From Candidatus Gastranaerophilales bacterium (GTDB taxonomy: Bacteria > Cyanobacteriota > Vampirovibrionia > Gastranaerophilales > Gastranaerophilaceae), in contig CALVAR010000002.1 of the NCBI GenBank assembly GCA_944325575.1, positions 1 through 64,000 on the forward strand: DNA of 64,000 nt, given 5' to 3'. The position numbers and the translations under genes were made by a program. Positions 1-64,000 of this stretch are shown in pieces; position 1 is the first letter of the stretch, and each line of letters starts with the position of its first letter. Under the pieces are notes generated by a model, which saw nothing but the letters and a program-made list of their open reading frames with translations, searched no databases and was not told the DNA's origin.

Positions 1-94
1 GAATATTTGCGCCCGGGGCGGTTTGAGCAAAGCTCGAACATTTAGATTAGGAACCCCGTTTGGGTTCGAATCAATAAGGTAGTGGGTGAATATT
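1..94. repeat. Duplicated 3'-tail copy of the tRNA-Arg(CCG) locus
   Basis: The 16 bases at 3-18 recur exactly at 90-105, where they form the 3' end and 3' flank of the tRNA-Arg(CCG) gene on the minus strand. A T-arm-like stretch (GGGTTCGAATC, 62-72) also lies between. The segment is therefore a partial duplicate of the tRNA 3' region. It is cut by the left edge of the window, so its full extent is unknown. No gene is seen in it. Confidence 0.7.
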
Positions 95-168
95 TGCGCC
101 CGGGGAGATTCGAACCCCCGACCTTCAGCTTCGGAGACTGACGCTCTATCCGACTGAGCTACAGGCGC
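95..168 (-). tRNA. tRNA-Arg (anticodon CCG)
   Basis: On the minus strand the sequence folds into a complete cloverleaf of 73 nt plus discriminator A: acceptor GCGCCTG paired with CGGGCGC, D stem GCTC/GAGC, anticodon stem TCAGT/GCTGA around loop CTCCGAA (anticodon CCG, Arg), a 5-nt variable loop, and a T stem with TTCGAAT loop. CCA is not encoded. The gene is flanked on both sides by partial copies of itself. Confidence 0.93.
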
Positions 169-690
169 AATTGTTGTATTATTTTGATTTTCATTGTAGC
201 TCAGTCGGATAAAAATCTAAAGTATTGTTGTACTTTAACTTCGTTAAAGATACAACGGTGAGCTACAGGCGCAATTGTTGTATTATTTTGATTTTCATTG
301 TAGCTCAGTCGGATAAAAATCTAAAGTATTGTTGTACTTTAACTTCGTTAAAGATACAACGGTGAGCTACAGGCGCAATTGTTGAGTTATTTTGATTTTC
401 ATTGTAGCTCAGTCGGATAAAAATCTAAAGTACTGTTGTACTTTAACTTCGACTAATCTAGTGTCGTCTTTTTCGCTTCGAGCCTTCGAAGCTCAAAGAC
501 TCACCTTTTCAATATGCCGTTCCAAAATTTCGTTTTTTATTTTACGGCACGCAGATACTTCGTATCTGACTTTGCCTGTTTCTATTCAAGTCTATTATTT
601 GCCCATTTTTAATAGAGTTTTTTCTTATCACGAAATTTTCTCGGACAGTTAAAGCTACAACGGTGAGCTACAGGCGCAATTGTTGTGTTA
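155..690. repeat. 104-bp tandem fold-back repeats derived from tRNA-Arg, one expanded by a 196-bp insert
   Basis: Units begin at 155, 259, 363 and 664 with the rim of the tRNA 5' end (TGAGCTACAGGCGC). The first two spacings are exactly 104 bp. Each unit also holds a D-arm copy in the opposite orientation (GTAGCTCAGTCGGATA), so GTAGCTCA pairs with TGAGCTAC. Inside this lies a second palindrome, GTTGTACTTTAAC-TTCG-TTAAAGATACAAC. In the third unit the TTCG loop is split by about 196 bp (453-648). That insert contains a further palindrome, CAGATACTTCGTATCTG, which is shared with the tRNA-Arg(ACG) locus. A 86-codon open frame at 392-652 lies wholly in repeat sequence and is not considered a gene. 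Confidence 0.8.
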
Positions 691-805
691 TTGTTAAAAT
701 AATATTCTGATTATAACACGCAGAATCCTAAATTATCTACAGCGTTTGTATGCTTCCCAATTATACCCTAATGGATTATAATAATACTTGAAAAAGGATA
801 AAGTA

Positions 806-1138
806 ATGGAAAACTGTATATTTTGTAAAATTGCAAATAAAGAAATACCGTCAAATCTTGTTTATGAAGATGACTACACTGTTGCATTCAATGATCTGAA
901 CCCGCAGGCACCCGTCCACGTGCTTGTTATACCAAAGCAGCATTATTCTTCATTAAACGAACTGGATGACGCAAATGTTATGTCTGCATTGCTGAATGCA
1001 GTTAAAGAAGTCACAAAAAAATTAAAAATTACTGACTATAGAACCGTAATCAATACCGGTAAAGGTGCCGGACAGGAAGTGTTTCATATCCACCTGCATA
1101 TTCTTGCAGGCAGACCGCTAAAATGGCCGCCGGGTTAA
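806..1138 (+). CDS. HIT-family (HinT-like) nucleotide hydrolase
   Basis: A 110-residue protein of the Hint branch of the histidine-triad family, which hydrolyses purine nucleoside phosphoramidates and aminoacyl-adenylates in the cytoplasm. The triad HIHLHIL lies near residues 96-102, with the catalytic middle histidine. The CxxC pair CIFC close to the N-terminus is the family's usual zinc pair, and length matches HinT (about 110-115). The frame opens at a TTG at 788, but AAGGA sits 7 nt before the ATG at 806, so 806 is chosen. The next gene follows after 20 bp, so the two are probably cotranscribed. Family identity is firm, substrate is not known. Confidence 0.93.
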   Translation: MENCIFCKIANKEIPSNLVYEDDYTVAFNDLNPQAPVHVLVIPKQHYSSLNELDDANVMSALLNAVKEVTKKLKITDYRTVINTGKGAGQEVFHIHLHILAGRPLKWPPG

Positions 1139-1158
1139 ACTTCCTAAAGGGATATTAA

Positions 1159-2787
1159 ATGCTTAACAATTTGATTCTTATAATTCTATTTATATGTTTC
1201 GTCGCAGGTCTTTCTTATGTTTATCTAAGACTAAAGGAAGAAACGTCAAAATTTAAGAAAAAAAGCGGCGATGATCTGCAAATTACACCTGAAGAAGTAT
1301 ACAAACAGGTGGAGACTCTACTTCTTGCCGGTGATATCGGCACAGGACAAAAACTTGCAAAAAAATACCTTGCACAAAATCCATATCACCATGAACTAAG
1401 AAGACTGCTGGTAAAATCGTATATAGAAACCCAAAAAGAATACGAGGCAATCTCCAATCTGCTTGTTCTGGTTCAGTTCTATCCTGATGACTTAAATATA
1501 TACCAGCAATTGGCCAATCTTTATAAAAATACCCATCAAAATAAAAAAGCCATACATTTTTACAGCTATATTTTAAGTAAAGATAAATATGATGTAAACG
1601 CTATGCGCAATCTGGCACAGCTTTACTATAACAACAAACAAAAAGAATCAGCTCTGAAACTCTATAAACAACTGGTTACATATATAGACGACGAAGAAGA
1701 AAAAGTTGAGTATTATGCAATAATAGGCAGTATTTATACAACATACGGCGAATATAAAAAAGCGATAAATTTTTATAAAAAAGTGCTGGAGCACGATTCT
1801 TCCAATGTAGATGTAATAAAAGATTTAAGAAAAATATACCTGAAAGAAAAAGATACTGATAATGTAATTTATTATTCAAGAAAACTGATAGATCTTGAGC
1901 CGGATAACTATGTTTATTACGAAGAAATAATAAACCTTCTGTTTCACGTTCACGCTTATGACGAAGCTTTGCAATATGCACAAAAAGCTCTTGAACTGCC
2001 TACTGCAGATATATTTGCAGTAAAAAATCAAATTGCAAAAATCTATCTGTATACGGGCAAAATACAGGAGAGTATTGCGCTTATTAATGAAACTATTCTG
2101 CAGGACCCGACAAATCTGCTCTTAAGCCAGACTCTTGCTATGGCACACTGCATGAACAAAGATTTTGAAAAAGCCAAAAAGGTTTGTGATGATGCTCTGG
2201 AAGTGGCAGTACCTTCCGACATAAAAGTTATTCATAACAATTTGTCCACAATCCTTGCGGAAGAAGCAGTATATCTTTTGAATCAGGGCAAAACAAAACA
2301 GGCTTTTGAAAAATTTACGGAGGCAATGCATTACAACAATGAAAATCCGGAAATATATTTTAAACTGGCAAATGCAAACAGACAGATAAAAAATTATTCC
2401 GAGGCAATAAGACAATGTAAAAGAGCTATAGAACTGGCGCCTGAGGTAAGCTTATACTATGAAACGCTTGCTGATATTTATTATGAACTTCAGAATTTTA
2501 TTGAAGCAAAGAAATTCTATAAAGAGGCAGTGTTTATTGACCCCAAAAATGCACGCGCGCATACTTTCTTAGGAATACTTCAATCTAAAGATAAAGAGCA
2601 TGATACTGCCATAAAATCACTGGAAACTGCTGTTTCTTTAGATCCGGATAATGTAAACATACGTTATAATCTTGCTCTGGCATATGAAGTTTCAGGCAAA
2701 AAGGATGAGGCTAAAGTCGAATACGAAAAGGTGCTGGAACTTGACCCTCAGCATAAAGAAGCTGCAAACAATCTAAAGCTGCTCTAA
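1159..2787 (+). CDS. Membrane-anchored TPR-repeat protein
   Basis: A 542-residue protein with one N-terminal membrane helix (about residues 3-22), then a charged linker and roughly twelve tetratricopeptide repeats running to the C-terminus. The best repeats are the last three, with the usual A-x-x-Y...A...Y-x-x-A-x-x-L-x-P spacing. TPR superhelices bind peptides and act as scaffolds. With the anchor the repeats would lie either in the cytoplasm facing the membrane, as in LapB/YciM, or outside. AAAGGGA precedes the ATG. It follows the HIT gene by 20 bp and converges with the pseudopilin gene at 2808. The partner is unknown; a LapB-like envelope role is only a guess. Confidence 0.85.
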   Translation: MLNNLILIILFICFVAGLSYVYLRLKEETSKFKKKSGDDLQITPEEVYKQVETLLLAGDIGTGQKLAKKYLAQNPYHHELRRLLVKSYIETQKEYEAISNLLVLVQFYPDDLNIYQQLANLYKNTHQNKKAIHFYSYILSKDKYDVNAMRNLAQLYYNNKQKESALKLYKQLVTYIDDEEEKVEYYAIIGSIYTTYGEYKKAINFYKKVLEHDSSNVDVIKDLRKIYLKEKDTDNVIYYSRKLIDLEPDNYVYYEEIINLLFHVHAYDEALQYAQKALELPTADIFAVKNQIAKIYLYTGKIQESIALINETILQDPTNLLLSQTLAMAHCMNKDFEKAKKVCDDALEVAVPSDIKVIHNNLSTILAEEAVYLLNQGKTKQAFEKFTEAMHYNNENPEIYFKLANANRQIKNYSEAIRQCKRAIELAPEVSLYYETLADIYYELQNFIEAKKFYKEAVFIDPKNARAHTFLGILQSKDKEHDTAIKSLETAVSLDPDNVNIRYNLALAYEVSGKKDEAKVEYEKVLELDPQHKEAANNLKLL

Positions 2788-2807
2788 AAATTTTATTCAA
2801 TTTTGGG

Positions 2808-3818
2808 TTAGTATTTTACATTTTCATCGAAAATTAAAGTACACTGTGGCGGTTCGCCATCATTAACTTTACAGCGGTCATCCACTGCAGAACCATTGAG
2901 AATAGAGCTCCTCTTTGTGTTGAATTCTTCAGACGTATATAATACTTTACCATTTGTTCCATCCGTAAATCTTGAATTTGAAATAGAATAAAGTTCATAA
3001 GAAGGATATTCTTTTTTGTTATATGCTCTCACCTGAGCATCAAGAAACGTCAATGATTCAGCAGAATATTTTAAAGTAGAATCTAAAGGATATTGGATTC
3101 TGACGGTTGTATATCTGGGGTCAACAATAGGTGCACCTGCAGGAATAACTGTTCCTGATGTGGTAATAATAAACGGAACAATATCTGCCGGTTTCTTTTG
3201 AGTCCAGGCAGTAATATTAGGTCTTCTGTCTCCGTTTAAATCAACCCATACAACAAAATACTTGACTGTCTGCTCTACATTACCGTTCATATTATCAGGC
3301 ACACTAACAGAACCCATCTCAGAAATATAAAACCGCATAGAGTTTGTTGCTCTAAATGCCATTTTTGTATTTAAATCGTTTTCTGTAATGTTGCTTGTCA
3401 GAGATAAAGGCTTAAAATTAGCAGCAGAACAGAAATACTCCGTAGTATTTATATAACCGTATTCAAAACCGCTATTTGCATTATCAGGATCGGAATCAGG
3501 GTCTATCGCCAGTTTTTTACACAGCTCTCTTGCCGCATCCTGTGCTTCTGTTTGATTATTAGCATCTGCTTTAACTCCTGGGAATACTTTATCTTCTTCT
3601 TTTGCAGTGTTGTTATTATCTCCGTTGTTAACATCAAGTGCGTCCTCTCTTATATTAAAAGCAGCCTCTGACAATGCGGTATAAACAGAATAATAAGCGT
3701 ATGGCAGATATTTTTCACCGGGTTTTATAATTGTCAGCATGAAAACACTGATAACACCGACAATTGTTAAAAAGATCAAAAGTTCGGGTATAGTAAATGC
3801 TTTTGTTTTTATATTCAT
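2808..3818 (-). CDS. Type IV pilin-like (pseudopilin) protein
   Basis: A 336-residue protein with a class-III (prepilin) signal: a short basic leader followed by FTIPELLIFLTIVGVI. The leader ends in Ala before the mature Phe, where Gly is usual, and Glu at mature position 5 is kept. The hydrophobic helix extends to about residue 28. The rest is a large secreted head domain rich in Asp/Asn with no family I recognise. It would be cut by PilD and assembled into a pilus or a pseudopilus; PilT is encoded at 16,765. It overlaps the DUF3326 gene upstream by 4 bp, so the two are translated as a unit. The head is longer than in major pilins, which favours a minor pilin. Confidence 0.82.
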   Translation of the reverse strand: MNIKTKAFTIPELLIFLTIVGVISVFMLTIIKPGEKYLPYAYYSVYTALSEAAFNIREDALDVNNGDNNNTAKEEDKVFPGVKADANNQTEAQDAARELCKKLAIDPDSDPDNANSGFEYGYINTTEYFCSAANFKPLSLTSNITENDLNTKMAFRATNSMRFYISEMGSVSVPDNMNGNVEQTVKYFVVWVDLNGDRRPNITAWTQKKPADIVPFIITTSGTVIPAGAPIVDPRYTTVRIQYPLDSTLKYSAESLTFLDAQVRAYNKKEYPSYELYSISNSRFTDGTNGKVLYTSEEFNTKRSSILNGSAVDDRCKVNDGEPPQCTLIFDENVKY

Positions 3819-4816
3819 AAAGACAGCTCCATTTTCATTGTTTTTATATAATCATAATAAGTATCTGTTTCAATTATAACATTTTGCTTGTTAATTGAAT
3901 ATTTGTTAACATTAAGAACAGTTGAATTTTCTTTTATTGCATACACGGGTATATTTTTTTCAACCGCATCAAGAACAGTGCTCGAACCGAGTGCGTTAAA
4001 AGGGGCGCAAAGAGAATGAATATTCTTATATGTAATACAGTTCCCGAAATTATCATTTTTTAAGCTTTGAATCAAAGGCGCATTTCTCAGCCCGAATAAT
4101 AAACACGGAAGAAATGTTGGTGTTATATATTCTGCACTTACTTTTGCATTTACTATCCTGTCCGTAATTGTTATATCCGCAAATGCCGGTGCATGAACAC
4201 AAGGACACATCAGCTCTTTTGAAAGATAATGAGAAATTACGGCCTCAATTCCGCCTACTATATCCACACCGTCGCCGTTTTCATAGTCATCCTCTGGCGG
4301 TTCTTCAAAATAACATACAACAGCAAGTACCTGTGCTCCGCTATTGATGAGTTTTTTGCCGGCTTTTAACAGTGTTTCCGGATTTTCCAGAGCACCGGAA
4401 GAAATTCCGTTTTGTGTTGTAAAAAACTTCACTCCTGCAGATTCTTCCGTTATTTCATAACCGGATATGTCAATACCGTAAACGGTCTTAACGGCATTTA
4501 GCGTATTTAAATGCACATTAAGAACATTTTTGGGTATTGCCCTGTCAAAGATAATGCCTATTTTATTATTTTTTGAGGGAATAAGTCCTATATTGCCTTT
4601 TAAAAGCTGTTCTATGCACCATCCCTCAACATAAAGCATATTTTCTGTTATGCCGGAAAATACTGCGGCATTTACGATATTAGGATTTACAATAAGAGGT
4701 ATGTTCTTTGCAATTTTTTGCGCATACGTACTTGCATCACCTGCATAACCGCCTATACTTGCGCCTATTCCCGTCGGAACAATCATCAATGCAACTTTGT
4801 CGTATTTTGTATTCAT
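3815..4816 (-). CDS. DUF3326 family protein
   Basis: A 333-residue cytoplasmic protein with the DUF3326 opening, IVPTGIGASIGGYAGDA, at residues 12-28, and a second Gly/Pro-rich block around HAPAFAD. The family is known mainly from cyanobacteria and plants, where it has no proven reaction. The repeated small-residue loops suggest a nucleotide- or sugar-phosphate-binding fold, but this is inference. It overlaps the pseudopilin gene downstream by 4 bp and touches the MBL-fold gene upstream (stop and start share base 4816), forming a three-gene operon. Its presence supports a cyanobacterial-lineage host. Confidence 0.8.
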   Translation of the reverse strand: MNTKYDKVALMIVPTGIGASIGGYAGDASTYAQKIAKNIPLIVNPNIVNAAVFSGITENMLYVEGWCIEQLLKGNIGLIPSKNNKIGIIFDRAIPKNVLNVHLNTLNAVKTVYGIDISGYEITEESAGVKFFTTQNGISSGALENPETLLKAGKKLINSGAQVLAVVCYFEEPPEDDYENGDGVDIVGGIEAVISHYLSKELMCPCVHAPAFADITITDRIVNAKVSAEYITPTFLPCLLFGLRNAPLIQSLKNDNFGNCITYKNIHSLCAPFNALGSSTVLDAVEKNIPVYAIKENSTVLNVNKYSINKQNVIIETDTYYDYIKTMKMELSL

Positions 4817-5496
4817 TATATGCTCAAACTTTCACCGGGTTTTAGTATTACACATTCAATATTGCTTTTTTCAAGTTCAGTTTTAAATTCTTCAATATTT
4901 ACATTAATGGCCGGAAATGTGTTGTAATGCATCGGAATAACACGTTTTGCGTTCAGCCATTTTGCAGCTGTCAGTGCCTCTTTTGTATCCATTGTGTAAA
5001 AAGAACCGACAGGCAAAAGTGCAATATCAGGCTTATAGATTTCTCCGACCGTTTTCATTTCGGAATTTAAACAAGTATCACCTGCGTGGTATATTTTTGT
5101 TCCCTTTATATCAAATAATATAGATGCTGGCATACCGGCATATTTTCCGTCCGGAGTAGAACTGCTGTGAAAAGCAGGCAAGAACCGTGCTGTACCCCAG
5201 TTGTATTTAATATTGCCGCCCATATTTACACCCTGTACTACTGCGCCTTTTTCTTCACAATAATTTGCCAGCTCAAATATTGCGGTTACGGGTGTTCTGT
5301 ATTTTCTGGATATTGGGATTGCATCGCCTAAATGATCACCGTGTCCGTGTGTTAAAAATATATTAATAATTTTTTCCTGCTCTATGTCAAATTTTGCAGA
5401 CGGATTGCCGGATATAAATGGATCTGTAAGTATGCTGCCTTCGTCTGTCTTAAAACAAAAAGCACTGTGTCCTATGTATTTAATTTCAAAAGTCAT
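4816..5496 (-). CDS. UPF0173 metal-dependent hydrolase (MBL fold)
   Basis: A 226-residue metallo-beta-lactamase-fold protein of the UPF0173/YtkL type. It starts with IKYIGHSAF, then has DPFISGNP, the metal motif THGHGDHLGD (HxHxDH), and YHAGDT with a further ligand. A C-terminal MHY supplies the last histidine. These enzymes bind two divalent metals; substrates are mostly unknown. The reading frame extends upstream, but AAGGAG lies 8 nt before the ATG at 5496, so this start is preferred over 5523. First gene of the operon with DUF3326 and the pseudopilin. Confidence 0.9.
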   Translation of the reverse strand: MTFEIKYIGHSAFCFKTDEGSILTDPFISGNPSAKFDIEQEKIINIFLTHGHGDHLGDAIPISRKYRTPVTAIFELANYCEEKGAVVQGVNMGGNIKYNWGTARFLPAFHSSSTPDGKYAGMPASILFDIKGTKIYHAGDTCLNSEMKTVGEIYKPDIALLPVGSFYTMDTKEALTAAKWLNAKRVIPMHYNTFPAINVNIEEFKTELEKSNIECVILKPGESLSI

Positions 5497-5627
5497 AAAA
5501 ACTCCTTGCCTTTTAAAGAACACTGTTATTATAACAGTAATTTAAAATCATATAAACGGATTGTTTTCAAATACCTGAAAGTAGCATATAATAGTTACTG
5601 TATTATATTATTTGAATTCGGGATATT

Positions 5628-6635
5628 ATGGAAAAGATTCCTGTTGAAGAACTGGTAAAATTTAAACTTCTCCCCTTTGATTTGTATAATGAACAGGGTG
5701 AAAAACTTGTTGATGCGGGTGAGATACTTACCTCGGGCAAACTTTTGCAAATCAGCCAGTATGAAGTATTATACCGTTCAACACCAAAAAATCTCGACAG
5801 GCCTTCTCCAAAGCCTAAAGACTCTTTGCAGGATCTTTCACAGCCTCTGCAGGATGATGTATATGAGCCGGAAAAGCCAAAAGAAATAATTTTTGACAAG
5901 ACCGTTAACAGAAAATCAAAATTTAAAGCCCAATCACAGGTTGATATGAAATCTTATTATGCAACCACTATGTTTGCAATAAAAGAAAAGGCAAACAAAG
6001 ACGCTGTTCAGATGGTTGATGAGATAAAAGATAAAATTCTTAACGATGTGCAGGCAATTATACCGGATGTAAAATTTTGCTCACAGCTAAAACTATTGGG
6101 CAATTATTATGACTGCCATGCGCTGAATACAGCTATTCTTGCTACGGCAATGGGTTACAAGCTAGAATATGACGAAGATTTGATTGAAAAACTGGCTCAG
6201 GCATCTTTGCTGCATGATATTGGTATGACAAGGCTGCCTAAAGAAATTCTTGAAAAAACAAACCTTTCCCAACAGGACAACAAAGTATTCCAGACTCATA
6301 CACAAATGGGCTATAAAATTTTAAAATATGAAATGGGTCTGCCGGAAGATATATGTCTGGTTGCACTTGAACACCACGAAAACAACGATGGCTCGGGATA
6401 TCCTTTCAAACTTTCCGGAGAACAGATTTCTCCTCTTACAAGAGTTGTCGGGTTATGCAGCTTTTTTGATGATTTGACCTCTAACCGTACAAATCACAAA
6501 ATAAAAAATACAAAAGAAGCTTTGAGAATTATGCTGGAAGTAGGCTCCAGAAGATTCTTCCCCGAAATTTTATACCAGTTTGTAAATATGTTTAATTACA
6601 ATGATTTAGAATCCTATGACGAGATGATACAGTAA
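5628..6635 (+). CDS. HD-GYP domain protein, probable cyclic-di-GMP phosphodiesterase
   Basis: A 335-residue protein. The first 110 residues are an unassigned regulatory part, and residues about 135-325 form an HD-GYP domain. The signature is seen as LLHDIGMTRLP, then HTQMGY, then EHHENNDGSGYP and a following RVVGLCSFFDDLTS block. HD-GYP enzymes linearise c-di-GMP using a bi- or trinuclear metal centre. There is no membrane helix and no receiver domain. The stop codon overlaps the trmFO start (TAATG at 6633-6637), so the pair is translationally coupled, although no functional link between them is known. Confidence 0.88.
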   Translation: MEKIPVEELVKFKLLPFDLYNEQGEKLVDAGEILTSGKLLQISQYEVLYRSTPKNLDRPSPKPKDSLQDLSQPLQDDVYEPEKPKEIIFDKTVNRKSKFKAQSQVDMKSYYATTMFAIKEKANKDAVQMVDEIKDKILNDVQAIIPDVKFCSQLKLLGNYYDCHALNTAILATAMGYKLEYDEDLIEKLAQASLLHDIGMTRLPKEILEKTNLSQQDNKVFQTHTQMGYKILKYEMGLPEDICLVALEHHENNDGSGYPFKLSGEQISPLTRVVGLCSFFDDLTSNRTNHKIKNTKEALRIMLEVGSRRFFPEILYQFVNMFNYNDLESYDEMIQ

Positions 6636-7960
6636 TGAGAGTAAAAGTTATAGGGGCAGGTCTTGCCGGCTGCGAAGCAGCATTGCAGCTTGCAAAACGG
6701 GGTATAGATGTGGATTTGTATGAAATGCGTCCTGAAAAAACAACAGGTGCGCATTCTACGGAGCATCTTGCAGAATTTGTATGCAGCAACAGTCTTGGCT
6801 CTGTTGATCCGACAAATGCAAGCGGTTTGTTAAAAAAAGAGATGAGTATTCTGGGCTCATATCTTATAGAAATAGCAAAGCAGGTTCAGGTGCCTGCCGG
6901 AAATGCTCTTGCTATTGACAGAAACTTGTTTTCAAAAAATGTTGAAGAGCTTATTCTGAACTCGGGCAGGATAAATATAATCAGAGAAGAGATTAAAACA
7001 ATTCCGCAAAATGAGCCGGTTATACTTGCTTCCGGCCCTTTGACTTCGGATGCGCTTGCGGAGGATATAAAAAGATTTACGGGAGAAGAACATCTGCACT
7101 TTTTTGATGCTATTGCGCCAATTGTGGAAAAAGACTCCATAAACTTTGACAGGGCTTTTTATGCAAGCCGATATGACAAGGGCGAAGCCTCCTATATAAA
7201 CTGTCCGATGAATAAAGAAGAGTATGAAAAATTTTATGAAATCCTGATAAATGCGCCAAGGATAGAACTCAAAGATTTTGAAAAGAATTCCAAAGACAGA
7301 GCAAAATTTTTTGAATCCTGCCTGCCCATAGAAGTACTAGCCGCAAGAGGAAAAGATACTCTGCGTTTTGGTCCTATGAAACCCGTGGGGCTTGTTGACA
7401 AAAGAACAGGTGTTGAAAACTATGCGGTTGTACAGCTGCGTCAGGACAATAAAGACGCGACTATGTACAATCTTGTGGGCTTCCAGACAAATCTGAAGTG
7501 GGGAAGCCAGAAAGAACTTTTAAAATCAATACCTGGATTGGAAAACGCAAATATTCTCAGATACGGGGTTATGCACAGAAACACCTTTATAAACAGTCCT
7601 GAGGTTTTGTATCCTACACTGCAGTGCAAAAAACGTGCTGATTTGTTTTTTGCCGGACAGCTTACGGGTACGGAAGGGTATACGGAATCAATTGCCACAG
7701 GCATGCTTGCCGGCATAAATATGGCAAAATTTTTAAAACAGGAACCTTTAATTGAACTGCCGAGTATTACCATGCTCGGGGCTCTGACACATTACATATC
7801 TGATAGCAGCCAAAAACACTTCCAGCCAATAAATTCCAACTGGGGGATTGTGGAAGAGTTAATCGTTGATAAAAAAATTAAAAAGAATAAAAAATTGAAA
7901 AATGAAATGCTGTCAAAACGCTCGACAGAATATCTTGAATCAAATAAAGATGTAATTTAG
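6635..7960 (+). CDS. trmFO: Methylenetetrahydrofolate-tRNA-(uracil-54-C5)-methyltransferase TrmFO
   Basis: A 441-residue FAD protein that makes T54 (ribothymidine) in the T-loop of tRNAs using methylene-THF and NAD(P)H. The dinucleotide-binding loop IGAGLAGCEA is at residues 6-15. The family block EMRPEKTTGAHST and CSNSLGS follow, and GQLTGTEGYTESIATG appears near residue 350 as in the GidA/TrmFO superfamily. Length is typical (435-460). It shares its superfamily with mnmG at 13,979. The end overlaps a convergent gene by 4 bp, leaving no room for an intergenic terminator. Confidence 0.95.
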   Translation: MRVKVIGAGLAGCEAALQLAKRGIDVDLYEMRPEKTTGAHSTEHLAEFVCSNSLGSVDPTNASGLLKKEMSILGSYLIEIAKQVQVPAGNALAIDRNLFSKNVEELILNSGRINIIREEIKTIPQNEPVILASGPLTSDALAEDIKRFTGEEHLHFFDAIAPIVEKDSINFDRAFYASRYDKGEASYINCPMNKEEYEKFYEILINAPRIELKDFEKNSKDRAKFFESCLPIEVLAARGKDTLRFGPMKPVGLVDKRTGVENYAVVQLRQDNKDATMYNLVGFQTNLKWGSQKELLKSIPGLENANILRYGVMHRNTFINSPEVLYPTLQCKKRADLFFAGQLTGTEGYTESIATGMLAGINMAKFLKQEPLIELPSITMLGALTHYISDSSQKHFQPINSNWGIVEELIVDKKIKKNKKLKNEMLSKRSTEYLESNKDVI

Positions 7961-8697
7961 CCTTTTAATTCTTTTAATATCTGCGAATGCAAAGCACCTG
8001 CTTTTGACAGATGTGTGGCAAGAGTCTCGTATCTTTGCTCCTGTTCTCCGAAAGGGATATGCATTTTAACAAGCTCATCAACGGACTTGTTGATTTTATT
8101 CAGCCTGCCGAGAGTATCTCGCACCATAAGTGCTTTTACAATAGGGGTGAATTGTCTGACAAATTTAGAGTGAATTAAAAATTTTTTTATATTTTTTTTC
8201 AATTTCTTTCTGATTTTATCAGGTAATGTTATGCATCTTGCAATAATACTTGTCAGATGTGTTTCTGCATTTTGTGAGTTGTATTCGAGCTTTAGATTTT
8301 GTAATTTTTGAGAAAGAAACTTTTTCTGTTCCGAAAGTTCCGCCTTTGTCCGCTCATCTTTGATTGTATCGGCAACAATAAGCTTTTCTTTTACTTCTTT
8401 TAATGCTTTTTCCGTATCTTCTATCTTTTTTTCCAGCTTTAAATCAGGATCATCAATAACCAGATACGCAGCATCTTCTATCATTGCAGAGTCAAGAGAA
8501 TTCAGCCTTTTTTGAAACACCGGTTTATCTTTAAGATTTTCACCGGATATTGTATTGGTATTAAAAAGAGAGACAGGATTGCCCTTGATTACCTTGTCAT
8601 ACTTTTCAAGATTCACGGACAGCTGATGTCTGGTAAACTGAAAAAAGTTTACCTGATTCTTTTCATCATTATTAAATTTATTAGAATTCGAATCCAT
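7957..8697 (-). CDS. Uncharacterised coiled-coil protein
   Basis: A 246-residue acidic/basic protein of unknown function. Residues about 80-140 form a long charged coiled coil (alternating E/K with L and A at heptad spacing). The flanks are helical and Lys-rich. No membrane segment or known domain is seen. The N-terminus is Asn/Asp-rich. It converges on trmFO and ends 4 bp inside it. The next gene upstream on the same strand (8754-9092) is 56 bp away and may be cotranscribed. Confidence 0.7.
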   Translation of the reverse strand: MDSNSNKFNNDEKNQVNFFQFTRHQLSVNLEKYDKVIKGNPVSLFNTNTISGENLKDKPVFQKRLNSLDSAMIEDAAYLVIDDPDLKLEKKIEDTEKALKEVKEKLIVADTIKDERTKAELSEQKKFLSQKLQNLKLEYNSQNAETHLTSIIARCITLPDKIRKKLKKNIKKFLIHSKFVRQFTPIVKALMVRDTLGRLNKINKSVDELVKMHIPFGEQEQRYETLATHLSKAGALHSQILKELKG

Positions 8698-8753
8698 GTT
8701 TGTTATTATGTACCAATCTGTTTTGTTTTGTACATGATTAAATAAGTGTATTT

Positions 8754-9092
8754 TTACTTCCTGAGATTTTTAAAGTAATTTTCAATTACGGAACGATTTT
8801 TGTATGCAAGTATGGCTCCGCCTATTACAATACCCCAGCCGAGAATTTTTTTAAATACGCTTTTTTTATGAGCAGCTTCCGCATGGTGATGCTCTTTAGA
8901 TGAAAAAACCTGCAGCAGTTCATTATAATAGTTGTCCCCCTTTTTTAAATCGTCATAAAAAGAATAGGGAGTAATTACGGGCGGATTCACGACAAAATGT
9001 CCGGGTCTCAGATTCTGTCCGGAATTTCCGCCAATTGTATACGCACCTACAGGCTGCTGCGGTATTTGTACAGAAGATACAGGTATGGTCAT
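8754..9092 (-). CDS. Small uncharacterised protein with C-terminal membrane helix
   Basis: A 112-residue protein. The first 60 residues are Pro/Gly/Gln-rich and look disordered. There is one hydrophobic helix near the end (about residues 86-100, WGIVIGGAILAY), followed by a short basic tail, so it is probably tail-anchored. GAAGGG lies 6 nt before the ATG at 9092, which decides this start over two upstream ATGs. Function unknown. It belongs with the other small one- or two-helix proteins of this window (27151, 33528). Confidence 0.65.
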   Translation of the reverse strand: MTIPVSSVQIPQQPVGAYTIGGNSGQNLRPGHFVVNPPVITPYSFYDDLKKGDNYYNELLQVFSSKEHHHAEAAHKKSVFKKILGWGIVIGGAILAYKNRSVIENYFKNLRK

Positions 9093-9262
9093 TTTCATCC
9101 CTTCACACTTATACATAATGAACAAACCAAAACACGGTCTTTTATTGCCAGAATATAATAAAAATTGTTAAATTTGTTACAAATATAAAATATATATAAA
9201 TTTTTCTTAGTATTTTAAGCGTTATTTAAGTACAATATTTTTATAGTTAATAAGGAATGTGT

Positions 9263-10543
9263 ATGGATAGATTTGTCGGAATATTCGGGATAATTTTAAT
9301 ACTTGGAATAGCTTATGCGCTCTCAAATAACAGAAAAGCTATTTCTTTAAAAACAATTGTTCCGGGCTTTATATTGCAGATACTTCTTGCGGTATTTGTT
9401 TTAAAAACACCTTTGGGGAAAAATATTTTTCATGCAATCGGGCTTTTTATCCAAAAAATCCTTGATTTTTCTAACGAGGGCGGAAATTTTGTATTCGGTG
9501 TTCTGACAAACAGCCCGGCAAGAATGGAAGAACTCTTCGGCTCGGGGACAGGATTTATATTTGCCTTGAAATTAATACCTACAATAATTTTTATCCTGAT
9601 TCTTGTAAACATACTTTATTACTACGGAATAATGCAAAGAGTCGTAGAACTATGCGCAAAGGTCATGTATAAAATAATGAATGTATCAGGTGCCGAATCT
9701 CTGTCCAATATCGCATCTGCCTTTGTAGGACAGGTAGAGGCGCAGATAATGATTAAACCATATCTGGCAACAATGACAATGTCAGAGCTTCTGGCTTCTA
9801 TGACAGGTTCTATGGCATGTATAGCAGGCGGCGTAATGGCAATGTATGTCGGTATGGGGATTCCGGCAGAGTATCTGCTTGCCGCTTCAATCATGGCAGC
9901 CCCGGGTGCGCTTGTTATTTCGAAAATAGTTTATCCGGAAACCGAAGAATCTCAGACAAAAAATGAAGTAAAAGTAGAAATCAAAAAAACGCATGTAAAC
10001 CTCATTGATTCCATTGCACACGGTGCCTCTGACGGTATGAAAGTTTCCATTAATGTTATTGCAATGCTTATTGCACTGACTGCATTAATAGCAATGGTGG
10101 ACTGGATACTCGGATATGTCGGATTGTTTATGGCAAATGTTTTGCATATGAATCTGTCTTGTATACATATTGATTTGACACACCTGTCATTAAAAGAGAT
10201 TCTGGGCAGTATTTTTTCACTTTTTGCACTTGCGATGGGTGTTCCTTTTAAAGAAGCCATGGATGTAGGTGCATTAATGGGTACAAAACTTGTATTTAAT
10301 GAATTTATAGCATATCTTGATTTGTCGGCGCTAAAACCTGTTTTGAGCCAAAAGAGTATAATTATTGCTTCATTTGCACTATGCGGATTTGCAAATTTGG
10401 GTTCTATTGCAATACAAATAGGCGGTATTGGAGAACTTGCACCTAACAGAAGAAAAGACCTCGCAAAACTCGGTGTCAAAGCTTTGATATGCGGAACATT
10501 GGCATCATACCTTTCAGCCTGTATTGCAGGGATATTGTTGTAA
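9263..10543 (+). CDS. Concentrative nucleoside transporter (NupC/CNT family)
   Basis: A 426-residue inner-membrane protein with about ten hydrophobic segments and the CNT layout: short N-terminal domain (residues 1-70), the gate domain, and the C-terminal Nucleos_tra2 domain. The family core NVSGAESLSNIASAFVGQ is followed by MIKPYL and a Gly-rich helix (SMACIAGGVMAMYVG). It imports nucleosides with H+ or Na+. The frame starts with ATG-TGT-ATG; AAGGA is 7 nt before the second ATG (9263), so that is chosen. It is a single gene 32 bp before tlyA. Confidence 0.92.
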   Translation: MDRFVGIFGIILILGIAYALSNNRKAISLKTIVPGFILQILLAVFVLKTPLGKNIFHAIGLFIQKILDFSNEGGNFVFGVLTNSPARMEELFGSGTGFIFALKLIPTIIFILILVNILYYYGIMQRVVELCAKVMYKIMNVSGAESLSNIASAFVGQVEAQIMIKPYLATMTMSELLASMTGSMACIAGGVMAMYVGMGIPAEYLLAASIMAAPGALVISKIVYPETEESQTKNEVKVEIKKTHVNLIDSIAHGASDGMKVSINVIAMLIALTALIAMVDWILGYVGLFMANVLHMNLSCIHIDLTHLSLKEILGSIFSLFALAMGVPFKEAMDVGALMGTKLVFNEFIAYLDLSALKPVLSQKSIIIASFALCGFANLGSIAIQIGGIGELAPNRRKDLAKLGVKALICGTLASYLSACIAGILL

Positions 10544-10575
10544 TTTAAATTTTTTGTTCGTGTCATAATAAACCT

Positions 10576-11394
10576 ATGGCAAAGAATAAAGAACGATTAG
10601 ATAAAATACTGGTTGATAAGGGCTTTTTTGAAACAAAAAGCAAAGCACAGGGCGCCATTATGGCAGGCGATGTCAAAATTAATGACGAGGTGATAACAAA
10701 AGCCGGATATCAGCTGGAGCTGAAAGATTCTACAAGAATCGAAATAAAATCACTGCCGTTTGTTTCAAGAGGCGGGCTCAAACTGGATAAGGCGCTAAAA
10801 GCTTTTGAAATAGACTTAAACGAAAGATACTGTCTGGATGCAGGTGCATCTACAGGCGGTTTTACCGACTGTATGCTTCAAAACGGAGCAAAATACGTAT
10901 ATGCCGTAGATGTCGGATACGGACAGATTGCATGGAAATTACGTCAGGATAAACGTGTAAAGGTTGTTGAACGCACAAATATAAAGAATTGCGATCCTTC
11001 CGAAATATATGGACAAAATGATATTCTGCCTGATTTTTGTGCAATGGATTTGTCATTTATTTCTATAACAAAAGTGCTTGAAAATATAAAAAGATTGATG
11101 AATCCAGAACATCAGGAGATTGTCTCTTTAATAAAACCGCAGTTTGAAGCCGGTAAGGATCTTGTAGGAAAAAACGGCGTTGTAAGAGAAAAATCCACTC
11201 ATTTAAAAGTAATAAATGACGTGATAGAGTATGCGGAATCAATAGGTCTTTACCCTATGCAGCTCACTTTTTCTCCGATTAAGGGACCTGCAGGCAACAT
11301 AGAATATTTAGTACAACTGGTAAATCATAAGACTGATTTTGATAAAGAATTGATAAGCAAAACTGTGGATGAAGCGAATGCAAAGGAGTTTTAG
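10576..11394 (+). CDS. tlyA: TlyA-family rRNA (cytidine-2'-O)-methyltransferase
   Basis: A 272-residue protein with an N-terminal S4 RNA-binding domain (residues about 5-65) and an FtsJ/RrmJ-like methyltransferase domain. The SAM loop CLDAGASTGGFTDC lies at about residues 85-98, with VDVGYGQ next, then MDLSFIS and LIKPQFE as catalytic-core motifs. TlyA methylates cytidines in 16S and 23S rRNA in other bacteria. The family was once called hemolysin A. It is 6 bp before the phosphoesterase gene, so probably cotranscribed. Confidence 0.92.
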   Translation: MAKNKERLDKILVDKGFFETKSKAQGAIMAGDVKINDEVITKAGYQLELKDSTRIEIKSLPFVSRGGLKLDKALKAFEIDLNERYCLDAGASTGGFTDCMLQNGAKYVYAVDVGYGQIAWKLRQDKRVKVVERTNIKNCDPSEIYGQNDILPDFCAMDLSFISITKVLENIKRLMNPEHQEIVSLIKPQFEAGKDLVGKNGVVREKSTHLKVINDVIEYAESIGLYPMQLTFSPIKGPAGNIEYLVQLVNHKTDFDKELISKTVDEANAKEF

Positions 11395-11400
11395 CACTGT

Positions 11401-12390
11401 ATGAAAAATAGGAGAAATGGGAAAAATAAAAAAAATAAGAAAAACAATCCGTTTTTAAAATATACACTATGGCTTATTCTTCTTGTTTTTGCATATTTCG
11501 GATTCAATGCACTTTCTTATGCACAGCCTCTGAAATTTGCTCATATATCGGATATTCATCTTTCGAACAAGGAAACCGATACCAGCTATAAACTTCTGTC
11601 CCACTCAAAAGAGCTTTTTAAAGACGAAATTGAACAGATAAACTCCGTAAAAGATGTGGATTTTGTAATGATTACGGGCGATTTAATCGATAAACCGAGA
11701 AAAGACCTTCTGGAAACTGCCTGTGATATGCTCGACAGGCTAAAAGCACCCTGGTACTTTACTTTCGGCAACCATGATGCGGCAATAGGCACAAGCTTTA
11801 AGAAAGATAAATACTTTGATTACCTGAAAAAGCGAAACAGGGATCTTAAATCCGATACATTTTATTATTCATTTGTGCCCAAAAGAGGATACAGGGTGAT
11901 TGTACTGGACGGCTCAATTGACAGCAAGATTACTGCTAACGGAGAAATCTCAAAAGAACAGCTGGACTGGCTGGACAGCGAACTGGAAAAAGCGCAAAAT
12001 TCACAACAGATACCGCTGATCTTTTTGCATTTCCCTCTAAAAGAGCCTTTCCCCAGTTTTCACCACAGGATTACAAATGCGGATGAATTTTCCGCAGTAT
12101 TAAATAAATATAAAATCCCTATGGCTGTATTTTCCGGACACTATCACGCAGCAAAAATATACAAAGAAAATAATATTTTGCATGTAAGCACTCCGTCGCT
12201 TGTTTCATACCCTAATGCTTTCAGGATTGTGACCGTTAACAATTTAAAAGACAGAGTTGTATTTACTTTTGATTACAGAGAAACAAGACTCAAAGAACTA
12301 CAGAAAAAAGCAAAAATCATGACTTTTTCTTCTTCAACTCTCGCCGGAGAAGAATCCGACAGAAACGGGATTGTTATTCTTGAAAAATAA
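11401..12390 (+). CDS. Membrane-anchored calcineurin-like metallophosphoesterase
   Basis: A 329-residue protein with a very basic, Lys/Asn-rich cytoplasmic tail (residues 1-20) and one membrane helix (about 21-40). A calcineurin-like phosphoesterase domain follows, and shows the family's motifs in order: ISDIHLS, TGDLID, FGNHD, LHFP and SGHYHAA. The catalytic domain would lie outside the cytoplasmic membrane. Substrates of this class include phosphodiesters and UDP-sugars, and nothing here selects one. It follows tlyA by 6 bp. Confidence 0.87.
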   Translation: MKNRRNGKNKKNKKNNPFLKYTLWLILLVFAYFGFNALSYAQPLKFAHISDIHLSNKETDTSYKLLSHSKELFKDEIEQINSVKDVDFVMITGDLIDKPRKDLLETACDMLDRLKAPWYFTFGNHDAAIGTSFKKDKYFDYLKKRNRDLKSDTFYYSFVPKRGYRVIVLDGSIDSKITANGEISKEQLDWLDSELEKAQNSQQIPLIFLHFPLKEPFPSFHHRITNADEFSAVLNKYKIPMAVFSGHYHAAKIYKENNILHVSTPSLVSYPNAFRIVTVNNLKDRVVFTFDYRETRLKELQKKAKIMTFSSSTLAGEESDRNGIVILEK

Positions 12391-12430
12391 GTTAAAATAA
12401 CATAATAGGATTTAAATTTCGGAGTTTTGT

Positions 12431-13366
12431 ATGAGAGAATCAAAAGGCAAATTTATTGTAAAATTCAGAGGCGTAAGAGGCAGTCATCCTACTCCGGACT
12501 TTAACTATTTGGAATACGGCGGCAATACCGCCTGTATAGAGGTAAATGTTAACGGGTACCTGATTATTCTGGATGCAGGTACGGGAATTATAAAATGCGG
12601 TAATGAACTTATGAAAGAATATGCCGCACAATTCCACAAAGAGCCGATATGTGCGACTATTCTGTTGAGTCATTTGCACAATGACCACATTCAGGGTTTG
12701 CCGTTTTTTAAACCGCTTCATATAAACACTTCAAAAATAAATATTGTCGGATTTTCCGATTATGAAGAAGGTCTTGATAATGTAATCTCTACATTGATGT
12801 TTGATAAATCTTTTCCGCTAAGCCTTAATGATTTAAATACAAAGCTCAGCTTTTATGATATCAATGACAATTATGCACTTGTATTTAATGAAGATGACGA
12901 CACTCCCGAAATGATAAAAATCCAAAACGATGATGACTATTTACCGGAGGGGGAAGAAGTTGTTGTAAGCTGTTTAAAATCGAACTCTCATCCGAAAGAC
13001 GGTGTAATGATTTACAAAATAGCATACAAAGATAAATCTCTGGTTTATGCAACAGATACGGAAGGTTTTGTCGGTGCAAATAAAAAACTGGTTCTTTTTG
13101 CAAGAGACACTGATTTGCTCATCCATGATTCGCAATATACAAGCGAAGAATACCTTAATCCCTATTTTTCCAAACAGGGCTACGGGCACTCCACTTTTGA
13201 TATGGCATTAGAGGCATTTTCGCAGTCAAAAGCAAAATCTCTTGCGTTTTTCCATCTGGATCCGAATTACAATGATGAATTTTTACTTGAGATAGAAAAT
13301 CATTATACTGAAAATTGTAAGAGCTGTTTTATCCCCAAAGAAGGTCAGGAAATTGTACTTCTATAG
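12431..13366 (+). CDS. MBL-fold metal-dependent hydrolase
   Basis: A 311-residue metallo-beta-lactamase-fold protein. It has the opening KFRGVRGSHPTP and YGGNTAC, typical of the phosphodiesterase branch (PhnP/PDE relatives), then SHLHNDHIQG with HxHxDH, ATDTEGF and a late HDSQY/GHS metal-ligand region. Soluble, no signal. Related proteins cleave cyclic phosphodiesters; the substrate here is unknown. GGAG precedes the ATG. Its end overlaps the following small TPR gene by 14 bp. Confidence 0.85.
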   Translation: MRESKGKFIVKFRGVRGSHPTPDFNYLEYGGNTACIEVNVNGYLIILDAGTGIIKCGNELMKEYAAQFHKEPICATILLSHLHNDHIQGLPFFKPLHINTSKINIVGFSDYEEGLDNVISTLMFDKSFPLSLNDLNTKLSFYDINDNYALVFNEDDDTPEMIKIQNDDDYLPEGEEVVVSCLKSNSHPKDGVMIYKIAYKDKSLVYATDTEGFVGANKKLVLFARDTDLLIHDSQYTSEEYLNPYFSKQGYGHSTFDMALEAFSQSKAKSLAFFHLDPNYNDEFLLEIENHYTENCKSCFIPKEGQEIVLL

Positions 13367-13916
13367 AATATTTATAACAATATGTCTGATTTTTGTGCCT
13401 CTGGCAGCTAATGCCAAGATGGACGTCATGAAAATAGACGCACAAAAAAATGCAATTGATCATAATAACCGCGGAGTTATTTATATGCAAGACCGGTATT
13501 ATGCTGCAGCTATCAAAGAATTTCAGATGGCTGTTTTGCTGGATCCCGATACTCAGGCGAGTTCCGTATATTATGCAAACCTTGCCAATTGTTATATGAA
13601 AATCGGCTATCCTGCTTTGGCACAGGATACTTTGCAAAGAGCGGTAAAGCTCCACCCGATGAATTTTGGGCTTTATCAGGATCTTGCAGTTGTTTATAAA
13701 AGGCTTGGAATAACCGATCAGAAGCTAAAACAGTACCAGAAAGAAAGTGCTAAGAATCCTCTTGCGCAGGTTATGGCGGGGCTTATTCTTATGGAACAGG
13801 GGAAAAACGACGCAGGGCTAGCAAAACTGCAGGAGTTTGTTTATACGGAGCCGGATTTAATAATTACAAACGGGGTTAAAAATTATATAGAAAAACATTC
13901 AAGCGTAAGATATTAA
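13353..13916 (+). CDS. Secreted small TPR protein
   Basis: A 187-residue protein with a signal peptide (basic-hydrophobic stretch at residues 5-17, predicted cleavage after ANA at about 21) and two to three tetratricopeptide repeats (residues about 35-135). It would sit in the periplasm. No in-frame ATG exists before the signal; a TTG at 13353 with AAGG 8 nt upstream is the likely start. It overlaps the preceding MBL gene by 14 bp, which suggests coupled translation. No partner is apparent. Confidence 0.75.
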   Translation: MYFYRIFITICLIFVPLAANAKMDVMKIDAQKNAIDHNNRGVIYMQDRYYAAAIKEFQMAVLLDPDTQASSVYYANLANCYMKIGYPALAQDTLQRAVKLHPMNFGLYQDLAVVYKRLGITDQKLKQYQKESAKNPLAQVMAGLILMEQGKNDAGLAKLQEFVYTEPDLIITNGVKNYIEKHSSVRY

Positions 13917-13978
13917 AAAGCAGTTAAAGTGTCATAACAATTATTTTTTCTAATTTTTGTTCGGTTTATAATATACGT

Positions 13979-15832
13979 ATGTTCAATTACGATTTGATAG
14001 TTGTAGGCTCAGGGCACGCCGGATGCGAGGCGGTTATTTCCGCTGCAAAACTGGGGTTAAAGTGTCTTTTGATGACGTTGAACCTTGATAACATTGCGCT
14101 TATGCCCTGCAACCCTGCGGTTGGCGGACCTGCAAAATCCTGTCTGGTGAGAGAAATTGATGCACTTGGCGGAGTGATGGGTATTGTGACTGATGCCACA
14201 TACATGCAGATGAAGATGCTGAATTCATCAAAAGGGCCTGCTGTCCGTGCTTTGCGTGCTCAATCCGATAAAAAAGAATACATGAGATTTATGAGAAATA
14301 TTCTTGAATCATACAGAAATATTTCTCTAAAACAGGCAATGGCAACAGAGCTTATTGTGGAAAATGATACTGTAAAGGGTGTCGTTGACGAATTCGGGCT
14401 GAAATACTATGCGCCATCCGTAATTTTAACAACCGGAACATCTCTTGAGGGCAGATGCTATGTGGGCTTGCAATATGTAAGCGCAGGAAGAATGGGAGAG
14501 CGGGCGGCTTCCGGTTTGTCGCAGTCTCTTGTTAAAAACGGACTTGCATTAAAAAGGCTGAAAACCGGCACACCTGCAAGGGTTGATTCAAGAACCATAG
14601 ATTACTCAAAAATGACAATCCAGCCCGGAGATGAAGAGCTTCACTTTTTCTCTTTTGAACCTGACAGACCTGTTAGAAAACAGTATCCGTGCTATCTTAC
14701 AAGGACGACTGAAAAGACTCACGAAATTATTAAAAACAATCTTGATAAATCACCGCTTTATGCCGGCTTAATCCACGGCATAGGCCCGAGATACTGCCCT
14801 TCCATCGAAGATAAAGTTATAAGGTTTGCACACAATCCTTCACATCATATATTTATTGAACCGGAAGGAAAAGATACATACGAAATTTACGTGCAGGGTT
14901 TTTCAACAAGTCTGCCGGCGGAAGTCCAGGTAGAGATGCTTCATTCCTTGCCCGGATTGGAGAATGTTCATATCATAAAACCCGCCTACGCCGTTGAGTA
15001 TGATGCGGTGCCTGCATTGCAGCTCGGGCATTCGCTTATGACAAAGAAGATAAAAGGACTGTTCTGCGCAGGACAGATTAACGGCACAAGCGGTTATGAA
15101 GAAGCTGCTGCTCAGGGGCTTGTTGCAGGTATAAATGCATTCAATTATCTAAATAATTCCGAAATGCTTGAGCTTTCAAGAAGCAATTCCTACATAGGTA
15201 CACTGATAGATGACCTTGTTACAAAAGATATTGAAGAACCTTACAGAATGCTTACTTCCCGCTCCGAATACAGACTGCTTTTGCGTCAGGACAATGCTGA
15301 TGAAAGACTTACCCCAATAGGACACAAGACAGGTCTTATAAGTGATGAGAGGTACCAGAGATTCCTTGACAAACAGGAACAAATTGTAAAAGAAATTGAA
15401 CGTCTGAAAACAGCAAAACTTTCCCCGTCTGAAGAGGTAAATGCAAAGCTTGCAAAATACAATGAACATATAGACAGAGGCATAAAGCTTGCAGAGCTTG
15501 TTAAAAGACCGAACATCGATTATAAGGTTTTAAAAGAGCTTGATAAAGAGACAGAAGAACTCAATCTGCCGGCAGAAATCTATGAAGAAGCGGAAATTAA
15601 AATCAAGTATGACGGGTACATAAAACGCCAGAATCAGCAGGTTGAAACGCTTGATAAACTGGAAAAAATAAAGATACCTGCAGATTTGGATTACAGCAAA
15701 TTGTCACATATTTCAACGGAAACAAAAGAAAAACTTGCAAAAGTCCGTCCTGCCACACTTGCACAGGCTTCACGCATAGGCGGTGTAAAGCCTGCAGATA
15801 TCTCTGTTTTGATGGTTATGTTAGGAAGATAA
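13979..15832 (+). CDS. mnmG: tRNA uridine-5-carboxymethylaminomethyl modification enzyme MnmG (GidA)
   Basis: A 617-residue FAD protein that, with MnmE, installs cmnm5 on the wobble uridine of tRNAs reading NNA/NNG codons. The dinucleotide loop VVGSGHAGCEA is at residues 8-18, the GidA signature MPCNPAVGGPAKS at about 42-54, and CAGQINGTSGYEEAAAQG near 360. The C-terminal MnmE-interacting helices end in SVLMVMLGR. Length is normal (about 620-630). The next gene on the other strand, kdsA, starts its stop codon immediately at 15833, so the two converge with no gap. mnmE is not in the window. Confidence 0.96.
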   Translation: MFNYDLIVVGSGHAGCEAVISAAKLGLKCLLMTLNLDNIALMPCNPAVGGPAKSCLVREIDALGGVMGIVTDATYMQMKMLNSSKGPAVRALRAQSDKKEYMRFMRNILESYRNISLKQAMATELIVENDTVKGVVDEFGLKYYAPSVILTTGTSLEGRCYVGLQYVSAGRMGERAASGLSQSLVKNGLALKRLKTGTPARVDSRTIDYSKMTIQPGDEELHFFSFEPDRPVRKQYPCYLTRTTEKTHEIIKNNLDKSPLYAGLIHGIGPRYCPSIEDKVIRFAHNPSHHIFIEPEGKDTYEIYVQGFSTSLPAEVQVEMLHSLPGLENVHIIKPAYAVEYDAVPALQLGHSLMTKKIKGLFCAGQINGTSGYEEAAAQGLVAGINAFNYLNNSEMLELSRSNSYIGTLIDDLVTKDIEEPYRMLTSRSEYRLLLRQDNADERLTPIGHKTGLISDERYQRFLDKQEQIVKEIERLKTAKLSPSEEVNAKLAKYNEHIDRGIKLAELVKRPNIDYKVLKELDKETEELNLPAEIYEEAEIKIKYDGYIKRQNQQVETLDKLEKIKIPADLDYSKLSHISTETKEKLAKVRPATLAQASRIGGVKPADISVLMVMLGR

Positions 15833-16654
15833 CTAATTTACCAGTTTAAAAATATCATTACAGATTTTGAAAATATCTTTTGCCATATCAATAGAAAGCA
15901 TATTCGGCCCGTCGCAAAGAGCTTTATCAGGCTCAGGATGGACTTCAAAAAATAATGCTTTCGCACCTGCAGCCATTGCGGCTTTGGCAAGTGTTGATAC
16001 ATACTGTCTTTCACCGGAAGAACAATCACCGCATCCGCCCGGCAGCTGTACACTGTGTGTGGCATCAAAAACAACCGGTACTCCCATTTCCTGCATTATA
16101 GGTATACCACGCATATCCACAACAAGATTGTTGTATCCGAAACTTGTACCTCTGTCAGTAAAAAGTACTCTGTCATTGCCGGAATCTATAACTTTTTGTG
16201 CAAGAGGTTTCATCTGTGCCGGTGCAAGAAACTGTCCCTTTTTGATATTTACAATCTTACCTGTTTTTGCCGCTGCCACAAGCAAATCCGTCTGTCTGCA
16301 CAGAAATGCCGGAATCTGTAAAATATCTGCAACCTCTGCAACGGGCTCTGCCTGTTCCGGTAAATGGATATCCGTTACTATCGGCAGATTGAATTCTTTT
16401 TTTACTTCCGCAAGCATTTCAAGACCTTTTTCCAGACCGGGCCCGCGGAAAGATTTTATGGAGCTTCTGTTTGCTTTGTCAAAAGAAGATTTGAACACAT
16501 AATTTATACCAAGCTCCTGTGTGAGTTTTTTTAATGCTTCCGCAACAGTAAAAAGTATGTCTCTGCTCTCTATAGCACACGGCCCGGCAAGAATTGTGAG
16601 TTTATCTGCTCCTATTTCAAAATTGTTTAGTTTAACTGGCTTTATCTGCGTCAT
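15833..16654 (-). CDS. kdsA: 3-deoxy-8-phosphooctulonate synthase (KDO-8-phosphate synthase)
   Basis: A 273-residue aldolase-fold enzyme that condenses phosphoenolpyruvate with arabinose-5-phosphate to make KDO-8-phosphate for lipopolysaccharide. Recognised by LAGPCAIESRD (residues 21-31), FKSSFDKANRSS, IVTDIHLPEQ, LCRQTDLL, TDRGTSFGYNNLVVDMR and FDATHSVQLPG. KdsA is found almost only in organisms with KDO-containing outer envelopes, so the host is diderm. GGAG lies about 11 nt before the ATG. It is divergent from pilT across a 110-bp promoter region. Confidence 0.96.
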   Translation of the reverse strand: MTQIKPVKLNNFEIGADKLTILAGPCAIESRDILFTVAEALKKLTQELGINYVFKSSFDKANRSSIKSFRGPGLEKGLEMLAEVKKEFNLPIVTDIHLPEQAEPVAEVADILQIPAFLCRQTDLLVAAAKTGKIVNIKKGQFLAPAQMKPLAQKVIDSGNDRVLFTDRGTSFGYNNLVVDMRGIPIMQEMGVPVVFDATHSVQLPGGCGDCSSGERQYVSTLAKAAMAAGAKALFFEVHPEPDKALCDGPNMLSIDMAKDIFKICNDIFKLVN

Positions 16655-16764
16655 AAGTATGATATCTCCGTCTATTTTTTGACAATGATTTGTCTAAATT
16701 GTAAAATCTTTATATAAAATAGTTTAAGTTAATTATAACATCAAAGATATAGTAGGAGCATGAA

Positions 16765-17832
16765 ATGTTAATAGAAGAGTTATTGGAAGATGCAGTGGGC
16801 AAAGGTGCCAGTGATATACATATTTCGGCAAACCTTCCTCCGGTTTTTCGTATAGATGGTAAACTTGTAAGAACAAATTCGGAGGCTCTTACAGCGGAAA
16901 ATGTAGAGTCATTAGTTTTCCCGATTTTGAACAACGAACAGAGAAGAAAACTCGAACAAGACTGGGAACTTGACCTTTCATACGGTATACACGGTCTTGG
17001 CAGATTCCGTGTAAACGTGTATAAGAACAACGGTACATACGCTGCAGCATTCAGAACTATCAATACACAGGTTCCGACTTTTGAATCACTGGGGCTTCCT
17101 CCGATAGTCAGAAAAATTACGGAAAAGCCAAGAGGATTGATACTTGTAACAGGTCCTACAGGTTCCGGTAAATCTACAACTCTGGCGTCTATGATTGACT
17201 ATATCAATGAAAACCGCAACGAACACATTTTGACAATCGAAGACCCTGTGGAATTTGTTCATAAATCTAAAAAGAGCGTTGTTCACCAGAGAGAACTCGG
17301 TCAGGATACCCGTTCATTTGCAAATGCTCTTAAATCCGCTTTGCGTGAAGACCCTGATATTATCCTGGTAGGTGAGATGCGTGACCTTGAGACTATTTCT
17401 CTTGCTATTACGGCGGCAGAAACGGGCCACTTGGTTATGGGTACATTGCACACGTCTTCCGCAAGCCAGACGATTGACCGTATTATTGACGTATTCCCGC
17501 AGGGACAGCAGCAGCAGATTCGTATCATGCTGTCAAACTCTCTTACAGCGGTATTTTCACAGACTCTTTTGCCTAAAATTAATGAAAACGGCGAGAAAAA
17601 AGGCCGTGTAATGGCACAGGAAATCATGGTCGTAAACGGTGCGATTGCCAACCTGATAAGAGAAGGTAAAACTTCACAGATGTATTCCGCTATTCAAACG
17701 GGTGCACAGCACGGTATGCAGACTCTGGAAACTGCACTTGCAAATCTTTATAAGAAAAATCTTGTTTCGGCAGAAGACGCTCTTGCAAAAACAAGCCGTC
17801 CTGACGAATTGAGAAGACTTATAGGTATGTAA
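16765..17832 (+). CDS. pilT: Type IV pilus retraction ATPase PilT
   Basis: A 355-residue secretion-superfamily hexameric ATPase that powers pilus disassembly and twitching. Residues 1-115 are the PAS-like N-domain, Walker A GPTGSGKST is at 130-138, the Asp-box and Walker B ILVGEMRD follow, and His-box GTLHTSSA is present. The PilT-specific AIRNLIRE motif appears as AIANLIRE, with Ala in place of Arg. It is a single gene closed by a strong terminator at 17,853. A pseudopilin is encoded at 2808. No other pil gene is in the window. Confidence 0.94.
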   Translation: MLIEELLEDAVGKGASDIHISANLPPVFRIDGKLVRTNSEALTAENVESLVFPILNNEQRRKLEQDWELDLSYGIHGLGRFRVNVYKNNGTYAAAFRTINTQVPTFESLGLPPIVRKITEKPRGLILVTGPTGSGKSTTLASMIDYINENRNEHILTIEDPVEFVHKSKKSVVHQRELGQDTRSFANALKSALREDPDIILVGEMRDLETISLAITAAETGHLVMGTLHTSSASQTIDRIIDVFPQGQQQQIRIMLSNSLTAVFSQTLLPKINENGEKKGRVMAQEIMVVNGAIANLIREGKTSQMYSAIQTGAQHGMQTLETALANLYKKNLVSAEDALAKTSRPDELRRLIGM

Positions 17833-17852
17833 GAGTCAAATATAATTTTATT

Positions 17853-17883
17853 AAAAGTCCTGTCTTTTAAGACAGGACTTTTT
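17853..17883 (+). terminator. Rho-independent terminator after pilT
   Basis: AAAAGTCCTGTCTT and its reverse complement AAGACAGGACTTTT are separated by TT and followed by TTTG. A perfect 14-bp stem of this kind is a strong intrinsic terminator. The A-rich 5' side would also make it work from the other strand. Confidence 0.9.
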
Positions 17884-17899
17884 GTTTCTTATAAACCAT

Positions 17900-17928
17900 T
17901 TGTATAAAACAGCAAAATAAGGTAAAAT
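17900..17928 (+). promoter_or_regulatory. Putative sigma-70-type promoter of recA
   Basis: TTGTAT (17900-17905) and TAAAAT (17923-17928) are separated by exactly 17 bp and lie 38 bp before the recA start. No SOS box of the E. coli or Bacillus type is seen between the pilT terminator and recA. Confidence 0.55.
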
Positions 17929-17965
17929 AGCATTACTGAGACTATTGTAAAAAGGGGAGATACTA

Positions 17966-18994
17966 ATGGCAGTAAAAGAAAAAGAAGCGGAAACAGTATC
18001 GATTTCCGAAGAAAAGAATAAAGCACTAAAGCTGGCAATTGAAAAAATCGAAAAAGATTTTGGTAAAGGATCTATTATGAAACTCGGCGACAAATCTACC
18101 GTTGCCTGCGATGTAATTCCGACAGGTGCACTGTCACTTGACATTGCACTTGGTATAGGCGGGGTGCCGAGAGGCCGTGTAATTGAGATATACGGACCTG
18201 AATCATCAGGTAAAACAACACTTGCACAGCATATTGTTGCAGAATGCCAGAAAAAAGGCGGTATTGCTGCATTTGTGGATGCGGAACATGCTCTGGATCC
18301 GGAATATGCAAGAGCGCTCGGTGTAAATGTTGATGAATTATTGATTTCACAGCCTGATACAGGAGAGCAGGCTCTGGAAATAGCAGAAGAGCTTGTACGC
18401 TCATCTGCGGTTGATGTTGTTGTGATTGACTCTGTTGCGGCTCTTGTACCTAAGGCAGAGATAGAAGGTGCCATGGAAGACCAGCAGATGGGGCTGCAGG
18501 CACGTTTGATGAGTAAAGCTTTGAGAAAATTAACAGGTATTGTAGGAAAAACAAACACAACTGTTATTTTTATCAACCAGCTGCGCCAAAAAATCGGTGT
18601 TATGTACGGCAATCCTGAAACAACAACCGGCGGTAACGCTCTAAAATATTACTCTTCCGTACGTCTTGATATCAGAAGATGCGACTCTATCAAAAAAGAC
18701 GATAAGGATATCGGAAACAGAGTAAGGGTAAAAGTCGTTAAAAACAAAGTAGCTCCGCCGTTTAAGACTTGTGAATTTGATATTATCTTCGGCAAAGGCA
18801 TATGCAAACTCGGCTGTATTCTTGATGTTGCAGTAAATATGGACATTGTAAAAAAAGCCGGTGCCTGGTTTAGCTACAACGATGAAAAACTCGGACAGGG
18901 CAGAGAAAAAGCAAAGGAATACTTTGAAGCTCATCCGGAAGTCCTTGCCGAAGTAGAGGCAAAAGTCAGAGAAAAACTCGCTGCAGAACGATAA
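17966..18994 (+). CDS. recA: Recombinase RecA
   Basis: A 342-residue DNA-strand-exchange ATPase. Walker A GPESSGKT at residues 77-84, [10 protein letters not shown], the Walker [16 protein letters not shown], the L2-region block [21 protein letters not shown] and [12 protein letters not shown] are all present. The C-terminal tail is short. AAGGGGAG lies before the ATG. It is its own transcription unit between the pilT terminator and the palindromic element at 19,008. It may cooperate with the AddAB-like pair at 20,744-25,763. Confidence 0.98.
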
Positions 18995-19007
18995 TCATTT
19001 GAATGAA

Positions 19008-19223
19008 AAAGCACAGGGTCATAAAATAAGACCTTTGTGTAGTGAATTACAAAATGTTATTTAAACAACTTCAAGCGAGGTGTGTTTGAGGGCTATAGAA
19101 TTATTTGAACCACATTAATTCTGAAACCTGAATGCAATTTTGATAGCCCGAATTGCCGAGCATGAGTTTAAATTACATTTTGTTTGAACGAAACAGCAGG
19201 TCCTATTTTATGACCCTGTGCTT
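19008..19223. repeat. 216-bp imperfect palindromic element
   Basis: The outer 26 bases at 19008-19033 match the reverse complement of 19198-19223 at 25 of 26 positions (AAGCACAGGGTCATAAAATA at the left end). Further inside, ACAAAATG-T/A-ATTTAAAC and GGGCTAT also pair across the centre, so nearly the whole element can fold back on itself. No open frame of its own, no clear target-site duplication. It fills the gap between recA and the GNAT gene, so it could end recA transcription or be a non-autonomous mobile element. Confidence 0.8.
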
Positions 19224-19266
19224 AATATCAGATATAGCATATATTATAAGTAAAGAAAGATTACCT

Positions 19267-19764
19267 ATGTTCGACTGGACAAAAATAGAAACAGACAGCC
19301 AGATACAAGAGCTCTGTTCTCTTGCAAAGAAAATATGGAACGAGTATTCAACCTGTTTTATTACACAGGAACAGATAGACTATATGCTGGAAAAATTTCA
19401 ATCTGAACAGGCCGTTAAAAGACAGATTGATTATGAGCGCTATCAGTATTATTTTCTTGAAGAAGACGGTGTAAATTTTGGATATTTTGCTATTCAGCCG
19501 CAGAAGGATTATCTGTTTTTGTCAAAAATATATATAGACAAAGACCACAGAGGCAAGGGCTTTGCAAAAAAGGCTTTTGTTAATGCAATTATTCCCATTG
19601 CAAAAGAAAGAGAACTCCCTTCTATCAGACTGACTGTAAACAAGTACAATATACCTTCTTTTTGTATATACGAAAAACTTGGCTTTGTGCGTATTGACTC
19701 TGTAGAGACGGATATCGGCGGCGGCTATATAATGGATGATTACATATATGAGTACACAATATAA
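19267..19764 (+). CDS. GNAT-family N-acetyltransferase
   Basis: A 165-residue protein with the GNAT acetyl-CoA-binding motif A seen as LSKIYIDKDHRGKGFAKKAF (HRGKGF loop) and motif B around VNKYNIPSFCIYEKLGF. The reading frame reaches back into the palindromic element, but MFDWTKIE at 19267 matches the usual N-terminus of the family and is preceded by AAAGAAAG, so it is chosen. The acceptor substrate is unknown. It overlaps the GT9 gene by about 17 bp and is probably cotranscribed with it. Confidence 0.87.
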   Translation: MFDWTKIETDSQIQELCSLAKKIWNEYSTCFITQEQIDYMLEKFQSEQAVKRQIDYERYQYYFLEEDGVNFGYFAIQPQKDYLFLSKIYIDKDHRGKGFAKKAFVNAIIPIAKERELPSIRLTVNKYNIPSFCIYEKLGFVRIDSVETDIGGGYIMDDYIYEYTI

Positions 19765-20731
19765 AAAAATTCTTATAATAAGACAGGGTGCAATCGGCGA
19801 CGTCGTACACACTACAAATATATTCAGAGCTATTAAAGAAAAATATCCTGAAGTACAGATTGATTATCTGACAGGGAAAGTTCCCGCACAGCTTATTGAA
19901 CATGATACACGTCTTAACCGTGTTATTAAGCTTGAGGACAAAAGTTACAAATACCTGACAAAGCTCGGGCTCGAGCTCAGAAAAGAAAAATATGACCTGA
20001 TAATAAATCTCCAGCCGTCTTTGAGATATCAATATATTGCATTCTTGATTAATTCTAAAGATACGGTAGTTTATAAAAAATCATTTAAATACCATGCGGT
20101 AGAAAATTTTTTGCATACGGCAAAAGAAAAGTTTAAAGATATAGACAATTTTGATAATCTTGAACTTCAAATACCGGAAGATTTAAGAGAAAAAATAAAA
20201 CGGGATATAGGTACGGACAAAAAAATTGTTATTTTAAACACACAAACAAGCTTAACAAGACAAGGCAGAAAATGGCCGTATGAGTATTTTAAGGAACTTG
20301 CTTTTTCATTAATTGACAGATATGACTGCAGAGTATTGATTCCCGGTTCAAAAGAAGACGCGGAAGCAGTAAAAAAATATGAGAATCTTCATCCTGATAT
20401 ACAGGTAATTGCGGGCAGATATAATATTTTGGAATCTGCTGCGGTATTTTCTCTGGCGAATGTTTTCGTATCATCCGACACAGGCCCGTTACATATTGCT
20501 ACAGCCGTAAAAAAGCCGTTTTGTATAGGTCTTTACGGCGCTGCAAGTGTTAGCAGGACAGGTCCCTGGGGGGTAAATCATTTTGCAATCAGTGCGGATT
20601 TGCCTTGTATTCCTTGTGACAGAAGAAAATGTAAATTCAAAGATAAAGAAAATACAGGTATCAATCCTTGCATGGCGGCAATAAAGCCGGAGCATGTCCT
20701 AAGGGTTATTATTGATAATGATTTACTTTAA
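19748..20731 (+). CDS. Glycosyltransferase family 9 (heptosyltransferase-like)
   Basis: A 327-residue GT-B enzyme of family GT9. The N-terminal nucleotide-sugar fold begins with ILIIRQGAIGDVVHTTNIFRAI, a heptosyltransferase/ADP-heptose hallmark. The C-terminal half has FVSSDTGPLHIATA and GLYGAASVSRTGPWG for nucleotide-sugar binding. A CxxCDRRKCK-type Cys cluster near residue 285 is common in this family. Likely adds heptose or a related sugar to the LPS core in the cytoplasm, which fits kdsA. An upstream ATG at 19736 is possible. The next gene begins 12 bp downstream. Confidence 0.86.
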   Translation: MSTQYKKILIIRQGAIGDVVHTTNIFRAIKEKYPEVQIDYLTGKVPAQLIEHDTRLNRVIKLEDKSYKYLTKLGLELRKEKYDLIINLQPSLRYQYIAFLINSKDTVVYKKSFKYHAVENFLHTAKEKFKDIDNFDNLELQIPEDLREKIKRDIGTDKKIVILNTQTSLTRQGRKWPYEYFKELAFSLIDRYDCRVLIPGSKEDAEAVKKYENLHPDIQVIAGRYNILESAAVFSLANVFVSSDTGPLHIATAVKKPFCIGLYGAASVSRTGPWGVNHFAISADLPCIPCDRRKCKFKDKENTGINPCMAAIKPEHVLRVIIDNDLL

Positions 20732-20743
20732 CGGAGTTTAAAA

Positions 20744-23275
20744 GTGGAAGAAAACACAACAAATGCTTTTCTAACCGCAGAATCCGAAGAAAATCCGAAC
20801 TTTGGATTTTTTGCGCTGAACATAGTTAAAACAGGCGCAAAAGAAATTTTTGCACATGATAATAGTCTTCTCTGTCTTATAAAATCCGAAAGTTTTTTAA
20901 AAGAACTTTTGAACACGTATAACAAACTGTTTTCATACAATATAAAAGCGGATTTGTTCTTTGATATCGTAAAAAATTCCGATATTTCACCGGCTGATAA
21001 AAATCGGCTGGAATCAATAGCAAAGCTCTACGGGTATTATATCGACACAATGACAAAAAATAATTATAAAATACCCGGATTCAAACAGGCTTTTATAAAA
21101 AAAGAAGCAAATGAAATCAGCTTTTTAAAAACGCTGAGACAGTTTCAAAACTATTTTCTCATTGAATTTTCTGATGTGCAAAATGAGTGTTTTTATATAA
21201 CTCAAGAGATTAAAAACCTTGTAGAGCAAGGAGTTGCAAATTATTGCGATTTTGCGGTTTTTGCAGACAAATCAGAAATGCGGCGCAAACTTTCCGATAT
21301 GCTAAAGTCTTTTGGGGTGCCGGTTTTTGGAAATATTTACAATGAAAACTATGAAAATTTAAAACATAAACTTTCACTGTTTCACAATATTTCACAAATA
21401 TTAGAACAGCTGGGCTGCAGTGAGTTCAGCGCCTCCGGGCTAAAAAATCCGAGTATCGAATCAAAAGCGCTTAAAGAAATTCTTTTTGAAAATCTTGATG
21501 AATATATTAAAGCTCTTCTTGAGAATAATATATCGGATATTTATGCGTTAGAAAAACTTTATATTAAAAATGAAAACTCGCAAAAAGCTCTGTCAGAGAC
21601 AGTCTTTGCTGCTGTTCAAAATTTAAATGAGCAGGATAAAACCTCAATCTTTGGCGAATTAGGATTGTTAAAAAGATTTTATGATTTATACAGCCAAAAG
21701 CAATACGCAAAAGCAATTGCACTGGTTGTAAACAGCAGCCTGTCAAGCTTTGATGATAACGAACTAAAAAAGATGATTGCAAAAAAATCTCAAAGTCTTG
21801 AAGTTCTGCAAAATTTATACGACGGAATACTTAAAGCAAAACCGGATTTTGAAGCATTTTACGACATTATGGAATGGCTGGGGCTTGATAACTCAAATAA
21901 AGATAATGCTGTCACTCTGGAATCAATATCAGCCCTTCCTTCGCAGGGTAAAAAATTCAAATATATTTATCTTGCAGGCCTTACGGAAAACAACTTCCCC
22001 GGAACAAATCCTTCTTATCCTTTTATTTCAAAAGAGACTGATTCTGTAATTTCTTCATCACTAAAAAAACTGGCAAAAGATTTCGACGGTTTTGTAAAAA
22101 CAGATGAAACATATTATGCGCAAAGAATGTCTTCCGTTTTGAATCTGACAACCAAGGCTGCTGAAAAAATAACCCTTACAACCCACGCCTATGAGGCAAA
22201 AAAACAGGTTCAGCCGTCATCAATTTTCAAAACGGCAAAGCAGGCAGACTGTTCCAAATATACTTTTGCGGCTGAACAGGAGTCTCAGGACAAATTCACG
22301 GAACAAAATATAAAAATCCTTGGTGATAGTTCAGAAACCCTTACTGTTATTGATAAAAATGATATTTTGAAACTCAATGCCTCTGCAATATCAACATTTC
22401 AAAGCTGCCCGAGAAAATATTTTTATAAAAATCTTCTGAATTTGAAAGAACCTTCAACTTTTTCTGCCAGTTACGGAAGCGTTGTCCACGCAGTTTTTGA
22501 AGTAATGAATAACAATTTTTTGGACAAATATACAAAAGAAACCGCAGCGGCTCTTTCCGATGTCCTTTTTAATGCAAAAAACATGCCACAAAAAGCTCTG
22601 CAAGCCGGTTTTAAACAGACTGATATCGATTTAATCTGTGCGGCTGCAGATTTGTCTCTCGCTGAGATGAAAGATAATTTTTTAAATGCAATAGAAGACT
22701 TTTCACTGTCGGGAGGGTTTGACAACCCGCCTGTGTCAGCCGTTTGTGAAAAATCTTTTACGTTCAAACTTCCGGAGCTGCCGGATATAGTCTTTGACGG
22801 AAGAATAGACGCAATACTGTGCCGCAAAAACGGAGAATACCAAATTATCGACTACAAAACAGGCAGGGACAAAACAAATACTCTCGACTATGCAATAAGC
22901 GAATACGGAGTAAATTTCCTTTCCAGAACAGGTAAAGAACCGGCTAATCCCGAAACTTTACAAAATGCTTATGATTATCAGATACCTCTTTATTACTTTG
23001 CCTGTCTGTATAGTCCTGAACTTTCCGGGTACAAAGACAAGATATCCAAACTCGGGCTTTTATATATCCGTCCGTCATCAAAGGATAACGGCTGCAGCGA
23101 GGATTTTATCAGCGCAGAGAGAATAAACTTTTTTAAAGAAAAAATTGTTCAAAATTTAAAAACAACCGTAATAGATAAAATTGTCAACGAAACGGAATTC
23201 AAAAAAAACAAAAGTTTTGCCTGCGAAAACTGTGCATACAAATTCCTGTGCGATACGGAGGATGACGATGAGTAG
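20744..23275 (+). CDS. AddB-like Fe-S PD-(D/E)XK nuclease
   Basis: An 843-residue protein resembling the C-terminal two-thirds of AddB. The PD-(D/E)XK nuclease has GRIDAILCRKNGEYQIIDYKTG near residue 690. The four cysteines of the AddB iron-sulphur staple are kept: one in FQSCPRKYFY (about residue 555) and three in the C-terminal CENCAYKFLC. The N-terminal third has no Walker A, so the vestigial helicase motor of AddB is degenerate or absent, and the length is below the usual 1100-1170. GTG start at 20744 with ACGGAG upstream. The helicase gene overlaps its end by 8 bp. Role: end-processing of double-strand breaks for RecA. Confidence 0.82.
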   Translation: MEENTTNAFLTAESEENPNFGFFALNIVKTGAKEIFAHDNSLLCLIKSESFLKELLNTYNKLFSYNIKADLFFDIVKNSDISPADKNRLESIAKLYGYYIDTMTKNNYKIPGFKQAFIKKEANEISFLKTLRQFQNYFLIEFSDVQNECFYITQEIKNLVEQGVANYCDFAVFADKSEMRRKLSDMLKSFGVPVFGNIYNENYENLKHKLSLFHNISQILEQLGCSEFSASGLKNPSIESKALKEILFENLDEYIKALLENNISDIYALEKLYIKNENSQKALSETVFAAVQNLNEQDKTSIFGELGLLKRFYDLYSQKQYAKAIALVVNSSLSSFDDNELKKMIAKKSQSLEVLQNLYDGILKAKPDFEAFYDIMEWLGLDNSNKDNAVTLESISALPSQGKKFKYIYLAGLTENNFPGTNPSYPFISKETDSVISSSLKKLAKDFDGFVKTDETYYAQRMSSVLNLTTKAAEKITLTTHAYEAKKQVQPSSIFKTAKQADCSKYTFAAEQESQDKFTEQNIKILGDSSETLTVIDKNDILKLNASAISTFQSCPRKYFYKNLLNLKEPSTFSASYGSVVHAVFEVMNNNFLDKYTKETAAALSDVLFNAKNMPQKALQAGFKQTDIDLICAAADLSLAEMKDNFLNAIEDFSLSGGFDNPPVSAVCEKSFTFKLPELPDIVFDGRIDAILCRKNGEYQIIDYKTGRDKTNTLDYAISEYGVNFLSRTGKEPANPETLQNAYDYQIPLYYFACLYSPELSGYKDKISKLGLLYIRPSSKDNGCSEDFISAERINFFKEKIVQNLKTTVIDKIVNETEFKKNKSFACENCAYKFLCDTEDDDE

Positions 23276-25763
23276 TGAAGTTATGGAAAAAATTGCGTCG
23301 GGTTTGAACGATGCACAGAAAAAAGCTGTTTTAAATCCTGTTGAATCCTGTACAAAAATTGTCGCCGGCGCAGGCACAGGCAAAACAAAAATTATCTCAA
23401 AACGTTTTGTAAAACTCGTATTTGATTTAATAGATCAGGGTATTGAAAATCCTCAGTCCAAAATACTGGTTATCACTTTTACGGACAAAGCCGCAAATGA
23501 AATGAAAGGACGAATCCTGCAGGAGCTTGAAGAAAACAATATTCCGGTTTTAAACAGTCAGGATTTGTGGATATCAACCTTTCACAGTTTTTGTATGAGA
23601 ATTCTGAAAAAATATTCTATAGAAGCAGGTCTTTCTCCGTCTTTCAAAATGGGCGAAGAACAACAGCTGAAAACGATTTATGACAACCTTGTGAAATTTA
23701 TAAAATACGGGGAAATAACCTCTCTAAGCAATATTGACAGCATACTTGAGAACGCCGGATTGGACAAGAATGTTCTCGATATTCACAACCTTGCAAAATT
23801 AAATAAAATCAATGATATAGACATAATTTTTGAAGATATTTACGGGATTATTAAAAAAATAAAATCGCTAGGTCTGCCGGCAAAAGAATTTTTGCAGAAA
23901 TCTCTTGAGGCAGGGAAAATTTATAGCGGTTGCGTAGAATCAACACCGTTTAAATTTGAAACAAAAGAAGATTATGCAAACGAATGGGCACGGCATTATG
24001 CCCAATATACTGATGACAGCTGTACACTTGATGAAGATGTTTTTGATTCTATTGCAAAAACCAAGCAGATTCTGGATAAATTCGGCAAGAGAAAAGCTAT
24101 TGAATATGGCATGGCTCAAGGCTTTCCGGAAAATATACAACCCGTAAGCAGTGCCGAAAATTATTTAACAAAAGTTATTGCGGCTGTTTATGCACTTTAT
24201 CAGGCAGAACTTGAAAAAAATGACATTGCGGATTTTGACGACCTGATAAATAAAACCATACAAATTTTTAAACAAAATGAAGCTGTTCGCTCTTATTATC
24301 AACAATATTTCAAACAGATAATTGTGGATGAATTTCAGGATACCAATGGTGCACAGTTAGAGCTGATAGAACTTTTATTGAATCCTGATAATCCGGATTT
24401 AACATATGTAGGCGACAGAAAACAATCAATTTATGCGTTCAGATACGCTCAGATGGAAAATCTGGAGGTTTTGTACAAAAATGTGGAAAACCTCTACAAT
24501 TTAAAATTTGAGCCGATAAATCTGTCTATAAACTACCGCTCCACACCCGAGGTCTTAAATGCCGTTAATTACGTTACGGAAAATGAACTTAACCTTGAAG
24601 GTGAAAACCTCTCACCAAATCCGAATATTCAATATACTGATACAAAAAAAGACATCAAAGTCACCGTTATAGAAGGATTTGAGAATTCTTTTGAGCAAAA
24701 AACAGCAGAAGCATCTTATATAGCAGATACAGCAGCGTTTCTTCTCAAACGTGACAATGCAGCATACAAAGATTTTGCCGTACTTGTAAAATCCCATGCA
24801 CAGGCTGATATAGTAGAAAAAGAATTGAAAAAAAGAGGTATACCCTCCATAAAAAAAGTCAATACGGGATTTTTTGAGCACCCTGCCGTAAAAAATGCAT
24901 ACGCAGCTTTGAGACTTGTTAAAAATACGGAGGACGAGCAGGCTCTTATGCGCTTGTTAAAAAACATTCTGACTGATGCACAAATTTATAAATTAAAAAA
25001 AGAAATTGATTCCAAACTTATGGAATCAACAGACTTTGAAGAACTAAAAAGACTAAATTTTGCACAAAAATACAAAGCAATAAAAGCTTCCGGTGCAGAG
25101 TATAAAAACTCTGAAGCAATTAACAATATTTATGACACGATTTTTTCAATCAAAAAAAATCAAAGCACCATGTCTTTGACACGTATCTTTGAAATATTGA
25201 AAAGAGAAATCTCTCTTGTCCCCGCAGGGCTGAAGGATTATGAAAATACAGAAGCAGAGAATAATATAAAAATTCTGGAAAAAATTATAGATGATTACAC
25301 ACAAAATGAAAATCATCTGAGCATAACAAGCCTTCTTGATTATCTTTCTAAAATTAAAGAGGACAGAAACTTTGAACTGCCGTCTTTAAACCTTCAGGAG
25401 GTTGATGCACTGCAGATACTTACAATACATGCATCAAAAGGGCTAGAATTTCCTTATGTATTTGTGTTGAGTATTGCTTCCGGCTCAAAAAATCCTGACA
25501 AATCTAACATATATTTTGATATGCAATACGGTAATAAACCGGGCTTTGGCATTATTGTGAATAAATACAAAGGCAAGCCAAATCCGAAGGCTCTTATTTA
25601 TAAGCAGCTCTGGCAAAAACCCAGAGAAGCACAGGAGGCCCTGAGGCTGTTTTATGTTGCGGTGAGCCGTGCAAAAAAATATCTGGATGTATTGAGTTTT
25701 GAACCTTATGCCTCTGTAAAACCTGCAGAGTATATAGAAAATTTAAAATTATATTTAAACTGA
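23268..25763 (+). CDS. UvrD/AddA-like superfamily 1 DNA helicase without nuclease domain
   Basis: An 831-residue 3'-5' DNA helicase with the full SF1A motif set: VAGAGTGKTK (Walker A, about 32-41), ITFTDKAANEM, VDEFQDTN, VGDRKQSIYAFR, INYRST, LTIHASKGLEFP and YVAVSRAKK. The protein ends about 40 residues after motif VI, so the C-terminal nuclease that AddA normally carries is missing. GGAGG lies 6 nt before the ATG at 23268, which decides the start within the upstream gene. It pairs with the AddB-like nuclease to make a one-motor, one-nuclease complex. Confidence 0.85.
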   Translation: MSSEVMEKIASGLNDAQKKAVLNPVESCTKIVAGAGTGKTKIISKRFVKLVFDLIDQGIENPQSKILVITFTDKAANEMKGRILQELEENNIPVLNSQDLWISTFHSFCMRILKKYSIEAGLSPSFKMGEEQQLKTIYDNLVKFIKYGEITSLSNIDSILENAGLDKNVLDIHNLAKLNKINDIDIIFEDIYGIIKKIKSLGLPAKEFLQKSLEAGKIYSGCVESTPFKFETKEDYANEWARHYAQYTDDSCTLDEDVFDSIAKTKQILDKFGKRKAIEYGMAQGFPENIQPVSSAENYLTKVIAAVYALYQAELEKNDIADFDDLINKTIQIFKQNEAVRSYYQQYFKQIIVDEFQDTNGAQLELIELLLNPDNPDLTYVGDRKQSIYAFRYAQMENLEVLYKNVENLYNLKFEPINLSINYRSTPEVLNAVNYVTENELNLEGENLSPNPNIQYTDTKKDIKVTVIEGFENSFEQKTAEASYIADTAAFLLKRDNAAYKDFAVLVKSHAQADIVEKELKKRGIPSIKKVNTGFFEHPAVKNAYAALRLVKNTEDEQALMRLLKNILTDAQIYKLKKEIDSKLMESTDFEELKRLNFAQKYKAIKASGAEYKNSEAINNIYDTIFSIKKNQSTMSLTRIFEILKREISLVPAGLKDYENTEAENNIKILEKIIDDYTQNENHLSITSLLDYLSKIKEDRNFELPSLNLQEVDALQILTIHASKGLEFPYVFVLSIASGSKNPDKSNIYFDMQYGNKPGFGIIVNKYKGKPNPKALIYKQLWQKPREAQEALRLFYVAVSRAKKYLDVLSFEPYASVKPAEYIENLKLYLN

Positions 25764-25773
25764 TTTTAATAAT

Positions 25774-25806
25774 AAAAAGCCTCCGGATAATACCGGAGGC
25801 TTTTTA
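25774..25806. terminator. Bidirectional terminator between the helicase gene and rplL
   Basis: AAAAAGCCTCCGG-ATAATA-CCGGAGGCTTTTT forms a perfect 13-bp stem with A-run before and T-run after. It serves the helicase gene on the plus strand and rplJL on the minus strand. Confidence 0.93.
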
Positions 25807-25825
25807 TTTATCTTTTGTTGAAAAA

Positions 25826-26203
25826 CTACTTCAATTCAACTGTAGCACCAGCTGCTTCGAGTTGTTTTTTAATAGCTTCAGCATCTTCTTTTTTAACGCC
25901 TTCTTTGATAGCTTTAGGAGCAGCATCAACGAGGTCTTTAGCTTCTTTCAAGCCTAAACCTGTGATAGCTCTTACTTCTTTCAATACAGCGATTTTGTTA
26001 GCACCTGCAGAAGCCAATACAACGTTTACTTCAGAAGCTTCTTCAGCACCGCCTTCTGCAGCACCTGCAGCAGCCGGAGCAGCAGCTACAGCAACAGGAG
26101 CAGCAGCAGAAACGCCGAATTTTTCTTCCATAGCTTTTACTAATTCAGCTGCTTCTAACAAAGTTAATTTTTCAATTGATTCTAAAATAGATTCTACACT
26201 CAT
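25826..26203 (-). CDS. rplL: Ribosomal protein L7/L12
   Basis: A 125-residue stalk protein. The N-terminal dimerisation helices (residues 1-35), an Ala/Gly-rich hinge (about 35-55) and the C-terminal factor-binding domain with [23 protein letters not shown] are all present. It recruits and stimulates translational GTPases. AAGGAG lies 8 nt before the ATG. It follows rplJ by 66 bp and ends at a shared terminator. Codon use is that of a highly expressed gene. Confidence 0.97.
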
Positions 26204-26269
26204 GATTTTCTCCTTTATTTATTTTTTATTGTGTACTAATTTGTTTTTACAACATAGTCAATTAACAGG

Positions 26270-26791
26270 CTATGCTGATTTCTGTTTTGCTACAGCGTCG
26301 ATAGCTCTTACGAGGCTGCTCATTACAGCGTTGATAGAGCCTACGATGCCTGTTGCAGGTGAATTTACGCAGCCAAGCATTTTTGCGTAAAGTTCTTCTT
26401 TAGAAGGTGTTTTAGCCAATGCATCAACCTGTTTTGCATCGAGTAATTGACCGTCTAATGCACCGCAGATGATTTCTGCTTTTTTCTTTTCTTTGATGAA
26501 TTTAGCAAGCACTTTGGCTGCAGAAACTTCATCATCAAAACCAAATGCAATAGCTGTTGATTCTTTCATAGAATCGGAAAGGACTTCGAAATCAGTTCCT
26601 TTCATAGCTATTTTGGCTAATGTATTTTTTGTAACCGTATAGTCTGCACCTTCTTTTTGAAGAGCTCTTCTCAAGTTTGTGATTTCTTCAACGGTCAAAC
26701 CTTTGTAATTAGTTACAATTGCTACTTTAGCCTTTTGCGCATAATCTTTGATATGTGCGATTTTTTGTTCTTTAAAGGCTTTTGTTGCCAT
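26270..26791 (-). CDS. rplJ: Ribosomal protein L10
   Basis: A 173-residue stalk-base protein. N-terminal rRNA-binding domain with AIVTNYKGLTVEEITNLRR and YTVTKNTLAKIA, then the C-terminal helix that binds L7/L12 dimers. AAGGAG precedes the ATG. An L10 leader RNA lies upstream at about 26,940-27,046. The gene is not preceded by rplK-rplA, unlike the common L11-L1-L10-L7/L12 order, so it has its own promoter region. Confidence 0.97.
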   Translation of the reverse strand: MATKAFKEQKIAHIKDYAQKAKVAIVTNYKGLTVEEITNLRRALQKEGADYTVTKNTLAKIAMKGTDFEVLSDSMKESTAIAFGFDDEVSAAKVLAKFIKEKKKAEIICGALDGQLLDAKQVDALAKTPSKEELYAKMLGCVNSPATGIVGSINAVMSSLVRAIDAVAKQKSA

Positions 26792-26937
26792 GATTTGCTC
26801 CTTTATGTTTTATGTTTATCGACCTATTTTTGTTTGGTTACTTTCGTCTTTTGAATTTACGTCTATAAATACAAAAAGACGATTCTACGTAGCCGCAAAA
26901 TCATCAGAAATAAACAATTTAAGTTGTTTTCTGCAAT

Positions 26938-27046
26938 AAAGCCCTGCCTTATGCAGATTCCTGACCTCGACAGGTATGTTTAAGGGAGTCCGGTAGTCTG
27001 TAAAACAGCCCCTTTTGCCATTCCCCCGCCTGTTGTCTGCGGTTCG
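26938..27046 (-). ncRNA. Ribosomal protein L10 leader (autoregulatory 5' UTR)
   Basis: On the minus strand, about 150-255 nt before rplJ, the sequence CCGCAGACAACAGGCGGGG is followed by a variable stem and then CCTGTCGAGGTCAGG, matching the conserved kink-turn and internal loop of bacterial L10 leaders (Rfam family L10_leader). The L10(L12)4 complex binds this structure and represses rplJL expression. A smaller CTGC-ATAAG-GCAG stem lies next to it. Exact ends are approximate. Confidence 0.78.
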
Positions 27047-27092
27047 TATAAGTAATAGTATTTTAAACAAGATTAAAAATCAACCATGGCAT

Positions 27093-27134
27093 AAAAAAAC
27101 GGGTTACAATTTTTAATATTGCACCCGTTTTTTA
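27093..27134 (-). terminator. Terminator of the 27151 gene, upstream of the L10 leader
   Basis: AAAAAAACGGGT and ACCCGTTTTTT flank an 18-nt AT-rich loop. On the minus strand it ends the small gene at 27151 and insulates rplJL. Confidence 0.8.
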
Positions 27135-27150
27135 TGTTTAAAATGATTTT

Positions 27151-27534
27151 TTATACTTTTTCAGTTTCAGGTTTTTCTGTTTGTGCTGCTTTATCAGCAG
27201 ATTTTGCCCTGTAGTGATTAATACCTTTATTGACAAGAGCGCCCAAACCGAGATATGCCAGTACAGTTACAGCAATACCAACACCAAGACCAGCCTTTGC
27301 GGTACGTTTTGCAAATTTTGCTGCTTGTTCTTTGGGCATTGTTTCTTTTAATTTTGAGTATGCATCTGCTATTATTCTTTTCAGTTTAGATGTTTTTGTT
27401 AACTTGTACAGCTCTACACCTGTTAAACCAAGGCCGACAGCCGCGCCTGCAATTGTTCCTGCGTGTGTCTTTTTATACTCATTACCTTTTTTTGTTGTTA
27501 CTGTTTTACCGAATGAAACTGCTTGTATAGACAT
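27151..27534 (-). CDS. Small two-helix membrane protein with N-terminal VSFGK motif
   Basis: A 127-residue protein with unknown function. It opens with MSIQAVSFGK, one of six [IVP][SA]F[GKR] N-termini in this window. Two Gly/Ala-rich hydrophobic segments follow (about residues 23-43 and 78-100), giving a hairpin membrane topology, and the charged C-terminus is rich in Lys/Glu/Thr. AAGGAG lies 7 nt before the ATG at 27534, which decides the start. It is a single gene with its own terminator. The layout resembles the protein at 33528. Confidence 0.72.
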   Translation of the reverse strand: MSIQAVSFGKTVTTKKGNEYKKTHAGTIAGAAVGLGLTGVELYKLTKTSKLKRIIADAYSKLKETMPKEQAAKFAKRTAKAGLGVGIAVTVLAYLGLGALVNKGINHYRAKSADKAAQTEKPETEKV

Positions 27535-27627
27535 ATCTTTCTCCTTTTTATACATTTATTCTAAATTTGAACATGGATTTTTTTGCTATTTGAATTTTAA
27601 ATATTTACAAATCTTATCACCCCGCTG

Positions 27628-28830
27628 TTATTCGGGTTGTTTATCCGGAAGATAACGAACAAAATAAGAAAGCACAAACGGGATAAATGAAATTATAACA
27701 AGAGTCTTTATTATACCGGCATTTTGAGCAACAAAACCGATTAATGGCAGAAATACCCCGACAATACCCCAGCTGAACCCGCCGATAAATCCGGATATCA
27801 TACTCTTATACTGCGGCATTGTTTTTTGTGCCATTACCATGTTAATGGATACGGAAAGCATTGTCACAAAACCGGTCAGGATAAACAGCAAAAATGACAG
27901 GACAGGCGACAGTTTGATAAGGCTTACAAAAATAATTGTAAGTATAAACGGTACAATCAAAGATGTATAAAAGACATTTTTGTAACCTATGACTTTTTCA
28001 TACTTATTGCTGATATAAGTACCGAATGCACCCACTGTTAAAAATAAAAATACCGCAAAACCTATCTGAAAAGCACTGTAACCAAGCTCCTTCCAATAAA
28101 ACGGCATTAAAATACTAAAACTCGACGTAACAAGAGATTTTAGCGCAGATACCATAATAAGTATCCTTACTGTTTTGTTTTTAAATATGTCTGTAAGCGT
28201 TGTTTTAAAAGATTTTTCATTTTTTATAAAGTTATTCACATTAATCTTAGGCACACAAACAAATACAAGCAGTGCAAAGATTATCCCCCATGTTGCAGCA
28301 AACGGAAGTTTTGTAACTCCGAAAAACTGGGTAATTGTTGAGGATATTATAGGTCCTATTGAATAACCTATTGTACCCGCAGCAATAAAAATACTCATAT
28401 ATTCGGAAAGTTTTTTGCCGCTGTAGCGTACAACAAATCCTGTTGCCTGAGGATGATAAAAACCTACACCCACACCGCCTATAATCAAGCATAATGCAAG
28501 TTGCCATATATTATGAACAAGCCCGGTCAACGAAAAAAACACAGAGGCAAGAATTGTTCCCCAGAAAATAAAAAATCTTTTTTGCCATTTGTCTGCAATA
28601 AAGCCGAATACAGGTTGCATCATAGACGAAAACAATTGCGATGCACTCATTGCACAGGTAGCTGCAGTGAGGGTTGCTCCTATATTAGCGACAATAAAAG
28701 GCAGAATAGGGTTTATAAAACCCGAGTAGCTGTCAGCCATACCATGACCCAGTGTAAGCCAGGCAACTGCTTTTTTATTTTCAGCCGCATTGTCCGTATT
28801 TGAATTATTTTTTGAGTCCTGTTCGTCCAT
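27628..28830 (-). CDS. MFS transporter, fosmidomycin-resistance (Fsr)-like
   Basis: A 400-residue major-facilitator protein with 12 hydrophobic segments after a polar 25-residue N-terminus. LGHGMADSYSGFINPILPFI in helix 1 is characteristic of the Fsr-type subfamily, and GFIADKWQKR between helices 2 and 3 is the MFS motif A region. Drug export is known for Fsr itself; the substrate here is unproven. AGAGGA precedes the ATG. It starts 35 bp after purH on the same strand, so it is probably the second gene of that unit. Confidence 0.85.
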   Translation of the reverse strand: MDEQDSKNNSNTDNAAENKKAVAWLTLGHGMADSYSGFINPILPFIVANIGATLTAATCAMSASQLFSSMMQPVFGFIADKWQKRFFIFWGTILASVFFSLTGLVHNIWQLALCLIIGGVGVGFYHPQATGFVVRYSGKKLSEYMSIFIAAGTIGYSIGPIISSTITQFFGVTKLPFAATWGIIFALLVFVCVPKINVNNFIKNEKSFKTTLTDIFKNKTVRILIMVSALKSLVTSSFSILMPFYWKELGYSAFQIGFAVFLFLTVGAFGTYISNKYEKVIGYKNVFYTSLIVPFILTIIFVSLIKLSPVLSFLLFILTGFVTMLSVSINMVMAQKTMPQYKSMISGFIGGFSWGIVGVFLPLIGFVAQNAGIIKTLVIISFIPFVLSYFVRYLPDKQPE

Positions 28831-28865
28831 TTATCCTCTCGACGGATGTAAGTTAAGCTTAAACA

Positions 28866-30389
28866 CTAATGTCTGAAATGCCTTATGCCTGTAGTAATCA
28901 TAACTATATCGTATTTGTCGGCAGCGTCAATTACCTCTTTGTCCTTGATACTTCCGCCCGGCTGGATAATACCCGCAATTCTGCACTGTGCAGCTGCCTG
29001 TATATTATCTATTGCAGGGAAAAATCCGTCAGACGCAATAACTGCGTCTTTTGCAGCATCACAGGCACGGTTTAGTGCAATTTCCATTGCATCTATGCGG
29101 CTGGTCTGTCCGCCGCATATAGCGAGAGTTTTAAAATCTTTTGCCACAACTATTGCATTGGATTTTACGTGTTTGGCTACTTTCCATGCAAAAACCATAT
29201 CCTCTATCATTTCGGCATCAGGCTTTTTCTTTGACACAACTTTAAAAGTTTCTTTATCCAGTTCTTTTCTGTCGATGTCCTGAACAAGCGTGCCAAAAGG
29301 TGTAACTTTAATATCTTTTTCAACCAGATTTTTAAAGTCTTTAAGAGGTGTATTGAGCTTTATTATTCTCAAATTCTTTTTGGTTTTAAGAAGCTCGAGA
29401 GCATCCGCATCATAATCCGGAGCAATAAGAACTTCTAAAAATACTGAAGAGGCGTGTTTTGCAATTTCTTTGTTCACTTTTTGCGAAAAAGAGATTATCC
29501 CGCCAAATGCACTAATCGGATCTGTATCAAAAGCTTTTAGGTATGCTTCTTCAATTGATTTGCCCAGTGCGACACCGCAAGGTGTATTGTGTTTTACTAT
29601 TGCGACAGCAGGTACATCAAAAAACTCGCTTACAATATTAATCGCTGCAGTCATATCAAGTATGTTGTTATATGAAAGCTCTTTTCCGTTTAAAAAATCA
29701 TAGTCCGCAATTTCGTTATGTTTATACAGACTCGCACTCTGGTGCGGATTTTCGCCGTATCTTAGGCCGCCTTCTTTATTTAAAAAGAAGGTTCTGTATT
29801 TTTCTTTATCTTCTGAAAGTTCCGACATAATAACAGCATCGTATTTTGATGTTGTTTCAAAAGCATCAAGAGCAAGCCCCCGTCTAAGTTCAATAGAAGT
29901 TTCGCCGTTGTTTTCTTCAAGGTTTTTTAATACTTCATCATACTGGCTTATACGAGAGACTACGGTTACATTTTTATGGTTTTTTGCTCCAGCTCTTAAA
30001 AGAGCTACACCGCCTATATCAATATTGTCAATAAGAGTTTGTTCATCGTGTTGTTCTTTTGCAACTTTTTCAAACGGGTAAAGATTTACCACAACCATTT
30101 GAAAAGCTTCTATTTTTTTATCTGCAATTTCTTTTGCTTCTTTAACATTTTGGATATCTGCAAGAATACCTGCATGGATTGACGGATGAAGGGTTTTTAC
30201 TTTGCCTGATAACATTTCTTCCGTTTTTGTAACTTCGCTTACTTCTGTAGTTTTAATATTATGCTCTTTCAAAAATCCGGCAGTTGAACCTGTAGCAATA
30301 ATTTCGTAGCCGAATTTTTCCTGAAGCTCTTTTGCAAAGTCAGCAAGACCGGTTTTATCAAATACACTTATAATTGCACGTTTTTTCAT
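28866..30389 (-). CDS. purH: Bifunctional AICAR transformylase / IMP cyclohydrolase
   Basis: A 507-residue enzyme for the last two steps of purine synthesis (AICAR to FAICAR to IMP). The N-terminal MGS-like cyclohydrolase domain begins with RAIISVFDKTGL and has ATGSTAGFL and GRVKTLHP-like GKVKTLHPSIHAG. The C-terminal transformylase has LRYGENPHQ, SYNNILD, IVKHNTPCGVA, DAFFPAxDN-like SDGFFPAIDN and ends in TGIRHFRH. Length is typical. The MFS gene follows after 35 bp. No purine riboswitch was recognised upstream. Confidence 0.97.
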   Translation of the reverse strand: MKKRAIISVFDKTGLADFAKELQEKFGYEIIATGSTAGFLKEHNIKTTEVSEVTKTEEMLSGKVKTLHPSIHAGILADIQNVKEAKEIADKKIEAFQMVVVNLYPFEKVAKEQHDEQTLIDNIDIGGVALLRAGAKNHKNVTVVSRISQYDEVLKNLEENNGETSIELRRGLALDAFETTSKYDAVIMSELSEDKEKYRTFFLNKEGGLRYGENPHQSASLYKHNEIADYDFLNGKELSYNNILDMTAAINIVSEFFDVPAVAIVKHNTPCGVALGKSIEEAYLKAFDTDPISAFGGIISFSQKVNKEIAKHASSVFLEVLIAPDYDADALELLKTKKNLRIIKLNTPLKDFKNLVEKDIKVTPFGTLVQDIDRKELDKETFKVVSKKKPDAEMIEDMVFAWKVAKHVKSNAIVVAKDFKTLAICGGQTSRIDAMEIALNRACDAAKDAVIASDGFFPAIDNIQAAAQCRIAGIIQPGGSIKDKEVIDAADKYDIVMITTGIRHFRH

Positions 30390-30572
30390 TTATTTTTCCT
30401 ACTCTTTTACAATATATTTTTAAATTTAGCACAAAATAGAAAATGATGAATTGAGGATTTTTAATTAGGCAGTTAATTTTTGTAAAAATGAGAGTAAAAT
30501 ATAGCAAAAATAATTTTTATGATTTTTATAAATCGTGTAATATAAAATTGTGTATTATTTAGGAGAGATATT

Positions 30573-30872
30573 ATGACAATTCATGCAGTTAACAATGTGG
30601 CATTTAAGGGACTTATCAGGGTTAATAATGCGGACAGGCCGGTTTCAACATCACTGGAAACTGATAAAATTCTTGATATTGCAACAAGAGAGTATAACAA
30701 AAATATTACTTATATTACGTATGATTTTCCGCAGGTTGTTAAACACAATGGCTATCAGTGGGAAGAGCCGCTTGTCATGCCGGTAAAACATGACATGGAT
30801 ACAATTTTGAAAGCATACAGTGCTGCAAAAAATTCTAATTTATGTGTAGATTTAAGAGAATATAATGATTAG
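30573..30872 (+). CDS. Small protein with N-terminal VAFKG motif
   Basis: A 99-residue soluble protein of unknown function. It opens with MTIHAVNNVAFKG, so the Phe of the shared [SA]F[GK] motif is at residue 11. The rest is alternating strand and helix (a beta-rich middle ending EEPLVMPVKHDMD, then a C-terminal helix). AGGAGAG is 7 nt before the ATG. A terminator follows at 30,894. It is a single-gene unit divergent from purH. Confidence 0.72.
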   Translation: MTIHAVNNVAFKGLIRVNNADRPVSTSLETDKILDIATREYNKNITYITYDFPQVVKHNGYQWEEPLVMPVKHDMDTILKAYSAAKNSNLCVDLREYND

Positions 30873-30893
30873 TTTTTAAGGTTATATTTTTTC

Positions 30894-30927
30894 AAAAAGC
30901 AGACCGGAAAGTATGCGGTCTGCTTTT
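30894..30927 (+). terminator. Terminator of the 30573 gene
   Basis: AAAAAGCAGACCG and CGGTCTGCTTTT are separated by nine bases, giving a 12-13-bp stem ending in a T-run. Confidence 0.88.
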
Positions 30928-31010
30928 AATTTACAAAAAAAAATGTTTGCGCTATTATTAGATAGCAAATTTGGATTTCTTATTCAATATTTTGAAAAAA
31001 GAAATATAAT

Positions 31011-31472
31011 GCGCCGACAGCCCGGTTGGCAAAGCAAGCGTTAAGCTTGCGGATTCCGATAAAGTTTGGCTGCCGAACGCGAAAATGACAATTAAATAGC
31101 GAATTTTGTACGGCTGTGGAGCCGAGTCTGTGAAACAGACGAGCGAACAGCCATGTGAACAAGGTTGACGAAGCGAAATTTGCAAAGCAAATTAAAGCGG
31201 AGTACAAAACCTTGTGAACGTCAAGAATTCAAGATTATAATGCGCCCGTAGCCCAGTTGGCGAAGCAAGCGTTAAGCTTGCGGATTCCGATATAGTTTGG
31301 CTGCCAAACGCGAAAATGACAATTAAATAGCGAATTTTGTACGGCTGTGGAGCCGAGTCTGTGAAACAGACGAGCGAACAGCCATGTGAACAAGGTTGAC
31401 GAAGCGAAATTTGCAAAGCAAATTAAAGCGGAGTACAAAACCTTGTGAACGTCAAGAATTCAAGATTATAAT
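31011..31472 (+). repeat. Two 231-bp direct repeats, each starting with the 5' end of tRNA-Arg(ACG)
   Basis: Copy 1 is 31011-31241 and copy 2 is 31242-31472; the true tRNA follows in phase at 31473. Each copy starts with the first ~19 nt of the tRNA (copy 2 exact, GCGCCCGTAGCCCAGTTGG; copy 1 with a few changes) and then leaves the tRNA sequence. The rest is a chain of short palindromes: GCAAGCGTTAAGCTTGC, GTCTGTGAAACAGAC inside GGCTGT...ACAGCC, and AATTTGCAAAGCAAATT inside AAGGTT...AACCTT. Open frames of about 75 codons on the minus strand recur once per copy and look non-coding. Confidence 0.85.
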
Positions 31473-31546
<74 letters not shown>

Positions 31547-31908
31547 TTTCTTATTTTATATTATTTTTTTATTTTATATCCGGAGGGATTCTTTTAATTT
31601 TTATACGGCACGCAGATACTTAGTATCTGGCTTATTCCCTCTCACAAAACAATACTCAATTGTTTTGCTCGGCAGAGTCTCTATTTGAAACTTGACATTT
31701 AGTCAACTTTCAAACAGAGTTCTTGGGCGCGTTTCTTGCCTTCTTTTGCCGCTGAGCTGAGGCGAAGCGTGCAAAATGGCGTCACGAAAAAGTACTAAAC
31801 TTTTGCATTTGCAATGATTTTTAAATAGTGACTGTTCGTGGCGAATTCAAGGGATTCTTCACCCATATATTTTGCTGCCGCAAAATACGGGTGCTGCTCA
31901 AATAAATA
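31547..31908. repeat. Palindrome mosaic downstream of tRNA-Arg(ACG)
   Basis: No gene is seen in these 362 bases. They contain an inverted copy of the tRNA 3' part (CCGGAGGGATT, 31580-31590), CAGATACTTAGTATCTG with flank TACGGCACG shared with 541-568, CAAAACAAT-ACT-CAATTGTTTTG, a CTCTATTTGAAA...TTTCAAACAGAG palindrome, a second copy of the tRNA end plus flank (GGGCGCGTTTCTT, 31725-31737) and an ACCCATATATTTTGC...GCAAAATACGGGT palindrome. Confidence 0.75.
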
Positions 31909-33375
31909 CTAAGACGCAGATTTTTTCTTTCTTGCTGGCGGAACAGATTCCAGCCTTTCTTTTATCAAGAGCAGATAATCATTCAATCCGGATTCATTAA
32001 TTTCCTGCTGTGAGTGATAATGTGTCGCTGTATCTTTACGCTTGCTTCTGCCGAGGCTTGTTGCCCAGAATTTCAACATTTTATCATCTCTTACAAAAAG
32101 ACTTTTTTTAATTTTATCATTTTGTCCGAGAACAATTATCTTTGTGCAGGTTTTTCCTTCCATTACGGGAAAACTGATAAGAATGGATTCGTTTGCCGGT
32201 GTAATATCTCTTAGTATCAGAGTAGGGCTTGCCATAACCGTGTCGATTTTGTATTTTTGTTTAAAAGCTTTTTTTCTGTCGGCTTCTTTAATATTTTTTA
32301 TTCTTATTTTACAAGTTTCGCAAAGTTTTTTTACTGCATTGATTAAGTTTATGCTATTTGTATCCAGTGTCCCTATATCTTCTGTTGTTGAATGTTTTTT
32401 AATATTTTCATGAATTTTTATGCGTTCTTCTATGTATTTTTTATATTTTATCAGTTCATCTCTCAGCGTTTCAAGCCGCATTCCTAATAATACTGAATCC
32501 AGTTCTCTTTGTGTATAGTATGTTTTCTTGTCTCCTACTTTTAAAACGCGGCTAAAATTGACTTCTTTTAATACTTCACCGTTAGGTCTTATAAATAAAT
32601 ACTGCGGTGTATTGTTTTCCTCTTTTATTTTAATGAAAAGATATTCTTCTCCATCACGTCCAACAATCCTATTAACTGTATAATCAGTTTCAGCATATCC
32701 TATTTTTTCAAACTCGATTTGTTTTGAACCATGAGTACCGGTTTTGATAGATTTATAACCATTTTTAATCTTAGAGCGTGTGGGTGGATTTTTTATAGAT
32801 GATATTTCTGATTGTATTGCAGCAAAAAGAATTTTGATATCATTTACTATTTTTTCATTTGAATTTTTAAGTACAGCGCGAGGCATAAATTTTTCTAAGA
32901 TTTGTGCAATATCTTTTTTTGCAAAAAATTTTCGTATTTGTAAGAAAACAAAATCGAATTTATCAAAAATTTCTGTCAGAAAATTTTCTAACTCGGCTGT
33001 TGTTGATGAAAATCCATTTGCTTGTACCAGTCTGTTGTACTTGATTTGTACATTTTTTATATTATTTTTGTTGTCGGATTCTTCAATAATTAATGTTGTT
33101 CTGTCCGGAGCTTCAAACCTGATTTGTTTTTCTCCTCTTTTAAAAATTACGCCGTCTTTTGTGATGCAATCCAGATGTGTAAGTTCTTTTAAAGTTTCAA
33201 CAGCTTTTTTTGCTCCGGAGACATGTCGGCATTCATTTAACTGTTTTAAATCTGGATTTATACAGCCTAAAGCATAAAGGATATCACGTGACTTTGCCGA
33301 GACAGACGAGGCCAGATTTTCGGTAGTTATAATTGAACCAAAGCTTATATTTGATTTAGTGTTAATATTCAGCAT
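31909..33375 (-). CDS. Uncharacterised 488-residue protein with N-terminal ISFGS motif
   Basis: A soluble protein with no family I recognise. It opens with MLNINTKSNISFGS, the shared motif with Phe at residue 12. The remainder alternates helical segments and charged loops, with a Lys/Arg-rich C-terminus (PPARKKKSAS). The frame extends 43 codons upstream through a Lys/Leu-rich AT-rich stretch, but that part reads like untranslated sequence; the ATG at 33375 is chosen because it places the motif as in the other proteins, although no clear ribosome-binding site is present. It is flanked by the tRNA-Arg repeat region. AT content is a little higher than in nearby housekeeping genes. Confidence 0.68.
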   Translation of the reverse strand: MLNINTKSNISFGSIITTENLASSVSAKSRDILYALGCINPDLKQLNECRHVSGAKKAVETLKELTHLDCITKDGVIFKRGEKQIRFEAPDRTTLIIEESDNKNNIKNVQIKYNRLVQANGFSSTTAELENFLTEIFDKFDFVFLQIRKFFAKKDIAQILEKFMPRAVLKNSNEKIVNDIKILFAAIQSEISSIKNPPTRSKIKNGYKSIKTGTHGSKQIEFEKIGYAETDYTVNRIVGRDGEEYLFIKIKEENNTPQYLFIRPNGEVLKEVNFSRVLKVGDKKTYYTQRELDSVLLGMRLETLRDELIKYKKYIEERIKIHENIKKHSTTEDIGTLDTNSINLINAVKKLCETCKIRIKNIKEADRKKAFKQKYKIDTVMASPTLILRDITPANESILISFPVMEGKTCTKIIVLGQNDKIKKSLFVRDDKMLKFWATSLGRSKRKDTATHYHSQQEINESGLNDYLLLIKERLESVPPARKKKSAS

Positions 33376-33527
33376 ACAGGATATAAAAAACGTAAAAAAA
33401 TTTTTTGCTATTGATTTTTTATATAATAATTTAAGAATTATTTTAATATATCGTAATATTAATGTTGTAAGACGCAACTTTTTATATTTACAATATTTAT
33501 GCAATTGTATTCAAAAAGGCAGAAAAA

Positions 33528-34115
33528 ATGGAAGTAAATAAATCTCAAAGAAATTATGCAATTACAGCAGGTGTTGCCGGAGGACTCGGCGGTGCTGTTT
33601 ACGGTCTTAGACATCCATCTTCGAAGGCTGTTGATAAACTTGCACAATTAACGCCTACTACTGTTGAAACAATGCAGGGTTACAGAGACTCTTTTGATAT
33701 TTCTGCAGCTAAAAAAGCGGTTGCTGAAGGTAAGCTGGATTTAAAAACTTTCAATACAGTAAAGAATATTACTGATGTTTTTGATGAAATAGTGCAAAAA
33801 GAACAGGCTATAGTTGATATACAAAAAATACCTTATGATCAAAGAACAAAAACACTTAAACAAGCTATAAAAGAAGCCAATGCAATGCGTCCCAAGATGT
33901 ACAAATCAATGTTTGCATTCGGCAGAATACAAGACAAGTTGATTGAAACCGGTGTTTTTGACGCTGAAAAAATGAAGCAAATAAACAAGCTTACCAAACA
34001 AAAAATGTTCAAAATGTATAAATATCTGGCAGGCAGTATAACAAAGGGTCTTGCCATAGGAGCTGCAGTCGGCGCATTAGTCGGGCTTGGTATTCATTCA
34101 ATTGTTAAAAAATAA
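33528..34115 (+). CDS. Uncharacterised two-helix membrane protein
   Basis: A 195-residue protein of unknown function. Two Gly/Ala-rich hydrophobic segments are at about residues 11-27 (AGVAGGLGGAVYGL) and 172-192 (KGLAIGAAVGALVGLGI). A helical charged middle lies between them, possibly coiled coil. AAAGG precedes the ATG. The topology resembles the 27151 protein, but the SF[GK] motif is absent. Divergent from the 31909 gene and convergent with the CreD-like gene, 5 bp away. Confidence 0.7.
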   Translation: MEVNKSQRNYAITAGVAGGLGGAVYGLRHPSSKAVDKLAQLTPTTVETMQGYRDSFDISAAKKAVAEGKLDLKTFNTVKNITDVFDEIVQKEQAIVDIQKIPYDQRTKTLKQAIKEANAMRPKMYKSMFAFGRIQDKLIETGVFDAEKMKQINKLTKQKMFKMYKYLAGSITKGLAIGAAVGALVGLGIHSIVKK

Positions 34116-34120
34116 AAGGG

Positions 34121-35329
34121 CTAATCATCATCTTTATTCCATTCAACATTCCTTGTTGAATACATAACTACACCCATTATTAAAAAGAGTACAATACTGC
34201 CTATTAAGAGTGAAAAATCCTGCAGCATAAGCAATATATAAAGAAAAACGTATAGTAAAGCCATAATTGTTGTTATTAAAACGGTAAATTTTACGTTTTC
34301 TTTTTTTGTAATTACAAAGTAGGTGTAAGTGCTTATTAATGCAATTGTCATAAAAGCTGCGATTGTATATGAAAAACCGAACGAACAGAATTCAGATAAA
34401 GAAAGCAGTAAAAGATAAAATATAAGCATAGCACCACCCATCATAAGATACTGGAGCTGATGCACGGGTCTTTTCTTAGCGGATGCAATTTCGAATATAA
34501 AAAATGCAAGAAAAGTTAATGATAAGAATAAAAATGCATATTTTACCGCTCTTGTCGCCATTCTGTAACTGTCTACCGGTGTTAAGAAAGACACTCCCGC
34601 TCTCGGGTTTACAAGGGATGATGCGGCAATAGCAGGTATTTCCCATTCCGCTTCAAAAGAATCATTTTTTATTTCTTTTTCTTTTGGCAGAAAATCTCCG
34701 TCAAAACTCGGATTATTCCAATTGCCTTCTATTTCTATTTCGTTATTGATTCCTCCCGGTACCACATAAATTTTATTAATCCCTCTGATTTCATATTTAA
34801 TTTCAAAAGGTATGTTTTTTGCATTTGTATTAAGAGTTTTTGTATATTTTTTTGAAGTGTTTGTTGCCGATTTATCTGATAAAAGTTTAAATTCCGGTTG
34901 CGAAACAAAACCTTTGGAATCAGAAACATTAAAAGATAAATCTGTATTTATGTTTTTTATTTTACCGTCAGGATTTATAAAATCTCCCTTTAATTCAACT
35001 TCTGCGATATAAACAGGCACTGTAAATATACCTTTTTTCCTTGTTTCAGTTTTTACTTCAACTTCTGCCTCATAATTATTCAGCTCCAGTGTCTTTTTTG
35101 TAATACCTTTTTTGGAAGGAATATTTAGTGTTAAAGAAGGGGGATATATTATCTGGGAATCTGCCCAGGACATTTTTACATTGTTTACTGCTTCATCTTT
35201 ATAAGACTCTCTGTCTCTTATAATACCGCTCATAAAGGCTATTGGTATAAGAAGGATTAAAAGCATTCCCAAAACTATGTAAAACTTTTTCACCTTTTTG
35301 TTTACACCTTTTTTAGGTTGGTTATCCAT
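34121..35329 (-). CDS. CreD-like inner-membrane protein
   Basis: A 402-residue protein of the CreD (Cet) family. It has one N-terminal membrane helix (about residues 15-35), a large periplasmic beta-rich domain (40-260) and five to six membrane helices at the C-terminus. The family motif RMATRAVKYAFLFLSLTFLAFFIFE and the following VHQLQYLMMG are clear. CreD in enterobacteria is under CreBC control and affects envelope integrity and colicin tolerance; its biochemical role is not known. AAGGAG lies before the ATG at 35329, chosen over an upstream ATG. No creBC genes are seen nearby. Confidence 0.86.
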   Translation of the reverse strand: MDNQPKKGVNKKVKKFYIVLGMLLILLIPIAFMSGIIRDRESYKDEAVNNVKMSWADSQIIYPPSLTLNIPSKKGITKKTLELNNYEAEVEVKTETRKKGIFTVPVYIAEVELKGDFINPDGKIKNINTDLSFNVSDSKGFVSQPEFKLLSDKSATNTSKKYTKTLNTNAKNIPFEIKYEIRGINKIYVVPGGINNEIEIEGNWNNPSFDGDFLPKEKEIKNDSFEAEWEIPAIAASSLVNPRAGVSFLTPVDSYRMATRAVKYAFLFLSLTFLAFFIFEIASAKKRPVHQLQYLMMGGAMLIFYLLLLSLSEFCSFGFSYTIAAFMTIALISTYTYFVITKKENVKFTVLITTIMALLYVFLYILLMLQDFSLLIGSIVLFLIMGVVMYSTRNVEWNKDDD

Positions 35330-35419
35330 TATATCTCCTTTCATAAAAAACCAATAGCAGAGCAATTATTATAATATAATTGTGAATAATTTAAAATCAG
35401 CAATTTAGTTCTCAATAAT

Positions 35420-35454
35420 AAAAAGCTGTATTTATAATTAAATACAGCTTTTTA
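35420..35454 (-). terminator. Terminator of the DUF4870-like gene
   Basis: AAAAAGCTGTATTTA and TAAATACAGCTTTTT are separated by four bases, a perfect 15-bp stem with flanking A and T runs. Confidence 0.85.
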
Positions 35455-35482
35455 CATGATTAATCAATTATTAAATTATTAA

Positions 35483-35797
35483 TTATTTAATAAATGGAAT
35501 ATTGAAAGGATATTTGTATACAGAACCTTTATTTCCGGCACTGAATGCTATTATTAACATAATAATATTGAATAAACTCAAAAGTGCACAAAGTAATGCT
35601 CCTACAAACGGAATCAAACAAAGTATAATTCCTACTATCATTAAAGTTAACTCAAAATTCAATGTACTGATAACAATGCTTTTTGCAGGGTCTGCAAGTT
35701 TATCTTTGTTTACAAGATAAATGATAAGCGGTGCTATAAAACCTAAAATTATTGCACCCAATGTTGAGACAGCGATACTCATTTTTTCATCAGACAT
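35483..35797 (-). CDS. DUF4870-like small membrane protein
   Basis: A 104-residue protein with three hydrophobic segments, starting MSDEKMSIAVSTLGAIILGFIAPLIIYL. This start and the following KDKLADPAKSIVISTLNFELT match the DUF4870 (Tic20-related) pattern. The function of the family is unknown. AAGGAG lies about 7 nt before the ATG. It is its own transcription unit with a strong terminator downstream. Confidence 0.82.
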   Translation of the reverse strand: MSDEKMSIAVSTLGAIILGFIAPLIIYLVNKDKLADPAKSIVISTLNFELTLMIVGIILCLIPFVGALLCALLSLFNIIMLIIAFSAGNKGSVYKYPFNIPFIK

Positions 35798-35860
35798 TTT
35801 AAATCTCCTTCATTTTTGTAACCGCAACATTGTACCAAAATTTTTTGTTGTAATCTTCAA

Positions 35861-36337
35861 CTATTCAAATGAAACATACTTGCACACATCTACCCAGCCA
35901 AGGGAAGATGAATATTTTTCCAGTTCGGGTATGGTCAATTCTATTGCGCTGTTTGCACTGCCGCAGGCAGGAAAAACCGTCTTAAATCTTTTTAAAGATT
36001 CATCAAGATAAATTTTAACATTATCGTTTACCGCAAAGGGGCATACCCCGCCCACTGCATGTCCTATAAGCGGTTCTACTTCTTCAAATTTCAGCATTTT
36101 GGCTTTTGTGTGAAAGGTCGCTTTGTATTTTGCATTGTCGATTTTAACATCGCCTGCAGTAACAATAAGTATAGGATTTTCGTCAACCAGAAACGATAGG
36201 GTTTTTGCTATTCTTGCTTCTTCGCACCCCAGTGCTTTTGCTGCAAGCTCAACAGTGGCGCTTGAAACATCAAATTCCATTATGGAGTCTTTTACTCCGA
36301 ATTTTTCAAAATATTTTTTTACTCTCTCCAGTGACAT
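35861..36337 (-). CDS. YbaK/EbsC-type aminoacyl-tRNA deacylase
   Basis: A 158-residue YbaK-domain protein. It has the conserved core AKTLSFLVDENPILIVTAGD (with the catalytic-region Lys), HAVGGVCPFA as the family's GGxxP loop, and FPACGSANSAIELT near the C-terminus. YbaK and relatives remove mischarged amino acids, for example Cys or Ala from tRNA-Pro. The specificity here cannot be read from the sequence. It starts 18 bp after the Ski2-like helicase gene and may be cotranscribed with it. Confidence 0.9.
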   Translation of the reverse strand: MSLERVKKYFEKFGVKDSIMEFDVSSATVELAAKALGCEEARIAKTLSFLVDENPILIVTAGDVKIDNAKYKATFHTKAKMLKFEEVEPLIGHAVGGVCPFAVNDNVKIYLDESLKRFKTVFPACGSANSAIELTIPELEKYSSSLGWVDVCKYVSFE

Positions 36338-36355
36338 AGCCTTGCATCCTTATTA

Positions 36356-38689
36356 TTAATCAATATCTATAGGCGAGCGGTTTATTGCATCAATAGCAGC
36401 TCTTGCATTTTGAACAAGTTCTTCTGATACATTAGGAATGACTGTAAGCTGGCGCAATACGTCTATTGTACGCTTAAAACATCTTACAACATCTCCCTCG
36501 CCTGCAGGGATTTGTTCAATAAGTTCTTCCCATTCACCGCCGTTAACCCAGTATTCTATTAAAGGCGAGTAATAAGAATTTATATACATAGGTGTTTCTA
36601 TATCAAAATCACGCTGCACAATTGTCAATCTTCTTCGTATATCCTTAATTCTGTTTAATGCTTTTCTTGTTCCTTTGCTGATTGGAATTTCCGGATATAC
36701 ATCAGCTCTTAAGTCTTCTGTTGTGATTGCACAAATAACTGAAGCTAACTCATCAACTTTTAGCGTATCAAGTATACCGCTGAAAATAATCTCAGAGAGG
36801 AAAAGTTCATTTTCCGCTCTTATCGCCGCTGTTGTCATACCTTTTTCATTAGGATAATTATTTTCAATATATCCCATTTTTTCTAACACACCGACATGGT
36901 TTAAAAACATTCTCCAATAGATATCTTTTTCGTACTCTATTGTTTTTTCGAGCTTCATTGCACGTTTTTGGAATCTGTCTAAAAGCTCATTTTCTTTTAC
37001 GTGTTTTCTGTATAATTTGCAGTTGTCACAGCCGTAGGAGTGAACTTTGTGCAAAAGTTCCTTTGTTTTAATTTCAAAGTCTTTCACATAATCCACATTT
37101 TCCGGATTTTTTTTGTTCATCTGCTTACGCAGCATTTTAGCGGTTTTTCTGTGCTCAACATACAGATTTTTTAGTTTGTTATATTCAAACATATCTTTTG
37201 TTGAATGACCGAAAGGACATTTAAATTCTTTAATCCCGGCAATAACGTTATTCAATTCCTCCTGCTGCCGTATAAGAGGAGTCAGCCTTGTTGTGGAAGT
37301 ATAATATCCAAAACTCTTCAGTATAAGCTCTTTTGCTTCATCAAGCGTAAACCTTTGCAAAAGATTTAAAACCATTGAATATGTCGGAGTAAAACGGCTT
37401 TCTAACGGATTTGCATCGCTTTTTACAAGTTCTGCAACTTCTTCCGGAGACTGAAAAGCAGTGCCAACAATCGTTACATAGCCTATTTCATCCATACCCC
37501 GTCTTCCGGCTCTGCCGGACATTTGTAAAAATTCACTCGGCGTGAGCATTCTGTGTCCGGAGTCGGTTCTTTTGGATATTGCGGAAATAACCGTTGAACG
37601 TGCAGGCATATTTATACCTGCAGCAAGAGTCTCTGTTGCAAAAACAACTTTTATCAACCCTTTTTGAAACAGTTTTTCGATTAATACCTTCCACCCCGGC
37701 AAAAGTCCTGCATGGTGTGATGCAACTCCGCACAGCACATATTCCAGATGTTTGTTGTTATACAGGTACGGATTTTCTGCAAGATATTCATCAACAATTT
37801 TTTTGATTTCTTTTTGTTCTTCCGGTGTTGTAAGACACAATCCGGCACATTTTTCCATCTGTTCATCGCATTTTTTACGTGAAAAAGTAAAATATATGGC
37901 AGGGAGCATGTTCTTTTTGTGCAAAACAGATACAACATCTTTTGCGACCTGTCTTTGTGGCATTTTCCCTTTACGTCCGAAATATTTTGCTTTAGATTCC
38001 GGTTTAATCTTTTTGTTTAATCTGCCTTCCGGCGTCAAAAGCGGCAGAATATCGTTTGGTTTTGAAGAATCATAGTAATAGTACCGTAAAGGTACGGGTC
38101 TAAAATCCGTATAAACAAGTTCCGTACGGGAATGTACCGTATTTATCCAGTCGGTAAGCTGCTGCGAATTTGCAACAGTAGCAGAAAGTGCGATAATCTG
38201 AACATTTGTGGGACAGTATATGATACTTTCTTCCCAGACAGTACCTCTTTGTTCATCATTCATATAGTGAACTTCGTCAAGCACAACATATCTTACTTCC
38301 TTAAGATTATCCGACACAGAACCGAAATTCGTACCGTAGAGCATGTTTCTGAATACTTCCGTAGTCATTACGACAATCTGTGCATTACGGTTTATCGATG
38401 TATCACCTGTTAAGAGCCCTACTTTGTCTTCGCCGTATTTTTGGGAAAAATCGCTGTATTTTTGGTTAGAAAGCGCTTTGAGAGGAGTAGTATAAAAAAT
38501 TCTTGTGCCCTCTTTGAGCGCTTTATGTATTGCCATCTGTGCAATACAAGTTTTTCCAGCTCCTGTCGGTGCACACACAACTACGCTCTTGCCATTATTT
38601 ATATGGTACAGAGCTTCCTCTTGAAAGTCGTCCAGTTTAAAGTTAAATCCGTAATCGCAGCTGTCCGCGGGCAAATTTTCTTCCGGCAT
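36356..38689 (-). CDS. Ski2-like DEAD/DEAH-box RNA helicase
   Basis: A 777-residue SF2 helicase of the Ski2/Mtr4 branch. Motifs: CAPTGAGKT (Walker A, 39-47), TTPLKALSNQKY, MTTEVFRNML, LDEVHYMND (DEVH), LSATVAN, ATETLAAGINMPA and QMSGRAGRRGMDE. The C-terminal half has a helical region with CxxC pairs (DNCKLY and KCPFGHS-type) and a DSHCT-like end. Ski2-like helicases of this size are typical of cyanobacteria and plastids (ISE2 relatives), where they act on RNA. It is divergent from the pgpH gene. Confidence 0.9.
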   Translation of the reverse strand: MPEENLPADSCDYGFNFKLDDFQEEALYHINNGKSVVVCAPTGAGKTCIAQMAIHKALKEGTRIFYTTPLKALSNQKYSDFSQKYGEDKVGLLTGDTSINRNAQIVVMTTEVFRNMLYGTNFGSVSDNLKEVRYVVLDEVHYMNDEQRGTVWEESIIYCPTNVQIIALSATVANSQQLTDWINTVHSRTELVYTDFRPVPLRYYYYDSSKPNDILPLLTPEGRLNKKIKPESKAKYFGRKGKMPQRQVAKDVVSVLHKKNMLPAIYFTFSRKKCDEQMEKCAGLCLTTPEEQKEIKKIVDEYLAENPYLYNNKHLEYVLCGVASHHAGLLPGWKVLIEKLFQKGLIKVVFATETLAAGINMPARSTVISAISKRTDSGHRMLTPSEFLQMSGRAGRRGMDEIGYVTIVGTAFQSPEEVAELVKSDANPLESRFTPTYSMVLNLLQRFTLDEAKELILKSFGYYTSTTRLTPLIRQQEELNNVIAGIKEFKCPFGHSTKDMFEYNKLKNLYVEHRKTAKMLRKQMNKKNPENVDYVKDFEIKTKELLHKVHSYGCDNCKLYRKHVKENELLDRFQKRAMKLEKTIEYEKDIYWRMFLNHVGVLEKMGYIENNYPNEKGMTTAAIRAENELFLSEIIFSGILDTLKVDELASVICAITTEDLRADVYPEIPISKGTRKALNRIKDIRRRLTIVQRDFDIETPMYINSYYSPLIEYWVNGGEWEELIEQIPAGEGDVVRCFKRTIDVLRQLTVIPNVSEELVQNARAAIDAINRSPIDID

Positions 38690-38902
38690 GTATTTATCCT
38701 ATTTTGACTCCTATATATATAATACTCAAAATTTGTAATTCCTAAACACGCCGTATATATGAATTTAAAAAACTCGATAAGAGACATTACTGCGAGGTTT
38801 GTTGATCCTTCCCTATGCTCATCCGCAAGTAGGATTGAAATTCTTAATGTAAGTATTAAAATATCTGTAATTCAAATAGCTATTGATGAGATATGTATAA
38901 AT

Positions 38903-41155
38903 ATGAGAAAAATTCAATTTTTTAACTTGCTAGGAGATATTTTTTCGTCTTCCAAGATAATTAACCTGCTTGTTTTTATTATATTTGCACTTGTGTTGAC
39001 TGCTACATTGAGTGCCAGATATTACCTTTTTCAAAGCATTATATCAGATGACGGTACAAGCAAGAGAGATATTATTGCTCCAAAAACAATAAAAGTTGTG
39101 GATACTTTTAAAACAGAGCAAAATAAAAAAGAAATCGCACAGAAAGTAGAACCTATTCTGACCCCTGCGGAAGATACATATATAAAAAATAACTATGCAA
39201 CCCTTGTTAAATCAATAGAACAAATCAGGGCAAAAGATGCTAATTATGCGCAAAAAAAAGAAGAAATGAACCTTCTTTTTGATTTTGAAAACAATTATTA
39301 TAAAGATTTTATTCTTAATTATTTGATTAACTCAAACGACGAGCGTCTTCACAGTACTTTGAAAAAAGCGGCTAAAACACTTACAAATGTCTTAAACCAG
39401 GGTGTTACGGAAAAAGACTTTGAAAAAGGCAATCTTGCAACAATGATATTCCGTAATACTCATTTTGAAACATCAAAAGGCGAAATAAGAGTTATTTCTG
39501 CGCTTTTGGAACAGGTAATTGTGCCGAATATGGTGTTTGATGAGGCTGCAACTGAACTTGCAAAGAAAAATGCCATAAACTCTGTTGCACCGACAGTTGT
39601 TAAATTCGAAAAAGGAGACAAAATAGTCTTTGCCGGTGAACCTGTTACACGTGTAAAAAAAGATGCTTTGCAAAAGGCCGGTTATAATGTTCTGGAACTC
39701 AATACCAAAGGTGTTATAGGTATTTTTGCTCTTGTTTGTATGGGTATTATAACGTTTTTATACTACCTTTTGTATTTTGAAAAACAGTATGTGACAAAAA
39801 ACTATCTTTCGGTTATTGCATTGTTGTCTATACTGATGTCTGCACTTGCTGCAGTTTTGCCGTCGGGTGCATCGTTCTATTTTCTGCCGTTTCCGGCGCT
39901 TGCTGTTTTAGTGGCGATATTTACCAGCCCGAGAGTGTCCATAAACGTAACTACAATACTAATCACTCTTATAGCTCTTGTTGAACAAATGCCCATACAG
40001 CCTGCAGCCGTATTTATAGTGGTTTGTTTGATAGCTGCTATTGCAACTTCAAAAGTGCGTTATTCAAGAAGATTTGATCTTGTTAAAATCGGCGGAGAAA
40101 TAGGCTTTTCAATGCTGTTTATGATAGTGATAATTTATCTTATAGAAAATTCAATTAATCCTATAGGCTCAAGCATAATGTGGACAAATGCTCTTATAGG
40201 AACGGTCAACGGTTTGTTGTCCGGTATTATAGTTCTTGGTATAATTCCTCTTTTAGAAAGTATGTTCAAGCTTGTAACTCCATACGGACTTGCGGAATTA
40301 GCCGATAACAATCAGCCGCTTTTAAAACGCTTGCAGTTTGAAGCACCAGGTACATTTGCACACTGTCTTATGGTTGCAAACCTTTGCGAAACTGCTGCCG
40401 AAGCTATCGGAGCGGATCCCGTTCTTGCGCGTGTAGGGGCGCTTTATCATGATATAGGCAAACTTAAAAGACCTTTATTCTTTGTAGAAAACCAGACATA
40501 TTTCGGTATAGAAAACCCTCATACAAAGTTAAATCCAAGATTGAGTAAAATGGTTATCACCGCTCACCCGAAAGACGGTATTGATCTTGCAAAAGAATAC
40601 GGACTTCCCGCTGTTGTTCAAAACTTCATAATACAGCATCACGGCGATTCTATAGCAAGTTATTTTTATAATCAGGCAAAACTTGAAGAGGGAGAGGATA
40701 AGGTTACGGAAGAACAATTCCGCTACACAGGCCCCCGTCCTAATATGAAAGAAACTGCTATTTTGATGATAGCAGACTCTGTAGAATCTGCTGCACGTAC
40801 GTTAAAAGAACATTCTCAGGAAGAACTGGACGGCATGATTAATAAAATTATCCAGTCAAAGTTGAATGATGGTCAGCTATCAGATAGCCCTCTTACTCTA
40901 AAGGATCTTAAAACAATAGCTGCTGTATTCAGCAAGAGCCTGAGAGCCGCTCACCACCAGAGAATCAAATACCATGAAAATATTATACAGGAGCTGGAAG
41001 AAAAAGCCCTCAAAAAGAAGTTTGTTGCTCCGGATAAAATAGTTACTGATGAAGAAGAAAAAATAGAAAAGAAAATTCAAAAGCATTATCAAAAATGTGA
41101 AAATAATAACCCGGAAGCGCAAAAAGAAAATAATGAGCAAGAAAAAAGAGATTAA
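38903..41155 (+). CDS. pgpH: 7TM-HD family cyclic-di-AMP phosphodiesterase-like protein (PgpH/YqfF)
   Basis: A 750-residue membrane protein with one N-terminal helix (about 20-40), an extracellular 7TMR-HDED domain (to about 265), seven membrane helices (about 270-480) and a cytoplasmic HD domain. The HD pair is H516-D517 in ALYHDIGKLKRP, followed by HPKDGIDLAKEYGLP and QHHGDS. PgpH hydrolyses c-di-AMP. The frame stays open up to an ATG at 38759, but the extra 48 residues look non-coding and the shorter form better matches family length (about 710). It overlaps ybeY by 23 bp. Confidence 0.9.
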   Translation: MRKIQFFNLLGDIFSSSKIINLLVFIIFALVLTATLSARYYLFQSIISDDGTSKRDIIAPKTIKVVDTFKTEQNKKEIAQKVEPILTPAEDTYIKNNYATLVKSIEQIRAKDANYAQKKEEMNLLFDFENNYYKDFILNYLINSNDERLHSTLKKAAKTLTNVLNQGVTEKDFEKGNLATMIFRNTHFETSKGEIRVISALLEQVIVPNMVFDEAATELAKKNAINSVAPTVVKFEKGDKIVFAGEPVTRVKKDALQKAGYNVLELNTKGVIGIFALVCMGIITFLYYLLYFEKQYVTKNYLSVIALLSILMSALAAVLPSGASFYFLPFPALAVLVAIFTSPRVSINVTTILITLIALVEQMPIQPAAVFIVVCLIAAIATSKVRYSRRFDLVKIGGEIGFSMLFMIVIIYLIENSINPIGSSIMWTNALIGTVNGLLSGIIVLGIIPLLESMFKLVTPYGLAELADNNQPLLKRLQFEAPGTFAHCLMVANLCETAAEAIGADPVLARVGALYHDIGKLKRPLFFVENQTYFGIENPHTKLNPRLSKMVITAHPKDGIDLAKEYGLPAVVQNFIIQHHGDSIASYFYNQAKLEEGEDKVTEEQFRYTGPRPNMKETAILMIADSVESAARTLKEHSQEELDGMINKIIQSKLNDGQLSDSPLTLKDLKTIAAVFSKSLRAAHHQRIKYHENIIQELEEKALKKKFVAPDKIVTDEEEKIEKKIQKHYQKCENNNPEAQKENNEQEKRD

Positions 41156-41690
41156 TATTTTTATAGAAAATACCTATACTGATTTTGAACAATTGTCGGG
41201 CATTCAGCTAAATGCCGCGCAGCTTACTCAAGATGCAATAAAAATGACCGAGTATTTTCTGTCAAAAACAAATCTTGTCGAGAATTCTTGTCTTGCCGGT
41301 TATGACTTTAATCTTTTGTATTTTGATATAGTTTTGACGGATAACAAGAAAATTCACGAAATTAATCGTGAATACAGAGAAAAAGATACACCTACAGATG
41401 TTATAACTTTTGCAATTTTTGCCGACAGTCCGAATGAAGAGAGATTTATTTTTGATAATGAAATAAACCTTGGCGAAGTAATAATATCCCTGGACAAAGC
41501 TCTTTCGCAGTCAAAAGATGAGAGTCATGAAAACAAAACTTTTTATGATGAACTTTATTTTCTTGTTGCACACGGCATACTACATCTGTTAGGATATGAC
41601 CATAAGGATGAAAAAACATTAAAAGAAATGTGGAAAATCCAACAGGAAATGATTAGCGGATGCAAGACAGGGCGCGTAAATCCGAACTAA
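41133..41690 (+). CDS. ybeY: Endoribonuclease YbeY
   Basis: A 185-residue zinc-dependent RNase for 16S rRNA 3' maturation and ribosome quality control. The metal motif HGILHLLGYDH fits H-x3-H-x5-H, and INREYREKDTPTDVITFA is the other conserved block. The N-terminal 35 residues are longer than usual. The frame extends upstream inside pgpH, but MSKKKEINIFIEN at 41133 is the better start. Gene order pgpH-ybeY-dgkA is widely conserved in Firmicutes and related groups. Confidence 0.94.
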   Translation: MSKKKEINIFIENTYTDFEQLSGIQLNAAQLTQDAIKMTEYFLSKTNLVENSCLAGYDFNLLYFDIVLTDNKKIHEINREYREKDTPTDVITFAIFADSPNEERFIFDNEINLGEVIISLDKALSQSKDESHENKTFYDELYFLVAHGILHLLGYDHKDEKTLKEMWKIQQEMISGCKTGRVNPN

Positions 41691-41708
41691 AGGGATGAGG
41701 GTAAATAA

Positions 41709-42089
41709 ATGTCAAAATTTACATCTGGAGGATATAGAAAAAGTCTGTCTTATGCACTTCAAGGTTTGAGCGTTGCATACAAATCCCAGAGAAACTACAG
41801 ATTTCATCTTTTTGTGGGATTCCTTGCTATACTGGGCGGGATTTTGCTCAATTTTAAATGTATTGAATATTGTGTGCTGATACTTTCTATCAGCTTTGTC
41901 ATTACTGCGGAGCTTTTTAATTCCGTAATAGAATTTGCTCTTGATGCTTTGTACAAAAATAAATATTCTAAAATGGTAAAAATGGCAAAAGATTTGTCAG
42001 CCGGTGTTGTCCTTATTGCAGCAATGACGAGTATTTTGATAGGTATGATGCTTTTCGGCCGCAAGCTGTTGATAATGTTTTTGTATTAA
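41709..42089 (+). CDS. dgkA: Undecaprenol/diacylglycerol kinase, DgkA family
   Basis: A 126-residue membrane enzyme with three hydrophobic helices. The DgkA signature appears as ITAELFNSVIEFALD (catalytic Glu and Asn) followed by AKDLSAGVVLIAA. The N-terminal amphipathic region has SLSYALQGLSVAYKSQRNYRFH. In Gram-positive-type organisms this enzyme phosphorylates undecaprenol for peptidoglycan lipid-carrier recycling. It is 18 bp after ybeY, the third gene of the conserved pgpH-ybeY-dgkA operon. Confidence 0.93.
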   Translation: MSKFTSGGYRKSLSYALQGLSVAYKSQRNYRFHLFVGFLAILGGILLNFKCIEYCVLILSISFVITAELFNSVIEFALDALYKNKYSKMVKMAKDLSAGVVLIAAMTSILIGMMLFGRKLLIMFLY

Positions 42090-42211
42090 TAAATATTACA
42101 ATTTTTTGTAATTCATATAATTCTCTAACAAAAAAAATCCTTTTTGTTTTTTCACAACAAAAACAGATCTTTCTGTAACGGATTTATATTTTTAATGAGA
42201 GAATTGATAAA

Positions 42212-45200
42212 ATGATTGAAAAAATAGGATTTAATTTTAACTTTAGAAATACATTAAAAAAACAAGAAAATGCACAACAAAAAACTGAATCAAAAGCGGT
42301 CTCACCTGTTTCTCAAAATACTATGACGGCGCCTTCAACTCAGCTGCTACACAGCTATTTTGTAAGCTTTGGAAAAAATAAAGATTATGATACAGACTCC
42401 AATGATATTGAAGAAAAAGTTATAAAGAAATCTTCAAAATCTGCCGGCAAGGACAAAATGTCCGAGATAGAAAACAATCTTTCATATTACGGAGAAAAAC
42501 TTTTTAATGATTCTAAAGCACTGGCCAAAAAGTATAAACATAACGAGATAACACAGCTTCATGTATTGAGAGCCGGTCTGGCGAATATAAAAAGATATAT
42601 GGATAAACTGGATTCCGGTGAGGCTTCTTATGATGATGAATCTTCTTTCAGCACACATATAACTCTTGAAAATGATCTTGGGAAGACCGTGTTTAAAGAT
42701 AAAACCAAAAGAGATATAATAAGACCCGTAATAGAAAATGAAATTACAGAGATTGATAAAAAGCTAGCAGAGCTGCCTGCGGCTAAATCTTCATTAAATT
42801 CAAAAATTGTATTTTCAAAAGATTTTCTAAACGACATATACAGTTTTTATACACAGGATAATGTTGAGGATTTGGGCGGAGACGGACTTGTACATGACCA
42901 GACTATATTTGAAGCCGCATATTATCCGAACAATGACCAGATAAAAAAAGAAATCATTACCCCTTTCAGAACTGTTATGAAAGATGAAATTCAAATGGAT
43001 AAAAGACCTTTGTCACAGAGAATACATCTTTCTTTCTATGACGACAAGGCTGTGAATATTTGGAAAAATCTTGCGGTAGGTACAAATATGGCTATACTGC
43101 ATGACAAAGATTCTTCAGTTTTTTATCTTATAAATTCATTCTTATCGGTTTTTGAAAACAGTAAAAACGGTTTCGGTAATCTTACAAAAGATAATACAGT
43201 TATTGTCAATTTTAATGATAACGGTGAGATTGATAATAATTATATGAACAAAAAAATCCATCAATTCGGAAAAGATAAAAATAAAAATTACATCATGATA
43301 ATGTCAATCATGGACAGAGAAATGGATTCTCTTGTTATTGATGAAACAAACGTTGAAATGTTTAAAAAAGCTCCTAAAAATGTAAAATTTGTCATGGTTG
43401 CGGACAAAGATAAATATTACAAGGAGAGTACATCGGTTGTGGCACAGAAATTTTTCAGAGATTTCGGCGAGATATCAATGCCTTTGATGAATATGACTCA
43501 GGCAAAAAAGATGTTTAAGGAGCAGCCCGCTCTTACTGCAAGAATAAAAAAACCGTTTTCACAGCCTGCCATAGAAAAATGTATAGAAGCGGCAAACCAG
43601 CTTGAAGGTAATTTCCCAGAGAAAGCACAAAAGGTAATGGAGCTTGTCGCCGCATATTATGTTGACAAGGACAAAATAAGTACATCAGATGTCCAAAACT
43701 ACGTAAAAGAAGCAAAAGAAATTTTTAAACCGGTAGAAAATGACAGTTCTATAAAAGTTGTATTTGATACCGGCATTAAATTAAAAGACATGGTTGGTGC
43801 TCCTTCCACAAAAAAAGAAGCTCAGTCTATTGTTGACAGGATAAAAGATAAATCAATAGGAACAAAGGGCTTTATTATCTATTCACAAGACGGCTCGGTA
43901 GGTGCCGGCAGAAAATATACTGCGCAGGCTATAGCCGGAGAAGCAAAGATTCCTTATATAGAAATAAACGCAGTAGACTTCGGTACAAAAGATGTTGACC
44001 TGTTTGGTTTTGGTATGCTGAGCCCTGAAGCTTCCATGAAAAAGTTGTTCGGTATGGTGAAAGCTCAGGCGGAAACTAACCCTTCTAAGTCAGCATTATT
44101 GTTTGTCGAGAACTTTGACTATTTTTCATACGGAGAATATGTGTCCGAATACCATGAAAAAGCGATGTCACAACTTATAAGAGAAATGAATAAAGCTCAG
44201 GAACAGGGGCTTAATATAGTTGTTATGGGCTCTATGGGTGATCCTGCCCATATCGGTGCAGCAACTTCAAAGTCGTTTAAATTTATTGACCAGATTGAGG
44301 TTGAGTCTCCCGAAAGAAACAGTGAAGCAAGAAACGAAATCATCGGTTATTACATAAAGAAAAAGAATATAAAACTCTCCGGTAATGAACAGGAACAAAA
44401 GGAAATTAAAGATCATATCAACTTGCTTACGGAGCGTTTGTCATATATTGAAATTTTGACACTTATGGACAAAGCAAAAAATGTTGCAAAGGAAAGAAAA
44501 CATAAAACAATAGATAAATCTGACTTTACTGAGGCTTATTTGCAGCTGACAACGGGCCGTCCTTCAAGTGCACAGGATCCGCAATACAGAAAAGAACTTG
44601 TTACTTCTCATGAATGCGGACACGCTACTAACGGTATTATTATGGAGGAACTCGCCAGAAAAGAGGGCAGGCTTGATCATATCGGCGATTCTATAAACTT
44701 TATAACACTGGACCCCAGAGGCTCATTTGGCGGTGCTGTATACTTTAGCGATGAAGTTAATCCGGAATATTCTTTTGAAAAAATCTTCAGCGGGCTTGTT
44801 ACTGACTTTGGCGGTAATTCTTGCGAAAAACATTTCTACGGCCAAGACGGAAGCTGGGGAATAACGGCTGATATGAGAGCTGCAACGCATATGGCTTCTA
44901 TGGCGACTATGCTGATGGGACAGGGCAAGCATTTTGGCAAAAAATCCCTAAACGGTATGTGGGTGTTGTCTGAAAAAGACAAAGATAACATGAATAAAGA
45001 TATAGACACAATGCTCACAAATGCACAGCTTGTATCTGACGCAATTACAGAGGTTTATGAAGATTTTAATAAGGAATTTGTTAAAAAGTATTCTTCAAAA
45101 GTAGGAACGGGCGAATGCATTATTCAAAGAGAAGAATTTGTAAAAATGCTCAATGACTGGAGATCAAAACAATCTGTGGAAAAGCAAAAAGAATTTGAGC

Positions 45201-45274
45201 TTTTGGACAAAACTATTCTCGACGTTATAGCGGCAACAAAACGCGGTGTAAAATGTCATAAATCAGGAGAATAG
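42212..45274 (+). CDS. Clp-N / degenerate AAA / FtsH-type M41 peptidase chimera
   Basis: A 1020-residue protein with an unusual architecture. Residues 50-56 carry YFVSFGK, the shared motif. Residues about 85-135 look like a Clp N-domain repeat (ALAKKYKHNEITQLHVLRAGL). Residues about 260-505 resemble a ClpA/B D1 module but lack a Walker A; the end of this block has KKPFSQPAIEKC and PEKAQKVMELVAAYY. Residues about 545-745 resemble the FtsH AAA domain, but Walker A reads DGSVGAGRKYT instead of GPPGTGKT and Walker B reads LLFVENFD. The M41 peptidase keeps HECGH (800-804) and the ADMRAAT zinc-ligand helix. No membrane helix is seen. Single gene. Confidence 0.8.
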   Translation: MIEKIGFNFNFRNTLKKQENAQQKTESKAVSPVSQNTMTAPSTQLLHSYFVSFGKNKDYDTDSNDIEEKVIKKSSKSAGKDKMSEIENNLSYYGEKLFNDSKALAKKYKHNEITQLHVLRAGLANIKRYMDKLDSGEASYDDESSFSTHITLENDLGKTVFKDKTKRDIIRPVIENEITEIDKKLAELPAAKSSLNSKIVFSKDFLNDIYSFYTQDNVEDLGGDGLVHDQTIFEAAYYPNNDQIKKEIITPFRTVMKDEIQMDKRPLSQRIHLSFYDDKAVNIWKNLAVGTNMAILHDKDSSVFYLINSFLSVFENSKNGFGNLTKDNTVIVNFNDNGEIDNNYMNKKIHQFGKDKNKNYIMIMSIMDREMDSLVIDETNVEMFKKAPKNVKFVMVADKDKYYKESTSVVAQKFFRDFGEISMPLMNMTQAKKMFKEQPALTARIKKPFSQPAIEKCIEAANQLEGNFPEKAQKVMELVAAYYVDKDKISTSDVQNYVKEAKEIFKPVENDSSIKVVFDTGIKLKDMVGAPSTKKEAQSIVDRIKDKSIGTKGFIIYSQDGSVGAGRKYTAQAIAGEAKIPYIEINAVDFGTKDVDLFGFGMLSPEASMKKLFGMVKAQAETNPSKSALLFVENFDYFSYGEYVSEYHEKAMSQLIREMNKAQEQGLNIVVMGSMGDPAHIGAATSKSFKFIDQIEVESPERNSEARNEIIGYYIKKKNIKLSGNEQEQKEIKDHINLLTERLSYIEILTLMDKAKNVAKERKHKTIDKSDFTEAYLQLTTGRPSSAQDPQYRKELVTSHECGHATNGIIMEELARKEGRLDHIGDSINFITLDPRGSFGGAVYFSDEVNPEYSFEKIFSGLVTDFGGNSCEKHFYGQDGSWGITADMRAATHMASMATMLMGQGKHFGKKSLNGMWVLSEKDKDNMNKDIDTMLTNAQLVSDAITEVYEDFNKEFVKKYSSKVGTGECIIQREEFVKMLNDWRSKQSVEKQKEFELLDKTILDVIAATKRGVKCHKSGE

Positions 45275-45285
45275 CCTGACTAGCT

Positions 45286-45770
45286 TTATTCAATCTGCCC
45301 GATATTTTCAATTTTTATGCCGTCAATAAGTTCGTTGTTTGATATAACAACAATATTTGGAATATGTTTTTTCAAAAGACGGTATAAAGGCAGCCTGATT
45401 TCCGGCGAGCAGAGAATCACCGGCATATTATATGTCATTTTATGGGCAGTCATCAGTGCAATTGCCGTTTTTTCAACAAATTCATTCATAAAATCGGAAT
45501 TAAGATTTAAGTATGTATTTTGTTCCGTTTTTACTGTACTTTTTGAAAGTATTTTTTCAAAATTGTCAGATATTGTGATTGTATAAAGAACTTTGTCTAT
45601 AGTGCAGTAGTTAAGACATATATTTCTGGCAAATGCTGTACGCAGCTGTTCTGAAAGAAAGTTCAATACATTGTTCTTTCATATTTTGTGCAAATTCTTT
45701 ATAGTTAAAATCTTTATCCATTGTCATATCTGTATATTTTTTATAATTAAAAATTATAGCATTTCAAATA
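45286..45770 (-). pseudogene. Remnant of the FlhA C-terminal domain (flagellar export)
   Basis: Minus-strand residues translated from 45286-45666 match the end of FlhA: FLSEQLRTAFARNI and, near the C-terminus, PVILCSPEIRLPLYRLLKKH and IVVISNNELID, which fit the FlhA blocks around VRQALARQI, lc-p-lR and VLSy-Ei. Only about 126 residues are kept out of about 690. The frame opens at a TTG; further upstream FAQNMKEQC lies in another frame, so a frameshift at about 45,665 is likely. No membrane domain is present. It is best read as a decaying flagellar gene. A stand-alone small protein is possible but less likely. Confidence 0.6.
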
Positions 45771-45828
45771 TTAGGTTATTAATACTTATTTTAATTGATT
45801 TTCTTATATATTTGTTCCATTAATTTTC

Positions 45829-47217
<1,389 letters not shown>

Positions 47218-47241
47218 TTAATCAAGACTGATTATAAATAT

Positions 47242-47279
47242 AAAAAAGCAGGTATGATTTATTTCATGCCTGCTTTTTT
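47242..47279. terminator. Bidirectional terminator between eno and the 47264 gene
   Basis: AAAAAAGCAGG-T-ATGA and TCATG-CCTGCTTTTTT pair with one G-T wobble around a short loop. The right arm overlaps the 3' end of the convergent small gene. Confidence 0.85.
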
Positions 47280-47560
47280 GATTGTTTATTCTCTTCTCGT
47301 ATTTCTTCTATGTGTTTATCAATTTTATCCTTTTGCTTCCGTACTTCGTATGCTCTTTTTCTTACGAAAGTCTCTATATAGTCGAAATCTATTTTTCCTT
47401 TTTTATCTTTGAATTGTTCAAGCTGCTTCATCATTTGTATAAACCCGTGCAGCTGGGCTATTTGTATAAATATTTTGTCTAAGTTTTCATATAACAAATC
47501 AAGCTCGTCTTCATCTATAAGGAAATCTTTTTTCTCTTTGGCTGTATTATTTGTTTCCAT
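47264..47560 (-). CDS. Small charged coiled-coil protein
   Basis: A 98-residue soluble protein of unknown function, nearly all helical: an acidic first half with DEDELDLLYENLDKIF and a Lys/Glu-rich second half that suggests a coiled coil. No known domain. AAAGGAAC precedes the ATG. Its stop lies inside the eno terminator. It diverges from the HTH regulator at 47671 across 110 bp. Confidence 0.7.
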   Translation of the reverse strand: METNNTAKEKKDFLIDEDELDLLYENLDKIFIQIAQLHGFIQMMKQLEQFKDKKGKIDFDYIETFVRKRAYEVRKQKDKIDKHIEEIREENKQSKKQA

Positions 47561-47670
47561 CGTAGTTCCTTTGTTAAGTTGTGTTTCAAATTTTATTAAA
47601 ATATATCATATTCTATACGGTGTAGCAGATATTATCAACTATTTTAACCATAACTGTTACAATCCACAAT

Positions 47671-47880
47671 ATGATTCAGAATAATTTGTCTACAATAATG
47701 GGGAAGAAAAGAATTTCTATTGCTGATGTCAGCAGGATTGCCGGTGTACGATATGAAACTATACACAGGCTATACCACGATAAAAACAAAGGCATTGAAT
47801 TTGCTACATTAGACAAATTATGCTGGGCGCTTCAATGCACGCCTTCTGAGATTTTTGAATATATAGAAGACAAAAAATAA
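47671..47880 (+). CDS. XRE-family (Cro/C1-type) HTH regulator
   Basis: A 69-residue protein made only of a Cro/C1 helix-turn-helix: ISIADVSRIAGVRYETIHRLY is helices 2-3, followed by FATLDKLCWALQCTPSEIFEY, the standard C-terminal half of the fold. Stand-alone small XRE repressors of this type regulate nearby promoters or mobile elements. Targets are unknown; the divergent 47264 gene is a candidate. No good ribosome-binding site precedes the ATG at 47671, and an internal ATG with GGAAG-like context exists at 47698. Confidence 0.82.
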   Translation: MIQNNLSTIMGKKRISIADVSRIAGVRYETIHRLYHDKNKGIEFATLDKLCWALQCTPSEIFEYIEDKK

Positions 47881-47899
47881 TTTTCCGTAGAAATTTAAC

Positions 47900-48331
47900 C
47901 TAGACAGTTACATATATATGGTGGGATAATTTAACTTTAATAATCGTATTTCTCGGGAGTTCCACATTCTTGCCCGGATTATCAAAAAATGTGTTAAGAG
48001 CAGAATCCGCCAATATGGCTACTGTTCGCCCTATCATGTAGCTTTTATCATATCCCTGTGTGTATGTTTGAGGTCTTGAGCCAATGTCCAGCATAATAGC
48101 CATACCTGTTTTGGCCATAGTGCTTGCAATTTTTAGGGGTCTGTTTTCATCAACTCCGAGAGCATAAGTGTTTGATGCAATAGGAATACTTTTTCCGTCG
48201 GTTGTAATAATCTCGTTAAATCTCAGTTCAAGTTCTCCGTTTTTGTGAGCACGTCCGGCCTCTACCTGTATTGCATTTCCGTATAAAATGCTGCCTGCAG
48301 CAAGTCTATTTACAAAATTTTTACATAACAA
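47900..48331 (-). CDS. Hypothetical beta-rich protein, possibly truncated
   Basis: A 143-residue frame without a recognised family. It is rich in beta-strand patterns, with AAGSILYGNAIQVEAGRA and ELELRFNEIITTDGKSIPIAS resembling the barrel of VirB10/TrbI-like proteins, but this likeness is weak. The only start codons are TTG, and the frame runs on upstream into the promoter of the 48378 gene without an ATG. Both points suggest that it is a C-terminal fragment of a longer gene. It lies next to small regulators in a region of short genes. Confidence 0.5.
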   Translation of the reverse strand: MLCKNFVNRLAAGSILYGNAIQVEAGRAHKNGELELRFNEIITTDGKSIPIASNTYALGVDENRPLKIASTMAKTGMAIMLDIGSRPQTYTQGYDKSYMIGRTVAILADSALNTFFDNPGKNVELPRNTIIKVKLSHHIYVTV

Positions 48332-48377
48332 AAAATATATGATAAAATGGCAGTAAGATAATGAATGGAGAAAGATT

Positions 48378-48551
48378 ATGGCAAGAATAGTAAGACCCTC
48401 ATGGGCGATAAGATGTGTACAGTCAAGCTGCAGAGAACTTTTTGAAGTAGCAATTTTGGAAGACGGAAAGCAGCAGGAAGTTGTATGTCCGAAATGCGGC
48501 GAACACTATCTTTATCCTGTTTTGCCTGATGATATGGAAAACGCTGAGTAA
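48378..48551 (+). CDS. Small zinc-ribbon-like protein
   Basis: A 57-residue protein, M-A-R-I-V-R-P-S..., with CVQSSC at residues 13-18 and CPKC at 37-40. The two Cys pairs about 20 residues apart are consistent with a small zinc ribbon. GGAG is 8 nt before the ATG. It ends 15 bp before the radical SAM gene and is probably cotranscribed with it. Function is unknown; nucleic-acid or protein binding would be usual for such ribbons. Confidence 0.75.
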   Translation: MARIVRPSWAIRCVQSSCRELFEVAILEDGKQQEVVCPKCGEHYLYPVLPDDMENAE

Positions 48552-48566
48552 TTTTTCAGGTCAAAA

Positions 48567-49508
48567 ATGCAGTTTCCCCGTCCTGAAACAAACAAAAGAT
48601 ATTATCAATTCAGCGAATATTTAAAAACAAAATTCGGTAAAAAAGTATACAAAATTACTCTTGATGCCTGTTTTAGCTGTCCGAACAGAGACGGTACGAT
48701 ATCGTCAGGCGGATGCATTTTCTGTGATGACGGCGGGAGTTTTTCGCGTGCGCACAGTTCTTTGTTATCTGTCAGAGATCAGGTTTACACAGGTGTGAAA
48801 ACTCTTGGAGAACGTTTTAAGGCGCAAAAGTTTATGTCGTATTTTCAGGCTTATTCAAATACATATAAGCCTGTCGATGAGTTAAAAAAAATATATGATG
48901 AATCACTGTGTCATCCCGATGTGGTCGGTATTTCTATAGGGACAAGGCCTGATTGCGTTGATGAACAAAAGCTGGATTTGATTGCATCTTATACGGAAAA
49001 TTATGAAACATGGATAGAATACGGTCTGCAATCTATGCATGACCGGACTTTGAAATTTATAAACCGCGGGCATGATTTTGAAACTTTTTTGAAGGCGTTT
49101 CAAGAAACCAAAAAAAGAGGAATTAAAACAGGCGTGCATGTTATTTTAGGACTTCCCGGCGAAACAAAACAGGACATGCTGGAAACAGTAAAAATGCTGG
49201 CTGATATCGGTGCTGACGGGGTAAAGTTCCACTGTTTGTGTATATTCCCCAATACAAAACTTTATGATTTATATGAGCAGGGGAGTATAAAACTTCTCGA
49301 AGAAGATGAGTACATAGATATTGCATGCGATTGTCTTGAGCTTTTGCCTTCCGATACCACTATCCACAGGCTGGGCGGCAACGGACTGCAGGCAATAAAA
49401 GTTGCACCTAAGTGGCTTAATAAAAAATTTGAAATATTAAATAGGATTGACAGTGAGTTGGAAGAAAGAAATTCTTATCAGGGTAAGAAGTTTATACGCT
49501 TGAAATAA
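48567..49508 (+). CDS. Radical SAM protein, YhcC/TIGR01212 family
   Basis: A 313-residue radical SAM enzyme. The cluster motif is in LDACFSCPNRDGTISSGGCIFC, where the three iron-sulphur cysteines are CxxxxxxxC-xx-C as is typical of the family, followed by DGGSFSRA. GVHVILGLPGET and IHRLGGNG are also typical of YhcC proteins. The reaction is unknown. The stop codon is the first part of a long palindrome (49,502-49,690) that may act as terminator. Confidence 0.9.
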   Translation: MQFPRPETNKRYYQFSEYLKTKFGKKVYKITLDACFSCPNRDGTISSGGCIFCDDGGSFSRAHSSLLSVRDQVYTGVKTLGERFKAQKFMSYFQAYSNTYKPVDELKKIYDESLCHPDVVGISIGTRPDCVDEQKLDLIASYTENYETWIEYGLQSMHDRTLKFINRGHDFETFLKAFQETKKRGIKTGVHVILGLPGETKQDMLETVKMLADIGADGVKFHCLCIFPNTKLYDLYEQGSIKLLEEDEYIDIACDCLELLPSDTTIHRLGGNGLQAIKVAPKWLNKKFEILNRIDSELEERNSYQGKKFIRLK

Positions 49509-49690
49509 TATTTATAAATTTATATCTGCTGTTTCATTCCTACAGAAATTAACTTTAACCTGAGTCCGATAACTCGGATTTGGAAATATTTTCTTATGTT
49601 TCCAAATCCTCAAACAAATCGGACTTATTGTTGTTAAAGTAACTTTCTGTATGTCATTTCACAAAGATATAAATTTATAAATATTATTTC
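49502..49690. repeat. 189-bp long palindrome with nested hairpin
   Basis: The ends are perfectly complementary for 26 bases (GAAATAATATTTATAAATTT and six more bases). CTACAGAAA...CTTTAAC then pairs with GTTAAAG...TTTCTGTA, and the centre holds AGTCCGAT...ATCGGACT around ATTTGGAAA...TTTCCAAAT. Nearly the full element can fold. No gene is seen in it. It begins inside the stop region of the radical SAM gene. It is similar in build, but not in sequence, to the element at 19,008-19,223. Confidence 0.82.
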
Positions 49691-49813
49691 AAGCTATATC
49701 TGCATTTTAAGCTGTCTTTACACAGATATAAAGATTAGATAAAGAAATCAAAGTTTAATAAATATTTGCTTTATAATGTGTACAACGATAAGAAAAAGAC
49801 ATGGAGAAATAAA

Positions 49814-50104
49814 ATGCACGCAGATTCTATTAAATATTTTTTAACTCAATTAGAAACAGCAGATAACAAAAGTAAAGCTGAAATAGAAAATATGCTTGTA
49901 AATGTTGGTTCAGCAGCAGTTCCAGTTCTTGTTGAACAGTTACAAACAGTAAAAGGCGCTGTAAGAGGCGTTGTTGCTATGAGCTTAATTAGAATCGGTG
50001 AAGCTTCTGTTGATTGTCTTAAAAAAGTTGCAGAAAACAACAAAGACTTTGAATGGGTTGCTAAATATTTAATCTCTGAAATCAAAGGCGAAATTGCAGC
50101 TTAG
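49814..50104 (+). CDS. HEAT-repeat-like small protein
   Basis: A 96-residue protein consisting of two HEAT-like helical pairs: VGSAAVPVLVEQLQTVKGAVRGVVAMSLIRIGE shows the family's A-V-P-x-L-x-x-x-L pattern. It is soluble. GGAG is 7 nt before the ATG at 49814, decisive over an upstream frame opening. Codon choice (GCT, GTT, CTT rich) is like that of eno and rplL, so it may be highly expressed. The molecular role is unknown. Confidence 0.78.
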   Translation: MHADSIKYFLTQLETADNKSKAEIENMLVNVGSAAVPVLVEQLQTVKGAVRGVVAMSLIRIGEASVDCLKKVAENNKDFEWVAKYLISEIKGEIAA

Positions 50105-50351
50105 TTTCTCTAAAACATATATAGCCGAAACAAACAAAACATTGAAAAGGGTTGGTCTTTCAGGAACAATCCTTTTTTTAATATTATGTATTGGCAAAAA
50201 AAATTTTGTTTGTATTTTATTAAATTAAAATCTTTTACTTGTTAGCAAAAAAATATAAAAAGTATTGAGGAATGTAATATATAATACAAGATTTCTTGAC
50301 TTTCATTTTATCAGCCTATTAATATATATTATAAAGAATAAGTGAGGTTAC

Positions 50352-50921
50352 ATGAAAAGTTCAACATTATCCAGATCAAATCTTTCTAAAGAAAAAATGG
50401 TCTTGTTAGAAGAATTGAGAGCAAAATCAAATAACAATCACACTTCTAACGAAACAAGGACTCCTGATGTTTACATCAGACCTGCAAAAGAAAAAGAACT
50501 GGATGTTCTTTGGCAGAATTTTAAAGTAAACCAGAAGGAAGAAAAATCTCCCGGTGTTTACCTTATAACAGGATTTATCGCAGGCGCTTTGTGCATGTTT
50601 TTGATGACTGCATTGTTGAGCTTCAGCTCTAATGCTATTAACGAAGCTAACAACCCTGCAGCACCAAAACTGGTGAAAAAAGTTAAACCTGCTAAAGCGG
50701 CAAAATTATCCATTATTCCTGCTGATCAGGCAGTGGAAGAAGTTAAAACTGCTGCTCCCGAATCTTATACAGTAAAATCCGGAGATACTCTGGAAGGTAT
50801 TATTATAAGATTCTACGGCAAGTATGACCCTTCTAAAGTAAATAAAATAATGGAAGCAAACAATTTATCCAATCCGAACCAGTTATCAATCGGTCAGTCT
50901 TTGATAATTCCTATGGATTAG
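50352..50921 (+). CDS. Membrane-anchored LysM-domain protein
   Basis: A 189-residue protein. A polar cytoplasmic N-terminus (1-70), one membrane helix (about 74-94, TGFIAGALCMFLMTALLSF) and a C-terminal LysM domain from about residue 141 (YTVKSGDTLEGIIIRFYGKY to SIGQSLIIPMD). LysM binds peptidoglycan, so the domain lies in the periplasm. Lys/Pro-rich linker between helix and LysM. GAGG precedes the ATG. A terminator follows at 50,944. Confidence 0.88.
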   Translation: MKSSTLSRSNLSKEKMVLLEELRAKSNNNHTSNETRTPDVYIRPAKEKELDVLWQNFKVNQKEEKSPGVYLITGFIAGALCMFLMTALLSFSSNAINEANNPAAPKLVKKVKPAKAAKLSIIPADQAVEEVKTAAPESYTVKSGDTLEGIIIRFYGKYDPSKVNKIMEANNLSNPNQLSIGQSLIIPMD

Positions 50922-50943
50922 TTGTTAATCAGGATTAATAAAA

Positions 50944-50972
50944 TAAAACCGCTTAACAAATAAGCGGTTTTA
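50944..50972 (+). terminator. Terminator after the LysM gene
   Basis: TAAAACCGCTTA and TAAGCGGTTTTA are separated by ACAAA, giving an 11-12-bp stem followed by TTTTTG. Confidence 0.88.
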
Positions 50973-51001
50973 TTTTTGTATTTTAAAATATGAAATTTTA
51001 A

Positions 51002-51223
51002 CTATCTTCGTTTCCAGGCAACCATTCGCATACCTTCTGCAGAAGGCTGCGCTGTTGTGTAAATATTAAAATCATTCAAGGGACGTGCGTATGCCTGTTT
51101 GAAGTCAACATTTTTGACTTCTTCAATGCAGGTATTGCAGCCGAATTCATCTTTAATAATTTCGGCAAAAAACTGCTGATCCTCGTTGAGGTTTAAATCC
51201 CTTATATTTTTGACGATATCCAT
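51002..51223 (-). CDS. Small hypothetical protein
   Basis: A 73-residue soluble protein of unknown function with two cysteines (EFGCNTCIEE) as a CxxC pair near residue 30 and a basic C-terminus (MVAWKRR). The ribosome-binding site is weak. Gene order suggests it may follow the GatD-like gene (51,296-52,036), 72 bp upstream on the same strand. Confidence 0.55.
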   Translation of the reverse strand: MDIVKNIRDLNLNEDQQFFAEIIKDEFGCNTCIEEVKNVDFKQAYARPLNDFNIYTTAQPSAEGMRMVAWKRR

Positions 51224-51295
51224 ATTCTCATTTTATACTTTTGTATGAGAAAATACTGCAAAAGTTATAAAAAATATATAAAATTGATACATTAC

Positions 51296-52036
51296 TTAAT
51301 ATTTTTTATTCAAAAGTGATTTATGAGCACTTTTTTCAAAATCGTCATTTAATGGGGAGAGTTCAAATTCTTCTTTGTATCTTTTGTGCAGTGCAAGTGT
51401 AATCAGATAATCCGCAAAGTGTGGATTTTTAGGTAGAAAAGAGCCGTGAAGGTAGGTTCCGAAAATATTTTTGTATCTTGCACCTTCTGTTTTGTCTTTT
51501 GCATTATTGCCGTTGCCTATAACAATATGTGCCATTGGCTCTGTATCCCCCTGCAGATATGTCAGCCCGCTGTGATTTTCAAAACCTACAAGGGTATTGG
51601 GTGTGACATAATCGCAAGTTGCGGTTACATTGCCTATAAATCTTTTGTTTCCGGCTTCTGTATAGGCATCCAAAAGTCCTATGCCGAGAAGTTTTTCTGC
51701 ATTGTGCGGCTGATAGTAATGCCCGAGAAGCTGATACCCTCCGCATATTGCCAGAAACACGGCATTTTCATCTGCTGCATCCTGCAGTGCGGCTTTGTGT
51801 TTTTGCAGTTCTTTTGATACTGCAATTTGCTGTTTATCCTGCCCTCCGCCTATAAAATAAAAGTCATATTTTTTTATATCAATAGTGTCGTTTAAGCCTA
51901 TGGAATCAATGTTTACATCAATATTGCGCCATTCGCAGCGTTTTTTTACGGTCAAAACATTCCCCCAATCACCGTATATATTAAGAAGTTTCGGGTAAAG
52001 ATGAGCAATGTTTAATGTAATATTTTTACTATCCAT
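51296..52036 (-). CDS. gatD: GatD-like glutamine amidotransferase (CobB/CobQ-type)
   Basis: A 246-residue class-I-type glutaminase domain with the GatD pattern: ILNIYGDWGNVLTVKKRCEWR near the N-terminus, YFIGGGQDKQQ, the nucleophile in FLAICGGYQLLG (Cys about residue 98) and the His in IFGTYLHGSFLPKNP. With MurT, GatD amidates the alpha-carboxyl of D-Glu in lipid II. MurT is not in the window. A close relative, the cobyric acid synthase domain, is longer and carries other domains. GatD is best known from Gram-positives, so finding it beside LPS genes is notable. Confidence 0.84.
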   Translation of the reverse strand: MDSKNITLNIAHLYPKLLNIYGDWGNVLTVKKRCEWRNIDVNIDSIGLNDTIDIKKYDFYFIGGGQDKQQIAVSKELQKHKAALQDAADENAVFLAICGGYQLLGHYYQPHNAEKLLGIGLLDAYTEAGNKRFIGNVTATCDYVTPNTLVGFENHSGLTYLQGDTEPMAHIVIGNGNNAKDKTEGARYKNIFGTYLHGSFLPKNPHFADYLITLALHKRYKEEFELSPLNDDFEKSAHKSLLNKKY

Positions 52037-52073
52037 TCTTCAATTATGACAAAAAATAAGTTTTTTAACAATT

Positions 52074-52102
52074 TTGTTTTATGTTTTTTTAGTCGTTATA
52101 AT
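52074..52102 (+). promoter_or_regulatory. Promoter giving a probable leaderless mRNA
   Basis: TTGTTT (52074-52079), a 17-bp spacer and TATAAT (52097-52102). The expected start of transcription, six to seven bases further on, is the ATG at 52109 itself. No ribosome-binding site lies in between. Confidence 0.6.
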
Positions 52103-52108
52103 AATTTT

Positions 52109-52342
52109 ATGAGAAAATTACCAAATATTATTTTAATCGTATTTTTATGCTTGATATTAGTCAATAATCAAGAAGCGCAGGCATATATAAATCCGGGATC
52201 CGGAAGTTATATTTTTCAAACTGTAATAGGCGGTATTCTTGCTATAATTGCTTTGTTTAAAAAGCTTTTTATGTCTTTGCTTAATTTGTTTGGAATAAAA
52301 AAATCTTCGGCAGAGGATGAAGCTGAAGATGAATATGTCTGA
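52109..52342 (+). CDS. Small secreted or membrane protein with AYINPGSGS motif
   Basis: A 77-residue protein: signal-like helix (residues 6-21), then AYINPGSGSYIFQTVIGGIL leading into a second hydrophobic segment (about 32-50), and an acidic C-terminus. The A-Y-[ILD]-[DN]-P-G-[ST]-G-S motif is recurrent in small proteins encoded next to glycan- or sulfatase-type envelope genes. An upstream ATG at 52046 is less likely, since a TATAAT promoter lies between. It heads the unit with the methyltransferase and sulfatase-like genes, separated by a 160-bp structured spacer. Confidence 0.72.
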   Translation: MRKLPNIILIVFLCLILVNNQEAQAYINPGSGSYIFQTVIGGILAIIALFKKLFMSLLNLFGIKKSSAEDEAEDEYV

Positions 52343-52503
52343 GGCGGCCTCGCTTGTAGAAGTGGTACACGGAGTGCGAGTGACGCAAGGTCTAGCATTT
52401 TGCGGAAGTGACCCCATGCACTTGTTGCCTGTGCCAGACTTGTTGGTAAAAACGGACTTGTTTATCGCACAGGTTCATCAAGTAGTCGGAGTCAGTTGAC
52501 AAT
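52343..52503. repeat. GC-richer palindromic spacer
   Basis: These 161 bases contain no supported gene. ACTTGTTG-CCTGTGC pairs with GCACAGG-TTCATCAAGT around a 30-nt loop, and GGTC...GACC surrounds TCTAGCATTTTGCGGAAGT. G+C is clearly above the neighbouring sequence. It resembles the palindrome mosaics near the tRNA genes and separates two cotranscribed genes. Confidence 0.6.
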
Positions 52504-53868
52504 ATGAAATATACATCTTACAAAGATCCTGCGGGTTTTGTTTTCTGTCTGGACGGTGTTGTGTACAGACAGATTAATAATTGTGCAAAGAAGGATTATG
52601 ACCTGTTAATTAACAGCGGTTTGTATAAAAAGCTGGCTGAAAATAAAATGCTTATTAGCCACGAGGAAGTTTGTATTGAAAAAGAACCGGATGCCAATGC
52701 TTATAAATACATAAAACCGGAGCAGATTAAATACATTTCTTATCCTTATGAATGGGCTTTTTCTGCATTAAAGGATGCTGCTCTTTTAACGCTAAAGATT
52801 CAAAAAACTGCTCTAAAATACGGTATGACTCTAAAAGATGCATCGGCATATAACATTCAGTTTTTGGAAGGGAAACCCGTTTTTATAGATACTCTTTCTT
52901 TTGAAGAATATAAACAGGATACGCCTTGGAAAGCATACGGACAGTTTTGCAGGCATTTTTTGGCACCTCTTGTATTGATGAGTTATACGGACATTAACCT
53001 GAATAAGCTTTTGATAGCAAATATTGACGGTATACCTTTGGACCTGGCGCAAAAGCTTCTTCCTGCAATGGCAAAGCTGAATTTTGGCGTTTTAACCCAT
53101 ATTGTTTTACATTCGTTGTCTCAAAAAACTTTTGAAGATAAAAAGCAATCTTGTGCTAAAAGTGCGAAAATGAGCATGTTTGAATTGGAATCTTTGCTCG
53201 ATTCTCTGGAAAATACGGTCAAGGGCTTAAAATTTCCTGATATATATACAGAGTGGGGAAATTATTATGAGAATACAAATTATTCTGATGAATCTTTCAG
53301 CGAGAAAAAAGCAATAATTTCGCACTTTATTAATAAAGTGGAGCCAAGCTCGCTTTGCGACCTTGGCTCCAACAGAGGCGACTTTTCAAGAATTGCTTCT
53401 GAAAGAAATATACAAACCATAGCATTTGATATTGATCCTGTCGCAATTGAGGATAACTACAGGCATGTAAAAAAATATAAGGAAACAAATATCCTGCCTC
53501 TTCTTCAAGACTTTAACAACCCGAGCCCCGCTATCGGGTTTATGAATGATGAGCGTGCGGGATTTTGTTCAAGATTTAAGTGTGATATGGCAATGGCACT
53601 TGCTCTGATACATCATCTTGCAATTTCCAATAATCTTCCGTTTAAAAACATTGCGGAGTTTTTTGCTTCGATTGCACGGTATTTGATAATAGAGTTTGTT
53701 CCAAAAACTGATTCAAAAGTGCAAATTTTGTTATCTTCCAGAGAGGATATATTTGACAAATACGATATAGAAAATTTTGAAAAAGAGTTTTGTTCATATT
53801 TTGATATACTTGAGAAAAGCTGTATTAAAAATTCGCAGAGAACTCTTTATTTGATGAGGAGAAAATGA
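52504..53868 (+). CDS. SAM-dependent methyltransferase (envelope glycan operon)
   Basis: A 454-residue protein. The N-terminal 260 residues hold a kinase- or lipid-binding-like helical part with DASAYNIQFLEGKPVFIDTLSFE, seen in NoeA-type nodulation proteins. A class-I methyltransferase follows: SLCDLGSNRGDF (SAM loop, about residues 281-292) then IAFDIDPVAIEDNY. The full arrangement matches large NoeA-like methyltransferases that sit beside sulfatase-type envelope genes. It overlaps the next gene by 4 bp (ATGA). Substrate unknown. Confidence 0.84.
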   Translation: MKYTSYKDPAGFVFCLDGVVYRQINNCAKKDYDLLINSGLYKKLAENKMLISHEEVCIEKEPDANAYKYIKPEQIKYISYPYEWAFSALKDAALLTLKIQKTALKYGMTLKDASAYNIQFLEGKPVFIDTLSFEEYKQDTPWKAYGQFCRHFLAPLVLMSYTDINLNKLLIANIDGIPLDLAQKLLPAMAKLNFGVLTHIVLHSLSQKTFEDKKQSCAKSAKMSMFELESLLDSLENTVKGLKFPDIYTEWGNYYENTNYSDESFSEKKAIISHFINKVEPSSLCDLGSNRGDFSRIASERNIQTIAFDIDPVAIEDNYRHVKKYKETNILPLLQDFNNPSPAIGFMNDERAGFCSRFKCDMAMALALIHHLAISNNLPFKNIAEFFASIARYLIIEFVPKTDSKVQILLSSREDIFDKYDIENFEKEFCSYFDILEKSCIKNSQRTLYLMRRK

Positions 53869-55316
53869 TGGATTTTCTGTATTTTTTTTATCCGCTTTTG
53901 CTTTGTTTAATCCCTGTGCATACGTTATTTGCACAAAATATAGGAGAAATTTCGCTTAAATCTTATTTGCAGGCTCTTTGTATTGTGGGATTTCTTGTAG
54001 TTGCCGGATGTTTGGGGCTGAATATTTTTGTAAACGGTCTTTATACTGCCGAGGCATTATTTTGTGTAAACTTTTTTATGATATTGTATGCAAATTACGT
54101 TTTTATAGGGATGTTCAGCACATATAAACGTTCGTTGAAATCAGTAAAAATTTCTTTCAGCATTTGTTATATTTTGTTATGTGCATTGATTTCCGCTGTT
54201 TTATACATTATTAATCCCGTATCAATTTTTAATGCTGCTGCTAAAATAATATTTTACGCAGCTTTGTTGCTTACATTTTTTGTGGTGGCAGATATTGCTG
54301 CCAAGCTGTCACATTTAAGAACTAAAGGTGTAGAGATTGATGACAGTCTTTCGGGCGGGGATTTCCCTGATATTTATCATATACTTGCTGATGCTCACTG
54401 CGGATTTTTTGATTCAGAATATTGTGATGAAGAATTTAAAAATGGATTAGAGCAAAGGGGATTTCAAATATACAAACTTGCTAAGAGCAATTACAATTTT
54501 ACGCATTTGTCTGTTTCGTCTTTGTTAAATATGGATTATGTATATAATGTTGTTACTGATTCAAAAGAGGGGATTTTTCCTGTAGAATGCTGGCCTTTTT
54601 ATGCAAAAAACAAAGTTTTTGACTTTTTAAAAAAGAGAGGATATTTGTTTAATTTTGTTTTGCATAAGTGGTTTATCAACATGCATCAGTATAATTATAT
54701 TGATAAAAATGACACAATAAATACATATAAGGGCAGCGCAAATACAATCATAGTGATGATGTTTTTTTCTTCGATATTCAGGTTGTTTATAACAAAGACA
54801 AAGGATTTGAATTATAAGCAGGATATAGAGGAACTGTTAGCCAGATATAAAAAGTTGAGCAAAATTAAAACAGAGCAGCCGCTTTATAATTATATGCATA
54901 TTCTTGCACCTCATCCTCCTTATTTTAAGGATGAGAACGGGAAGGATTTGCCGCCGGCTGAATATAATAACAACAAACATTATGCTGCATATCAGAAGTA
55001 TATTAACAAAAAATATCTGGATTTGATTGACTCAATCAAGCAGAATATGAAAAAAGATTCTATAATCCTTATTCATTCTGATCATAGTGTTAACCGAGAA
55101 GATAAAATTAATTCTACATATCATATATTGCTTTGCGCATATTTGCCTGAGAAATATAATTCATCTTGTATTCCTCAAAATTGTACACTGGTGAATCTTT
55201 TTAGATATTTATTTAATGAAGTTTTTGATGAGAATTATACGATTTTAAACGATGAGTTTTATAAAACAATGCCTTATGAATACAAGATTGTTAAACTGGA
55301 TAATATAGGTGATTGA
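53865..55316 (+). CDS. Membrane protein with sulfatase-like (alkaline phosphatase superfamily) domain
   Basis: A 483-residue protein. About five membrane helices (residues 1-150) are followed by an extracytoplasmic domain that has the shape of a sulfatase/phosphoglycerol transferase: DIYHILADAHCG (first metal-ligand Asp), HILAPHPPYF, and IILIHSDHSVNRED (last ligands Asp-His). LtaS-like enzymes move phosphoglycerol onto glycolipids or glycans; sulfatase activity would need a Cys/Ser formylglycine site, which is not clear here. GAGGAG precedes the start. It overlaps the methyltransferase gene by 4 bp. Confidence 0.84.
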   Translation: MMDFLYFFYPLLLCLIPVHTLFAQNIGEISLKSYLQALCIVGFLVVAGCLGLNIFVNGLYTAEALFCVNFFMILYANYVFIGMFSTYKRSLKSVKISFSICYILLCALISAVLYIINPVSIFNAAAKIIFYAALLLTFFVVADIAAKLSHLRTKGVEIDDSLSGGDFPDIYHILADAHCGFFDSEYCDEEFKNGLEQRGFQIYKLAKSNYNFTHLSVSSLLNMDYVYNVVTDSKEGIFPVECWPFYAKNKVFDFLKKRGYLFNFVLHKWFINMHQYNYIDKNDTINTYKGSANTIIVMMFFSSIFRLFITKTKDLNYKQDIEELLARYKKLSKIKTEQPLYNYMHILAPHPPYFKDENGKDLPPAEYNNNKHYAAYQKYINKKYLDLIDSIKQNMKKDSIILIHSDHSVNREDKINSTYHILLCAYLPEKYNSSCIPQNCTLVNLFRYLFNEVFDENYTILNDEFYKTMPYEYKIVKLDNIGD

Positions 55317-55327
55317 GGGGATAGGAT

Positions 55328-55738
55328 ATGGAAATTCCTGAGATTTTAAAGAATTTGAATGCACAAAAACAAATTGAATATCTTGTAAAAAAATATTCCG
55401 GCAAAAGGATAGTAATTTACGGCGCCGGCAAATTTTTTGATGTGCTAAAAAAAGAATACGACCTGTCGGGGCTTAATGTTATAGCTGTTTCGGATAAAAA
55501 GTTTTCCGAAATAAAAGAGCCGATTTTTGATGAGGGCGTTGGATATAATGTTATTGCTCCTATGCGGATTTATACATTAAAGCCTGATATAGTGTTGTTG
55601 TGTGTGCAGGAGGATTATTTTGTGGAAAAAGATATATGTGAAAATATTTTTAAGCGGACAGGACACAAATTTAAGTATACTCCATTTTTTAAACGCACGC
55701 TGGGACAGAGAATTTTTCAGGACTGGGAAGATTTTTAG
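55328..55738 (+). CDS. Rossmann-fold protein, sugar-nucleotide-like
   Basis: A 136-residue protein with a single Rossmann nucleotide-binding unit: RIVIYGAGKFFDVLKKE (GAGKF loop at about residues 31-35) and a second strand ending VIAVSDKKFSE. This is common in stand-alone domains related to nucleotide-sugar or methyltransferase-associated enzymes. It is 11 bp after the sulfatase-like gene, fourth gene of the unit. GGGGATAGG precedes the ATG. Function unknown beyond probable ligand binding. Confidence 0.72.
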   Translation: MEIPEILKNLNAQKQIEYLVKKYSGKRIVIYGAGKFFDVLKKEYDLSGLNVIAVSDKKFSEIKEPIFDEGVGYNVIAPMRIYTLKPDIVLLCVQEDYFVEKDICENIFKRTGHKFKYTPFFKRTLGQRIFQDWEDF

Positions 55739-55772
55739 ACTTGACTTGATACTTTAATAAGCTACTATAGTA

Positions 55773-56030
55773 GGTAGGTAGCGCAAGCGGTGATGACAAT
55801 TAAATAGTGCATGGGTGAGTGGCACTCTGCCGAGCGGATTTCCGAACGGGTAAAACCCGGGGAGCGAAGTACGAAGTGAGCCAAAGCAAAGCGCAGCGAA
55901 CGACAGTACTGAGCGGGAAGGAAATCCAAGACAGCGTTTTTTGAGATCGCAAATAATCCAAGAAAAACGATTAAGTATCGATTTTTGAGAGGTAGGTAGC
56001 GCAAGCGATAATGACAATTAAATAGTGCAT
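55773..56030 (+). repeat. 218-bp direct repeat ending in the 5' end of tRNA-Lys
   Basis: GGTAGGTAGCGCAAGCG begins at both 55773 and 55991 (period 218). Both copies run through TGACAATTAAATAG and TGCATGGGTGAGTGGC, so the upstream copy includes the first 11 nt of the tRNA (55813-55823) before leaving its sequence, while the second copy continues into the true tRNA. TGACAATTAAATAG also occurs in the tRNA-Arg(ACG) repeats (31086, 31317). Short palindromes fill the middle (CGGATTTCCG). Confidence 0.8.
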
Positions 56031-56102
56031 GGGTGAGTGGCGCAGTGGTAGCGCAGTTGACTCTTAATCAATTGGTCGTGGGTTCGAATCCCACCTCACC
56101 CA
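56031..56102 (+). tRNA. tRNA-Lys (anticodon CTT)
   Basis: A complete cloverleaf: acceptor GGGTGAG paired with CTCACCC, D stem GCGC/GCGC with AGTGGTA loop, anticodon stem GTTGA/TCAAT around CTCTTAA (anticodon CTT, codon AAG), T stem GTGGG/CCCAC with TTCGAAT loop, discriminator A. CCA is not encoded. A terminator hairpin follows directly. Confidence 0.93.
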
Positions 56103-56112
56103 AAGCTAATAG

Positions 56113-56138
56113 AAAAGAGGGCGTAAGCCCTCTTTTTT
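56113..56138 (+). terminator. Terminator of tRNA-Lys
   Basis: AAAAGAGGGC-GTAA-GCCCTCTTTTTT forms a perfect 10-bp stem with a T-run, 11 bp after the tRNA. Confidence 0.9.
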
Positions 56139-56420
56139 GCATCATTCGAACCCACGACCGTGGGATAATTTATAATCGCATCGCAAGCGATGCTTGGTCC
56201 CGCCTCACCCAAAAAACTTTTGAGTAACAAAAATTACGAGGCTTGTGCCTCGTTTTTTGTTACTCAAAAGCATACAGATGTGAAAAATACCGCTAAAACG
56301 AGAAGTTTTACCGGTATTTTGGAACTGGACGACAGACTGTTGTCGGATTGGTATACTGCCAAACAATAGTTTTGTATGGCGGATTTACCAATCCGACTAT
56401 CTTCCCGTAAAATACGTATT
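56139..56420. repeat. Palindrome mosaic downstream of tRNA-Lys
   Basis: No gene in this stretch. It holds an inverted T-arm copy of the tRNA (TTCGAACCCACGACCGTGGG, 56143-56162), a direct copy of its 3' end (CCTCACCCA, 56203-56211), a long palindrome CTTTTGAGTAACAAAAA...TTTTTGTTACTCAAAAG (56217-56270) with an inner CGAGGC-TTGT-GCCTCG stem, AAAATACCG...CGGTATTTT, and CGGATTGGTA...TACCAATCCG with inner TGCCA...TGGCG. Confidence 0.78.
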
Positions 56421-56531
56421 TGTACATAATATATGTGATTGGCAATGTTGTATGGGTAAAAAATTCAGCTAAAGATTTATTATCAACATTTATGCTAAGA
56501 TTTTTATATAGGTAGCTGGTGATAAAGATAT

Positions 56532-57434
56532 ATGAATAAAAACGGCATAATTTGGGGACATATTTTAGCTCTTTTTACTTCATTTATATGGGGCACAACA
56601 TTTATTTCAACAAAAATTTTGCTAAAAGAATTTCACCCTGTTGAAATATTGTTTATAAGGTTTGTGCTGGCAATAATTATTCTGTGGATAATATGCCCTA
56701 AACAGACTCAAAAAACAACAAAATTGCAGGAAGTACTTTTTGCCGTGGCAGGCTTAACCGGGATTTGCCTTTATTACCTGCTGGAAAATACGGCGTTAAT
56801 ATACACTCTTGCCGCAAATGTCGGTGTGATAGGATGTGTCTCTCCTTTATTTACAGCTATTATAGTTTATCTGTTTTATAAAGACAGAGAAAAAATAAGC
56901 GTTAACTTTTTGATAGGATTTTTGTTATCAATTGTCGGTATATCTTTTATCATGTTTAACGGTATGAGTATCCATCTGAACCCTATCGGTGATATGCTGG
57001 CAATAATAGCGGCTCTGACCTGGTCTGTTTATTCTGTTTTGATAAAGAGACTTACAAATTACGGGTTTTCAATAATATACATAACCAAAAAGACTTTTTT
57101 ATACGGAATTATATTTATGATACCGTTTTTATGTTTTTCTGATTGCCATTTTGGATTGGCAAGATTTTTAAACCCTGTTAATGCTCTAAATCTGCTGTTT
57201 TTGGGATGCTGCGCTTCGGCAATATGTTTTGCCTCATGGTCAAAGGCTATAAAACTTTTGGGAACAATAAAATCAAGTGCATATATATATTTGATTCCGT
57301 TTATTACAATAGTTGCAGCCACTTTGATTTTAAAAGAACCAGTAAGCCGTTTTTTGATTATAGGCACATTTTTGACCTTAGGCGGATTGATTATTTCCGA
57401 ATGTGATTCCGATAAGAATTATTATAAAAATTGA
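56532..57434 (+). CDS. EamA/DMT-superfamily transporter
   Basis: A 300-residue inner-membrane protein with ten hydrophobic helices arranged as two EamA repeats. WGTTFISTKILLKEFHPVEILFIRF in helices 1-2 and the second repeat from about residue 150 (GDMLAIIAALTWSVYSVLIK) match the family. EamA members export amino acids or other metabolites; the substrate is unknown. No clear ribosome-binding site precedes the ATG; GGTAGCTGG lies 14 nt upstream. Confidence 0.88.
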   Translation: MNKNGIIWGHILALFTSFIWGTTFISTKILLKEFHPVEILFIRFVLAIIILWIICPKQTQKTTKLQEVLFAVAGLTGICLYYLLENTALIYTLAANVGVIGCVSPLFTAIIVYLFYKDREKISVNFLIGFLLSIVGISFIMFNGMSIHLNPIGDMLAIIAALTWSVYSVLIKRLTNYGFSIIYITKKTFLYGIIFMIPFLCFSDCHFGLARFLNPVNALNLLFLGCCASAICFASWSKAIKLLGTIKSSAYIYLIPFITIVAATLILKEPVSRFLIIGTFLTLGGLIISECDSDKNYYKN

Positions 57435-57519
57435 TATCGTATCTTATTGACAGATTGATTAATCTGTAATCTCAAGTATTGCAAACAACACGCTATTAGT
57501 GGTTAGCCACATAAAATAC

Positions 57520-60015
57520 CTATATCCAGATTTTGTTTTTGGAAACTTTTTGAAACTTCATTATATTAAATTTTGCTTTTAAAAGCTCTTTTCTGCCTTC
57601 GGGATTTTTGGTAAAAATTATGTTTAAATACCCCAGCACCGGCTCCAAATGTTTTTCTAATATTACTACTCTGGGCTTTTTGGCGCCGATTATGTCGGGA
57701 ACAGACAAATATTTATATGTATTTGTTTTTATATTTTCTTTTTTTAGAATATATCTGTTGTTTTTGGGCGGTTCAAAAAGTTCATTTAAAGTTTTTATAA
57801 ATAAATTTCTTTCGTAGTTTGAACAATTTAATAAAGTTAAATATAAATCGCATGTACGTTTTTGATTATCAAAACTTATTTTGTTAAATAATTTTATTTT
57901 GTCGTAAGAAGAAAGAATAATATTTGTTTCACACATTGTTTTTAATACAGCATCTGCAATATTAAAAATATCTCTGTTAGTATATTCTATATACTTTTGA
58001 CCGATAAAATTTCTTATAGATCTCAAAAAACGATTTTCATATCCGAAATAGTAAATACCGGGCAGTTTTATATTTTGTATTTGTGTGGTTTCATATACCT
58101 GCGGACGGATTTTTGATTCGGAAATCACACTTTCCTTAAAAACTTGCTCCCATTTTTTTGACAAATCCTTTTTGTGAGAGGCTCTTATTTTTGAATACTC
58201 ATTCAAATTTTTGCAATCGGATTTTTCTACGAGACTCATATCATAACCAAGCCTTTTTAAACCGTTTTGGATTTTGTTATCAATAAAACTTACTCCTTCA
58301 AAAGTCTCAAAACGTTTTTTGATTATTTGCATATCGAAACTTTCTTCTCCATCTGCAAGAGAGACAAGATGCCAGATATCTGCCGTTTTTTGCGGGTTAT
58401 TTTTGTTTATGCGTAAAGCCCGGCCTCTTATTTGATTTGAGAGCATAAAAGATCCGACTGTGCTTGCGATAATTAGAGTATTGACACACGGCGCATCCCA
58501 GCCTTCTCCCAGTAAAGCCTGCGTCCCGATTATAATATTGAATTGTCCGGCAGAAAACATCTCTGTTATAACAGGAACAATATTCACACTGCCGTAAGTT
58601 TCTATTCTTATATAGCCGGGCTTATATTTTGCGGTAAGAATATTTTCTTTGTTAAGATTATATTTACAAATCAAACAATCAAGCGCGGCTTTTGAGCTTT
58701 CGGGTATAACGATTAAAGAGCCCGTTAAAATTGCTATTTTATTATCCGGTATAGTCTTACATAAATTATCAAAGACGGAAACTACGTTAAGACCGATTGT
58801 CTTATTTGCTCCTATATAATCAAGCAGTACAACTTCTCTTAAATCTTCACCGCATAATTCTGATTCAAGTTGTGTAATTTCTTGTATTGCGTTAAGTTTA
58901 TTGAGACTTCGTGCATATATTTTCTTTAAATCTTCTACGCCTTTGAAATCAACGGACACAGAAGTTTTTAATAAATGATGTTCTTTTAATTTTGATTTTA
59001 TTAGATCAACATTTTTAAAATATTTTTTATACTTGCCCAGTATACCGTTAAAAAGCACTTCTGCCATATCATAATCAAAAACAGGTATTTGTTCTTTTGT
59101 CAGGCATAAAAATTCAGTCAATACAACGGCCTCTATACACATATCGTCAATGGATAACAAATATGAAATAAGAGCAATTGTAAAGTCCTGATTGTCATAT
59201 ATTAATTCAATATTGTTTTCATAATCACTGACAAAAGCAGATGTTTTTACTGCATATGAAAAATCAGAGCTTTTATTTAAGTAATCAAAAAAATTATTTC
59301 TTTCCTTTTCAAAATTGAAAACAAGCTTTTTTTCATCTTCCGATAAATCCGAAAACCATAACAAATCCTGATGCGGGCACAAATCTCCATTTTTTACAAG
59401 TTCGGGAATCGAAATTTCCGCATCAACAGAACCGCATAAAGAATAATAATTGTTCCATTCGGATACGGAAACATCATAAGGCGGAGTTGCCGTGAGTGAT
59501 ACAACCCTGAAATCCGGTGCCGCTAATTCTTTGCACAAATAATCCAAAGAATGATACCATTCTGTTCTCAGATGGTGGGACTCATCAAGTACCAGAGTTT
59601 TAATGCCATGTTTTTTTAACTCTTCTATAAAAATTTTTTTGGATGCATTATCTTTAATAATTGTATGCAGCGATTGATACGTGGAAGAAGTAATTGTTTT
59701 TATATCTTTGATATTTGTGCTTATCCAGCTGCTGTCATCTTCGGGTGTTAAAAAACCTTCCAGTATCCGTTGTTTCCATTGATTTTTTATTGTTATAGTA
59801 GGAGCTAATATCAGAGCAGGTCTGTTCAGCCGTTTAATAAGTTCAATACCAAGAGTAGTTTTGCCTGCTCCGGGCGCGGCTACAACATTCAGTTTGTTAT
59901 CACATAAATGTACACTGATTTCATCTAAAAAGTGCTTTTGATAAGAACGCCAGACTCCCATGAAATGCATGTTCTCAGGCAATTGCTTGAGAAATTTTTC
60001 CTGTGTTTCCGTCAT
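57520..60015 (-). CDS. Superfamily 2 DEAD/DEAH-type helicase, restriction-like
   Basis: An 831-residue protein with an SF2 helicase core: VAAPGAGKTT (Walker A, 45-54), LVLDESHHLR (DESH), SLTATPP, motif V GTQALLGEGWDAPCVN and motif VI NQIRGRALRINK. The insertion between the two RecA lobes is large (about 250 residues). The C-terminal 200 residues are helical and unassigned. The overall plan resembles the helicase subunits of type III restriction and phage-defence systems, but no methylase, nuclease or partner gene adjoins it. AT content is high. A defence role is inference only. Confidence 0.8.
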   Translation of the reverse strand: MTETQEKFLKQLPENMHFMGVWRSYQKHFLDEISVHLCDNKLNVVAAPGAGKTTLGIELIKRLNRPALILAPTITIKNQWKQRILEGFLTPEDDSSWISTNIKDIKTITSSTYQSLHTIIKDNASKKIFIEELKKHGIKTLVLDESHHLRTEWYHSLDYLCKELAAPDFRVVSLTATPPYDVSVSEWNNYYSLCGSVDAEISIPELVKNGDLCPHQDLLWFSDLSEDEKKLVFNFEKERNNFFDYLNKSSDFSYAVKTSAFVSDYENNIELIYDNQDFTIALISYLLSIDDMCIEAVVLTEFLCLTKEQIPVFDYDMAEVLFNGILGKYKKYFKNVDLIKSKLKEHHLLKTSVSVDFKGVEDLKKIYARSLNKLNAIQEITQLESELCGEDLREVVLLDYIGANKTIGLNVVSVFDNLCKTIPDNKIAILTGSLIVIPESSKAALDCLICKYNLNKENILTAKYKPGYIRIETYGSVNIVPVITEMFSAGQFNIIIGTQALLGEGWDAPCVNTLIIASTVGSFMLSNQIRGRALRINKNNPQKTADIWHLVSLADGEESFDMQIIKKRFETFEGVSFIDNKIQNGLKRLGYDMSLVEKSDCKNLNEYSKIRASHKKDLSKKWEQVFKESVISESKIRPQVYETTQIQNIKLPGIYYFGYENRFLRSIRNFIGQKYIEYTNRDIFNIADAVLKTMCETNIILSSYDKIKLFNKISFDNQKRTCDLYLTLLNCSNYERNLFIKTLNELFEPPKNNRYILKKENIKTNTYKYLSVPDIIGAKKPRVVILEKHLEPVLGYLNIIFTKNPEGRKELLKAKFNIMKFQKVSKNKIWI

Positions 60016-60170
60016 TTATAATTGAATCTCTGTATGTTTAATAATATTAATGGTGGTGTTTAAATATTTTATATTTTAACAGAAAATCTTAACCGGAACA
60101 TAATTTGAAATGTGTAATTTTTAATAAGCTTAAAGAATATTACGAAAAAAATAATCCGTTTTAAATATAA

Positions 60171-60205
60171 CTTAAAAAACCGGCATTTAAAGCCGGTTTT
60201 TTAAG
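60171..60205 (-). terminator. Terminator of the 60224 gene
   Basis: CTTAAAAAACCGGC and GCCGGTTTTTTAAG flank ATTTAAA: a perfect 14-bp stem with its A-run and T-run inside the arms. Confidence 0.9.
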
Positions 60206-60223
60206 TTTGTTGAGCAAATTCAC

Positions 60224-60607
60224 TTATTTTGAATAACGTGAAATAAGTTCCTGCGCTGTTGTTTTATCTTTTACGTCGCCTCCGACCAAGCTTCTGAATT
60301 TTCTGCCGAGTTCACCCAGTTCTAAAATTCCGTTAAAGGAAGCTTCTTGCGGAGATTGTGCGCCGTTTGAAAAATTTTGGATAGTGTGTTTACCCATTGT
60401 GAAGTTTGAAAATATTCTACCGTCCGGAGTTTTTCCGTGAATGATAAGGATATCACCTTCATTGGCATGTAATATGTTGTTCAATGCGGTATCGAGCTTC
60501 CTTAACTGTTTATTTTTTGCCGCATAATCGACAACTTCTTTTAATGCTTTTGCTTCAAATTTGGCTCTAAATGATGGAGAAGAATAATTTTTGTTTGATA
60601 TTTCCAT
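60224..60607 (-). CDS. Small protein with N-terminal PSFRAKF motif
   Basis: A 127-residue soluble protein of unknown function. It opens with MEISNKNYSSPSFRAKF, so the shared Phe is at residue 13. The fold pattern (helix, then ILIIHGKTPDGR, then a GKH and a C-terminal helical part) is parallel to that of the 63263 protein, which has LYLFSGKHLDKF. The two may be distant homologues. GGAGG lies 6 nt before the ATG at 60607, decisive over an upstream TTG. Single gene with terminator. Confidence 0.72.
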   Translation of the reverse strand: MEISNKNYSSPSFRAKFEAKALKEVVDYAAKNKQLRKLDTALNNILHANEGDILIIHGKTPDGRIFSNFTMGKHTIQNFSNGAQSPQEASFNGILELGELGRKFRSLVGGDVKDKTTAQELISRYSK

Positions 60608-60762
60608 ATATACCTCCAATTTCCCTGTTTATTTTTTTTCAATTATCTGGATAAATTTATTTTTTACTGAAATAAAACCCGTAAAAATATTTTTTGCTAT
60701 ATGTATAAAAATTAAGAAAATATATTTATATGTTAAAATTTTACTACCGGAATAAATGCTTT

Positions 60763-61803
60763 ATGGATGATTTTGTAAATAAAATATTTAAGAATAAAGT
60801 TTTTGTCGAAGCAAAAATGCAAAAATTCGGCTTTAAAAAGATCGGAGATTCTTTTGTTTATACAAAAAAACTTTTAGATAACCAGTTTGAATTTTATATA
60901 AAGATTTCCGGCACAAAAAATATAGAAACGCGTCTGACTGATATACAAACAAAAGACATTTATACTCTTCATCTTCTGGAAGGTGCAGCGGGTACATTTG
61001 TCGGAGAGGTCAGAGAAGCTTATCGGAATATTCTTGACAAAATAGCTGAAAATTGCTGCAAATCTACATATTTTGTCTTTCCACAGTCAAACAGACTGAC
61101 AGATTTAATAAAAGAAAAATACGGTGATTCTCCGGAATTTTTGTGGGAAAAATTTTCCGGAACCGGCATATTCAGAAATCCTCAAACCAGAAAATGGTAT
61201 GCGGCTATATTAAATATAGATAAGTCAAAAATTGACAAAAAATCAAAAGGTGAAGTTGAAGTTCTCAATATAAAGCTGGATAAGGATGAAGTACAAAATC
61301 TTTTAAAACAAAAAGGTTTTTACCCTGCTTATCATATGAACAAAAAAAGCTGGATAACAATAATCCTTGATGAAACACTGGATGATAAAACAATTATGCA
61401 TTTAATAAAAAAATCTCATATAGTCTCCGGTGGAAATGCAAAAACAGTTAAATCAGAATGGATAGTTCCCGCAAATCCAAAGTATTTTAATTTGGACAAA
61501 GCCTTTGCAAAAAATAAAGAAATATTATGGAAGCAATCAAACAATATACAAGCAGGAGATATGGTATATTTGTATGTTGCGGCACCTGTTAAAGCTATAC
61601 GTTATAAGTGCGAAGTTTTAAAGTCAAATATTCCATATAAGTATGAAGATACAAATTTAAAGATTACCAGAGTGATGAAGATAAAAATGATAGAAAAATA
61701 CAATGATGAGGTATTATCATTTAAAGTATTAAACAAATATGGCATTAAATCCGTAAGAGGAGCGAGAAACATGCCGCATACACTGAGCAGATTGTTAAAA
61801 TAG
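60763..61803 (+). CDS. MmcQ/YjbR-family protein with C-terminal EVE-like domain
   Basis: A 346-residue protein. Residues about 1-215 are a full-length MmcQ/YjbR unit: FVGEVREAYRNIL, FLWEKFSGTGIFRN, RKWYAAILNIDKSK and AYHMNKKSWITIILDETLDD. A second domain (about 230-340) has SEWIVPANPKYFNLDKAF, GDMVYLYVAAP and KCEV, the pattern of an EVE/PUA-like fold that reads modified bases in other proteins. YjbR proteins have a double-wing-like DNA-binding fold. An upstream ATG at 60730 is possible. It stands alone between the SF2 helicase and MarR regions. Confidence 0.82.
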   Translation: MDDFVNKIFKNKVFVEAKMQKFGFKKIGDSFVYTKKLLDNQFEFYIKISGTKNIETRLTDIQTKDIYTLHLLEGAAGTFVGEVREAYRNILDKIAENCCKSTYFVFPQSNRLTDLIKEKYGDSPEFLWEKFSGTGIFRNPQTRKWYAAILNIDKSKIDKKSKGEVEVLNIKLDKDEVQNLLKQKGFYPAYHMNKKSWITIILDETLDDKTIMHLIKKSHIVSGGNAKTVKSEWIVPANPKYFNLDKAFAKNKEILWKQSNNIQAGDMVYLYVAAPVKAIRYKCEVLKSNIPYKYEDTNLKITRVMKIKMIEKYNDEVLSFKVLNKYGIKSVRGARNMPHTLSRLLK

Positions 61804-61830
61804 GAAAATTCTAATTAATTTTATAATGAC

Positions 61831-61853
61831 AAAGAGGGTCTAAGCCCTCTTTT
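61831..61853. terminator. Terminator shared by the YjbR-EVE and MBL genes
   Basis: AAAGAGGG and CCCTCTTTTT pair around TCTAAG. It lies between two convergent genes and has an A-run and a T-run, so it can act in both directions. Confidence 0.8.
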
Positions 61854-62623
61854 TAGTATGTTAAGCATTCGTTATTTTCCGGTATTACAATATTGGGCAG
61901 GTTTAGTGCTTTTATATCTTCTCTTGTGACTGTGAGGTGGCTCACTGTATCAAGGTGGCTTGCTATAATTGTTGTATCTTTAGAAACAAAAGCAGAGACA
62001 GCTTTTAGGTCATCCAGATGCATAATAATATGTTCATTGTTTAAAAGTGTTGCTCCGCAAGCATTAACAATAATCACATCTGGCGAATATTCGTTTATTG
62101 CCTCTTTGACCTCATCACACCAGATTGTATCACCGGCAAGATAAAGTGTTTTTTCGTTATCTGCTTTGAACATAACACCCATTGATTCGTACGGAAATCC
62201 CAGTGATTCGCACATTGCTTTGACTGTTTCACGTTTTCCGTGCTGGCATCCGGTTTTGTATAATTTTATTCCTTCAAAATCCGTTCCATTTTCAGATAAT
62301 ATTCTTACATCATTAAAACCCAGTGATTTGTAAATTTGTGCATCTTTTTCGGATTGGACAAAAAAAGGCAGGTCTTTATCAAGCGCCTCGGCCGCATATT
62401 CATCCCAGTGATCCGGATGATAGTGTGTAACAATCACCGCATCGACATTTACTATTTTTTCTATACTTATTGGTAAATCTATCCTCGGCTGTCTTACTTC
62501 CGAGTGATAAGCTCCTTCGAAACCCGGCATGTATCCTTGGGGACCAAGCCAGGGATCTGTTAAAAACTTTTTGTTGTTATATGTAATTATTAAAGTTGCG
62601 CTTCTAATTTGATGAATTTGCAT
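61853..62623 (-). CDS. MBL-fold hydrolase (UlaG-like)
   Basis: A 256-residue metallo-beta-lactamase-fold protein. HQIRSATLIITY at the start, FLTDPWLGP, VIVTHYHPDHWDEY (HxHxDH), LYLAGDTIWC and ASHLDTVSH supply the metal ligands. This pattern matches the UlaG/UPF0173-related branch of phosphodiesterases and lactonases; the substrate is unknown. AAGGAG precedes the ATG. It is 18 bp after the MarR gene on the same strand, so it is the probable target of that regulator. Confidence 0.88.
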   Translation of the reverse strand: MQIHQIRSATLIITYNNKKFLTDPWLGPQGYMPGFEGAYHSEVRQPRIDLPISIEKIVNVDAVIVTHYHPDHWDEYAAEALDKDLPFFVQSEKDAQIYKSLGFNDVRILSENGTDFEGIKLYKTGCQHGKRETVKAMCESLGFPYESMGVMFKADNEKTLYLAGDTIWCDEVKEAINEYSPDVIIVNACGATLLNNEHIIMHLDDLKAVSAFVSKDTTIIASHLDTVSHLTVTREDIKALNLPNIVIPENNECLTY

Positions 62624-62641
62624 AAGTACTCCTTTTGCCTA

Positions 62642-63103
62642 TTAATTTTTCTTTCGAGGTTTTATTCCTGTTTCAATTATTTTGTTATATTTTTTTAAAA
62701 AATCCAGCACAGATAAAAGCTGGTCTTTTGTAAAGCTTTTTAAATAATTTAGTTCATCATTGCACCATCTGTTATGAATTTTGTTATGTGCAGCAAAAAT
62801 TTGCTCTCCAAGAGATGTTAATCTGTAGTATATCTCTTTTTTATTTTCATCGGACGAATAAGTTTGTATGGCTTCTTTTTTTAATAGCTTTTTTATTATT
62901 CTGCTCACTGCAGCTTTTGATATCTTTAATGAGTGAGCCAGTTTTGTTACATTGGGTTTTTCCAGTTCACCTATAAAATGTATGCAGTGCATTTCGTTGA
63001 TATTATATTCATCCAGAATTCCTCCGGCAATATCTTTGTATAATTTTTCTATTATTTTTCTGTTTTCAAAAAATATATTAATTTGTTCGAGAATCTCAAT
63101 CAT
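62642..63103 (-). CDS. MarR-family transcriptional regulator
   Basis: A 153-residue winged-helix regulator. Residues 45-110 form the DNA-binding core with VTKLAHSLKISKAAVSRIIKKL (recognition helix) and a basic wing SDENKKEIYYRLT. The N- and C-terminal helices form the dimer arm. MarR proteins repress their own operon and release DNA on binding a small ligand. Two 18-bp palindromes flank its promoter, so autoregulation is likely, together with the MBL gene behind it. No ribosome-binding site is seen before the ATG. Confidence 0.9.
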   Translation of the reverse strand: MIEILEQINIFFENRKIIEKLYKDIAGGILDEYNINEMHCIHFIGELEKPNVTKLAHSLKISKAAVSRIIKKLLKKEAIQTYSSDENKKEIYYRLTSLGEQIFAAHNKIHNRWCNDELNYLKSFTKDQLLSVLDFLKKYNKIIETGIKPRKKN

Positions 63104-63122
63104 AATTTGTGTATTAAAAAAA

Positions 63123-63177
63123 TTGTTAACTTGTGAACAATAAAAATTTTAAATTATTATTGTTAACACGTCAACAA
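63123..63177 (-). promoter_or_regulatory. marR promoter with two 18-bp operators
   Basis: On the minus strand, TTGACG (complement of 63169-63174) and TAAAAT (complement of 63146-63151) are 17 bp apart. Two sites of the form TTGTTAAC-x-x-x-x-x-AACAA lie at 63123-63140 and 63160-63177, 37 bp apart. The upstream one overlaps the -35 element, the downstream one lies near the transcription start. This is typical for MarR autorepression. Confidence 0.78.
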
Positions 63178-63262
63178 TTTCGAAGAGGTATCTTTAAAAT
63201 TGTAAGAGCAAAAACTTTTATGTTTGTTTTTTGTATAATAAACAAATCGGAGAAAAATTTTT

Positions 63263-63583
63263 ATGTATACAAATAACATTAATAACAGACAAGCCATACC
63301 TTCTTTCGGAAAATTTATAAAAATTAAAGGGCATACAAAAGCAATTGCTGATTTTCGAGAAGAATTAAAAAGTAATAATGATGTTTTTATATCAATTGCA
63401 AAACAAAAAATTAATGATAAAAGTGTTTTGTATCTTTTTAGCGGCAAACATCTGGATAAGTTTTTGGATTTGATGAGAGAGGTGTATTTTAGAGATTTGA
63501 GAACAAACCCGGAAAAATATTTAAAATCAAAGCCCAAAGAGCTTACTCTTAATCAGGCAAAAAAATTGAATAAGATTTTGTAA
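63263..63583 (+). CDS. Small protein with N-terminal IPSFGK motif
   Basis: A 106-residue soluble protein of unknown function. It opens with MYTNNINNRQAIPSFGK, with the shared Phe at residue 15. The remainder is helix-strand-helix, with DVFISIAKQ, LYLFSGKHLDKF and a Lys/Leu-rich C-terminal helix. It may be a distant homologue of the 60224 protein (same GKH block). CGGAG precedes the ATG by about 12 nt. It is divergent from marR, so the operators might also affect it. Confidence 0.7.
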   Translation: MYTNNINNRQAIPSFGKFIKIKGHTKAIADFREELKSNNDVFISIAKQKINDKSVLYLFSGKHLDKFLDLMREVYFRDLRTNPEKYLKSKPKELTLNQAKKLNKIL

Positions 63584-63654
63584 ACTACTGATAGGCAAAA
63601 TTAATTTGAATTATAATTACAGAGTTGATACATAAAAATTTGAGAAATACTTAG

Positions 63655-64000
63655 ATGGATAAAAAGAAAATTTTATATTTTTGTTTGCTTGGAATGATTT
63701 TTATTGCAGCATTTGTCCTGCGTATTTATAATATCGAATATTCCAGATTGTGGATAGATGAGCTGTATTGTTTTGATATAGCGAATAAAAGCGGTGTAGC
63801 GGAAATTTTGAAAACGGTTCTTTCTTCTGATTTGCATGCACCGGTGTTTTTTATTATTTTGCATTATTGGATAAAAATTTTTTCCGCATCTGATAAAATG
63901 ATGCTTATGCTGACGGTTTTGGCATCTTGGGGAAGCGTAATAGCCGGATATTTCGCAGGTGCAAAATTGTTTAATAAAAAAACAGGTGTTATTTTTTCCA
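63655..64000 (+). CDS. ArnT/PMT-like membrane glycosyltransferase (partial)
   Basis: The N-terminal 115 residues of a membrane protein cut by the window edge. One membrane helix (about residues 5-25) is followed by the loop YSRLWIDELYCFDIA, in which LWxDE is the catalytic-loop pattern of GT-C glycosyltransferases (ArnT, PMT and related). Then come DLHAPVFFIILHYW, the second conserved part of that loop, and further hydrophobic helices. They transfer a sugar from a lipid-linked donor to lipid or protein outside the membrane. No specific substrate can be named. A weak AG-rich ribosome-binding region precedes the ATG. Confidence 0.78.
   Translation, partial: MDKKKILYFCLLGMIFIAAFVLRIYNIEYSRLWIDELYCFDIANKSGVAEILKTVLSSDLHAPVFFIILHYWIKIFSASDKMMLMLTVLASWGSVIAGYFAGAKLFNKKTGVIFS

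Follow-up and report, generated by a model that had tools for sequence, protein, structure and literature searches.

The locus and the architecture of its product

The window, a stretch of 64,000 nucleotides from a Candidatus Gastranaerophilales MAG (2.02 Mb assembly, 99% complete), carries an open reading frame at 42212-45274 on the forward strand, encoding a protein of 1020 residues. A sequence-only reading of the window had proposed that a Clp-N-like repeat, a ClpA/B D1-like module, an FtsH-like AAA domain and an M41 peptidase are joined in this one polypeptide. The coordinates and the quoted motifs (DGSVGAGRKYT, LLFVENFD, HECGH, and ADMRAAT at residues 886-892) proved exact on checking, and Pfam, sequence profiles and AlphaFold models agree with the chimeric layout (Table 1).

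Table 1. Features of the protein encoded in the window.
Feature	Residues	Coordinates	Strand	Remarks
Hsp100 N/D1-like + FtsH-like pseudo-AAA + M41 peptidase	1-1020	42212..45274	+
Disordered N-terminal tail	1-79	42212..42448	+	AlphaFold pLDDT <50 at 1-65 and 67-79
Short tag SYFVSFGK	48-55	42353..42376	+	near N-terminus of most relatives; Phe53 nearly invariant
Clp-N-like helical domain	81-270	42452..43021	+	profile match, hhalign, fold match
Hsp100 D1-like AAA module without P-loop or Walker B	271-510	43022..43741	+
FtsH-type pseudo-AAA domain and lid	515-785	43754..44566	+	includes the most conserved part of the protein
Broken Walker A, DGSVGAGRKYT	560-570	43889..43921	+	Lys replaced by Arg567 in 71/71
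Broken Walker B, LLFVENFD	629-636	44096..44119	+	catalytic Glu replaced by Asn (66), Lys (3) or His (2) in 71
Arg-finger positions, KSFKF	687-691	44270..44284	+	RPGRF in FtsH
M41 zinc peptidase domain	786-1015	44567..45256	+
HECGH	800-804	44609..44623	+	His, Glu, His in 71/71
Glu872	872	44825..44827	+	aligned with E. coli FtsH Glu479 region; 71/71
Asp887	887	44870..44872	+	third zinc-ligand position in FtsH crystal structures; 71/71

Pfam assigns an AAA domain to residues 561-686 (E 4.8e-8) and Peptidase_M41 to residues 793-957 (E 1.1e-7). The NCBIfam model FtsH_fam (TIGR01241) covers residues 520-958 with 71.9 bits against a cut-off of 600, which places the protein below the curated family score; FtsH chains are its nearest solved structures by sequence. 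The full-length AlphaFold model (a single chain, predicted with 61 orthologues; mean pLDDT 84.6, pTM 0.65) retrieves apo-FtsH (3kds) from the PDB with Foldseek at E 2.6e-19 and a TM-score of 0.83 by target length over 476 columns, and chains of the FtsHi complex are also among the matches.

A single-sequence Pfam search of the window protein misses both Clp-N and D1, and Pfam Clp_N is matched by 6 of 64 members (best E 0.0017), the window member not being one of them. The alignment profile of residues 80-512, compared with the PDB, finds the N-domains of ClpC (E 2.7e-7) and the lid of its D1 (E 2e-5), and hhalign relates the Clp-N-like domain to the ClpC of relatives with a probability of 86%. 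Modelled alone from 64 sequences, the N-terminal half reaches a pLDDT of 92 and a pTM of 0.84, and the 50 best PDB folds found with it all belong to ClpC, ClpA, ClpB or Hsp104. Matches spanning about 255-265 columns superpose at about 5 to 8 Å, so the large rmsd of full-length matches is probably due to a different placement of N-domain and D1. The prediction and superposition proposed with the sequence-only reading thus place the C-terminal part on FtsH and the N-terminal half on Hsp100 proteins, and the suspected similarity to Clp-N and to a D1 lacking Walker A is upheld by profile and fold alike. Since AlphaFold fold matches and sequence profiles agree, we conclude that the protein is an Hsp100 N/D1 half fused to an FtsH AAA/M41 half.

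The resemblance to ClpC, ClpA and ClpB is collinear over about 450 columns in fold and profile, and includes, by profile, the Clp-N domain typical of Hsp100 proteins. The two active AAA modules (D1 and D2) of that family are not found: no P-loop motif is present in the D1-like module among the 71 aligned orthologues, and D2 is replaced by an FtsH-type AAA-M41 unit, so that a separate ClpP would be unnecessary. The N-terminal transmembrane anchor of FtsH is missing as well, as had been noted from the sequence; the best 19-residue Kyte-Doolittle mean of the window protein is 0.85, compared with 2.92 for the FtsH of the same genome.

Degenerate motor sites and a conserved peptidase site

Residue counts were taken from 71 aligned orthologues, sampled. 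Apart from the replaced Walker A Lys and the Walker B Glu, which is lost from every sequence (Table 1), the column of the Walker A Thr holds Lys or Arg in 63 (Thr in 2) and that of the Walker B Asp holds Glu in 56 (Asp in 4). The sensor-1 Asn is retained in 31, and the two Arg-finger columns contain Lys in 61 and 56 sequences and Arg in 3 and 11, respectively. The signature of a functional FtsH AAA domain (Walker A GKT, Walker B DE, Arg fingers) is hence absent. The dead P-loop is itself constrained, with GxGR invariant (71/71) and an adjoining second basic residue in most orthologues. Aligning Walker A and B across the homologues, a check suggested beforehand, uncovers no intact motif in any shifted register; the only GxxxxGK[ST] among the 71 members occurs by chance within the M41 part of one of them (L118), and we therefore reject a hidden Walker motif.

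In the peptidase domain, His800, Glu801, His804, Glu872 and Asp887 are invariant in all orthologues. An M41 domain with HEXXH and an acidic ligand is accordingly common to the clade, and the HEXXH residues and the Asp of the ADMRAAT ligand helix, noted in a single protein, are kept in its relatives. From these counts we conclude, at the level of sequence, that both motor sites are degenerate across the clade and that the peptidase site is untouched.

Distribution and selection

Orthologues were identified in 22 of 23 same-genus genomes and, across the order Gastranaerophilales, in about 117 of the 383 genomes sampled; this count leaves out genomes that match through paralogues only and one genome with just a short N-terminal match. 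The only same-genus genome without the protein (G021) is 96% complete. Outside the order, no match was obtained at E 1e-25 among 289 sampled genomes from the class and 292 from the phylum, and no relative was found in the viral contigs searched. The loci of relatives lie mostly in Candidatus Gastranaerophilales MAGs and in other gut MAGs, one of them labelled Clostridia. No conserved operon surrounds the gene, and its neighbours vary among genera; together with the lack of viral relatives this led us to reject a phage or mobile origin. An assembly artefact or a one-off decay is ruled out by the 71 sampled orthologues and by dN/dS values well below 1.

Within the genus, identity to the window protein amounts to 37% in the tail, 60% in Clp-N, 72% in the D1-like module, 87.6% in the pseudo-AAA domain, 78% in the lid and 78.5% in M41; outside the genus the corresponding values are 18, 20, 31, 50, 41 and 44%. 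Pairwise dN/dS (NG86) of the pseudo-AAA domain is mostly 0.02-0.05, the highest value (0.12) coming from a pair with very few changes; these ratios are approximate, with some dS values near saturation. Being the best conserved domain, with dN/dS of about 0.02-0.05, the dead AAA domain is under selection, judging from these comparisons more strictly than the protease, and is not decaying. The fully dead clade is monophyletic with support of 100/100. The combination of a dead ATPase with a retained protease, proposed for the window protein alone, is fixed across a clade whose proteins are most conserved in the dead AAA domain.

FtsH and soluble paralogues in the order

The source genome also encodes a normal membrane FtsH (C22, locus L002), about 26% identical to the window protein. 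Distinct from this membrane FtsH are soluble FtsH-like paralogues whose ATPase motifs are intact (L028-L031, L055, L057-L067, L100, L115); in the samples searched they were confined to the order. Like the window protein, L028-L031, L055 and L057-L067 combine a short N-terminal tag with FtsH AAA and M41, lack a membrane helix in those tested, and in some cases contain a D1-like part; unlike it, they are shorter, have intact Walker A, Walker B and Arg fingers, and show no detectable Clp-N domain. Such paralogues are present in about half of the same-genus genomes and absent from the source genome, and for this reason an obligate pairing with them can be rejected.

In another family of the order, three soluble FtsH-like proteins (L053, L054, L056) have intact Walker A and HEXXH with degraded Walker B and Arg fingers, possibly a second, partial loss of ATPase function as far as the motifs indicate. 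A first tree placed them with the dead clade (97/92, flagged for long branches); once that clade is omitted they group with L031 (96/94), and in a tree with fewer rows the join is unresolved. Stepwise decay through these proteins is therefore not upheld, and an independent loss is as likely.

Possible mode of action

Based on this dataset, we lean, with moderate confidence, towards a soluble, ATP-independent, self-compartmentalising zinc protease, an M41 counterpart of LonC. Protein degradation without ATP appears probable because both motors are broken and the cutting site is intact in all 71 orthologues; we infer the hexameric state, proteolytic activity, passive entry and the role of Clp-N. 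By homology, the M41 domains would form a hexameric disk, above which two further rings, one FtsH-type pseudo-AAA and one Hsp100 D1-like, could build a static two-tier vestibule, assembled without nucleotide hydrolysis. Neighbouring subunits might be linked into a nucleotide-free ring by Arg567, which is invariant, and by the Lys residues that occupy the old Arg-finger positions. As suggested by ClpC, the Clp-N domain may recruit unstructured substrates or an adaptor, and chains would then diffuse into the chamber and be cut at the HEXXH site. Isolated protease and ATPase domains of FtsH can each hexamerise (PMC9020784), and a ring could thus assemble even where ATP is no longer hydrolysed. 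A precedent is the Lon-like protease MtaLonC: its AAA module is degenerate, it forms hexamers devoid of ATPase activity, and it breaks down unfolded proteins with no need for ATP (PMC3391209). On the other hand, FtsH normally needs ATP to feed its chamber, and a static ring might therefore block entry, which speaks against a passive protease.

The main rivals to a passive protease are a subunit powered by membrane FtsH and a nucleotide-locked ring. A protease-competent, motor-dead subunit could join the ring of membrane FtsH or of another AAA+ protein, its neighbours supplying the power. A normal membrane FtsH exists in the source genome, FtsHi-complex chains are among the structural matches, and mixed rings of active and inactive subunits are known from plastid FtsH/FtsHi (PMC8197885). 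Such a heteromer nevertheless seems unlikely to us, given the missing membrane anchor, the low identity to the FtsH of the same genome, the additional Hsp100 N/D1 tier, which has no counterpart in FtsH, and the patchy occurrence of the intact soluble paralogues, which provides no obligate partner. The second rival, in which the pocket binds ATP or another anionic ligand without hydrolysis and binding stabilises or gates the ring, draws on the strong constraint on the dead P-loop and on the exchange of Walker B Glu for Asn, which is similar to laboratory hydrolysis traps. MtaLonC, too, binds six nucleotides despite its broken motifs (PMC3391209). Here, however, the Walker A Lys and the Mg-binding Thr are both replaced, which usually weakens nucleotide binding, and we consider this reading more doubtful still.

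Some FtsH relatives, for instance FtsHi, act without proteolysis (PMC8197885), and the protein might accordingly be a scaffold or chaperone whose zinc site is structural. With catalytic Glu801 and all zinc ligands invariant, unlike FtsHi with its lost HEXXH, this appears very improbable. Returning to the passive protease, a broader proposition is possible, although we hesitate to favour it: that the whole clade consists of fuel-free M41 compartmental proteases, made of Hsp100 N/D1 and FtsH halves with both motors dead, in which the ATP pocket with its invariant GxGR has acquired a new role, structural or ligand-binding, and is selected more strongly than the protease domain.

Relation to known systems

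Members of the FtsH family are seen as membrane-bound machines driven by ATP, and in the FtsH pseudoenzymes known to us the protease is the activity that was lost. With bacterial FtsH, m-AAA and i-AAA proteases the window protein shares the AAA-lid-M41 order, the fold, and HEXXH plus the Asp and Glu ligand positions; it differs in having neither a transmembrane anchor nor functional Walker A/B or Arg fingers, and in its additional Hsp100 N-domain and D1-like module. Plastid FtsHi resembles it as an FtsH-family protein that has lost one of two activities. In plant FtsHi, however, the protease is lost and the ATPase kept (PMC8197885), whereas all 71 orthologues show the reverse, in line with the contrast drawn in the sequence-only reading. 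LonC (MtaLonC) is a functional analogue, a compartmental protease combining a degenerate AAA module with an intact peptidase; its peptidase is of the unrelated Lon type, and it has one AAA-like tier and no Hsp100 part.

A literature search, with most subscription journals outside its coverage, returned no paper on the window protein or on an M41 protein with loss of the ATPase only. Each part is known already; the combination and the pattern of loss are apparently new, as far as we are aware. A clade with the opposite loss, in which the dead ATPase is kept more strictly than the protease, offers a natural test of roles of AAA rings beyond burning ATP. If our reading is true, the LonC idea of energy-free chamber proteases would also hold for an unrelated family of peptidases, found in gut bacteria that are largely uncultured.

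N-terminal motif and gene neighbourhood

A motif of the approximate form [VIPN][SNA]F[GKTSR][GAK], often following an MxIxxI-like start, is found at the N-terminus of otherwise unrelated proteins and of most soluble FtsH-like proteins of the order. Within the window it is also carried by the products of 27151-27555 (-), 30573-30872 (+), 31909-33504 (-), 60224-60619 (-) and 63263-63583 (+), none of which has a Pfam match. In its strict form, the pattern occurs at about 5-fold higher density within the first 20 residues than after residue 100, in a count that includes the FtsH-like relatives. The motif may be a sorting tag specific to the lineage. We rejected the idea that it directs export to an ATP-free compartment, as paralogues with intact ATPase bear the same tag.

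Directly downstream of the FtsH-like gene at 42212-45274, 45286-45666 (-) encodes only the C-terminal 126 residues of an FlhA-type protein (Pfam FHIPEP, E 6.9e-19, profile positions 542-655 of 657), by its sequence apparently what is left of a gene for flagellar or type III export.
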